From: Alphaproteobacteria bacterium
GTDB taxonomy: Bacteria; Pseudomonadota; Alphaproteobacteria; Elsterales; Elsteraceae
Reading direction: 5' to 3'
Assembly (NCBI GenBank): GCA_013298565.1
Contig: JAAFIC010000021.1
Location: 1-41,269 of the forward strand
DNA: 41,269 nucleotides
In this document: positions 1-41,269 of the stretch, piece after piece
Layout of the letters: every line of letters starts with the position of its first letter
Numbering within the stretch: position 1 is the stretch's first letter
Notes under the pieces: model-generated
What the model saw: the letters and a program-made list of their open reading frames with translations, nothing else
Told to the model about the DNA's origin: nothing
Databases searched by the model: none
Position numbers and translations under genes: made by a program

Positions 1-53
1 GCTTTAGGGGCCGCAGCCCCGCCGCGCCGCATCATCCCGGCAATGCCGCACAT
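1..53 (-). CDS. asnB: Asparagine synthase-like glutamine amidotransferase, N-terminal fragment
   Basis: Reading leftwards from the ATG at 53, the first 17 codons give MCGIAGMMRRGGAAAPK before the window ends. MCGIAG is the hallmark start of class II glutamine amidotransferases of the asparagine synthase (AsnB) type, in which Cys2, exposed after Met removal, is the glutaminase nucleophile. An AAGGA ribosome-binding sequence lies about 7 bases upstream, and the stop of the preceding glycosyltransferase gene is 13 bases away, so the two are probably co-transcribed. AsnB-like proteins are common in surface-polysaccharide loci, where they may amidate sugars or precursors. With so little sequence, a different class II amidotransferase such as GlmS or PurF cannot be excluded, though the context favours the AsnB type. 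Confidence 0.7.
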   Translation of the reverse strand, partial: MCGIAGMMRRGGAAAPK

Positions 54-66
54 GGTTTTTCCTTTA

Positions 67-1089
67 CTAAGCCGCGCTTCGGACCTGCTCGAAGAACGCA
101 AGATAGCGCGCCACGACGGCAGGTTTGGAGAAATTCTGCTGAAGCGCGGCAAATCCCGCTTCGGCCAGCCCCTGCCCTCGGTCAGCCCGCGCCAGCGTTT
201 CGCGCACGGCCCGCGCCAGCGCCGGCGCATCCTCTAGCGGCACCAGGCGGCCCGTCACCCCGTCGATCAGCAAGGATGCCGGCCCTGCCGAAGCCACCGC
301 GATAACCGGGCAGCGCTGCGCCCAGCCTTCCAACACGACATTGCCTAAAGGTTCGTGACGGGACGGCACCAGCAGCGCATCGACGGAGGCCAGCAGCGCC
401 GCACTATCGTCGCGCCAGCCCAGAAAGCGCACTCGGTCCGTGATGCCAAGTTGTTTTGTTTGTGCAACGAGTTTGGGTTTATCAGGGCCTTCGCCCGCAA
501 TCAGCAAAGTTGCGCCCGGAATGTCCGCTAGCGCGGCCAAAGCCACATCGAAGGCTTTATTCGCGTGAAGCCGCCCCAGCACCAGCAGCAGCGGGCCATC
601 GCGGTTGGTAAGGCTGGCGCGTGGCAGGGGTTCCGCCGATTGGGGTTCCACGAAATTCGGCAGATAGGTCACGCGGTCCGCCGGGAACCCTTGGTCCCGC
701 AGCCAGCGGCAAATATCTTCGGTATTGGCGACCAGATAATCGCAGCGGCGGTAATATTTGGGATCGTAATAACCGCCCAAGCGCGCCACCAGCCGGGTGC
801 GCGGCGTGGGGCGGGCGAACTGCGTGGCGCGGTTCATCCAGGTCAGCAGAATATCAGCGTCTTGCGCTAGGCGGGCGAGGCCGCGCCGGGTACTGAGATC
901 AAGGAAACCGCCGAAGGGCAGCGTTTCAACCGTTACCCCCACTGCCCGCAGCCGGGCTTCGCGGGCAGGCTCGGGCCGGATTACGACGCGCTGATCGACG
1001 CCCGCCACGACGAATGCCGCCGCTAAACGCTCGAAAAACGCCTCCGCCCCGCCGTGTTTGGCTCCGGCCATCGCTTGCAGCAGGCGCAT
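67..1089 (-). CDS. Glycosyltransferase family 4 protein
   Basis: A 340-residue GT-B fold glycosyltransferase, probably using a nucleotide-sugar donor to build a surface glycan at the cytoplasmic face. The N-terminal acceptor-side motif GGAEAFFERLA is near residue 12. The C-terminal donor domain shows LLLVLGRLHANKAFD, LLIAGEGPD and the EX7E-type segment PSRHEPLGNVVLEGWA, typical of GT4. I start at the ATG at 1089 rather than further upstream because it overlaps the stop of the preceding gene as TAATG, which suggests translational coupling. The acceptor and sugar cannot be read from the sequence. It sits between another GT4 gene and the asnB-like fragment. Confidence 0.9.
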   Translation of the reverse strand: MRLLQAMAGAKHGGAEAFFERLAAAFVVAGVDQRVVIRPEPAREARLRAVGVTVETLPFGGFLDLSTRRGLARLAQDADILLTWMNRATQFARPTPRTRLVARLGGYYDPKYYRRCDYLVANTEDICRWLRDQGFPADRVTYLPNFVEPQSAEPLPRASLTNRDGPLLLVLGRLHANKAFDVALAALADIPGATLLIAGEGPDKPKLVAQTKQLGITDRVRFLGWRDDSAALLASVDALLVPSRHEPLGNVVLEGWAQRCPVIAVASAGPASLLIDGVTGRLVPLEDAPALARAVRETLARADRGQGLAEAGFAALQQNFSKPAVVARYLAFFEQVRSAA

Positions 1090-2129
1090 TAGAGAGGTGC
1101 CAACAGGGTGCCGATCTCGGCAGCCGCATGATCCCAGCCCCAAGCGCCCTGCATCGCCAGCGCGGCGCTATGCTGGGCGGACCAGAGGGCATCATCGCTG
1201 AGAAGCGCCATCGCCCAGGCCGCCATCGCCGCATCATCGCGGGCAACGAAGCCGGTTTGTCCGTCGCGCACTCGTTCCGGGAGCGAACCGATAGGCCGAA
1301 CGACAGCAGGCAAGCCAAGCGCCTGCGCTTCCCCCACGGCAAGGCAAAAGGTTTCCCCCACGTCGCCGCTATACAGCATAAGGCGCGCGGCTTTCAGCAC
1401 GGGGATCAGCTCGGCGCGCGGCAGCGGATCCCGGCAGATCACGCCCTTTGCGGTGAGGCTTTGGGCTTTCGCCAAAACAGCTTCCATCGCCGCCCGGTGC
1501 CGATCCGCCCCGCCGCGATACGTTCCGAGGCCGGAATGAATGAGGAAACGCGCCTGCGGTAGCGCTGGGTGAATGCGATCCGCCCAAAGATCGAGCAAGC
1601 CATCAAGCCCACGTAAGGGGTTCGAGGTAAAAATCGCCACAGGCGCGGGCGGGGGGCGTTCGGTTTTATCCTGGCGAAACACGTCCGGCAGGCCATAGGG
1701 AACGATCTTGCGCGCGCCTGCGGGTGCCCACGCGGGGTAGGTGCTCGCGTGATAGGCCCCCGAAAACACGATCACCGGCTTCACCCGCCACAGCGGCAGC
1801 AAATAACGCAGCTTCAGCAGGTACGACGCGGGGTTATGAATCCAGAACATCTGCCGCCGCGCCGCAGGGCAGGCAGCGATGAGATGGTGGGCGCGGTTGG
1901 CGATATAGAGATCAGCGCTCTCGGGCAGGCCGTCGCCAAGCGGTCGCCAAGCAACGCCGCGAACCGCAACGGCTTTCGTGCAGCGCGTATAGGCCGTGAC
2001 CGTATGCCCCCGCGCCGCCAAGGCTTCCAGCAGGCCGATCACCGCCGCCTCCGCCCCGCCCAATGGGCCGGTATCGGGGCTAGTGCCATCAAAGGGAACG
2101 CCGTCATCGGCAAGGATAATCACAGCCAT
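1089..2129 (-). CDS. Glycosyltransferase family 4 protein
   Basis: A 346-residue GT-B glycosyltransferase. The N-terminus carries GPLGGAEAAVIGLLEALAAR, the loop and helix that contact donor and acceptor in GT4 enzymes. The C-terminal half contains VAIFTSNPLRGLDGLLDLW and GDVGETFCLAVGEAQALGLP, where the glutamates occupy the EX7E position. Its start ATG overlaps the stop of the upstream family 9 gene (TGATG), and its own stop overlaps the next start, so three glycosyltransferases appear to be translated as a coupled set. The two adjacent GT4 proteins differ too much to be a recent duplication. Substrate unknown; a role in lipopolysaccharide or exopolysaccharide assembly is inferred from neighbours. 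Confidence 0.88.
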   Translation of the reverse strand: MAVIILADDGVPFDGTSPDTGPLGGAEAAVIGLLEALAARGHTVTAYTRCTKAVAVRGVAWRPLGDGLPESADLYIANRAHHLIAACPAARRQMFWIHNPASYLLKLRYLLPLWRVKPVIVFSGAYHASTYPAWAPAGARKIVPYGLPDVFRQDKTERPPPAPVAIFTSNPLRGLDGLLDLWADRIHPALPQARFLIHSGLGTYRGGADRHRAAMEAVLAKAQSLTAKGVICRDPLPRAELIPVLKAARLMLYSGDVGETFCLAVGEAQALGLPAVVRPIGSLPERVRDGQTGFVARDDAAMAAWAMALLSDDALWSAQHSAALAMQGAWGWDHAAAEIGTLLAPL

Positions 2130-3082
2130 CAGCGCCCTCGGCTCAACAGCGCGGTAGCCGCAGCCACCGCGCGCGCGACCGGCAGATCATCCATCATATG
2201 CGGCAGAAAGTCAGGCTCCGCTTTCAGTTTTTCCCAATGCTGTGGATAGGGGCGGTCGGTGGTGACGAACCCGGTCGGCCCTGCACCAGACCAGGGGCCG
2301 TAAAGCTGCGGCGGGCTAGGGCCGAACAGGCCCAAGGTTGGAACCCCCGCCGCCGCCGCTAAGTGCATCAAGCCAGAGTCATTGCCGACATAGAGGTGAG
2401 AGGCGCGCAAAACCGCCCCGACGACCCGCAAATCCCCCAACCCGAACCCGTCTTCAGCGTGCGGCAGCGCCTCAAAGAGCGCTTGTGCCGAAGATCGTTC
2501 CGAAGGCGCACCGATTAACAGAATGCGCGCACCCTGTAACGGCCCCCCTGCCCCTGTCAGGGCTTGCGCGAGGGCGGCGAAGCGGTCTAACGGCCATTGC
2601 TTGCCGATAAAATTGGCGGTGGGGCCGAGCACCAAAATTGGGCGCGCATCGGGTTGCAACCACGCCAGCGCCAGCGCCTGTGCGGCCTCGCCAATCCAGA
2701 GCCGAGGTACAACGATTGGATTGATTCCGAAACAAGCCGCGATCTGCTGTAACCGATGCGCCGCCTCCACGGGGTTTTGCCAGCGCTGAACCCGGCCCGC
2801 GCGTAAGCAATAACCCGTGAGCGAGCCGCGCAAGTCGATCACCCGATCCCATCGCCTACCGATAACCTGCCGCCAGAGGGTAAACCAATGCCCGCCGCGT
2901 TTTTGTTTCGGCATCGGAATGAAATGATCGAGGCCCGGCACATCGGCAAACAAGCTGGCCGCAACCGGCCCGCCCGCAACCGTAATGCGCGCGCCGGGGT
3001 GCGCGTCCAGCAAGGAGGCGAGCAGGGCGGTGGAGAGCACGGCATCGCCCAAGCGCGTCGCGGTGATGAACAAAATCCGCAT
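2129..3082 (-). CDS. Glycosyltransferase family 9 (heptosyltransferase-like) protein
   Basis: A 317-residue GT9 protein of the ADP-heptose:LPS heptosyltransferase family. The start MRILFITATRLGDAVLSTAL matches the family N-terminus. The C-terminal donor site shows VGNDSGLMHLAAAAGVPTLG followed by LFGPSPPQLYGPW, the most diagnostic GT9 signature. A basic segment at GKQWPLDRFAAL also fits. Members add heptose or other sugars to the LPS inner core from the cytoplasmic side of the inner membrane. Which sugar is moved here cannot be decided. The dapB-like gene ends 27 bases upstream, so it may be transcribed with mobA and dapB. Confidence 0.9.
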   Translation of the reverse strand: MRILFITATRLGDAVLSTALLASLLDAHPGARITVAGGPVAASLFADVPGLDHFIPMPKQKRGGHWFTLWRQVIGRRWDRVIDLRGSLTGYCLRAGRVQRWQNPVEAAHRLQQIAACFGINPIVVPRLWIGEAAQALALAWLQPDARPILVLGPTANFIGKQWPLDRFAALAQALTGAGGPLQGARILLIGAPSERSSAQALFEALPHAEDGFGLGDLRVVGAVLRASHLYVGNDSGLMHLAAAAGVPTLGLFGPSPPQLYGPWSGAGPTGFVTTDRPYPQHWEKLKAEPDFLPHMMDDLPVARAVAAATALLSRGR

Positions 3083-3109
3083 AATCTGCGCTGTATAGGG
3101 CGTTCCGGG

Positions 3110-3925
3110 CTAGGCGTCTAGAATCCCGTCTAGCCCCCGGCGCAGGCCGATGAAACTGCGGACTTTCCGCACCGCCAGCAGCGTGCCGGCCACATAGGGC
3201 GCGGCAGAAGGCCCGGCATCGTGGCGAATGGTCAAGCGCTCGCCGGGCAAACCGAACTGGGTTTCGCAGGAGAGCACGTAAGACGGCAGCCGCACCGAAT
3301 GCACCGGCACGGTGCCAATCTGCGCGCCGCGCGCTTCCTTCGGCCCCAGAATATCGGCGACGGGTTTGGCGGTGGGCGGATGTTCGCGGGCATTCTCCAA
3401 GGCTTCGGCCAGCTCGCGCGCGGTGCCGCTCGGTACGTCCGGCTTGTGCGGCCCGGCATAATCAATGATCTCCACGTCCCCCACATACTGCGCCGCCATG
3501 AGGGAGAAGCGCTTCAGCAGCATCGCCGTTACCGAGAAATTGCCCGCCGCCGCAACGCCCAGGCTACGTGCCCGTGCCATCGAATTGATCTCGAAATAAT
3601 CTTCGCCCGTCAGGCCCGACGTGCCGATGACGACCGCAACCCCCGCTTCCAGCGCGGCGGCAACATGACCGCGCACAGCTTGCGGCTTGGTGTAATCAAT
3701 CAGAACATCGGCCCCGCCCGCCAGCGCGTCTTTAACGCTCACATGCACCGGAACCCCCAGCGGCGCTTTCAGCCCAGCCAGCGTTCCGGCGTCTTGCCCG
3801 GCCACGCCGCGCGCTACCGCGCCAACGAGCACTAGATCGTCCGAGGCAGCAATGGCCTGAACCAACTCGCGCCCCACCCAGCCGCTAGCCCCGGCAACGA
3901 CCACGCGCAGTTTCGTTTCAACCAT
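3110..3925 (-). CDS. dapB: Dihydrodipicolinate reductase (DapB) family protein, divergent
   Basis: A 271-residue protein with the DapB layout: N-terminal Rossmann motif VAGASGWVG (residues 11-18 contain GxxGxxG), the GTSG loop near 101, AAGNFSV near 128, and the C-terminal substrate domain with KPDVPSGTA at 161-169. DapB reduces 4-hydroxy-tetrahydrodipicolinate in lysine and diaminopimelate synthesis. The usual HHxxK catalytic block is AGPHK here (157-161): the lysine is kept but both leading histidines, including the proposed acid catalyst, are lost. The later segment SVRLPSYVLSCETQFG also departs from the usual RAGDIVGEH-type motif. It may be a paralogue with another substrate rather than the lysine enzyme. 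A GAGGAG ribosome-binding site overlaps the end of mobA, whose stop is 5 bases away. Confidence 0.75.
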   Translation of the reverse strand: MVETKLRVVVAGASGWVGRELVQAIAASDDLVLVGAVARGVAGQDAGTLAGLKAPLGVPVHVSVKDALAGGADVLIDYTKPQAVRGHVAAALEAGVAVVIGTSGLTGEDYFEINSMARARSLGVAAAGNFSVTAMLLKRFSLMAAQYVGDVEIIDYAGPHKPDVPSGTARELAEALENAREHPPTAKPVADILGPKEARGAQIGTVPVHSVRLPSYVLSCETQFGLPGERLTIRHDAGPSAAPYVAGTLLAVRKVRSFIGLRRGLDGILDA

Positions 3926-3930
3926 TGGCT

Positions 3931-4491
3931 TTATCTCCTCATCGTTTCCGCTACAGCCAAATCGGCCAGCGTATTGATATTGAAAAATAACGGCGTTAAT
4001 TTTCCCTCAAAGTCAACCACATGTGCCGAAACCGCCCTTAGCGCCCCCTGCAAGGACCATAACCCCGCCGCCAAACGATCCGCGAGAAGGGGTTCTGCGG
4101 CAACCCGCCACAACGCACAGGTCGCGTGCCAGCCCTCCGCCGTTGCCGCCACCGCCGCCCCGGCCTCTCCCAGCGCGGCCCCTAAGCGATCCGGCAGGTC
4201 TGCGGGTAGGAACGGCGTATCGACAGGAACGGTTAGCACGGTCTCGAACCCCGCTGCGCGCGCGGCCCGCAGCGCCGACCAAACCCCCACGAGCGGCCCT
4301 TGCCCCGATGACGGTAGGTCCGGCACCAGCACGCCGTAGGCCGCAAGGCGCGGGTCTGAAGCGTTGATCCACAGCGGTGCCGGGCAGCGTTCGGCGACAT
4401 GGGCGATCAGCGGACGCCCCGCCAGCAGCCGCAACGCCTTATCGCCGCCGATGCGCGCGCCTGCCCCGCCCGCAAGAATCACGGTTATCAT
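3931..4491 (-). CDS. mobA: Molybdenum cofactor guanylyltransferase
   Basis: A 186-residue MobA: it transfers GMP from GTP to molybdopterin to form the guanine dinucleotide cofactor. The start [19 protein letters not shown] is the classic nucleotide-binding loop LAGGxGxRxGGxDK. [19 protein letters not shown] and [18 protein letters not shown], with the metal-binding Asp, follow in the family order. I choose the ATG at 4491; a GTG two codons upstream (4497) is also possible and has a GGGGA stretch at a somewhat closer distance. The gene is divergent from moaA, another molybdenum cofactor gene, across about 60 bases, and runs directly into the dapB-like gene. Confidence 0.9.
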
Positions 4492-4538
4492 CGTCACTTT
4501 GTTTGCCGATTCCCCATGAAACTTACCGCCCGCCCCCC

Positions 4539-4544
4539 TATACT
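4539..4544 (+). promoter_or_regulatory. Possible -10 element of moaA (leaderless start)
   Basis: TATACT lies 6 bases before the moaA ATG at 4551, so transcription would begin at or next to the A of the start codon. No convincing -35 hexamer sits 16-18 bases upstream and there is no purine-rich ribosome-binding sequence before the ATG. This is consistent with a leaderless mRNA but is inference only. Confidence 0.35.
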
Positions 4545-4550
4545 ACTAAC

Positions 4551-5576
4551 ATGCTTGACGCTGTTCACCGCCCCGGCCCGGCCCCGCTTATCGACCCGTT
4601 CGGGCGAACGATTTCGTATCTTCGCATTTCCGTAACAGATCGGTGCGATTTTCGCTGCGTCTATTGCATGTCCGAAGATATGAGCTTTCTGCCGAAAGCC
4701 GACCTGCTGACTCTGGAAGAGCTAGAACGGCTGGCGGCGGCGTTCATCGCCCTTGGCACGCGCAAAATCCGCCTTACCGGGGGGGAACCGCTGGTTCGGC
4801 GGAATGTGATGCAGCTTATCGAACGCTTGGGAAGCCGTCTCGGCGGGGGCCTCGACGAACTCACCCTCACCACCAACGGCTCGCAGTTGGGCAAATACGC
4901 CGAAAGCCTGGCGAAGGCGGGGGTGAAACGCCTGAATGTGTCGCTCGATACGCTCGATGCGGATAAATTCACCGCCCTCACCCGCTGGGGCAAGCTCGGC
5001 CCGGTTCTCGATGGGCTGGCGGCTGCGAAAGCGGCGGGGCTGGCTGTAAAAATCAATGCCGTCGCGCTAAAGGGCGTGAACGAGGATGAGTTCGATCGGC
5101 TGATGAGCTGGTGCGGCGAGGAAGGTTTCGATCTGGTGTTCATCGAGGTTATGCCGATGGGCGACATTGGCGGCGAAGCGCGGCTGGACCAGTATCTTCC
5201 GCTCGCCCAAGTGCGTGCCGATTTGATGCAGCGATGGACCCTTACCGAAACCAGTTACCAAACCGGCGGCCCTGCCCGCTATTGGCAGGTGGCGGAAACC
5301 GGGCAGCGCTTAGGGTTCATCACCCCGCTCACGCATAATTTCTGCGAAAGCTGCAACCGCGTGCGCCTCACCTGTACGGGTACGCTGTACATGTGCTTGG
5401 GGCAGGAAGATGCTGCCGATTTGCGGGTGCCGTTGCGCGACGGGCGCAGCGATGCTGAGGTAATCGAGGTTATTCGGGCGGCGATTGCGCGGAAACCCAA
5501 GGGCCATGATTTCATTATCGACCGAACTCACACGGCCCCCGCCGTGCCACGGCACATGAGCGTAACGGGCGGTTGA
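4551..5576 (+). CDS. moaA: GTP 3',8-cyclase MoaA (molybdopterin synthesis)
   Basis: A 341-residue radical SAM enzyme that converts GTP to 3',8-cyclo-7,8-dihydro-GTP, the first step of molybdenum cofactor synthesis. The N-terminal cluster motif CDFRCVYC holds C32, C36 and C39. The C-terminal GTP-binding [4Fe-4S] ligands are C265, C268 and C282 (CxxC-x13-C). [11 protein letters not shown] and LTTNGSQL are typical MoaA segments, and the chain ends in GG, needed in the family for catalysis. I start at the ATG at 4551 because the frame open upstream has no family similarity and overlaps mobA on the other strand. nadK begins 7 bases downstream, so the two genes are probably one transcript. Confidence 0.96.
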
Positions 5577-5583
5577 GCTTTCC

Positions 5584-6372
5584 ATGATTTCTCCCTTCTC
5601 GCCCCAAGGCCCGCTAAAGCTCGCCTTCGTGGCCTCCGATGCAGACCCCGCGCAAGAGGCCCTCGCCCGCCTCACCGCCCGCTATGGGCAGGCCGACCCG
5701 TGGGAAGCCGATGTGGTGGTGGCTTTGGGTGGCGACGGGCTTATGCTCGAAACCCTGCACAGCCACCTTGATCGCGGCGTGCCGATTTATGGGATGAACC
5801 GGGGTTCCGTTGGTTTTCTGCTGAACGAGTATAATGAGGATGGCTTGCAAGAACGGGTTGCCGCCGCCCAGCGCGTCACGCTGCACCCCTTGCGAATGCG
5901 GGCAACCCGGCGCGACGGCAGCGTGCGCGATGCCCTTGCCATTAACGAAGTCTCGCTGCTGCGCCAAACCCGGCAAGCGGCGAAACTGCGGATTCTGATT
6001 GATGGTGTCGAGCGGATGGAGGAGTTGATTTGCGACGGGCTGCTCATCTCAACCCCCGCTGGTAGCACGGCTTATAATCTGTCCGCCCACGGGCCGATTG
6101 TGCCGTTAGGCGCCGGCGTGTTGGCCCTCACCCCGATTAGCCCGTTCCGGCCCCGGCGCTGGCGCGGCGCGTTGCTGCCCCATACGGTTTCGGTCAGCTT
6201 CGAGGTTTTGGACGCCGATAAGCGCCCGGTGAGCGCTGTCGCGGATTATACCGAAGTGCGCGATGTGGTGAAGGTGGAGGCGCATGAGGATCGCAGCCTC
6301 GGCCTAACCTTGCTGTTCGACCCGGATCACACCCTGGAGGAGCGGATTCTGAAGGAACAGTTTCTGCCATAG
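5584..6372 (+). CDS. nadK: NAD kinase
   Basis: A 262-residue NAD kinase that phosphorylates NAD to NADP in the cytoplasm. The ATP/NAD-binding motif LGGDGLMLE has GGDG at residues 49-52. [14 protein letters not shown] follows near 70, and the second conserved block [17 protein letters not shown] closes the active site. Length and the short N-terminus match the alphaproteobacterial form. It lies 7 bases after moaA with no clear separate promoter; the ribosome-binding site is weak, so coupling to moaA is plausible. No functional link between the two is implied beyond co-transcription. Confidence 0.95.
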
Positions 6373-6427
6373 CGGCTGTGCAGCTTGCGAATTGGTCAGC
6401 CGCCCCCTGCCGTGCCAGAATAGGTTT

Positions 6428-7537
6428 ATGGCCGCAACACCCCCGCCGCTGAGCGACCCCCGCCCGCCGCAAACGCGGCGCGAGACGGCAACCCGGATCA
6501 GCCTTACCCTCTGTCTCGGCTTTGCCGGGGGCGTGCTGTTCTACCTGCTGCATTTTCCGCTGGCGTTTATGATCGGCGCGCTGGTGGCCGTGACTGTGGC
6601 GGCGATTGCGGGCGCGCCCGTGCAGGCCGCGCCGCGATTGCGGTCTGTGATGATCTCGATTCTCGGCGTGCTGTTGGGCAGTGCCTTCACGCCCAACATG
6701 CTGCACCAGATGGGGGCCTGGACGATTTCGCTGCTGTGGCTCATCCCGTTGATTGCCATAACCGTTTGGGCCGGGAAAGCGGTGATGCAACGCTGGGCCG
6801 GGCTGGACCGGATCACCGCCTATTTCGCCTCGGTGCCAGGCGGCCTAACAGAAATGACCATGATCGGCGGCAGTGAAGGCGGCGACGAGCGCCGCTTATC
6901 GCTGCTGCACGCCCTGCGGATCGTTCTTACCGTGCTTATTCTCCCCATCTGGTTTCGCTTTACCACGGGCTATGTCAGCCCCCCCATCAGCCTGTCCTTC
7001 GCCACATGGCCGCCGCTGGTGGATATGGTGCTTCTCGCAGTCTGCGCCCTCTGCGGCACGCCCTTTGCCCGGCTTTGCCGCCTGCCCGCCCCGCAACTCA
7101 CCGGCTCGATGCTGCTGTCGGCGGCGGTTCATTTGGGGGGACTGACGCAATCCGCCCCCCCTGCCCTTCTCATCGCCCTAGCGCAAACGATTATCGGCGC
7201 GAGCCTGGGGGCGCGGTTCCGCAATACGCCGACGCAGTTTTTCGGGCGCACGTTTGTTATGGCCTTCGGGTTGACCGTGTTGATGCTGCTCATCTGCCTC
7301 ATCGTCGCCTGGATTGTTCATGCCACCACCGGCCTGCCGCTCACGTCGGCCATTCTCGCCTTCGCGCCGGGCGGTCTTGCCGAAATGAGCCTGATCGCCC
7401 TCTATCTCGGCGGCGATACCGCCTATGTGGCCGCTCACCACATTGTGCGGATTACGATAGTGGTGCTGTTAGTGCCGCCCGCTTATAAGCTGCTGAAGCG
7501 TTTATTTCCCGGTTGGCTCGCGCCCCCCAAACCTTGA
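6428..7537 (+). CDS. AbrB-family integral membrane protein
   Basis: A 369-residue, strongly hydrophobic protein of the AbrB/ammonia monooxygenase-associated membrane family (Pfam AbrB, unrelated to the Bacillus DNA-binding AbrB). It contains two homologous halves, visible as the repeated motif PGGLTEM (residues 137-143) and PGGLAEM (314-320), each after ASVP/AFAP and before a GGD. About ten membrane helices can be drawn. Function is not established for the family; transport or regulation of small-molecule export has been suggested. The ATG at 6428 is preferred to a TTG 36 bases upstream. It lies 55 bases after nadK and 30 bases before a membrane glycosyltransferase-like gene. Confidence 0.85.
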   Translation: MAATPPPLSDPRPPQTRRETATRISLTLCLGFAGGVLFYLLHFPLAFMIGALVAVTVAAIAGAPVQAAPRLRSVMISILGVLLGSAFTPNMLHQMGAWTISLLWLIPLIAITVWAGKAVMQRWAGLDRITAYFASVPGGLTEMTMIGGSEGGDERRLSLLHALRIVLTVLILPIWFRFTTGYVSPPISLSFATWPPLVDMVLLAVCALCGTPFARLCRLPAPQLTGSMLLSAAVHLGGLTQSAPPALLIALAQTIIGASLGARFRNTPTQFFGRTFVMAFGLTVLMLLICLIVAWIVHATTGLPLTSAILAFAPGGLAEMSLIALYLGGDTAYVAAHHIVRITIVVLLVPPAYKLLKRLFPGWLAPPKP

Positions 7538-7567
7538 GTCGCCCAAACCTTGACCCCATTGAACCCT

Positions 7568-9052
7568 ATGCCGATCTCCTCTTTTGCGCGGGTGCCGCTG
7601 TGGCTGTGGGCCGCTTGGGGCGGTGCGCTGATCGTGCTGATCCTGCGCGCTGGGCTTTATCCGGCGGCGCTAACCGGCGACGAAATTTGGTTCACCGAAA
7701 GCGCTTATCAGTTTCTTCAGACCGGAACGCCGAAGCGGCTGATTCATGCCGATGGGGTGGGCAGCGCCACTGCCGATTTTCTGCCGCCCATCATTATGCT
7801 GCTGCAAACTCTTGCTCTTTGGGTTGGCGGGCTAACGGCGGCGGCTGTGGGCGCGCCGAGCGTGCTGCTGATGATGCTGGCCTCGATCCTCGTCTATGCC
7901 GTCGCGCGGCAGGCTGGCGCCACGCCGAGCGCGGCGGGGTTGGCGGCGCTCGCGGTTTTCGGCGCACAGACTATTCTGCGGGGCGCGCTGTATGTGCGCT
8001 ATGAAGGCGCGGTTTTGGTGGCGTTTTTGGGATTTTTAGCGCTAGTCCCCGTTGCGGGCCGAACGGCAGCCCTTGGGCGCGGGGTATTGGTGGGAGCAGC
8101 CGGGCTGGCCTATTACCCCACCGCGCCTTTTGTTGGCCTTGCCGCACTGCTGATCGAAGCCGGGCTATTGCGGCTGTTCCCAACATCGCCCAATCGCCGC
8201 GTCATCCTCTGGACTGCGCTGGGATTTACGCTCGCGATTGCGCCGTTCCTGCTCTACGTCGGGCGCTATCCGGCAGAGTTTACCGCGCAGGTTCTCACCA
8301 ACGGGGCCGCGCATTATGGCACCGCCGAACTCCTGAGCCGCTTTACCGATCTCGGCTTTTGGCAGGGGCAGCGGGAAACTCTGCCGGAAAGTTTGGCGCT
8401 TTTCGCCTTGCTCCTGCTCGCCTTTCTGCGGAAGGGGGCGCGGGCCTGGGCCGGGATAATGTTGTTGCTAGCGCTGCCCGCCCTGCTCTACCCGTTCAAT
8501 CCGCGCCTACTCGGGCTGTCGGTCGCGCTGGCGCTCTGTCTTGCCGCTGTTTGGGCGAGCCGCAAAGACTGGATGAAGCCTGTCGCCCGCCTCGGCCTTA
8601 TTGGGGGAGTGCTGGCCGCCACCGCGATGCTCGGGCTGATGGGCAGTGTTGGGCTTCTCCAAGCCGAAGGGCGCGATGGGGCCGCCCTGGGACCATTGCT
8701 GAAACCCTATCTGACCCAACCGGGCGTTATCGCCGCCGATCAACGGGCATGGCTGGCGTTGCGCCGGGATTTCCCCGAACGGGCGTTTCTGCACGGCCTA
8801 CCCTCCTGGTCGCCGCCGCAGGTGAGCGTGTTCGAGGCTTTAGCGCTGCGCGATCCGAACTTCCGCGCAACCTACGCCCTCGTGCAAACCGATATTGCCG
8901 AAGCAACCCTCGCCCGCGCCCCCGCTCTTGCCGCAGGCCGGGCCGAGGGGAGCTTGGTGCCGCTCGCGCGGATCACTCTGCCGATCCGCCCGCTGCCATT
9001 GGCGAGGGCGGTACCGTTCGATCTAACGCTGTATGGGCCTAAGCCGTTTTAA
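7568..9052 (+). CDS. GT39-like (ArnT/PMT-type) integral membrane protein
   Basis: A 494-residue protein with roughly ten hydrophobic segments. After the first membrane helix comes the periplasmic loop LYPAALTGDEIWFTESAY. An acidic pair (DE) at this place is the catalytic and metal-binding feature of GT-C glycosyltransferases of the PMT/ArnT type, which use polyprenyl-phosphate sugars at the outer face of the inner membrane. The remainder resembles hypothetical family 39 proteins only in layout, so the sugar and acceptor are unknown. The start is the ATG at 7568; an earlier TTG in frame is less likely. Its 3' end overlaps phaZ on the opposite strand by 14 bases. Confidence 0.7.
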   Translation: MPISSFARVPLWLWAAWGGALIVLILRAGLYPAALTGDEIWFTESAYQFLQTGTPKRLIHADGVGSATADFLPPIIMLLQTLALWVGGLTAAAVGAPSVLLMMLASILVYAVARQAGATPSAAGLAALAVFGAQTILRGALYVRYEGAVLVAFLGFLALVPVAGRTAALGRGVLVGAAGLAYYPTAPFVGLAALLIEAGLLRLFPTSPNRRVILWTALGFTLAIAPFLLYVGRYPAEFTAQVLTNGAAHYGTAELLSRFTDLGFWQGQRETLPESLALFALLLLAFLRKGARAWAGIMLLLALPALLYPFNPRLLGLSVALALCLAAVWASRKDWMKPVARLGLIGGVLAATAMLGLMGSVGLLQAEGRDGAALGPLLKPYLTQPGVIAADQRAWLALRRDFPERAFLHGLPSWSPPQVSVFEALALRDPNFRATYALVQTDIAEATLARAPALAAGRAEGSLVPLARITLPIRPLPLARAVPFDLTLYGPKPF

Positions 9053-10259
9053 TAAAATCGGCGATGCGCGGCAGAATCTGTTCACGGAACTTACGCCCGT
9101 TAAACACCCCGTAATGGCCCACACCTTGTTGCACGTAATCGACACGCCGTTCTGCTGGGATACCGCTGCACAACATATGCGCGGCTTGGGTTTGGCCGGG
9201 GCCGCAAATATCGTCGTCGGCCCCTTCAACGGTCATCAGCGCCGTTTTTTCAATCGCCGCTGGGGTGATAAGCATGTCGCGATATTTGAACTTACCGTTC
9301 GGCAAATCGTAATCCTGAAACACGGTTTGCAGTGTTTGCAGGTAAAAATCTGCCGGCATGTCCATTACGGTCAGGTATTCTTTGTAGAATTTCTTGGTTG
9401 ATGTCACGCTTTCGCCATCGCCCTTAACCAGATTGCGAAACATATCGAGATGAGCACGGACGTGGCGACCGATGTTCATGCTCATGAAGCCCGAAAGCTG
9501 CAAGAAACCTGGATACACCGCGCGCATCATGCCCGCGTAGGGGGGCGGTACGTGAGTGATGACCATCTGCTTGATGGCTTCGATCGAACCCGATTGGGCG
9601 AACTCGTTGATCTTGGTGGGGCTAACGCGGGTATCGAGCGGCCCGCCCATGAGCACCATCGCGCGCGGCTGCGCCGGATCATTCATCTGCGCCAAAGCCG
9701 ATACAGCCACCAACAGCGGCACGGCAGGCTGGCAAACAGCAATCGCCGTTACGTCCGAACCCAGATGACGCAGAAACTCGATACAATAATCTATAAACGC
9801 ATCCAGCCCGAAGTGGCCCTGCCATAGCGGTACGTTGCGAGCGTTCACCCAGTCGGTGATATACACGTCGTGGTGGGGCAGCAAAGCCTCCACCGTGCCG
9901 CGCAGCAGCGTAGAGAAATGGCCGGACATTGGCGCGAAGACAAGCACGCGGGGCAACCCCGTCACGCCGGGTTTTTTGAAGTGCAGCAGATCGCAGAACG
10001 GCTTCCGCACTACAATCTCTTCTTCGACCGGTACGAGATGCCCATCGACCAGCGTTGTGCGAATGCCGTAATCGGGGCGGTCGTGCAGCGGTTTGGCATC
10101 GGCCACCACGTCGCAAGCAGCGGTAAACGCATCCATCATCGGGTTCGAGAGCGCGGGGTTTAAACCGGAGCGCCCGGCAAAGGTCCGAACTTCGTTGGCA
10201 AACCAGCGCATCGGCTCCATTGCAGCCTGTTGAGCGTTATAAGCCTGATACAAAAACAT
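9039..10259 (-). CDS. phaZ: Intracellular poly(3-hydroxybutyrate) depolymerase
   Basis: A 406-residue intracellular PHB depolymerase (PhaZ1 type) that breaks down stored polymer on granules. It is an alpha/beta hydrolase with a cysteine nucleophile, as in the Ralstonia enzyme: AVCQPAVPLL places Cys at 176, the acid is Asp in GADDDICGPGQT (349/350), and the histidine is H382 in GVGHYGVFNG. No signal peptide is present. The N-terminus MFLYQAYNAQQAAMEPMRW is typical, and a GAGGGG ribosome-binding site lies 8 bases before the ATG. It is transcribed alone, with 207 bases of upstream non-coding sequence. Synthase and phasin genes are not in the window. Confidence 0.95.
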   Translation of the reverse strand: MFLYQAYNAQQAAMEPMRWFANEVRTFAGRSGLNPALSNPMMDAFTAACDVVADAKPLHDRPDYGIRTTLVDGHLVPVEEEIVVRKPFCDLLHFKKPGVTGLPRVLVFAPMSGHFSTLLRGTVEALLPHHDVYITDWVNARNVPLWQGHFGLDAFIDYCIEFLRHLGSDVTAIAVCQPAVPLLVAVSALAQMNDPAQPRAMVLMGGPLDTRVSPTKINEFAQSGSIEAIKQMVITHVPPPYAGMMRAVYPGFLQLSGFMSMNIGRHVRAHLDMFRNLVKGDGESVTSTKKFYKEYLTVMDMPADFYLQTLQTVFQDYDLPNGKFKYRDMLITPAAIEKTALMTVEGADDDICGPGQTQAAHMLCSGIPAERRVDYVQQGVGHYGVFNGRKFREQILPRIADFIKTA

Positions 10260-10448
10260 GGTCTAACCCCTCGCGGTGGCGTTCTGCGGTTCGCGCTATT
10301 TTTAGTCTGGCCCTCCGCAAACAACCCGGCAAGATTATTATGACAAGAGACGCAAGTACGAAACGATTGATAATTGCACGAAACTGGCTGCGAGGGGTGA
10401 CTTTACTGCACCTGCGTTCAAATTAGCGCAAGCGCGCTGCCTAAAAGC

Positions 10449-10466
10449 TGCCCTAGCCAACGGGCA
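10449..10466 (-). terminator. Weak terminator-like hairpin after ptrB
   Basis: Directly after the ptrB stop, the minus strand reads TGCCC-gttggcta-GGGCA-GCTTTTA: a 5-bp stem followed by a short T run. A second small hairpin (AGCGC-gctt-GCGCT, 10425-10438) follows. The rest of 10260-10424 is AT-richer and should hold the phaZ promoter, but no convincing -35/-10 pair was found. Confidence 0.3.
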
Positions 10467-12554
10467 TCAGTCCGCTACCGCCAACGCTGCCACTAGAAAG
10501 GCGTAGGTTTCGGCGATTTCGTCGAGCGCCTTATAGCGGCCCGATGCGCCGCCATGCCCAGCGGTCATTTCCGTTCGCAGCAGCAAAACCGCATCGCCCG
10601 TTTTGGTCGCGCGGAGTTTGGCGGCCCATTTCGCAGGCTCCCAATAGGTGACGCGCGGATCACTCAGCCCAGCCGTGATAAGAAGCGGCGGATACGGCTG
10701 CGCCGATACTTGATCGTAGGGGCTATAGCTCTGCATATAGGCGTAATAGGCCGGATCGGCGGGATTGCCCCATTCCTCATACTCAAACGCGGTCAGCGGT
10801 AGGCTATCGTCCAGCATCGTCGAGAGTAAATCGACGAACGGCACCTGGGCGACCGACGCGCCCCAAAGGTCCGGGCGCAAGTTAAGAACGGCCCCCATCA
10901 GCAAGCCGCCCGCGCTGCCGCCCATGCAGGCGATGCGGCCTTTTTGGGCATAGCCCTCTGCACTCAGATGCTCCGCCACCGCGATGAAGTCGGTGAAACT
11001 GTTTTTCTTTTTAAGAAACTTACCGTCTTCATACCAGCGTCGCCCCCGCTCCTCCCCGCCGCGAATATGGGCAATGGCATAGACAAAGCCCCGGTTCAGT
11101 AGGCTGAGACGGTTAGGGCTGAAGGCGGCATCCATGCTGGCACCGTAAGAGCCGTAACCGTACAGCAGCGCCGGGGCCGTGCCGTCCAGCGGCACATCCT
11201 TGCGGCGCACGACAGACAACGGCACCCGCACGCCATCGGGCGCTGTTGTCCACAGCCGCTCCACACGATAAGCGTCAGGGTCATGCCCGCCCGGAATCTC
11301 GGTCTGTTGAACGACTTCCAGGCGCTTGCTGCCAACGTGGTAGTCGAAATAGGTTTTTGGGCGCGCGAGCGTTTCATACTGCAACCGCAATGTCCGGCGC
11401 TGCCAGTCATATCCCGGCAAAACCCATAGGGCATAGGCGGCATCGGGGAAGGTTACGTCCTGCGCCCCGGCGTCGCTCTCCTGCCCAGCCGTGATAATTC
11501 GCACGCGCTTGCGCGCTTCATCCGTGCGTTCGGTCACACACCAGAAATGCGCGGCACCGCTCACGCCTTCGATGCAAACCGTCTCTGAGGGGGGAATAAC
11601 TTCCTGCCAATCGGCTTCCCCCGAACGGTCCAGCGGCGCGCGCACAACACGGAAGTTTGGGTGTGTGTCGTTGGTGAGAATCAACCATTCGCCGTTACGA
11701 TCAAAGGCACTATATTCATGATTAGCGCGGCGCGGGTTCAAGCACCGTGGCTGCACTCCAGCCCCCTCCAGCGGCAAAATCCACTGCTCCGAGCAGGTTT
11801 TCTGCGCGGCATCAATCATCAAATACCGCCCGCTCGCCCCGCGCCCGATGCTGAGGTAAAAGCTCGGGTCCGCCTCATGGTAGATCAGCACGTCGGTCGC
11901 GGGATCGCTGCCCAGCGTGTGGGCATAAACCCAACGTGGGCGCTGCTGCGCGTCTTGCTTGACGTAGAAAATTCGGCGGCTATCGGCAGACCATTCCAGC
12001 CCATAGGTACAATCTTCGATTTCGAGCGGCAGGAAGTCGCCACTGGCCAAATCTTTCACCCGCAACACCAGCCGTTCCGAGCCGTCGGTATCCTCCAGCA
12101 CGGCAAGCGCAGTCCGGTCGGGGGAGAGTTCGAGGCCGCGCAAGGCATAATACGCCTTACCCGCTGCCCGCGCGTTCTGATCGAAGATTACCGTGCCGCG
12201 ATTGGCTTTGGCGTCCTCCAGCGAGGCCGCGAGGCAGGTTTGGACGTATTGCTGCCCCGGCTGATAGCGCCCCCACAGCCAAACACCGTGATCCCACTCG
12301 GGCGGCGTGCGTTCGTCCTCGATGATCCGGCTTTTCAACTCGGCAAGGAGGGCCGGGCGCAGGTCGCGCGCGCCGCCCAGCACAGTTTCCACATAGGCGT
12401 TTTCAGCCGCAAGATAACCGAGAATCTCGGGATCGGTCACGTCGGGATACCCCGGATCCCGCAGCCACGCCCAGGCATCGGCCCGGCCATCGGCATGGGT
12501 GAAGGCTTTTGGGGCCGCGACGGGCGGGAGTGGAAACGCGCTTTGGCGAAGCAT
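10467..12554 (-). CDS. ptrB: Oligopeptidase B (S9A serine peptidase)
   Basis: A 695-residue S9A peptidase, close to the usual length of about 690. An N-terminal beta-propeller (about 70-430) precedes the alpha/beta hydrolase domain with LLYGYGSYG and IRGGEERGRRWYEDGK. The catalytic triad is readable as S547 in GGSAGG, D632 in GLSDPRV and H667 in TAGHGG. Oligopeptidase B cleaves short peptides after Arg or Lys in the cytoplasm; no signal peptide is seen. I begin at the ATG at 12554, one codon inside a TTG. A 45-bp palindromic repeat lies 46 bases upstream, separating it from the DUF2155 gene. Confidence 0.93.
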   Translation of the reverse strand: MLRQSAFPLPPVAAPKAFTHADGRADAWAWLRDPGYPDVTDPEILGYLAAENAYVETVLGGARDLRPALLAELKSRIIEDERTPPEWDHGVWLWGRYQPGQQYVQTCLAASLEDAKANRGTVIFDQNARAAGKAYYALRGLELSPDRTALAVLEDTDGSERLVLRVKDLASGDFLPLEIEDCTYGLEWSADSRRIFYVKQDAQQRPRWVYAHTLGSDPATDVLIYHEADPSFYLSIGRGASGRYLMIDAAQKTCSEQWILPLEGAGVQPRCLNPRRANHEYSAFDRNGEWLILTNDTHPNFRVVRAPLDRSGEADWQEVIPPSETVCIEGVSGAAHFWCVTERTDEARKRVRIITAGQESDAGAQDVTFPDAAYALWVLPGYDWQRRTLRLQYETLARPKTYFDYHVGSKRLEVVQQTEIPGGHDPDAYRVERLWTTAPDGVRVPLSVVRRKDVPLDGTAPALLYGYGSYGASMDAAFSPNRLSLLNRGFVYAIAHIRGGEERGRRWYEDGKFLKKKNSFTDFIAVAEHLSAEGYAQKGRIACMGGSAGGLLMGAVLNLRPDLWGASVAQVPFVDLLSTMLDDSLPLTAFEYEEWGNPADPAYYAYMQSYSPYDQVSAQPYPPLLITAGLSDPRVTYWEPAKWAAKLRATKTGDAVLLLRTEMTAGHGGASGRYKALDEIAETYAFLVAALAVAD

Positions 12555-12600
12555 CAAGCATATCCCAGGTTAGTGCGGGACTTTAACGCGCTGTTTTTCA

Positions 12601-12645
12601 AGAAAATTCGTCGTCGCGGGTGATTCCACCCGCTCGGGATTTGCT
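12601..12645 (-). repeat. 45-bp imperfect palindrome, copy 1 (minus orientation)
   Basis: On the minus strand this begins AGCAAATCCCGAGCGGG and contains CGCGACGACG. It aligns without gaps over all 45 positions with copies at 23824-23868 and 31665-31709 (36 of 45 identical to the latter). It is preceded by GTTAG, so the TAG stop of the DUF2155 gene at 12646-12648 lies in the TTAGAGC head of the element. Confidence 0.75.
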
Positions 12646-13182
12646 CTAACGCGCGCGGCAGTCCAGCAGGATAATATCGAAGACCGGATGCTCCAGCGGG
12701 TGCAGCGCCGGGGAGGAGGCAAACATCCAGCCGGAGAAAATCACGCGGTCGCCCCCCGCGACGAAGGGATCACTGGGTACAGCGGTGGCCTTTTGCGGCG
12801 CGGTCGATTGCGCGGGATGATCAATGATCCGCAAAAACGCCGCGCTCTCCGGCGGCTCTTCCGGGGGGCGCTTGATGCAAGCATCTATATTGACGGTAAG
12901 GCTGCCGAAGGTAGCCACCTCACCAACCGGAATGTTGAGTTTGGAGACGCGCGCCGTTACCTTATCCAGCCCTTGCAACACGGCCACGGGCTTTGCGGGC
13001 GGCGGGGTTGGTTGTGGCAGAGGGTGCGGGGCAGGCGACTGGACTGGCGACTGGGCGACTGGCGGGCGCGGCGCAGCTTGTTGGGCGAGCGTCGCACCCG
13101 AGACTAGCACTAAACCCGTCAGCGTTAAAAAAAGACCGGGCGTTAAAAAAAGACCGGGCGTCAAAAAAAGACCGGGCCTCAC
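12646..13182 (-). CDS. DUF2155 domain-containing exported protein
   Basis: A 178-residue protein with a signal peptide ending near GATLAQQ, a proline/glutamine-rich linker (about 36-65) and a C-terminal DUF2155 domain with VTARVSKLNIPVGE, ACIKRPPEEPPESAAF and the signature SGWMFASSPALHPLEHPVFD. Function is unknown; the family is alphaproteobacterial and typically follows ndufA12 and mlaD as here. No ATG is available, so the start is the GTG at 13182, which overlaps the mlaD stop as GTGA. The first codons are a triplicated 18-bp unit encoding PGLFLT three times, so the signal peptide is lengthened by repeat expansion. Probably periplasmic. Confidence 0.88.
   Translation of the reverse strand: MRPGLFLTPGLFLTPGLFLTLTGLVLVSGATLAQQAAPRPPVAQSPVQSPAPHPLPQPTPPPAKPVAVLQGLDKVTARVSKLNIPVGEVATFGSLTVNIDACIKRPPEEPPESAAFLRIIDHPAQSTAPQKATAVPSDPFVAGGDRVIFSGWMFASSPALHPLEHPVFDIILLDCRAR
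13123..13176 (-). repeat. Three tandem 18-bp units inside the DUF2155 signal peptide
   Basis: Plus-strand units 13123-13140 and 13141-13158 are identical (CGTTAAAAAAAGACCGGG); unit 13159-13176 differs by one base (T to C). Each contains a run of seven A and encodes six residues, so copy changes keep the reading frame. Confidence 0.95.
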
Positions 13183-13655
13183 GGTTGGGGTGCGCCCGCT
13201 TTCGATTTATCGTCGCTGGCGGAGAACAGGAATTTGCCGATCATCTGCATGAAATCCGCCGAAGATTTAGTGAATTTTATCGCCTCGCCCGCCGTTAGAT
13301 CACGGTCGGCATTGCCGGGGTTGATGTTCAGATAGCGGCCCCCCAGCAGCCCTTCGGCAGCGATTTCCGCCACGGTATCTTCGGGGAGCTTCACATCTGA
13401 CCGCAAAGCAAAGCGCACTTGCGCGAAAAAAGTGGCCGGATCGAGGGTAATGGCCGTGACGGAGCCAACTTTAATGCCGCTCACGCGCACATCGGTGCCA
13501 ATAGCCAAGCCATCCGCCCGGTCAAACCGTGCGGACAGCTCATAAGCACCGTGTGTTCCCCGAATCGAGGTCGTGGAATAGGCGTACCAGCCGAACGCCA
13601 GGGCGACGAGAAGAACGAAAGCCCCAACCAAGGTTTCCACGACATTCCGCTGCAT
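13179..13655 (-). CDS. mlaD: MlaD-family lipid transport substrate-binding protein
   Basis: A 158-residue MCE-domain protein. One N-terminal membrane helix (about residues 6-26) anchors it in the inner membrane, and the MCE domain (about 36-115) shows ARFDRADGLAIGTDVRVSGI and GLLGGRYLNINPG. MlaD hexamers pass phospholipids between the inner-membrane MlaFEDB transporter and periplasmic carriers. The permease and ATPase genes are not adjacent, so they must be elsewhere if the system is complete. It lies between ndufA12 and the DUF2155 gene and overlaps the latter by 4 bases. Confidence 0.93.
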   Translation of the reverse strand: MQRNVVETLVGAFVLLVALAFGWYAYSTTSIRGTHGAYELSARFDRADGLAIGTDVRVSGIKVGSVTAITLDPATFFAQVRFALRSDVKLPEDTVAEIAAEGLLGGRYLNINPGNADRDLTAGEAIKFTKSSADFMQMIGKFLFSASDDKSKAGAPQP

Positions 13656-13685
13656 AACCGCGCTATCCCTTTGCTTAACGTAAAC

Positions 13686-14042
13686 TTAGTCTTCCGGCGT
13701 CCAGGCTTCGTAATCGCCGGTCGCCTTATCGCGACGATTACCGGCCAGCGCGTGACCCGGCGGGCGATAGGCAAGCTCCGTCCCCGTAAGGTTGGGCAGA
13801 TGCGGCTTTTGCCAGGGGCGGACGGGTGCGTTCTTCAACGGCACGTCATCGGTCGTTTTATGCAGCCAGCGGTGCCACTGCGGCGGCACTTTCGAGGCTT
13901 CGGGTTCGCCCCTGTAGAGCACCCAGCGCTTCGCATCGCGCACCGACGCCACTTTTTTCTCGCGATAATAGCGGTTGCCGAATTCGTCTTCGCCGACCAA
14001 TTCACCGTTCCGCCACGTATAAAGCCGAGTGCCGAGCGACAT
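13686..14042 (-). CDS. NADH:ubiquinone oxidoreductase NDUFA12-family subunit
   Basis: A 118-residue homologue of the mitochondrial complex I accessory subunit NDUFA12 (B17.2), found in alphaproteobacteria. Typical segments are GTRLYTWRNGELVGEDEFGN, YYREKK, RWVLYRGEPEASKVPPQWH RWLH (with one short break for length) and the late YRPPGH. It is thought to stabilise the peripheral arm of complex I at the membrane; it has no catalytic residues. The other nuo genes are not nearby, which is usual for this subunit. The mlaD gene starts 30 bases downstream. Confidence 0.95.
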   Translation of the reverse strand: MSLGTRLYTWRNGELVGEDEFGNRYYREKKVASVRDAKRWVLYRGEPEASKVPPQWHRWLHKTTDDVPLKNAPVRPWQKPHLPNLTGTELAYRPPGHALAGNRRDKATGDYEAWTPED

Positions 14043-14131
14043 GCTAATCCCTTACGCTGTTCCCAATCGAATGTCGGGGGCGACTATGGCACCAGCCGCA
14101 GAATGAATCCAGTGCGTATGAAGCCAGTCCG

Positions 14132-15322
14132 TTAGCCCTCGCCATCGCGCCGGAAGGGCGACAAGGGCAGCAGCGCCACCATCTGTTCGGCAACCGCTGG
14201 GCGCTCTTGATCGAGGAAATTCTCCACCGCTCTGCGAAAGCTGGGGTTGGCAATCCAGTGGGCCGAGCGGGTTTGCGAGGGCAGATAGCCGCGCTGGAGC
14301 TTATGTTCCCCCTGCGCGCCTGCCTCCACCGTCGCTAATCCTTCGGCGATGGCGTAATCGAGCGCGCGGTAGTAGCACAGCTCGAAGTGCAGGAACGGCA
14401 CATCAATCACCGCACCCCAGTTCCGCCCATAGAGCGTATCGGCCCCGCGTAGGTTGAGCGCGCCCGCAACGGGCACCCCGCGCCCGTCTTCGGCCACCAT
14501 CAGCACCACCCGGTCGGTCAGGGTTTCGGCGATCCGGTCGAAGAATGGCCGCGTGAGATAGGCCGAACCCCAGCGTTTATCGACCGTTGCAAGGTAGAAA
14601 TCATAAAAAGCATCCCAGTGCCGCGCCTCAATCGCCGCCCCCGCTAAGGTGCGGATCGTAAGGCCGCTGGCCGCTATACTCTCGCGCTCCTTCCGAATGG
14701 CTTTGCGCTTACGGCTGGCAAGCTCGGTGAGGAAATCGTCGAAGCTGCCATAGCCCCGGTTGTGCCAGTGGAACTGATAGCCGTGACGCTCCAAAAACCC
14801 CGCCGCCAACAGCGCCTCCATATCCGCATCGGCGACGAAGGTGAGATGGACCGACGATAGCCCCAAGCGTTTAACGGTCTCAACAAGGGCTTCGGCCAGC
14901 TTGTGGCGCGTGCCTGGCGGCGCATCGGGGGCGACCAGCAGGCGCGGCCCCGGCACGGGGGTGAAGGGTACCGCCCCTTGCAGCTTGGGATAATAGGCCC
15001 CGCCCGCCCGCTGAAACGCATCGGCCCACCCTTGATCGAACACATACTCGCCCCAGGAATGGCCCTTTAAATATAAGGGTACGGTGCCAACGATGCGCCC
15101 GTCAGAACTTTCGGCTATCAAGTGTCGGGGTATCCAGCCCGTGCGAGGGCTAACCGAGCCGCTGTCTTCCATCGCCGCCAAAAAAGCGTGACTGACGAAG
15201 GGGTTAGCCGATCCGGCGCAGGTATCCCAGTCGGCAGCCGCAATATCGGTGATCGCATCGACACCGCGCACACGGGCGACCGAGGGCAGGGCGGGCTTTT
15301 CGGGCAGTGCAGGAAATAACAT
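14132..15322 (-). CDS. FemAB-like GNAT acyltransferase (PF04339 type)
   Basis: A 396-residue protein of the family often labelled peptidoglycan biosynthesis or FemAB-like GNAT. It contains WDTCAGSANPFVSHAFLAAM near the N-terminus, the paired GNAT-like folds with YPKLQGAVPFTPVPGPRLL, LASRKRKAIRKERE, and AGAQGEHKLQRGYLP near the C-terminus, all characteristic blocks of this family. The acyl donor and acceptor are unproven; aminoacyl or acyl transfer to a cell-envelope molecule is an inference. An upstream TTG would lengthen the protein by 14 residues, but the ATG at 15322 is preferred. It is divergent from the phytase-like gene and 89 bases upstream of ndufA12. Confidence 0.85.
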   Translation of the reverse strand: MLFPALPEKPALPSVARVRGVDAITDIAAADWDTCAGSANPFVSHAFLAAMEDSGSVSPRTGWIPRHLIAESSDGRIVGTVPLYLKGHSWGEYVFDQGWADAFQRAGGAYYPKLQGAVPFTPVPGPRLLVAPDAPPGTRHKLAEALVETVKRLGLSSVHLTFVADADMEALLAAGFLERHGYQFHWHNRGYGSFDDFLTELASRKRKAIRKERESIAASGLTIRTLAGAAIEARHWDAFYDFYLATVDKRWGSAYLTRPFFDRIAETLTDRVVLMVAEDGRGVPVAGALNLRGADTLYGRNWGAVIDVPFLHFELCYYRALDYAIAEGLATVEAGAQGEHKLQRGYLPSQTRSAHWIANPSFRRAVENFLDQERPAVAEQMVALLPLSPFRRDGEG

Positions 15323-15437
15323 GCCATAAGGCTGGGGGTTCGAGGGCCGCGCGACAAGGGGCAAAGGCTCCTCAGACTGTCATAATCTGCCGTTAGAACT
15401 CGGCCTTAGTTTTTGCTTTTCTGTTGGGAGATTACCC

Positions 15438-16760
15438 ATGCGTGCCGTTTCGTTGTTAGCCCTGTTGGGCAGCCTTTCCGTCGCTGCCGTCGCGGTGGCT
15501 CAGGCCCCGCAAACCGCCCCGAAGGTGGACATTACCGTTTTCACCTCCACCGATGCCGGGCTGAAAGACGGGCCTTACACGCTCAAGACCTCGCAAAAAG
15601 AAATGACGCTGACCATCGGCATTGGCTCGGGCGCGTTCCGCCGCGCGGGCGATGCACCTTTCCGCTTCTACACGGTCTCGGATCGCGGCCCGAACATCGT
15701 CTGCGGCGATTTGGAGAACTATGGCGCGAATAAAGAAGAATTATGCAAAGAAGCGCCAAAAAATGGCCGCGTTTACCCGCGCCCGGCTTATAGCCCATCT
15801 ATCTATCAGGTGGAGCTTGACCCCGCGACCAAGACGTTCAAGCTCGTCGGCGTCACTCCGGTCAAAACCAAAAGTGGCAAACCCACATCGGGCCTACTCA
15901 ACCCACTAACGGTCGCTTCCACCGAAATCCCGCTCGACGGCACGGGCGCGAAGCTGAATCAAGACCCAAACGGGATTGATATGGAAGGCATTGCCGTGCT
16001 CAAAGACGGCAGCCTGTGGATCAGCGATGAAAACGGCCCCAGCCTTATGCAGCTTGATACCGAAGGCCGCATTCAACGCCGCTTCGTTCCGACCGGAACG
16101 GAGAAAGATTTCGCCGCCGCCGACTATGAAACCATCGGCAGTCTGCCCGCGCTTCTCACCAAGCGCACCCTGAACCGGGGCATCGAATCTCTCGGTATGT
16201 CGCCAGACGAAGCCGCGCTTTACTTCCTCATGCAAAACCCGCTGGCGAACCCGGACACGAAAACCTATCAGGGTGCGGTCAACTCCCGCCTGTATAAGCT
16301 CGACCGCGTTAGCGGCAAGCTGCTCGGCGAGTGGGTCTATCCGATGGACCCCATCGCGACGTATCCCGGCGAGAAAAACCCGAACAACAGCACGGTTCGC
16401 ATTTCGGAAATGATGGTGCTCTCGGGCGACCGCGTAATCGTGCTGGAGCGTACCGAGAAAACCACGCGCCTCTATGAAGTGGCTCTAACCGCTGACGGCA
16501 ATATCCTCGGCTCGGCTTGGGATGATGTTGCGACCACGCCGTCGCTAGAAGCCACCCCAGCGGATAATCCCGCCGTCAAAGCCCTGAAGAAGACCATTCG
16601 CTTCGATAGCGCCGCCTACCCGCAAGTTCCGGTAAAGCTGGAAGGTATGGCGCTGGCTGGCGACGGTCGCCTGATGCTGATTAACGACGATGATTTCGGC
16701 ATCGACGGTGGCACGACGAAGATTCTGCTGATTGATGGCACGGGTATCAAAATGAACTAA
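15438..16760 (+). CDS. Secreted esterase-like phytase family protein
   Basis: A 440-residue exported protein. The signal peptide MRAVSLLALLGSLSVAAVAV AQA (shown with a break) ends at AQA. The mature part contains FYTVSDRGPNI, DMEGIAVLKDGSLWISDENG PSL (with a break), ESLGMSPDEAALYFLMQNPL and LEGMALAGDGRLMLINDDD, which are the beta-propeller blocks of the esterase-like/phytase family (PF13449). The conserved Asp/Glu residues could bind calcium or a phosphate ester, but activity is not established. A GGGAG ribosome-binding site lies about 7 bases before the ATG. It is followed by a good terminator, so it is probably monocistronic. Confidence 0.88.
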   Translation: MRAVSLLALLGSLSVAAVAVAQAPQTAPKVDITVFTSTDAGLKDGPYTLKTSQKEMTLTIGIGSGAFRRAGDAPFRFYTVSDRGPNIVCGDLENYGANKEELCKEAPKNGRVYPRPAYSPSIYQVELDPATKTFKLVGVTPVKTKSGKPTSGLLNPLTVASTEIPLDGTGAKLNQDPNGIDMEGIAVLKDGSLWISDENGPSLMQLDTEGRIQRRFVPTGTEKDFAAADYETIGSLPALLTKRTLNRGIESLGMSPDEAALYFLMQNPLANPDTKTYQGAVNSRLYKLDRVSGKLLGEWVYPMDPIATYPGEKNPNNSTVRISEMMVLSGDRVIVLERTEKTTRLYEVALTADGNILGSAWDDVATTPSLEATPADNPAVKALKKTIRFDSAAYPQVPVKLEGMALAGDGRLMLINDDDFGIDGGTTKILLIDGTGIKMN

Positions 16761-16799
16761 GGTTTATCGCCTTGGTTTCAGCATAATCTTTGGATTGAA

Positions 16800-16835
16800 G
16801 GGGCGCTGCGGGCTTAGGCTTGGAGCGCCCCTTTT
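16800..16835 (+). terminator. Rho-independent terminator of the phytase-like gene
   Basis: GGGGCGCT (16800-16807) pairs perfectly with AGCGCCCC (16824-16831), with a 16-base loop, and is followed by TTTT. It lies 40 bases after the stop at 16760. Confidence 0.8.
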
Positions 16836-16896
16836 CCGTTGCTATCCTGCGGCCTTCTGCGCTGGGCGTGGATGAGCCAAGGATACACCGCCGAAA

Positions 16897-18036
16897 ATGC
16901 CGACCCCCAATCCGATCACGCGCGACACCGTTTCCTTCCCCGATCCCGCGTTGGGCACCACCCGGCAGTGGACTGCGCTGCGCTACGGTACTTCGGGCAC
17001 TGGGCCGAAAGCCTATATTCACGCCGGGCTGCATGCCGATGAACTGCCGGGTTTGCTGGTCTGCGATCACTTGGGCCGTTTGCTGGATGCGGCAGCCGCG
17101 CGCGGCGAGATTTTGGGTGAAATCATTCTGGTGCCCTTCACCAACCCCATCGGCCTCTCGCAATGGGTGAATAATACCCATGTTGGGCGGTTCGAGTTAG
17201 GCCGGGTTGGTAACTTCAACCGGGGCTATCCCGTGCTGGGGCCGGAAGTGGCCAAACGCATCGGCACTCAACTCACCGACGATGCCGCCGCCAACGTCGC
17301 GCTGATCCGCCAAACCATGCGAGAGATTCTGGCCGAGATCGACCCCATTCAGGAAATGGATTTCCTGCGCGTCGCGATCCTCAGCCGCGCGATTGATGCC
17401 GATATTGCCCTTGATCTGCACTGCGACACGCGCGCGCTGATGCACCTTTACATCGGCACGCCGCTATGGCCAGACGCGACCGATTTAGCCGCCGAATTGG
17501 GCGCGCACGCCACTTTACTGGCCGAGGATTCGGGCGGATCGTCGCTGGATGAAGCTATCGGCGGCCCCTGGTGGTATTTAGCGCGGACTTTCCCCGATAA
17601 GCCGATTCCGCCGGCCTGCCTCGCCACAACGGTGGAGTTGCGCGGCGAAAGTGATGTTACCGACGAACTTGCGGGGAAAGACGCGGCGGCCCTCTATCGC
17701 TTTTTGCAACGGCGCGGCGTGATCGCGGGCGACCCCGGCCCCCTCCCCGCCCTGGTGAATGACGCCACCGATCTGACCGCCTCCGACCTGCTGATCTCGC
17801 CGATTGCGGGCGTGTTAGTTTATAAGGTGGGGCTTGGGGACCAGGTAAAAACGGGGGACGTGGTGGCCGAAGTGGTCAACCCTCTCACTCACGCCCGCAC
17901 GCCAATTAAAGCCACAACCGATGGGTTTATTCTGGTGATGCGCCATACCCATAACGTCCGCCCTGGGTTTCAGGTGGCGAAAGTTGTCGGCACGGTGCCG
18001 CTCTCCCATCGGCAGGGCTACCTCTTGAGTGATTAG
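16897..18036 (+). CDS. Succinylglutamate desuccinylase/aspartoacylase family hydrolase
   Basis: A 379-residue zinc-dependent M14-like deacylase. The metal ligands are visible as HADE in HAGLHADELPG (H and E) and the histidine of DIALDLHCD. GNFNRGYP matches the family NxNRxFP substrate loop. The C-terminal domain (about 285-375) resembles a barrel-sandwich fold, with GVLVYKVGLGDQVKTGDVVA EV (broken here), as in larger bacterial members of this family. The natural substrate is an N-acyl amino acid or similar amide and cannot be named. A ribosome-binding sequence is poor (AAGGA 13 bases away). It follows the terminator of the upstream gene, so it should have its own promoter. Confidence 0.88.
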   Translation: MPTPNPITRDTVSFPDPALGTTRQWTALRYGTSGTGPKAYIHAGLHADELPGLLVCDHLGRLLDAAAARGEILGEIILVPFTNPIGLSQWVNNTHVGRFELGRVGNFNRGYPVLGPEVAKRIGTQLTDDAAANVALIRQTMREILAEIDPIQEMDFLRVAILSRAIDADIALDLHCDTRALMHLYIGTPLWPDATDLAAELGAHATLLAEDSGGSSLDEAIGGPWWYLARTFPDKPIPPACLATTVELRGESDVTDELAGKDAAALYRFLQRRGVIAGDPGPLPALVNDATDLTASDLLISPIAGVLVYKVGLGDQVKTGDVVAEVVNPLTHARTPIKATTDGFILVMRHTHNVRPGFQVAKVVGTVPLSHRQGYLLSD

Positions 18037-18109
18037 AGCCGCGCGCCTTAACTCTGGCGCGGCTCTATAAGCCGCCATTGAGGCGGCGGCCAAGGGCGCG
18101 GATGCGCCC
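18034..18109. terminator. Cluster of three hairpins between convergent genes
   Basis: Three perfect hairpins follow the aspartoacylase-family stop: an 11-bp stem TAGAGCCGCGC/GCGCGGCTCTA (18034-18067) that includes the stop codon, GCCGCC/GGCGGC (18071-18087) and GGGCGC/GCGCCC (18094-18109). None has a T run, so termination efficiency is uncertain. Confidence 0.5.
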
Positions 18110-18134
18110 GCCCGGCGAGGGCTAAAATAAAGCG

Positions 18135-18170
18135 AGAGCATCGTGCGTCATAGTTGACGCACGATGCTCT
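18135..18170. repeat. Perfect 16-bp inverted repeat, 4-base loop
   Basis: AGAGCATCGTGCGTCA and its exact reverse complement flank TAGT. The ends share AGAGCATC/GATGCTCT with the hairpin at 31723-31757, suggesting a dispersed intergenic palindrome family. A further 6-bp CGCGCG hairpin lies at 18220-18235. No gene is seen in 18037-18249. Confidence 0.85.
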
Positions 18171-18249
18171 AGAGCTGGTGGCCTATCGGGCCGAGCATGG
18201 GCCGCAGTAGGTTATGGAGCGCGCGTTTGCGCGCGGGGGGCAGTCAGGT

Positions 18250-18645
18250 TTAGCGAATTTCGGCCAGTAACTCTGGATGACGGTCCAGTAAGGTCAGTAG
18301 TTTCACCACGGCAACGGGCGGCACCGCAACCCCGGTTTCGTAGCGGCTAAAGGCATTGTGACCACCCCCAAACAGGGCGGAGGCTTGGCGTTGATCCAGG
18401 GATAGTTTTACCCGAACCCGCCGAATAAAACCGGGATCGGCAAGGCGTGCGTTAATCTGACGATTGAAAGCAAGCATTGTTTCGCTCACGCGCTGCGCGT
18501 CGTCCTTGTCGATCAAAACCTCATCGCACGCTGGGCAGTAATCTCCGGTAACAGAGGAGATTTCCGTTCGATTATCCTTGTATTCATACGGCATAGGGCG
18601 CGTATCCCGGATCATCTCGGCTTGGCCGCACGTGGGGCACTTCAT
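18250..18645 (-). CDS. mqsA: Antitoxin MqsA of the MqsRA toxin-antitoxin system
   Basis: A 131-residue antitoxin, the same length as E. coli MqsA. The N-terminal zinc domain has C3, C6, C37 and C40. The C-terminal Xre-type helix-turn-helix has FGGGHNAFSRYETG with N97 and R101, the DNA-contacting residues of E. coli MqsA at the same numbers. The end HPELLAEIR also matches. It should neutralise MqsR and repress its own operon by binding the palindromes upstream of mqsR. It starts 2 bases after the mqsR stop, in the toxin-first order typical of this family. Base composition looks less GC-rich than in neighbouring genes, consistent with acquisition. Confidence 0.97.
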   Translation of the reverse strand: MKCPTCGQAEMIRDTRPMPYEYKDNRTEISSVTGDYCPACDEVLIDKDDAQRVSETMLAFNRQINARLADPGFIRRVRVKLSLDQRQASALFGGGHNAFSRYETGVAVPPVAVVKLLTLLDRHPELLAEIR

Positions 18646-18647
18646 CG

Positions 18648-18944
18648 CTAAAGATCCTTAAAAGAGAGAATAAGTAAACCGTTCGTGACGGTTAGTTTTA
18701 GGTACAGCTTTCGGCCTTCAACGATGGGGTGATACACGTCTTGCCATTGTGTTTTATCGGCGTAGCTGGTCATGCTTTTGTAGAAATCGGCCAGCGTGAG
18801 CGCCTGCACAATCTGAACCATTTCATTTCGCGTCATGCCCAAAAGCGCTGCCGTTTTCAAGGATGTTTGGGTTGGCGTCACGTTTCCGATAGCGCATAGG
18901 GCGCGGACGACGGCGAGAGTGTGATGGGCAGTCCGTTTTTCCAT
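18648..18944 (-). CDS. mqsR: mRNA interferase toxin MqsR
   Basis: A 98-residue toxin, the same length as E. coli MqsR. The start MEKRTAHHTL and the core DFYKSMTSYADKTQWQDVY are the family signature. K56, Q68 and Y81, the residues implicated in catalysis in the E. coli enzyme, are present at identical positions, so the toxin looks active. MqsR is a ribosome-independent RNase that cuts mRNA chiefly at GCU. I use the ATG at 18944; a TTG directly before it is unlikely to be the start. It precedes mqsA by 2 bases and follows the ATP12 gene, from which it is separated by an operator region. Confidence 0.97.
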   Translation of the reverse strand: MEKRTAHHTLAVVRALCAIGNVTPTQTSLKTAALLGMTRNEMVQIVQALTLADFYKSMTSYADKTQWQDVYHPIVEGRKLYLKLTVTNGLLILSFKDL

Positions 18945-18952
18945 CAATTTTT

Positions 18953-18973
18953 TATAACCCCAATAGGGTTATA
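18953..18973. promoter_or_regulatory. mqsRA operator 1
   Basis: A perfect palindrome TATAACCC-CAATA-GGGTTATA lies 9 bases upstream of the mqsR ATG. E. coli MqsA recognises AACCT-N2 to 4-AGGTT; here the half-sites are AACCC/GGGTT with a 5-base spacer. Binding by this MqsA is inferred. Confidence 0.75.
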
Positions 18974-18988
18974 GGATAAGCGTTGTTT

Positions 18989-19003
18989 TACCCTATTTGG
19001 GTT
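18989..19003. promoter_or_regulatory. mqsRA operator 2, overlapping the ATP12 stop
   Basis: TACCC-TATTT-GGGTT repeats the architecture of operator 1, with a centre 33 bases away, about three helical turns. It overlaps the last codons and TAG stop of the ATP12 gene (18993-18995). Confidence 0.6.
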
Positions 19004-19706
19004 CATCAGTGTGAATTCGGTTGAGCGCCAAGAAGCGCGCTATATCTTGAAATTCCAGCGCCAGGGCCGCCCGGCGCTCGGCGGCTTCTTCGTCCTCGCC
19101 CCATTTTTCGATCTGATAGCTCTCATCAAGTTGGCTGAGATGATAAGTCTCTTCAGCGCTCAAACGCGCATCGAGCAGCGCCAGCGCCAGCACGAAGGAA
19201 CCCGCCATCGGCGTGAGGAGCGCGAAGGCCGTCAGGTCAGCGTCGGTGAAGCCCTCCAGCCGCAACCGCAGCGGTGCGAGCGGCCCTATATCCTGCGCTA
19301 CCGGCATCAACCCTTCTGTGATTGCCAGCGTCACGCCATACGCCGCGCTAAACCAACCCAGCAGCGGGTTCCAGGCGGCGATCTGCCGGGCGGCGAGCGT
19401 GGCATCGTCCCCCGTGCGGTAGCACAGCAGGTCGCTTTCCACATAGGCGAGGGCTTCGGTGATAACGGCTTCCCGGCGCGGCGCAACCCGGTCTTGCTGC
19501 GTGAGCGCGAGGCGGTTGATCGGCATGGCCAGCGGGCGCACCTGCCCGGTTTGCTCGGCCCATTCCGCCGCCAGCGCTTCGGCCAGGGCGAGCGTTGCCG
19601 CCGTGAGAATCGCCCCTGCGGGCGTGCGAACGGGTTTGCCGTCTAAGGTAACGCCGAACCCGCCTTCGACGGGCGCTACCGCCGCGTGCTTATAAAACCG
19701 CTTCAT
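18993..19706 (-). CDS. ATP12-family F1-ATPase assembly chaperone
   Basis: A 237-residue ATP12 protein, a chaperone for the alpha subunit during F1 assembly in mitochondria and alphaproteobacteria. The N-terminus KRFYKHAAVAPVEGGFGVTL DGKPVRTP (with a break) and the block AAWNPLLGWFSAAYGV, then LSQLDESYQIEKWGEDEEA near the C-terminus, are the family signatures. Normal length. It is the last gene of the block that begins with the degP-type protease, 9 bases after the AsmA gene. Its 3' end is overlapped by the second mqsRA operator, so no dedicated terminator sits between it and mqsR and some read-through into the toxin gene is possible. Confidence 0.93.
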   Translation of the reverse strand: MKRFYKHAAVAPVEGGFGVTLDGKPVRTPAGAILTAATLALAEALAAEWAEQTGQVRPLAMPINRLALTQQDRVAPRREAVITEALAYVESDLLCYRTGDDATLAARQIAAWNPLLGWFSAAYGVTLAITEGLMPVAQDIGPLAPLRLRLEGFTDADLTAFALLTPMAGSFVLALALLDARLSAEETYHLSQLDESYQIEKWGEDEEAAERRAALALEFQDIARFLALNRIHTDEPK

Positions 19707-19715
19707 GCTGTCTCA

Positions 19716-22166
19716 TTAATTGGAACCACCGAGCAAACCCTTAAAGAGGCCCTTGATTGCGCCTGCGGGATCATTAGCGGCGGGTTTGGTCGCGGGATTG
19801 ATCTGCCCCGGTTGGGCCGGGTTATTGGTGAGGGGCTGCGCCGCACTGGCGACGCGCTGACCGCAGGGCGTGCCGGGTTGCCCGGTGGGGGCCGCAGGGG
19901 TTGCGCTTGGTTGGCCCAGCAGCGCCCCGACGATGCCGAGCGCCCCTTGGGTCTTCTGCCCACCGACGCCCAAAGCCTGCGCCACGCCCACCGCCGACCG
20001 TGCCGTTCCAGCCGCATCAGGCGTTACGGAAGGTTTGGCAAAGCTGCCGCGTACGTGGAACGGCACTAACGCTAATTGCGCCGGATTGCCGGGGGCAAGC
20101 TGCGGATCGACGCTAAGGTCCAGGGTTTCACTGGCGAGCGACAGGCCCCCGCCGCCACGCACCGTAAGACCGGGGGTATCGACGGCCAATTGCTGCACCG
20201 TGCCTTGCCCGCGCGCAAACTGCGTGCGAACAATCGTGCAAGTAAGGTTCGTCACATCGGCGGGTTTCAGCGCTAGGAAGGCCAGATATTTGCTGGAGAG
20301 CGTGTCTGCTGCCGACCCTACCACTTGCCCCGGCCCCGTGGCGAAACTCACCGGCCCGTCGAAGCTGGCCGCGAGCGCCCGCAGGGTTTTACCTTCTGCC
20401 GAAACCTTGAAACCAAGATCGGCTTTCGCTTTCAAGATCGGCTCCTCCCCCAGCAAGGCCGAGAGTTGCGCGGTATCCACCCCCGTCGCCTCCCCGGTCA
20501 GCCAGAGTTTACCGCGCGGCTCAATCACTGCATCCAGCGCCATTTTGCCGTCGGCAGCGGTGAAGCGCAACGGGCGCAACGTGACCTGCTGGTTGCGTAA
20601 ACTCACCGCAAGGCTGGCGTCCTTCACCTCGCCGCGCCCGAACTTCAACCGCCCGACCGCCAGTTTCACGTCGCCTTCCACAGGGGCTTGGGTGAGCGCA
20701 GCAAGATCAATGGGCGTATCCGGGATCACGCGCTCGTCGGCCCTGCCCGCGCCCGCCGGGGCCGCGTTGCTAGCGCCGGAGGCCGCCGGAGCCGGGTTCG
20801 CTTTACCGAAGAACGGCGTAAAATCAACCTCCGGGCTGGCGAGATCCGCCGTAACGCGCGGTAGTTTTGCAGCGGTATCGACACCGACGCGCCCGGTCAC
20901 GCGGGTTGCACCCCAATCCAGCACGAGATCGGAGAGCTGCGGCGCGGTGGCCGTTCCCGTAAGCTTTGCCGTCAGCGATGCGCCCGCGTCGGGCACAAAC
21001 GCGGTTTCGAGACGCCCAAGCGCCATAAGATGCGCTTTAAGATCAGGCGCACGCGCGGTAATCGTCAACCCGAAGCTCGGCCCGGCCAGTTGCACCGTTC
21101 CGGTTGCCGTTGCTTCCGTCTTGCCCGTGGTCAGCACCGCGCGGGTGAGAGTGAGTTTATCGCCCGCGAGCGCAGCTTGGCTGGCGAGCGCGAACTTCGG
21201 CAGCTTGTCCGGCCATGCCGCCGACGCGACGCCGAAACCAGTCGCGGCTTTTTTGAGCACGGTCAGGTTTTCGCCCGACAGGGTAAAGCTCCCCTCCGCT
21301 TGGCCCTGCTGTCTGCCCAGGCCGAGCGTTCCCGCCGCCTCCAGATCCAGCCCCGCCACTTGGCCCTTGAGCTTGACCGGATAGGCCCCTTCGGCAGCAA
21401 CAAGGCTGGCGAGCGCGCCGATTTCCCCCGTAAGATCAAAGGGCGCATCGTTCAACGCCGCCTTGATCGCCACCGGGACAGGTTTGCCGCCATCGGGCAG
21501 CGCGAAACTGAGGCGGTTCAAATCGAGCCGCTGCTGCACCTTGCCGCTGCGGTAAACAAGGCGGCTGTCCGTGACCAACACTTCCTTCAAGATCGGCAGG
21601 TTCCCCGCCCCACTGCCACCGCTTTTCACCCCTCCAGGCGACGCCGTGCCTTGCGCGGCAGACGGGGAGGGTTCGGGGTTGAACACCCAGTTGCCCTGGC
21701 CCTTAGCATCGGTTTCCAGCAGAATATCGGCCTTGCTGAGGGCGAGTTTTTCGACCTGAAGCCGCCCGCCCGTAATCAGCGGCACCAGCGCCACTTGCAC
21801 TTCCAGCCGCCCAATCGTCGCCATTTGCGGGCGCGAGCCACCGGGCATATTGGCGAGGGTTACGCCTTCCACCACCAGAGCCGGCGAGAGCGAGCGCGTG
21901 AGAGTTATCGGCCCGGCCAGGGTTACGGCCCGGCCCGTCGCGGCTTGCAGTTCCGCCGCAATCCGGTCGCGGTGATCGTTGGGATCGACCAAGAACAACA
22001 GCGCACCAATACCGCCCCCCGCCAGCACAATGCCGCCGCCCGCAATCAGCAATCCGGTTTTTAGCCAGGAACGCGGAGCGCGTGGTGGTTTCGGGGAACC
22101 GGGCGGTATTGGCGCGCTTGGTTCTTTGGGGGCGGGACCGCTCAGTACGGGGCGTTCGTCCATCAT
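19716..22166 (-). CDS. AsmA-family protein
   Basis: An 816-residue AsmA protein. A basic, proline-rich cytoplasmic N-terminus (1-33) is followed by one membrane helix (about 34-60), then the AsmA N-terminal domain beginning HRDRIAAELQAATGRAVTLA. The long periplasmic beta-rich region contains many short hydrophobic/polar alternations and ends with the AsmA C-terminal block (LDLSVDPQLAPGNPAQLALV PF, broken here). The last 90 residues are low-complexity Ala/Gln/Pro/Asn. AsmA-like proteins are thought to bridge the periplasm and move phospholipids to the outer membrane. It is inserted between the HAD and ATP12 genes with gaps of 16 and 9 bases. Confidence 0.9.
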   Translation of the reverse strand: MMDERPVLSGPAPKEPSAPIPPGSPKPPRAPRSWLKTGLLIAGGGIVLAGGGIGALLFLVDPNDHRDRIAAELQAATGRAVTLAGPITLTRSLSPALVVEGVTLANMPGGSRPQMATIGRLEVQVALVPLITGGRLQVEKLALSKADILLETDAKGQGNWVFNPEPSPSAAQGTASPGGVKSGGSGAGNLPILKEVLVTDSRLVYRSGKVQQRLDLNRLSFALPDGGKPVPVAIKAALNDAPFDLTGEIGALASLVAAEGAYPVKLKGQVAGLDLEAAGTLGLGRQQGQAEGSFTLSGENLTVLKKAATGFGVASAAWPDKLPKFALASQAALAGDKLTLTRAVLTTGKTEATATGTVQLAGPSFGLTITARAPDLKAHLMALGRLETAFVPDAGASLTAKLTGTATAPQLSDLVLDWGATRVTGRVGVDTAAKLPRVTADLASPEVDFTPFFGKANPAPAASGASNAAPAGAGRADERVIPDTPIDLAALTQAPVEGDVKLAVGRLKFGRGEVKDASLAVSLRNQQVTLRPLRFTAADGKMALDAVIEPRGKLWLTGEATGVDTAQLSALLGEEPILKAKADLGFKVSAEGKTLRALAASFDGPVSFATGPGQVVGSAADTLSSKYLAFLALKPADVTNLTCTIVRTQFARGQGTVQQLAVDTPGLTVRGGGGLSLASETLDLSVDPQLAPGNPAQLALVPFHVRGSFAKPSVTPDAAGTARSAVGVAQALGVGGQKTQGALGIVGALLGQPSATPAAPTGQPGTPCGQRVASAAQPLTNNPAQPGQINPATKPAANDPAGAIKGLFKGLLGGSN

Positions 22167-22182
22167 GGCCGTCTCCGGTCGG

Positions 22183-22854
22183 TTAAGTCAGATAGGGGGC
22201 AAGATCATCCCAAGAATTTAGAATAGCCTGCGCCCCTTCGGCAATCAGCGCGTGCGGCAGATGATAGCCCCAGGCAACCCCGAGCGATAGCGCGCCAGCC
22301 GCCCGTGCCATTTGCATATCGTACACCGTATCGCCGATCATCAGCACCCGCGCCGGAACCGTTCCCGCGTCGGCAGCCGCCTGCCGGATCATCGTGGGGT
22401 CGGGCTTGCCGGGGGCGGTATCGACGGTTTGATGCGTGACGAAATGCCGATGGAGGCCGTGGGTTTCGATAAAGCTGTTCACCCCGCGCGTGCTTTTGCC
22501 CGTCGCCACCCCAATCAGCCGATTCTGCTGAAGCAGCCCATCCAGCAGCGCCCTCGTGCCGGGATACAGCGGGTCGTGCGGCGGGGCGGGATTGGCGGCA
22601 CGGCGCGCTCGGTAAATATCCTTGTAGCTGTCGGCAATCGGGTAAGGGTCGAGGTCCGCCCCCGCCCCTGCCGTTTCCAAGAGCTGCGCCACACCATCGA
22701 CCAGCGACAGGCCCACGGTGTGGCGAATGGCCGCCGCGCCTGGGATCGGCAATGCGTGACGGGCGAAAGCCGCTTCCATGCAGGCCACGATTGTGTATTG
22801 GCTATCGACCAGCGTGCCATCGACATCGAACAGGATCAGATCAACCACTGCCAT
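22183..22854 (-). CDS. HAD-IA family phosphatase (phosphoglycolate phosphatase-like)
   Basis: A 223-residue haloacid dehalogenase-type hydrolase. Motif I is FDVDGTLVDS (nucleophile first Asp), motif II GVATGKST, motif III PGKPDPTMI and motif IV MIGDTVYDMQMA; all are intact. The cap region lies between motifs I and II, as in subfamily IA. Phosphoglycolate phosphatase is the closest named activity, but many relatives act on other phosphate esters. The start at 22854 follows the pseudouridine synthase stop by 4 bases, with AAGGG as ribosome-binding sequence overlapping that stop; an upstream in-frame start would overlap the neighbouring gene. Confidence 0.9.
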   Translation of the reverse strand: MAVVDLILFDVDGTLVDSQYTIVACMEAAFARHALPIPGAAAIRHTVGLSLVDGVAQLLETAGAGADLDPYPIADSYKDIYRARRAANPAPPHDPLYPGTRALLDGLLQQNRLIGVATGKSTRGVNSFIETHGLHRHFVTHQTVDTAPGKPDPTMIRQAAADAGTVPARVLMIGDTVYDMQMARAAGALSLGVAWGYHLPHALIAEGAQAILNSWDDLAPYLT

Positions 22855-22858
22855 GCCC

Positions 22859-23809
22859 TTAAGCTCCCTTCGGGGCCGTAAAGCCAAAGTAAGCGAAAGT
22901 AGCCTTCATATGCGGCGGCAATGGGGCGGTCACTTCCAAAAACCCGCCGCGCGGGTGCGGTACTTTTAGCCGCCGGGCGTGCAGATGCAGCGAGCGCATA
23001 TATTCGACACCGTGAATAATCGCCTCCGCCCCGCCATATTTGGCGTCGCCCAGGATAGGGGCACCGATAGCGGCGCAGTGAACGCGCAACTGATGGGTGC
23101 GTCCCGTAATCGGGCGCAGGCGCACCAGGGCCGCGCGGGAGGAGGCAAAATCGAGCACCTCATAGTCGGTCACGGCATTTTGCCCCTCTTCGCCATCAAC
23201 CGCCACGCGTTCTCCCTGCGGGCTGCCTTTTTTGGCGAGACGCAGATCAATCGTACCCTCATCAGGCACAGGCACGCAGGCCGTGACGGCCCAATAAATC
23301 TTTTCGGTCTCACGATCTTTGAACGCCGCCGCCAGCTTGCTCGCCGCCAGCGCATTGCGCGCCAGTACAATAATGCCAGACGTGTCTTTATCCAGCCGAT
23401 GCACAAGGCGCGGGCGTTCGTTTAGCTCGAACTTCAGCGCGTCCAGCATCCCATCCAGGTGCCGCGTCGTGCCGGTGCCGCCCTGAACCGCAAGGCCCGT
23501 CGGTTTGTTGAGAACGATCACGTCCTCATCCCGGTGCAGCACCATTTGTTGCAAGTCTTTGGCGACGTGCGGATCAATGGGGCGCAGCGGCGGCGGGCTA
23601 TCGAGATCGCCCAAGGGTGGAACGCGGATGGTCTGGCCTGGTTCCACCCGTTCCGAGCCTTCAACACGCTTGCCATCGAGGCGGATTTGCCCAGTCCGCA
23701 TCAGCTTGGCTAATCGCCCGAACGGCAGGTCCGGGTAGTGGCGCTTGAACCAGCGGTCGATGCGAATATCCGCCTCATCCTGGCTGACGGTGCGTTGCTC
23801 GACCGACAT
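22859..23809 (-). CDS. RluA-family 23S rRNA pseudouridine synthase (RluC/RluD-like)
   Basis: A 316-residue pseudouridine synthase. The N-terminal S4 RNA-binding domain (about 12-75) contains DRWFKRHYPDLPFGRLAKLM. The catalytic block is RLVHRLDKDTSGIIVLARN, with the nucleophilic Asp in RLDKDTSG, followed by RPITGRTHQLRVH. This arrangement is typical of RluC and RluD, which modify the large ribosomal subunit RNA; I cannot separate the two. The start at 23809 has a strong GGAGGAG ribosome-binding site. A 45-bp palindromic repeat lies between it and crcB upstream. Confidence 0.93.
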   Translation of the reverse strand: MSVEQRTVSQDEADIRIDRWFKRHYPDLPFGRLAKLMRTGQIRLDGKRVEGSERVEPGQTIRVPPLGDLDSPPPLRPIDPHVAKDLQQMVLHRDEDVIVLNKPTGLAVQGGTGTTRHLDGMLDALKFELNERPRLVHRLDKDTSGIIVLARNALAASKLAAAFKDRETEKIYWAVTACVPVPDEGTIDLRLAKKGSPQGERVAVDGEEGQNAVTDYEVLDFASSRAALVRLRPITGRTHQLRVHCAAIGAPILGDAKYGGAEAIIHGVEYMRSLHLHARRLKVPHPRGGFLEVTAPLPPHMKATFAYFGFTAPKGA

Positions 23810-23823
23810 GACTCTTCTCCTCC

Positions 23824-23868
23824 AGCAAATCCCGAGCAGACGATTCCATCTGCAACGACGCATTTGCA
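23824..23868 (+). repeat. 45-bp imperfect palindrome, copy 2
   Basis: It begins AGCAAATCCCGAGCAGACG and ends GCAACGACGCATTTGCA; 35 of 45 positions match the copy at 31665-31709, with no gap. Termini AGCAAAT and ATTTGCA are nearly inverted. A TTAGAGC follows 13 bases later, as TAA stop and onward of crcB. Confidence 0.8.
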
Positions 23869-23881
23869 TATCAACTGAACC

Positions 23882-24253
23882 TTAGAGCCTGATAACGGCG
23901 GCCCCTACCCTTACCCCGGCATACCCCAAGGCAACCGATCCCGCCAGATACATCAACGCAGCCCCACTATCCCCCCGGTCGATCAAGCCCGACGCATCCA
24001 GCCCAAACGCCGAAAACGTCGTGAAGCCGCCCAAGATGCCCGTGGTAAAAAACAGCCGCGTATCGGACGAGACCGGCAACGGCCCGGCGAACAGCGCCGT
24101 GAGCAACCCCATCAGAAAACACCCCAGCAAATTCACCGCGAGCGTTCCCCAGGGAAACCCCGTTCCCAACCAACGCCCAACCCCAAGCACGACCAGATAC
24201 CGCGCTGCCGACCCTAATCCGCCACCAAGCGCCACCAGCAGAACCGATTTCAT
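23882..24253 (-). CDS. crcB: Fluoride exporter CrcB/Fluc
   Basis: A 123-residue, four-helix membrane protein. GGGLGSAARYLV in helix 1, NLLGCFLMGLL in helix 2 and GILGGFTTFSAFGLD in helix 3 are the Fluc hallmarks, the last carrying the Phe residues that line the fluoride pore. Fluc forms antiparallel dimers that release fluoride from the cell. The start at 24253 overlaps the rarA stop (ATGA). With its start inside rarA there is no room for a fluoride riboswitch, so expression is probably constitutive with rarA. Confidence 0.95.
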   Translation of the reverse strand: MKSVLLVALGGGLGSAARYLVVLGVGRWLGTGFPWGTLAVNLLGCFLMGLLTALFAGPLPVSSDTRLFFTTGILGGFTTFSAFGLDASGLIDRGDSGAALMYLAGSVALGYAGVRVGAAVIRL

Positions 24254-25560
24254 TCGCCGCCCTCCTGGCGTTTTGCGCGCAGCTTGTCCCAATACTCCAG
24301 CCGCTTACGAATCTCGCGCTCGAAACCGCGTTCGGGCGGATCGTAGAAACGGGTGCGGGGCAGGTTTTCGGGGAAGTAATTCTGCCCGGAAAAACCGTCC
24401 GCCGTATCGTGATCGTAAGCATAGCCCGCGCCATAGCCGATGTCCTTCATCAACCGCGTCGGGGCGTTCAGAATATGCTTGGGCGGCATCATCGAGCCGG
24501 TGTCACGCGCGGCTTTCGCGGCGCCTTTGAAGGCGCGGTAGGTGGCGTTCGACTTGGGGGCGGTCGCGAGATACACTATGGCTTGCGCCAGCGCTAACTC
24601 CCCTTCCGGCGAGCCTAATTTATCGTAAGCCTCCCACGCGGCAATCGCCTGCGGGAGTGCCTGCGGATCGGCCATGCCAATATCTTCTGCGGCAAAGCGC
24701 GTGAGGCGGCGCGCGATGAAATGCGGGTCTTCCCCGCCCAGCAGCATCCGCTGAAACCAATATAGCGCCGCATCCACATCCGAGCCGCGCAAAGACTTAT
24801 GCAGCGCCGAGATGAGGTTATAATGCTCCTCCCGGTCTTTATCGTAGAGCGGCGCGCGCTTTTGCACCGACGCGAGTAGCCCTGCCGAGTCGAGCGGTTC
24901 TAAGTCTTTCAGCGCGAAGAGAGCTTCGGCAAGATTAAGCAAATAGCGCCCGTCGCCATCGGCCAGGGTCAGCAGCAACTCCCGCGCTTCTGAAGTGAGC
25001 GGCAGGGGATGCCTGGTTACGGCTTCCGCCCGCGCCAGCAACACCGCGAGGCCCTTTTCATCCAGACGCTTCAACACGAACACCTGCGCCCGCGACAGGA
25101 CGGCGGCGTTCAAGGAGAACGACGGGTTTTCAGTGGTAGCCCCCACCAAAATAACCGTGCCATCCTCCACCACCGGCAAAAACCCATCCTGCTGCGCGCG
25201 GTTGAAGCGGTGGATTTCGTCGATGAACAGCAGCGTGCCCTGGCCGTTCGCCCGGCGCTTGCCCGCCGCCTCGAACAGTTTCCGCAACTCGGCGATGCCG
25301 GACATGACCGCCGACAGCGGCTCGAACGTCAACCCAGCCTCTGCCGCGAGCAACCGTGCCAGCGTGGTCTTGCCGCAGCCGGGCGGCCCCCACAGGATCA
25401 TTGAGCCTAAGCGTTTGGCCGCCAACATCCGCCCGATGGGGCCGGATGGCCCTAAGAGATGCTCCTGCCCCACAACCTCCGCCAAAGTCGCCGGGCGCAA
25501 GCGGTCAGCCAGCGGTTGCGTGTCGGCCAATGCCGGGGGGAAGAGATCGGTCAACGGCAC
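24250..25560 (-). CDS. rarA: Replication-associated recombination protein A (AAA+ ATPase)
   Basis: A 436-residue RarA/MgsA ATPase that acts at stalled replication forks. Walker A GPPGCGKT is at residues 58-65, Walker B LLFIDE at 110-115, sensor 1 GATTENPSF shortly after, and the C-terminal oligomerisation region shows RGSDVDAALYWFQRML and the end block IGYGAGYAYDHD. The GTG at 25560 overlaps the degP stop as TAGTG; no ATG occurs in frame before residue 45, so GTG is the likely start. crcB overlaps its 3' end by 4 bases. Confidence 0.96.
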   Translation of the reverse strand: MPLTDLFPPALADTQPLADRLRPATLAEVVGQEHLLGPSGPIGRMLAAKRLGSMILWGPPGCGKTTLARLLAAEAGLTFEPLSAVMSGIAELRKLFEAAGKRRANGQGTLLFIDEIHRFNRAQQDGFLPVVEDGTVILVGATTENPSFSLNAAVLSRAQVFVLKRLDEKGLAVLLARAEAVTRHPLPLTSEARELLLTLADGDGRYLLNLAEALFALKDLEPLDSAGLLASVQKRAPLYDKDREEHYNLISALHKSLRGSDVDAALYWFQRMLLGGEDPHFIARRLTRFAAEDIGMADPQALPQAIAAWEAYDKLGSPEGELALAQAIVYLATAPKSNATYRAFKGAAKAARDTGSMMPPKHILNAPTRLMKDIGYGAGYAYDHDTADGFSGQNYFPENLPRTRFYDPPERGFEREIRKRLEYWDKLRAKRQEGGE

Positions 25561-26981
25561 TATTTCTTTCCGAAGGTGTCCGTCAGCACCTCATCGCCGC
25601 GCTTGATGGTGATGCGCCAGGATTGCCCGCGCCCCAGCGCCGCAACGGCATCGCCGACGCTGGTAATCGGCGTGCCGTTCACCTGTTGCAGAACATCGCC
25701 GGGCTGGAAGCCGACCCGCCGGGCGGGGCTGCCTTGTGCCACGTCCACCACGATAACCCCGCGCGACGGGCCGGAGAGACCAAGCTCTTCCACCAAAGCC
25801 GGGGAAAGGTTGGCAATCGTTGCCCCCGCCAACGGCTGCTGGCCTTTCAGCGGGGTAATATCACGCTTCGGGGTTTCCGGCGGGGCGATCAGCTTTGCGG
25901 TCGTGGTCAGCGTTTGTCCTCGGCGCAGCAGTGTGAAGGTTGCCGTTTCGCCAATCGGTTGGGTGGCGATGCGAAAGCGCAGGGCTTCCGGGTCCGGCAC
26001 CTCCTTGCCATTGAAGGCGGTAATCACGTCGCCCGCGCGAATGCCGGCCTGAGCCGCCGGGCTATCTGGGTGAACGTCCGCGATCAGCACGCCCGAAGGC
26101 CGGGTGAGGCCGAGGCTTGCGGCCACATCCTGCGTTACCGGCTGGCCCGAGCCGCCGAACCACGCGCGCACGATCTTGCCGTTGCGCGCCGCATCGTCCG
26201 ACAGCACGGTTCGCACCATATTCGCCGGAATGGCAAAGCCAATGCCAATCGAGCCACCGGAACGCGAGTAAATGGCGGTATTGATGCCCGCCAGCCGCCC
26301 GTCCATCGTTACCAGCGCGCCACCGGAGTTGCCGGGGTTGATGGCCGCATCGGTTTGAATAAAGAAATTATAGTCCGTAATCCCCGTATTGGTGCGCGCG
26401 AGTGCCGAAACAATGCCCTGCGTTACCGTCTGTCCAACGCCGAAGGGATTGCCGATCGCCAGCACTAAATCCCCCACCTGTACTTGGTCGCTATCAAGCA
26501 GTTGCAGGGTTGGCAGCACTTCTTTGCCCGCATCAATCTTCAACACCGCCAGATCAACCCGCTCGTCGGAGCGCAGCACCTTAGCATCGAACTCCCGCCG
26601 ATCCGCCAGAACCACGCTGATTTCATCGGCGTCTTTGATGACGTGGAAATTCGTTACCACTAGCCCATCGGCCCGTAAGATCACCCCGGACCCCAGCGAG
26701 TTCTGCACGCGCTCGCGACTGGGGCCAACCGGCAGCCGGTCGCCGAAGAATTGACGGAAGAACGGATCGTTCAACAGCGGCGATAGCGCCGCCTGCTCCC
26801 GCACACGCTTCTTCGTGTAGATATTTACCACGGCAGGCGCGGCTTGGCGCACCACTGGCGCGAACGACAGGCTGACCTGCTCCCTGCTTTGCGGTACGAT
26901 GCGCTGCGGGGTTTGCGCCGCCGCCGGTATCGCCAGCAACATGCCCCCGATGACGACGAGTAGGTTCAGCTTTTTCAACAC
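25560..26981 (-). CDS. degP: Do-family periplasmic serine endopeptidase (DegP/HtrA)
   Basis: A 473-residue periplasmic protease. A signal peptide (about 1-22, ending AIPAAAQ) precedes the trypsin-like domain with H113 in NFHVIKD, D143 in ERVDLAVLKID and S219 in NPGNSGGALV. Two PDZ domains follow (about 265-360 and 385-465), the second starting ANLSPALVEELGLSG. It degrades or refolds damaged envelope proteins. I place the start at the GTG at 26981, which has GAGAGAGGG 7 bases upstream; the open frame continues further but into the rplQ terminator, so earlier starts are unlikely. It opens the block that continues with rarA. Confidence 0.93.
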   Translation of the reverse strand: MLKKLNLLVVIGGMLLAIPAAAQTPQRIVPQSREQVSLSFAPVVRQAAPAVVNIYTKKRVREQAALSPLLNDPFFRQFFGDRLPVGPSRERVQNSLGSGVILRADGLVVTNFHVIKDADEISVVLADRREFDAKVLRSDERVDLAVLKIDAGKEVLPTLQLLDSDQVQVGDLVLAIGNPFGVGQTVTQGIVSALARTNTGITDYNFFIQTDAAINPGNSGGALVTMDGRLAGINTAIYSRSGGSIGIGFAIPANMVRTVLSDDAARNGKIVRAWFGGSGQPVTQDVAASLGLTRPSGVLIADVHPDSPAAQAGIRAGDVITAFNGKEVPDPEALRFRIATQPIGETATFTLLRRGQTLTTTAKLIAPPETPKRDITPLKGQQPLAGATIANLSPALVEELGLSGPSRGVIVVDVAQGSPARRVGFQPGDVLQQVNGTPITSVGDAVAALGRGQSWRITIKRGDEVLTDTFGKK

Positions 26982-27030
26982 CCTGCGTCCCTCTCTCTGC
27001 CAAGCTGCCGACCCGGAAAATTTTATAATA

Positions 27031-27062
27031 AGAAAAGGCGGCCCCGCGCAGGAGCCGCCTTT
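27031..27062 (-). terminator. Terminator of the ribosomal operon
   Basis: On the minus strand AAAGGCGGC pairs with GCCGCCTTT (9 bp) around an 11-base loop and is followed by a T-rich tail TCTTATTAT. It lies about 30 bases after the rplQ stop. Confidence 0.9.
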
Positions 27063-27090
27063 GATACGCGCATCGCAGAAAGTTAAAGGC

Positions 27091-27504
27091 TTACGCCGCA
27101 ACATCTTCTTCGTAGAGTTGGCCCGAATCGAGGCCCTTAGCAGTCTTATCGCGGTCAACCAGTTCGATCACGGCCATCGGAGCGGCATCGCCATACCGGA
27201 AACCCGCCTTCAAGACGCGCGTGTAGCCGCCCGCGCGGGCATCGTAGCGTTTGGCAATGGCATCGAACAGCTTGCGCGTCACGACTTCATCTTGCAGCAC
27301 TGCGAGCGCCTGACGGCGCGCGTGCAGATCGCCGCGCTTGCCGAGCGTGATCAACTTTTCGACGATCGGGCGCAGATCCTTTGCCTTCGGCAAGGTCGTA
27401 GTGATCTGCTCGTGCTTAATCAGAGCCACGGCCATATTCGCGAACATGGCCTTGCGGTGGCTGCTGGTGCGGTTCAGTTTCCGACCGCTCATACCGTGAC
27501 GCAT
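27091..27504 (-). CDS. rplQ: 50S ribosomal protein L17
   Basis: A 137-residue L17. The start [20 protein letters not shown] is invariant in the family, and [20 protein letters not shown] follows. It sits near the exit tunnel of the large subunit. Last gene of the alpha operon, after rpoA, with a GGTAGAG sequence as a modest ribosome-binding site and a strong terminator behind it. Confidence 0.98.
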
Positions 27505-27592
27505 TTTTCTCTACCTTTTCAGCGGACCTACCGGCGGGGGGCTGATCACCAGCGCCGCGCGACAGGGGTTTCCGTTAACCTGGGATAACTGA

Positions 27593-28609
27593 TCAATAAG
27601 GCTCTTCGAGCCGTTTTGCCAGTTCTTCGATATTTTCCGGCGGCCAGCCGGGGATTTCGAGACCAAGATGCAGGCCCATCTGTGCCAGCACTTCCTTGAT
27701 TTCGTTCAACGACTTCCGACCAAAATTGGGCGTACGCAGCATTTCGGCTTCGGTCTTCTGTACAAGATCGCCAATATACACAATATTGTCGTTCTTGAGG
27801 CAGTTGGCCGAACGAACCGAAAGTTCCAGTTCGTCCACCTTACGCAGCAAGTTCTTGTTGAACGGCAGATCGTTGGCACGATCTTCCTCAGCAGGGGCCT
27901 GCGGCTCTTCAAAGTTGATGAACAGCGCAAGCTGATCCTGAAGAATACGGGCTGCCAGCGCAACCGCATCTTCCGGCGTTACCGCGCCATTGGTTTCAAT
28001 CCGCATCGACAACTTGTCGTAATCGGTCTGCTGGCCAACGCGGGTGTTTTCCACCTTGTAGCTGACTTTGCGGACCGGTGAGAACAAGGCATCGACCGGA
28101 ATAAGACCAATCGGCGCATCTTCAGGACGGTTCAACGATGCAGGCACGTAGCCTTTACCGCGACTAACCGACATTTCCATTGAAAGCTTTGCCCCGGCAT
28201 CTAGGTGACAAATCACCAAATCAGGGTTCATCACTTCAATGTCTGCGCCAGTTTCGATCATACCTGCCGTAACAGCGCAAGGGCCAGTAGCCCGCAACCG
28301 CACGCGCTTGCCCTCTTCCGAGTGCATCCGCAGCGCCAGCGCCTTCACGTTCAGAACAATGTCCGTCACGTCTTCGCGCACGCCCGGCACCGAGGAGAAC
28401 TCGTGCAGCACGCCATCAATGTGAATCGACGTTACCGCCGCGCCTTGCAGCGACGACAGCAGAATGCGCCGCAGCGCGTTCCCCAGCGTCAAACCCAGGC
28501 CGCGCTCCAGCGGGTCGGCAACTGCCGTCGCAACGCGCGCCGGATCGTCGCCAGCCTCGACGCTCAGCTTGTTCGGCTTAATCAAGCCCTGCCAATTTTT
28601 CTGGATCAC
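27593..28609 (-). CDS. rpoA: DNA-directed RNA polymerase subunit alpha
   Basis: A 338-residue alpha subunit. The N-terminal domain (1 to about 230) for dimerisation and beta/beta' assembly shows [20 protein letters not shown]. After a linker, the C-terminal domain contains [20 protein letters not shown] and [16 protein letters not shown], which contact UP elements and activators. The start is a GTG at 28609 ([12 protein letters not shown]), with AAGGGA upstream; there is no ATG at the family start. A large hairpin lies between rpsK and this gene. No rpsD gene lies in between, unlike in E. coli. Confidence 0.97.
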
Positions 28610-28698
28610 GGGACGATTTCCCTTGTGTGCTATCACGCCAACCAATGCCAACGATGGAGCGTTATTACCCCAGTCGCAGACGCCCGACAACGAGAACA

Positions 28699-28738
28699 GG
28701 CCTGTCCGTACCGGATGACTCCCGGACACGGACAGGCC
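28699..28738. other. Long hairpin between rpsK and rpoA
   Basis: GGCCTGTCCGT (28699-28709) and ACGGACAGGCC (28728-28738) form a perfect 11-bp stem; an inner CCGG/CCGG pair can extend it. No T run follows on the minus strand, so it is more likely an RNA-processing or regulatory structure than a terminator. Confidence 0.7.
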
Positions 28739-28753
28739 GGTTGACCCGCAAAA

Positions 28754-29146
28754 TCAGACGCGGCGCCGCTTCGGCGGACGGCAACCATTGTGGGGGATCG
28801 AAGTAACATCGCGAATGGATGTCACTGCAAAACCCACGGACTGCAAAGCGCGAAGCGCCGATTCACGGCCAGCGCCCGGCCCCTTCACTTCGACTTCCAG
28901 CGTACGCATTCCATGTTCCATTGCCTTGCGACCGGCATCTTCAGCAGCCATCTGGGCAGCATAGGGAGTCGATTTACGGCTCCCCTTGAAACCCTTCGTG
29001 CCCGAAGACGACCAAGCAATCACGTTGCCCTGTGCATCGGTGATGGTAATCATGGTGTTATTGAACGTCGAGTTAACGTGAGCCACACCCGACGTAATGT
29101 TCTTGCGCTCGCGGCGGCGAATGCGCGTAGCAGGAGCCTTGGCCAT
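28754..29146 (-). CDS. rpsK: 30S ribosomal protein S11
   Basis: A 130-residue S11 of the platform of the small subunit, near the E-site mRNA path. [36 protein letters not shown] and the C-terminal [18 protein letters not shown] match closely; the NG pair near the end is the site that forms isoaspartate in E. coli. The start follows rpsM by 12 bases. Confidence 0.98.
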
Positions 29147-29158
29147 AAACCTTTATCC

Positions 29159-29527
29159 TTACTTCTTCTTACCGGCGATCGGCTTCGCCTTGCCCTTGCG
29201 CGTGCGGGCATTGGTATGGGTCCGTTGACCCCGTACCGGCAACCCTTTGCGATGGCGCAGACCACGGTAGCAGCCGAGATCCATCAGCCGCTTAATCTGC
29301 ATGGCGACCCGACGACGCAGATCCCCTTCCACCGTATGATCCCGGTCAATCAGTTCACGAATACGAAGAACTTCGTCGTCGTTCAGCTGATGCACCCGGC
29401 GTTCAGGTGCAAAACCGAGTTGGACGCAAATGTCGTGGGAGGTCTTACGGCCAATGCCGAAAATATAGGTAAGGCCAATCTCCACGCGCTTCTGCGTCGG
29501 AATGTTCACGCCTGCGATGCGCGCCAC
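29159..29527 (-). CDS. rpsM: 30S ribosomal protein S13
   Basis: A 122-residue S13 of the small-subunit head, forming bridges to the large subunit. The start [20 protein letters not shown], the helix-two-turn-helix region, and the C-terminus [20 protein letters not shown] are typical. First gene of the alpha operon, preceded by a near-consensus promoter and an AAGGAG ribosome-binding site 8 bases before the ATG. Confidence 0.98.
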
Positions 29528-29600
29528 GCTTTAACTCCTTAAAAAGAGGGTTGACGCTTGTCCGCCGACCCTATCCAGCACCATCCAATAGAGGGGGCGC

Positions 29601-29628
29601 ATTATAGGCGGACAGACTTAAGAGTCAA
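29601..29628 (-). promoter_or_regulatory. Sigma70-type promoter of the alpha operon
   Basis: On the minus strand TTGACT (29623-29628), a 16-base spacer and TATAAT (29601-29606) form a near-consensus promoter. Transcription should begin near 29594, giving a leader of about 67 bases before rpsM. GGCGGAC at 29607-29613, within the spacer, is inversely repeated as GTCCGCC at 29560-29566. Confidence 0.8.
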
Positions 29629-29633
29629 TCCAT

Positions 29634-30290
29634 TCAAACTTTGCCCGACTGAAGAACCTCTTCAACCGAGCGCGTTACATCGGCGATGTCCGCCATTCCA
29701 TCAATCGTCCGCAGAACACCCCTATCCCGGTAGTATGGCAGGATCGGCGTTGTCTGATCGCGATACACTTTCAGCCGGGCGGAAACGGCATCAACCGTAT
29801 CATCCGCACGACGAATAAACTCGGTACCCCCGCAGCTATCGCAGACGCCTGCGGCTTTGGGCTGCTTAAACACATCGTGATACCCCGTACCACAGTTCTT
29901 GCACGTGTAGCGGCCTGTGATGCGCTCGGTTAGCGCGGCCTCGTCCACCCGCATTTCGATAACATGATCGAGCCTCAAGCCCCTGGCCACCAGCATCGCA
30001 TCCAGCCCTTCGGCCTGCGCCACCGTACGCGGGAACCCATCCAGAATAAAGCCCTTCACACAATCCGGCTGGGCGACGCGCTCGGCGATCATATCTATCA
30101 TCAGCGTGTCGGGCATCAATTGCCCTGCTGCCATCACCCGCTTGGCTTCTTGCCCTAACTCACTGCCCGAGGCCACCACTGTACGCAACATGTCGCCCGT
30201 GGAAAGCTGCACCAGACCGTGCGTATCCTGTAGATATCGTGCCTGTGTGCCTTTACCCGCACCCGGTGGCCCCAACAGAATTATGTTCAT
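29634..30290 (-). CDS. adk: Adenylate kinase
   Basis: A 218-residue adenylate kinase interconverting ATP, AMP and ADP. The P-loop GPPGAGKGT is at 7-15, AMP-binding STGDMLR and the segment GFILDGFPRT follow. The LID domain is the long form with four cysteines (CKNC...CDSC), which binds a structural zinc. The start overlaps the secY stop (ATGA), so the two are translationally coupled, the usual bacterial arrangement. Confidence 0.97.
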   Translation of the reverse strand: MNIILLGPPGAGKGTQARYLQDTHGLVQLSTGDMLRTVVASGSELGQEAKRVMAAGQLMPDTLMIDMIAERVAQPDCVKGFILDGFPRTVAQAEGLDAMLVARGLRLDHVIEMRVDEAALTERITGRYTCKNCGTGYHDVFKQPKAAGVCDSCGGTEFIRRADDTVDAVSARLKVYRDQTTPILPYYRDRGVLRTIDGMADIADVTRSVEEVLQSGKV

Positions 30291-31639
30291 CCACGCCTCC
30301 CTCGCAGTTTGGCCTTTTTAATAAGACCTTCGTATTGATGCGCTACCAAATGCGAATGGACCTGAGCCACCGTGTCAATCGTTACCGTAACGACGATAAG
30401 CAGGCTTGTTCCACCAAAGTAGAAGGGCACCGAGTACTGCGAGATGAGGATTTCGGGAAGAGCGCAAATTGCCGCGATGTAAACCGCCCCCAACACCGTT
30501 AACCGTGTCAAAACATGGTCGAGATGGTCAGCGGTGTTCTTACCGGGCCGAATTCCAGGGATAAAACCGCCATGCTTCTTCAAATTATCTGCCGTCTCCA
30601 CCGGGTTGAACACGATGGCCGTGTAGAAAAAAGAGAAGAATAGGATCATGCCAATGTAAAGGGCAAGGTAAAGCGGTGCGCCGTGGGCGAGATTATCGCC
30701 AATCCAGCGCAATACGGGTGGCAGATCCGTCGTTGCCTGACCGGAGAAACCCACAATCGTACTCGGAAGCAGCAGCAGCGAGCTTGCAAAGATCGGCGGA
30801 ATCACACCGGCGGTATTGAGCTTAAGTGGCAGATGGCTCGATTCCCCTCCAAACACCCGATTGCCCTGCTGGCGCTTCGGATATTGGATCAGGATGCGCC
30901 GTTGAGCACGCTCCATGAAAACAATGAAGAGCACAACGCCAACAACTAGGCCCAAGAGAAGGATAATAAAGGCCGCCGACAGCGCGCCCGTCCGCCCCAA
31001 CTCCAGCGTTCCCGCCAGTGCGCTCGGCAAGTTCGCGACGATACCAGCGAAAATGATCAACGAGATGCCGTTACCAACACCGCGCGCCGTGATCTGCTCC
31101 CCAAGCCACATCACGAACATAGTCCCGCCCACCAGCGTTATAACTGCGGTGATACGGAAGAACATGCCAGGATCAATCACTGCCGACCCCGACGGCCCTT
31201 GAAAGCTCTCAAGCCCTATTGCCATGCCATAGGCTTGGCCAGTAGCGAGAAGCACTGTCAAATAGCGTGTGTATTGATTGAGAACCTTACGGCCACTCTC
31301 GCCTTCCTTTTTCAAGGTTTCCAGGCGCGGGCTGACCGCTGTCATCAACTGAACGATAATCGAGGCCGAGATATAGGGCATGATATTGAGAGCGAACACG
31401 GTCATTCGACCGAGCGCGCCCCCCGCCAGCATGTCGAACATGCCGAGAATACCACCCGCATTCTGTTTGAAAATCTCACTCAGAACCAACGGGTCAATGC
31501 CCGGCAGGGGAATGTAAGTCCCCAGCCTGTACACAACGAGTGCGGCCAGCGTGAACCAAATGCGCGACTTCAGCTCAGTCGCCTTGGAAAAAGCGCTGAA
31601 GTTGATATTTGCAGCGAGTTGTTCTGCAGCAGATGCCAT
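30287..31639 (-). CDS. secY: Preprotein translocase subunit SecY
   Basis: A 450-residue, ten-helix channel protein through which Sec substrates cross or enter the inner membrane. Family segments include RIWFTLAALVVYRLGTYIPL PGI (with a break), the plug-side MFDMLAGGALGRMTVFALNI, EQITARGVGNGISLIIF and, in the C-terminal half, FNPVETADNLKKHGGFIPGI RPG (broken). It is separated from rplO by 125 bases that hold a T-tailed hairpin and a copy of the 45-bp repeat, the largest gap inside the ribosomal operon besides that before rpoA. Confidence 0.98.
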   Translation of the reverse strand: MASAAEQLAANINFSAFSKATELKSRIWFTLAALVVYRLGTYIPLPGIDPLVLSEIFKQNAGGILGMFDMLAGGALGRMTVFALNIMPYISASIIVQLMTAVSPRLETLKKEGESGRKVLNQYTRYLTVLLATGQAYGMAIGLESFQGPSGSAVIDPGMFFRITAVITLVGGTMFVMWLGEQITARGVGNGISLIIFAGIVANLPSALAGTLELGRTGALSAAFIILLLGLVVGVVLFIVFMERAQRRILIQYPKRQQGNRVFGGESSHLPLKLNTAGVIPPIFASSLLLLPSTIVGFSGQATTDLPPVLRWIGDNLAHGAPLYLALYIGMILFFSFFYTAIVFNPVETADNLKKHGGFIPGIRPGKNTADHLDHVLTRLTVLGAVYIAAICALPEILISQYSVPFYFGGTSLLIVVTVTIDTVAQVHSHLVAHQYEGLIKKAKLRGRRG

Positions 31640-31664
31640 CAGGTTATAAACCGCCAGCCGTTAG

Positions 31665-31709
31665 AGCAAATCGCAAGCGAGTGAAACCATCCGCAACGAC
31701 GCATTTGCT
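31665..31709 (+). repeat. 45-bp imperfect palindrome, copy 3
   Basis: It begins AGCAAATCGCAAGCGAG and ends GCAACGACGCATTTGCT, with perfect 7-bp inverted ends AGCAAAT/ATTTGCT. TTAG precedes it, giving TTAGAGCAAAT as in copy 1. It lies in the leader of secY, 26 bases upstream of the start. Confidence 0.85.
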
Positions 31710-31757
31710 AAAAAAACAATATCTTAGAGCATCTGCGGGAACCGAAGATGCTCTAAG
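31710..31757 (-). terminator. T-tailed hairpin between rplO and secY
   Basis: On the minus strand CTTAGAGCATCT pairs perfectly with AGATGCTCTAAG (31723-31757, 11-base loop), followed by ATATTG and seven T. It starts 8 bases after the rplO stop. In form it is a rho-independent terminator; within an operon it may act as an attenuator or RNA-stability element. Confidence 0.65.
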
Positions 31758-31764
31758 AGATAAA

Positions 31765-32241
31765 CTAGGCTTTCGTCGTAGCCGAGGCTGGCAGAACAAC
31801 TGTGCCGCCTGCCTTTTCCACTGCCGCAACTGCCGCCGGGCTGGCCGCATCGAGTTCGATGGTCAGCTTTACCGTCAGCTCACCCTTTGCCAGCAAGCGC
31901 GTGGGCGCATCGGCAATGCGGATAAGACCAGCAGCTGCCAAAATGGCCCCTGTAATGGCTTGATCGGCAGGCAAACGGCCCTCATCAATGGCTTTCTGAA
32001 TCGAGCCAACATTGATGACCTGGAAAGTCTTGCGGAAAATGTTCGTGAAGCCGCGCTTCGGCAGACGCCGATAGAGGGGCATCTGACCGCCTTCAAAACC
32101 ACCAATGGCCACGCCAGTGCGGGACTTTTGCCCCTTCACGCCGCTACCCGAGGTTTTGCCCTTGCCAGAGCCGATACCGCGACCGACACGCATCCGGCGC
32201 TTTCGCGCGCCTTCATTGTCCCGGATTTCGTTGAGTTTCAT
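31765..32241 (-). CDS. rplO: 50S ribosomal protein L15
   Basis: A 158-residue L15, a late-binding large-subunit protein. [32 protein letters not shown] (with a break) and [20 protein letters not shown] are the family blocks. A GAGGAG ribosome-binding site follows directly on the T run of an upstream hairpin. It is flanked on both sides by terminator-like hairpins, so its dosage may be set differently from its neighbours. Confidence 0.98.
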
Positions 32242-32254
32242 GGTATTCTCCTCG

Positions 32255-32284
32255 GAAAAAGGGGCGGGATGTTGCCATCCCGCC
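32255..32284 (-). terminator. GNRA-capped hairpin with T tract before rplO
   Basis: On the minus strand GGCGGGATG-GCAA-CATCCCGCC is a perfect 9-bp stem with a GCAA tetraloop, followed by CC and five T, immediately before the rplO ribosome-binding site. It has all features of a rho-independent terminator or attenuator. Confidence 0.7.
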
Positions 32285-32306
32285 TAACCAAACGTCCCTT
32301 TACGGG

Positions 32307-32516
32307 TTACGTCGGGTCATCGACCTTCACCAGATGCTGCACCGTGCGGATCATTCCGCGCACTGCCGGAGTATCCTCCAGCACGCGGCTCCGATGCAGC
32401 TTGTTAAGACCAAGCCCCTTCAGCGTATCACGCTGATAGGCTTCACGACCAATCGGGCTACCGATCTGGGTGACTTTTACAGTCTTGCCCCCAGCGTCTT
32501 TAACGGTTTCAGTCAT
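32307..32516 (-). CDS. rpmD: 50S ribosomal protein L30
   Basis: A 69-residue L30, slightly longer than the common 60 residues at both ends. [20 protein letters not shown] and [21 protein letters not shown] (with a break) identify it. The start at 32516 is chosen because upstream sequence in frame overlaps rpsE, whose stop is 4 bases away. Confidence 0.97.
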
Positions 32517-32520
32517 GATC

Positions 32521-33090
32521 TTACACTTCCTTCGCGGCGGCGGCTTCGCCATCGCGACGGCCGAGGATGTCTGCCACCTTCTTACCGCGACGCGATGCAA
32601 CCGCGCGCGGCGAGACTGTGCCAGACAAGGCGTCGAACGTCGCCTTAATCATGTTGTGCGGATTGGAGGTGCCCAGCGACTTTGCGACCACATCTTGGAC
32701 GCCAAGTGCTTCAAACACCGCGCGCATCGGACCACCGGCGATGATCCCCGTACCGGCAGTCGCCGCCCGCAGAACAACGCGGCCTGCCCCGAAATGCCCA
32801 CTAGCATCGTGATGCAGTGTGCGATTTTCGCGCAACGGCACCCGAACCATGCTGCGCTTCGCCTGCTCGGTTGCCTTACGAATGGCTTCCGGCACTTCGC
32901 GTGCCTTGCCCGACCCGTGGCCAACCCGGCCCTTACCATCCCCAACCACGACCAAAGCAGCGAAGCCGAACCGACGGCCCCCCTTCACTACTTTCGCGAC
33001 GCGATTGATACCAACCAGTTTTTCAACCAGTTCCGATTCTTCTCGTTCACGCGGCTGACGCTCGCGATCCCGACGATCTTCCCGTGCCAT
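32521..33090 (-). CDS. rpsE: 30S ribosomal protein S5
   Basis: A 189-residue S5, important for decoding accuracy. The N-terminal charged extension (about 1-20) is followed by [20 protein letters not shown], the double-stranded RNA-binding-like domain, and [20 protein letters not shown]. The residues near VKGGRR are where spectinomycin resistance mutations map in E. coli; nothing unusual is seen there. Confidence 0.98.
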
Positions 33091-33104
33091 TTTCGAATGC
33101 CCCC

Positions 33105-33467
33105 TTAGAACGCCAGCCCGGCTTCGCGGGCGGCGTCGGCCAGGGCCTTCACCCGGCCGTGGTAGATGTAACCGCCACGGTCAAAGACCACAGTCGCAAC
33201 GCCTTTGGCCAGCGCACGCTGGGCCACGAGCGTACCGACGGCTTTGGCAGCCTCGATATCGGCGCCGGTCTTGAGGTGACCGCGCAGTTCTTTGTCCACA
33301 GAAGAGGCGGCGGTTAGGGTTAACCCCTGCGCGTCGTCGATCACCTGGGCGTAAATGTGCTTGCTCGAGCGGAATACCGATAGCCGCGGGCGGCCATTGG
33401 ACGTTGCCCTCAGTCGCGTACGGACGCGCTGACGACGACGCTCGAAGAGTTCTTTCGGCTTCATCAT
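33105..33467 (-). CDS. rplR: 50S ribosomal protein L18
   Basis: A 120-residue L18 that binds 5S rRNA with L5. [31 protein letters not shown] (with a break) and the C-terminal [26 protein letters not shown] (broken) are typical. Two adjacent ATG codons could serve as start; AAGGA lies 8 bases before the first. Confidence 0.98.
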
Positions 33468-33478
33468 GGTCCGCGTCC

Positions 33479-34012
33479 TTACTTCTTCTTGCCTTCCTTA
33501 CGCAGGATGGTCTCTTCCTCGAACTTAATCCCCTTGCCCTTGTAAGGCTCGGGACCGCGGAAGCGGCGAATTTCAGCGGCTACTTGGCCGACCTTTTGAC
33601 GGTCTGCACCTGTAATAGCCAGCAACGTCGGCTTTTCGGCAACAACGGTAATGCCTTCAGGGAGGGCATAATTGATGTCATGCGAATAACCCAGCTTTAG
33701 CTTTACCACTTTGCCCTGCACATCGGCGCGGTACCCCACGCCGTTGATTTCGAGCTTACGGGTAAAGCCCGTGCTAACGCCCTTCACCATATTATTGATG
33801 AGAGCGCGCGTGGTGCCCCACATAGCGCGAGCCTGCTTGGTCGTCGCAATGGGCTTTACGGAGACGGACGAACCATCCACCGTCGTTTCGAGATCCTTAG
33901 ACAACGGCAGGCTGAGTTCCCCCAGTTTACCTTGTGCAAGAAAAACCCCATCCTTTACGGATACCGTGACGCCAGCCGGGACCGCAACGGGATACTTACC
34001 AACACGTGACAT
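33479..34012 (-). CDS. rplF: 50S ribosomal protein L6
   Basis: A 177-residue L6 near the sarcin-ricin loop and the factor-binding site. The start [15 protein letters not shown], the repeated L6 fold, and the C-terminal [27 protein letters not shown] (with a break) are diagnostic. Normal length; the next gene, rplR, begins 11 bases downstream. Confidence 0.98.
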
Positions 34013-34024
34013 TGGTCGCCTCCC

Positions 34025-34423
34025 TTAGAATATGCGGCAAAGCACTTCACCACCAACATTGGCAGCGCGCGCTTCAGCGTCGGACATCACGCCGCGAGGC
34101 GTGGAGAGAATCGAAATGCCAAGACCATTGTAGAACTTCGGCAGATCTTTGATCTTGGTATACACGCGGCGGCCGGGTTTGGAGACACGTTTAATCTCCT
34201 TAATAACAGCTTGGCCCTCGTGATACTTCAGCTCAATACGCAGTTCTTGAACGCCAGCCCGCACGTCTGCCTGAGTGTAGTCGCGGATGTAACCTTCACG
34301 CTTCAACACTTCGAGCACATTCGCCCGCAGCTTCGATGCCGGGGATAAAACCACCGACATACGCGCATGCTGGGCGTTGCGGATGCGCGTCAGCATATCC
34401 CCTAAGGGATCGCTCATCGCCAT
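34025..34423 (-). CDS. rpsH: 30S ribosomal protein S8
   Basis: A 132-residue S8 of the small-subunit body; in E. coli it also represses spc-operon translation. [18 protein letters not shown] and the C-terminal [20 protein letters not shown] (then [13 protein letters not shown]) match. Two in-frame ATGs exist; the first (34423) is favoured because GAGGAG lies 8 bases upstream, overlapping the rpsN stop. Confidence 0.98.
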
Positions 34424-34437
34424 ATCCTAAACTCCTC

Positions 34438-34743
34438 TTACCAGCTCGACTTGACCAAGCCAGGAATCTGGCCGGCCGAACCCAGTTCGCGCAGTGCATT
34501 CCGGCACAGCTTGAACTTGCGATATACGGCGCGCGGACGCCCCGTGACTTCGCAGCGATTGCGAACGCGAATCTTCGCCCCATTCCGGGGCATTTCCGCG
34601 AGCTTCAGTGTTGCCGAGAACCGCTCCTCGAGCGATGTCTCTTTATTCTGAATAATTGCTTTTAGCTTGGCACGACGGTTGGCGTGCTGCGCCGAGAGCT
34701 TTTCGCGATGTTTGTTCTTCTGAACAGAACTCGTCTTGGCCAT
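34438..34743 (-). CDS. rpsN: 30S ribosomal protein S14
   Basis: A 101-residue S14 of the long, zinc-independent form: the paired CxxC motifs of the short form are absent. [20 protein letters not shown] and [21 protein letters not shown] (with a break) end the protein. It lies 15 bases after rplE. Confidence 0.98.
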
Positions 34744-34758
34744 TGAACCCTCTCCGCC

Positions 34759-35301
34759 TTACAACGAGAACGGCATTTGGAAACCCTTAAGCAGGGCACG
34801 CGCTTCGTCGTCGGTATTCGCGCTCGTGACAATAATGATGTCCATCCCGCGGATGTCCGTCACCTTGTCATAATCAATTTCCGGGAACACGAGTTGTTCC
34901 TTCAGGCCAAGGGCATAGTTGCCACGACCATCAAAACTCTTCGCGCTCACACCCCGGAAATCACGCACGCGCGGCAACGCAATGGTGATTAGCCGATCCA
35001 GAAACTCGTACATGCGCTCGCCGCGCAGCGTAACCTTCGCCCCCAACGCCATGCCTTCACGGATTTTGAAACCCGCGATCGACTTCTTGGCGTAGGTTTT
35101 GATTGGCCGCTGGCCGGTAATCAGCGCAATTTCGCCAACGGCAGCATCGAGTTTCTTTTGATCCGTGACCGCTTCGCCGACACCGACGTTAATGACGATC
35201 TTCTCAAGCTTCGGAACCTGCATTGGGTTCTTATAACCGAATTCTTCAATCATCTTGCCGCGGACAACGGCTTGGTAATGGTCTTGCAGACGGGTCGCCA
35301 T
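34759..35301 (-). CDS. rplE: 50S ribosomal protein L5
   Basis: A 180-residue L5, which binds 5S rRNA and contacts the P-site tRNA. Blocks include [34 protein letters not shown], and [21 protein letters not shown] start at ATG 35301 (MATRLQDHY), 8 bases after the rplX stop, rather than at the in-frame codon upstream that would overlap rplX. Confidence 0.98.
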
Positions 35302-35309
35302 GCTACACC

Positions 35310-35633
35310 TCAAACGTCGATAAGCTCGCCGGAACGCTTAGAGAAGCGCACCTTGCGGCCATCAGCGAGGAATTTGAAACCGATACGGGTCGGTTGTTTG
35401 GTCTTGGGATCAATGTGGGAAAGATTGGAGACGTGAATCGACAATTCCTTTTCCACAATCCCACCGGGCTGCGTCTGCGACGGCTTTGTGTGCCGCTTGA
35501 CGATATTAATGCCCTGGACCTTAGCCCGGTTTTCTTTCGGCAGAACTTCGAGAACCTCGCCGGTCTTGCCGCGATCACGACCCGTCGTCACAACGACTTG
35601 GTCGCCCTTCTTGATTTTCAATTTCAAGGACAT
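35310..35633 (-). CDS. rplX: 50S ribosomal protein L24
   Basis: A 107-residue L24, an early-assembly protein with a KOW motif: [25 protein letters not shown] (with a break), then [20 protein letters not shown]. The ATG at 35633 overlaps the rplN stop as ATGA, so translation of the two is probably coupled; the GTG one codon upstream is disregarded. Confidence 0.98.
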
Positions 35634-36001
35634 CACAGCACTTCCGGCGCGAGCGAGATGATCTTCATGAAGTTTTTGAGCCGCAGTTCGCGAGTCACCG
35701 GGCCGAAGATACGGGTTCCGATAGGCTCGTTCTGCTTATTGATCAGAACCGCCGCGTTCGTATCGAACCGGATCGAAGACCCATCCGTACGACGCACTTC
35801 TTTTGCAGTCCGAACAATAACTGCCCTGTGCACATCGCCCTTCTTAACGCGACCGCGCGGAATGGCTTCTTTGATGGAGACAACAATAATGTCGCCCACC
35901 GCTGCCGTCTTCCGCTTCGAGCCGCCCAGAACTTTGATGCACATGACTCGGCGTGCGCCCGAATTATCGGCGACGTCCAGGTTAGTTTGCACCTGAATCA
36001 T
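35633..36001 (-). CDS. rplN: 50S ribosomal protein L14
   Basis: A 122-residue L14 at the subunit interface. [20 protein letters not shown] and [20 protein letters not shown] are nearly invariant in bacteria. It follows rpsQ by 3 bases and overlaps rplX by one base of its stop. Confidence 0.98.
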
Positions 36002-36004
36002 GGG

Positions 36005-36262
36005 TTACGCTCCTTCGCCCGTCGCAACCGTTTCATCGGTCACAACTTCCCAAGTTTTGGACTTCGAGATCGGGCGGCATTCGCGAATTTTCACGAAATC
36101 ACCCATCTTGAAGTTGTTGGTCTCATCGTGCGCGGCGTATTTTTTCGTCCGCGTGATGAATTTTTTATAGACAGGGTGCATAACACGGCGCGACACCAAA
36201 ACCGTAACGGTCTTATCGCACTTATCACTCACTACCCTGCCTTGCAGAACGCGCCTTGGCAT
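36005..36262 (-). CDS. rpsQ: 30S ribosomal protein S17
   Basis: An 85-residue S17, an early-binding small-subunit protein. [23 protein letters not shown] (with a break) and [21 protein letters not shown] (broken) identify it. The gene follows rpmC after 31 bases, part of which forms a hairpin around the rpmC stop. Confidence 0.98.
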
Positions 36263-36284
36263 TTAAGCAGTCTCCATTCGGAAA

Positions 36285-36305
36285 GCGACCCTTTTAGCGG
36301 GTCGC
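36285..36305. other. Hairpin enclosing the rpmC stop codon
   Basis: GCGACCC (36285-36291) and GGGTCGC (36299-36305) form a perfect 7-bp stem; the rpmC TAA (36294-36296) lies in the 7-base loop. No long T run follows. Confidence 0.55.
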
Positions 36306-36485
36306 GGCCCGTTCCGCCAGTACTGTTTTGATGCGAGCTACCTGGCGTCGCACATGGCGGACCCGCGCGGTGTTTTCGAGCTGACCGCTGGCCTGTTGAA
36401 AGCGCAGATTGAACTGTTCTTTCTTCAGGTTAACCAGCTCGTCTTTAAGCTGGTCATCGGTCTTTACGCGAATATCGTCGGCCAT
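36294..36485 (-). CDS. rpmC: 50S ribosomal protein L29
   Basis: A 63-residue, helical L29 near the tunnel exit, where it helps dock the signal recognition particle and trigger factor. [29 protein letters not shown] (with a break) is the family core. It begins 2 bases after rplP. Confidence 0.98.
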
Positions 36486-36487
36486 CG

Positions 36488-36907
36488 TTAAGCCTCCTCG
36501 CCGAGGCGCTGAACGAATTTAACGCCCACCGGCAGCTTTGCGGCGGCCAGTTCGAACGCACGTTCAGCGATCTCGCGTGGCACACCGTCCATTTCGAACA
36601 TGATGCGACCCGGTTTAACACGGGCGACCCAAAATTCCGGCGACCCTTTACCCGATCCCATGCGGACTTCGGCAGGCTTCGACGAAACCGGAATGTCCGG
36701 GAAAACGCGGATCCAGATACGACCCACACGGCGGATATGACGCGACATCGCGCGACGGGCCGCTTCGATTTGACGAGCCGTGATTCGGCCCGGCTCCAGC
36801 GACTTCAGGCCATACGACCCGAAAGCCAACTGAGTTCCACCCTTGGCATTGCCATGGATCCGGCCCTTGTGGGCCTTACGGAACTTTGTGCGCTTTGGCT
36901 GCAACAT
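36488..36907 (-). CDS. rplP: 50S ribosomal protein L16
   Basis: A 139-residue L16, close to the A site and the peptidyl-transferase centre. [40 protein letters not shown] and [20 protein letters not shown] match. It follows rpsC by 18 bases. Confidence 0.98.
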
Positions 36908-36925
36908 CGTTTTATTCCCTTAGCC

Positions 36926-37603
36926 TTAGCGCGTCGGCTGCTGTTCAGCAGCGCGCTTGTCCTGGGCCATCGGGTCGTGGGTCATTACTTCACCCTTGAA
37001 GATCCACACTTTAACGCCACAGACGCCATAAGTGGTCTTCGCCGAACCAACGCCGTAATCGACATCGGCCCGCAGAGTGTGCAACGGCACACGGCCTTCG
37101 CGATACCATTCCATCCGAGCGATTTCAGCCCCGCCGAGACGGCCCGAACAGTTAATGCGAATGCCCTGAGCGCCCAAACGCATGGCCGACTGAACGGCCC
37201 GCTTCATGGCACGACGGAAGGCGACGCGGCGTTCCAACTGCTGAGCAATACTCTCGGCCACTAACTTCGCATCAAGCTCCGGCTTGCGGATTTCAACGAT
37301 GTTGAGGCTAACTTCGCTTTTCGTCAGCTTTGACAGCTCAAGGCGCAGCTTTTCGATATCCGCGCCTTTTTTGCCGATCACCACACCCGGACGCGCCGAA
37401 TGAATGGAGATGCGAGCTTTCTTGGCAGGACGCTCGATGATGATACGGCTTACACCGGCCTGAACGAGACGTTCAAACAACATCTTCCGCAGCTTCAGAT
37501 CTTGATGCAGCATCACGGCATATTCTTTGCTGGCGTACCAGCGCGAATCCCACGTGCGGTTGATCCCGAGGCGAAGCCCGATTGGATTGACTTTTTGACC
37601 CAT
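36926..37603 (-). CDS. rpsC: 30S ribosomal protein S3
   Basis: A 225-residue S3 at the mRNA entry channel. The start [20 protein letters not shown], a KH domain with [20 protein letters not shown], and [20 protein letters not shown] are typical. Its ATG overlaps the rplV stop (TAATG). Confidence 0.98.
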
Positions 37604-37983
37604 TACACCGTCTCCTCGCGCTCACGCACCACGATGCGTAGATGGCTGAAAGGCTTTTCGATGCGCGAGGAACGACCACGCGCACGGGCGTGGAAGCGCT
37701 TCAGCTCGAAGCTCTGACCCACAGACGCTTCCTTCACATACAGCTTGTCAACGTCAAGCTGATGGTTGTTTTCAGCGTTTGCAATGGCCGATTGCAGGGC
37801 CTTTTTTACATCTTTTGCAATCCGGCGAGTGCTGAAAGTGAGTTCGGCCAAAGCCGTGTTCGCCTTCTTACCGCGGATCAACTGCGCCACAATGTTCAGC
37901 TTCTGTGCGCTGACGCGCATATTGCGAACGACCGAGAGCGCTTCGATATCGGCTAACTGCCGGGGCAAAGGTTTCTTGCTCAT
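37603..37983 (-). CDS. rplV: 50S ribosomal protein L22
   Basis: A 126-residue L22, whose beta-hairpin lines the exit tunnel. [40 protein letters not shown] and the tunnel loop [20 protein letters not shown] are clear. The start at 37983 lies 4 bases after the rpsS stop; the open frame extends further upstream into rpsS without family similarity. Confidence 0.98.
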
Positions 37984-37987
37984 AGCC

Positions 37988-38266
37988 TTACTTCCTCTTC
38001 GCCTTCTTGTCGGCAGCATGACCGTAGAAAGTGCGCGTCGGCGAGAACTCGCCGAACTTATGCCCGATCATATTGTCCGTCACCAGAACGGGAATGAATT
38101 TCTGGCCGTTATAAACGCCAAAGGTCAGACCCACGAATTGCGGCAGAATCGTCGAACGACGTGACCAAATCTTGATCACCTCATTCCGGCCCGAAGCCCG
38201 GGACTTATCTGCCTTCTTTAGAAGGTATCCGTCAACAAACGGACCTTTCCAAACGGAACGCGCCAC
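37988..38266 (-). CDS. rpsS: 30S ribosomal protein S19
   Basis: A 92-residue S19 in the small-subunit head next to S13. [40 protein letters not shown] and [20 protein letters not shown] are the invariant blocks. It is 15 bases after rplB. Confidence 0.98.
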
Positions 38267-38281
38267 GGCGGTTCTCCTTCG

Positions 38282-39109
38282 TTACTTCGCGTGACGACGG
38301 CGGACGATAAGCCGATCCGTCGCCTTGTTATTGCGGGTCTTCTTACCCTTCGTCGGCTTACCCCAAGGGGTAACCGGATGACGGCCACCCGAGGTGCGGC
38401 CTTCGCCGCCGCCGTGCGGATGATCAATCGGGTTCATAGCGACACCACGGACAGACGGACGACGGCCCAACCAGCGCATACGGCCAGCCTTACCATAGTT
38501 CACGTTCTTCTGGTCAGGGTTCGACACGGCCCCAATCGACGCCATGCACTCACCCCGAACCATGCGGAGTTCACCAGACGCCAACCGAAGCTGGGCATAC
38601 CCTTGATCGCGGCCCACAAGCTGAGCGTAAGAGCCTGCGGCGCGGGCAAGCTGCCCACCGCGACCAATCTTCATCTCAACATTATGAACGATCGTGCCGA
38701 CCGGAATGTTCCGCAGCGGCATAGCGTTGCCCGGCTTCACGTCGGTCTTCTCGCCCGCGACCACAAGATCACCGGCTTTCAGACGCTGCGGAGCCAGAAT
38801 GTACGCCTTTTCACCATCGGTATAGGTGATGAGCGCAATAAAGGCCGAGCGATTCGGATCATATTCCAGCCGCTCAACGGTCGCGTTCATATCGAACTTA
38901 CGACGCTTGAAATCGACCAGACGATAACGGCGCTTATGCCCGCCGCCGCGCGTGAACGCCGTGATACGGCCCGTATTGTTGCGACCGCCGGTCTTCTTCA
39001 GACCTTCGGTCAGCGTCTTTTCCGGCTTACCCTTCCACAACTCCGAGCGATCAACCAGAACCAGTTGACGCAGCGATGGCGTGATGGGCTTGAAAGTTTT
39101 CAATGCCAT
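38282..39109 (-). CDS. rplB: 50S ribosomal protein L2
   Basis: A 275-residue L2, required for subunit association and peptidyl transfer. [23 protein letters not shown] (with a break) and the C-terminal [20 protein letters not shown], with the histidine important for activity, are conserved. It follows rplW by 4 bases. Confidence 0.98.
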
Positions 39110-39113
39110 CTGC

Positions 39114-39434
39114 TTACACCCCCGTCGTCAGGTCGATAGTCTGGCCGTCTGCCAGCTTGACCATCGCCTTCTTATAGTCGGACCGCTTACCGGGACGGCC
39201 TTTGAACAGCTTGCGCTTGCCCTTGACCGTTACCGTGTTGACGGCCTTTACCGTTACACCAAACACCATTTCCACGGCGGCTTTGATTTCCGGCTTGGTG
39301 GCGTCGAGAAGAACCTTGAAGGTCACGAAGTTCTTATCCGAGATCATCGTGGCTTTTTCGGTGATAACCGGCGACAGGATGATGTCGTAGGCACGCTCAC
39401 GGCTGAGCGTCATGCCCTTTTTCGCCTCACTCAT
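39114..39434 (-). CDS. rplW: 50S ribosomal protein L23
   Basis: A 106-residue L23 at the tunnel exit, docking site for trigger factor and [20 protein letters not shown] and [20 protein letters not shown] match. The start overlaps the rplD stop (ATGA). Confidence 0.97.
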
Positions 39435-40048
39435 TTCAGGCGAGCCTCCAACTCCTGGACGGCAGCGCGGGTCAGCACCAGCGTGTCACGACGAATAATG
39501 TCGTACACATTGGCCCCAACATGCGGCAGCACGTCAATATTCTTGATATTCCGCGCGGCAAGCGCGAAATCGGCGGCAACCGTCGCTCCATCAATGAACA
39601 GAACCGAAGTCCAGCCCCGTTTTGCGAAAGCATCGGCGACCGTTTTGGTCTTATCCGCACCCAGCAGCGTATCGACGACGATCAGCTTACCTTGGGCTTG
39701 CTTGGCCGAGAGAGCGGTGCGGAGGCCGAGGGCGCGCACTTTCTTCGGCAGCGAATAGCCATGATCGCGCACAACCGGGCCGTGGATAACCGCGCCGCCC
39801 CGGAACTGCGGCGAGCGCAGCGAGCCGTGGCGGGCGTTACCCGTACCCTTCTGGGCGTAAGGCTTTTTGGTCGTCCCGGAAATTTCCGAGATGCCTTTGG
39901 TCTTGTGATTACCGCTGCGACGCTTGGAGAGCTGCCAATGGATGACGCGCGCCAGAATATCCTTACGGAGATCCAGGGCGAAAACTTCATCCGCCAGATC
40001 GATTGTTCCGGCTTCACCCGTGAACAGGGTTTCGACTTTGACTTGCAT
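39431..40048 (-). CDS. rplD: 50S ribosomal protein L4
   Basis: A 205-residue L4, whose extended loop lines the exit tunnel; in E. coli it represses the S10 operon. The loop segment [30 protein letters not shown] (with a break) is highly conserved. Whether autoregulation exists here is unknown; no E. coli-like leader was recognised upstream of rpsJ. Confidence 0.97.
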
Positions 40049-40051
40049 CGC

Positions 40052-40750
40052 TTACGCCTCCGCTGCTGCGGCGTCGGTCTTGAGTGCCGCCGGGAAAGGA
40101 AGACCTTCCGGCTGAACCCGCTTAACCGCATCACGCACCAAAACAAACCCACCGGCAGAGCCAGGAACCGCACCCTTTACCAGAATCAAACCGCGCTCGG
40201 CATCAGTGCCAATCACTTTCAAATTCTGAGTGGTCACGCGAACATCGCCCATGTGGCCCGGCATCTTCTTGCCCTTGAAGGTCTTACCCGGATCCTGACG
40301 GTTACCCGTCGAACCAATCGAGCGATGCGATACCGACACACCGTGCGATGCGCGCAGACCACCAAAATTGTGGCGCTTAATACCCCCGGCAAACCCCTTA
40401 CCAATCGACGTGCCCGTCACATCGACGAACTGCCCGGTAATGAAATGCTCGACCGACAACTCAACCCCCACATCCAGCAAACCATCAGCATCGACGCGGA
40501 ATTCCACGACCTTACGCTTCGGTTCAACTTTGGCAGCGGCGAAAGTAACGCGCTGGGCTTTGTTGACGTTCTTTACTTTGATCGCACCCGCACCAAGCTG
40601 CACAGCATTATAGCCATCGCGCTCTTCAGTGCGAACACCGACAACTTGACACGCATCCACCTTCAGGACGGTCACGGGGACATGCTCACCCGCAGCGTCG
40701 AAGATCCGGGTCATGCCCAATTTTTGGGCGATTAGACCAGACCGCTTCAT
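40052..40750 (-). CDS. rplC: 50S ribosomal protein L3
   Basis: A 232-residue L3, an assembly initiator that reaches towards the peptidyl-transferase centre. [20 protein letters not shown] and [20 protein letters not shown] are conserved; the Gln in GNRQDPGK is the PrmB methylation site in E. coli. Two ATGs are possible: 40756 abuts the GGAGGG ribosome-binding sequence, while 40750 lies 6 bases from it and is therefore preferred. It has an acidic/alanine-rich tail. Confidence 0.97.
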
Positions 40751-40756
40751 TGTCAT

Positions 40757-40762
40757 CCCTCC
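40757..40762 (-). promoter_or_regulatory. rplC ribosome-binding site that decides the start
   Basis: GGAGGG on the minus strand touches the first in-frame ATG (40756) but stands 6 bases before the second (40750). Normal spacing supports the second. Confidence 0.65.
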
Positions 40763-40765
40763 GGC

Positions 40766-41074
40766 CTAAAGCTTAATCTCGACATCGACACCTGACGCGA
40801 GGTCGAGCTTCATCAGCGCGTCCACGGTCTGCGGGGTCGGATCGACAATGTCCAGAAGGCGCTTGTGAGTACGCACTTCAAACTGCTCACGGCTTTTCTT
40901 ATCAATGTGCGGCGAGCGGTTGACGGTGAACCGTTCAATTTGAGTCGGCAGCGGAATCGGACCACGGATGCGAGCGCCAGTGCGCTTTGCCGTATTCACG
41001 ATCTCGCTGGTGGACTGATCGAGCACGCGATGATCGAATGCCTTCAGCCGAATGCGGATGTTTGTGTTGTCCAT
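40766..41074 (-). CDS. rpsJ: 30S ribosomal protein S10
   Basis: A 102-residue S10, which also serves as NusE in antitermination. [20 protein letters not shown] and [29 protein letters not shown] (with a break) identify it. A GGAGAAAG ribosome-binding site precedes the ATG. It follows tuf across 68 bases that contain a GC-rich hairpin. Confidence 0.98.
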
Positions 41075-41095
41075 GCTTCTTTCTCCGGCTGGGTG

Positions 41096-41120
41096 CCAGG
41101 GGGCAACAACGCGCCCCCGG
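41096..41120. other. GC-rich hairpin between tuf and rpsJ
   Basis: GGGGGC (41099-41104) pairs with GCCCCC (41113-41118), extended by CC/GG with one bulged A. No T run follows on the minus strand, so it may pause or process the tuf-rpsJ transcript rather than end it. Confidence 0.45.
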
Positions 41121-41142
41121 CCCTATCAGCCATGCTGCTTAT

Positions 41143-41269
41143 TTACGCAATAATCGACGCGACGACGCCTGCGCCGACGGTACGACCACCCTCGCGGATA
41201 GCGAAGCGCAAGCCTTCGTCCATCGCGATCGGTTGGATGAGTTCGACATCCATCGACACGTTATCACCC
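41143..41269 (-). CDS. tuf: Elongation factor Tu, C-terminal fragment
   Basis: The last 41 codons of EF-Tu before its TAA stop; the rest lies beyond the right edge. [20 protein letters not shown] and [20 protein letters not shown] are the invariant end of domain 3, with the GRTVGAG segment that binds kirromycin-type antibiotics and aminoacyl-tRNA. EF-Tu delivers aminoacyl-tRNA to the ribosome. Its position directly upstream of rpsJ joins the str and S10 clusters, as usual in proteobacteria. Confidence 0.97.

Follow-up and report, generated by a model that had tools for sequence, protein, structure and literature searches.

In-frame VNTRs in the pe/ppe genes of Mycobacterium tuberculosis represent intragenic tandem repeats, i.e. 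coding minisatellites (PMC12817950), and in Neisseria, phase variation through homopolymers or simple repeats has been documented close to the 5' end of coding sequences (PMC5320596). The tandem array described here, located in a 41,269-nucleotide stretch of DNA (the window), resembles the pe/ppe VNTRs in its short coding units, its origin by slippage and the frame safety conferred by a period divisible by three; in contrast to these, which form a surface-exposed repeat domain, it is situated in a putative signal peptide and is known from one genome of the species. In common with the Neisseria tracts, it lies in the 5' part of a coding region, where indels cause frameshifts and loss of the product; its homopolymer runs, however, do not exceed T7, the 18-bp unit as such preserves the frame, and the case is known from sequence alone. 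In the human PCSK9 signal peptide, with its in-frame leucine-repeat length alleles, hydrophobic codons likewise vary in copy number; its repeat differs in consisting of single codons, in belonging to a eukaryotic gene and in being a known population polymorphism. For tandem repeats in bacterial signal peptides, the titles and abstracts listed by literature searches contained no close precedent, which is no proof of absence.

The PGLFLT array and its gene

Positions 13123-13176 of the window consist of three 18-bp units, arranged head to tail and distinguished by a single substitution (Table 1). This 54-bp array encodes PGLFLT three times on the minus strand, two codons past the start of a DUF2155 gene: the gene reads GTG AGG, followed by CCCGGTCTTTTTTTGACG, CCCGGTCTTTTTTTAACG and CCCGGTCTTTTTTTAACG and then by CTGACGGGT; the one base that distinguishes the units (TTG versus TTA) is synonymous (Leu). 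Tandem Repeats Finder delimited the array at 13122-13177 (period 18, 3.1 copies, 97% matches) with a score of 105, compared to a best score of 79 among 100 shuffled versions of the window with dinucleotides preserved; with three near-identical head-to-tail units (at least three being taken as the minimum) and a score beyond chance, it constitutes a minisatellite. A T7 run (A7 on the plus strand) is exact in each of the three units; apart from these, the window contains just one further A7/T7 run. The sequence-only reading had described an in-frame triplication of 18 bp at this place, with an A7 run in every unit and PGLFLT encoded three times in the signal peptide of a DUF2155 protein; sequence, ORF list and Tandem Repeats Finder concur with it on the coordinates, the ORF list and the PF09923 match on the protein, and the array indeed falls into a signal-peptide-like N-terminus.

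Table 1. Features of the DUF2155 locus (positions refer to the window)
Feature	Position	Strand	Basis
NDUFA12 gene, upstream, same apparent operon	13686..14042	-	PF05071
mlaD, stop overlapping the DUF2155 start (GTGA, 4 bp)	13179..13655	-	PF02470; TIGR04430 above cut-off
DUF2155 gene, 178 codons, GTG start at 13182	12646..13182	-	ORF list; PF09923
Inferred signal peptide VRPGLFLTPGLFLTPGLFLTLTGLVLVSGATLA, cleavage probably before QQ	13084..13182	-	Inference from sequence and relatives
Repeat unit 1 (CCCGGTCTTTTTTTGACG, PGLFLT), ancestral-like TTG unit	13159..13176	-	Sequence; Tandem Repeats Finder
Repeat unit 2 (CCCGGTCTTTTTTTAACG, PGLFLT)	13141..13158	-	Sequence; Tandem Repeats Finder
Repeat unit 3 (CCCGGTCTTTTTTTAACG, PGLFLT)	13123..13140	-	Sequence; Tandem Repeats Finder

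The encoded protein belongs to the DUF2155 family by the Pfam gathering score (PF09923: E 9.9e-28; 96.6 bits versus a cut-off of 27; residues 67-175, model positions 1-89 of 89). Its cysteines C102 and C175 are invariant in nine aligned relatives; they would suit an exported protein and may be joined by a disulfide. No resemblance of DUF2155 to solved structures was detected by sequence (best E 0.16). The overlap of the GTG start with the mlaD stop is kept in Elstera litoralis and in a third Elstera genome (G001). The position of NDUFA12 upstream of a single-domain MCE gene is a known gene order in Alphaproteobacteria (PMC5561183), and in Thioclava NDUFA12, mlaD and DUF2155 form one operon, of which mlaD and DUF2155 are non-essential by Tn-seq (PMC9226611). 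Plus-strand ORFs with KKRPG or KKDRA repeats (12824-13252 and 12993-13298) were considered as the actual gene and rejected: the conserved, Pfam-supported gene is that of the minus strand, and the absence of these repeats from relatives argues against a real plus-strand gene.

Copy number among Elstera genomes and origin of the array

The source genome is placed in the same genus as E. litoralis, and the window thus comes from a freshwater Elstera species (Rhodospirillaceae). This species is not E. litoralis itself: between the two, mlaD shows a DNA identity of 84%, which falls to 59% when third codon positions are taken alone. At the same place and with the same start codon, E. litoralis reads GTGATGCTGCGCTCTGCTTTGGTTCTGACGGGC; the gene is divided over two contigs in that assembly, with the start complete on one of them (GTGATGCTGCGCTCTGCTTTGGTTCTGACGGGCCTGATG...). 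From GTG to CTG ACG GG, E. litoralis has eight codons, equal codon for codon to a one-unit allele of the window, including TTG at the position of the unit-1 TTG. The third Elstera genome reads MKPLLMAVPLLLLAGAVVAQQ and has a short signal. The 18-bp array was found in neither of the two at the matching gene start. Copy number thus varies between lineages when one genome per species is compared (three units in the window, one-unit length without a repeat in E. litoralis, none in G001), and the window lineage gained two units (36 bp, 12 residues), because E. litoralis matches the one-unit form and G001 is short and lacks the array. The single difference in 54 bases, set against the third-position identity in mlaD, indicates that the array either is young relative to the split from E. 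litoralis or has been kept uniform by slippage. The earlier proposal of recent slippage is supported by this absence from both other Elstera genomes and by the colinearity of E. litoralis with the one-unit version; the result named as its refutation, identical triplication throughout the related strains and species, was not obtained.

The contig break that splits the DUF2155 gene of E. litoralis (L022:1 and the L103 end) follows within a few bases of a G7 run among the signal-peptide codons; across this break the contigs match up, lacking roughly four bases.

We consider it quite probable that the array is a young coding minisatellite produced by replication slippage, with export retained and a near-neutral change in length. 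According to this model, a single ancestral CCCGGTCTTTTTTTGACG in the signal-peptide codons would have been tandemly duplicated; one distal copy would then have changed from TTG to TTA and been duplicated again, resulting in three units. This order of duplications may be regarded as the simplest history. Each step would add 18 bp, i.e. the six codons of PGLFLT, so that the reading frame would be preserved. The extra units lie between the positively charged Met-Arg N-terminus and the hydrophobic core GLFLTLTGLVLV; the longer signal would be tolerated as a near-neutral change with Sec export intact.

Tandem arrays across the source genome

The repeat survey of the source genome (G000; 3.02 Mb, 126 contigs) read 1.89 Mb (about 63%) as stretches. 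Within this sample, 48 non-redundant arrays with a period of 10-30 and at least 2.5 copies were present, and 12 arrays of this period range scored at least 75. Half of these strong arrays have periods divisible by three and lie inside ORFs (27, 15, 15, 18 and 15, in addition to the window array with 18); five of the other six (periods 16, 25, 16, 17 and 14) overlap an ORF end or the edge of a gene start, and the sixth (L165), likewise with a period not divisible by three, lies inside an uncurated, putative ORF. None of the 12 except the window array lies at the very start of a gene. As gene-interior arrays have periods divisible by three and most others are found at gene ends or outside genes, periods and positions fit a pattern of random slippage with selection against frameshifts. 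Two of the 12 strong arrays contain A7 in their unit versus 0.03 expected (Poisson P 4e-4, a value that rests on two arrays), which suggests, at this small number, that A-runs favor such duplications, as expected if A-runs aid strand mispairing.

An origin from a dispersed or mobile repeat was rejected, the unit occurring nowhere else in the genome at up to two mismatches and with one match only at three mismatches. Membership in a common family of A7 arrays was considered in view of a second A7GAC array in the genome and of many A7 arrays in a related genus; a shared motif is not established, because the arrays of the related genus (G006) adjoin palindromic intergenic repeats and because GAC follows A7 outside the two arrays at about the chance frequency of 1/64 (of 272 A7 runs in total, 12 are followed by GAC, and the two arrays account for about 8 of these).

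The second array with an A7GAC core (G000:C38:35070-35168, i.e. L157:15070-15168) consists of 6.2 copies of AAAAAAAGACTTCGTA and begins at the stop codon of an ORF judged by eye to be similar to EamA-type transporters; it was not found in G001 or G002. G006, which belongs to the same family but another genus, contains dozens of arrays (e.g. L184, L179, L201, L205) with units like AAAAAAAGGGAGCGTC or AAAAAAAGAGCGTC; the adjoining palindromic repeats end in CATTACCCGCCG, and the arrays appear to have expanded within a family of dispersed repeats. In a further genus of the family, a long A7-A8/G array with AAAAAAAAG repeated is present (G005:C252:12846-12979). An array with a 66-bp period (L129:11754-12051; G000:C100, contig end; consensus GTCGCTCCCCCTGCGGGAGCGTGGATCGAAAC) has the appearance of a CRISPR array truncated where the contig stops.

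The putative export signal and alternative readings

Compared with Sec-type signals, the N-terminus exhibits Met-Arg (one Arg only), the core GLFLTLTGLVLV, ATLA before QQ and an unusually long uncharged segment. Taken by a heuristic rule to follow the final charged residue and to run up to the probable site of cleavage, this segment comprises 27 residues with three units and 15 in a one-unit version; among 77 DUF2155 relatives its median is 15 residues (5-95% range 10-21, maximum 26), so that one unit equals the family median and three units exceed every relative. Among 80 relatives, no N-terminal tandem repeats beyond short, weak two-copy ones were found. The extra units would act mostly as a spacer of moderate hydrophobicity, interrupted by Pro and Gly. 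Since the most hydrophobic 12-residue core GLFLTLTGLVLV, beside the cleavage region, is identical for one to four units, Sec export most likely still works. The segment length beyond the range of the relatives nevertheless counts against a near-neutral change, and some functional effect of the three-unit length is possible.

One such effect would be selection for the longer segment: the 31 residues between Arg2 and the mature start at QQ could delay or block cleavage, part of the protein thereby remaining anchored in the inner membrane beside MlaD. The heuristic segment length, past every relative with three units, agrees with this, as does the best 19-residue window, which is somewhat more hydrophobic with at least two units (Kyte-Doolittle sum 34.9 versus 31.9); however, this window is unchanged from two to three units, its apparent insertion energy stays positive (about +1.7 kcal/mol on a residue scale), each unit contains Pro, Gly and Thr, and the neighborhood of the cleavage site is unaltered, so that selected anchoring appears quite unlikely. 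A regulatory reading of the array is possible in another form, namely as a tunable export signal, in which slippage between one, two, three or more PGLFLT units would grade the periplasmic delivery of the MlaD operon partner in a frame-safe manner; we regard this as very unlikely, and the earlier suggestion that copy number may tune secretion found no support, the genome containing a dozen comparable arrays, most of them without a plausible switch role.

A contingency locus would combine unit slippage, tuning the export signal, with T7 indels that reversibly switch the DUF2155 protein off. By translation, loss of one base in any T7 leads to an immediate stop (CTT TTT TAA or TGA), and gain of one base to a 73-residue, mostly nonsense product; a single-base indel would in consequence truncate or scramble the protein, whichever T7 run it hit. 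That every such indel kills the product, that three T7 runs triple the target, that three units require at least two duplications and that the segment is longer than in all relatives compared are all in line with phase variation. On the other hand, T7 is shorter than the tracts usual in phase-variable genes and below the length expected of hypermutable tracts, T7 runs are numerous in the genome and some runs of T8-T9 occur as well, comparable arrays occur elsewhere at gene ends or interiors, and the DUF2155 protein is not known as a surface antigen. A phase-variable locus is therefore unlikely; the arithmetic behind the earlier suggestion that slippage in the run could switch the gene off is correct, while the role as a switch is unsupported.

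A true copy number different from the assembled one is likewise very unlikely. Exact tandem duplications of 127 bp, in two copies each, occur twice in the 126-contig assembly; as this length is typical for assembler k-mers, the assembly may hold some false duplications. The array, by contrast, would fit at 54 bp within a normal read and does not match a k-mer in length; a substitution distinguishes its units, and the frame is kept. The two duplications themselves (L131:7217-7470 and L215:17487-17740; G000:C1 and C83) may be assembly artefacts, 127 being a common assembler k-mer length.

The array is a coding minisatellite, probably of ordinary slippage origin and unusual for its location in a putative signal peptide. 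It provides a clean natural case of how an export signal can grow through slippage in steps of entire repeat units; the growth is confined to one lineage, and a relative of one-unit length allows comparison; if copy number altered export, it would represent a simple, frame-safe means of varying an envelope protein.
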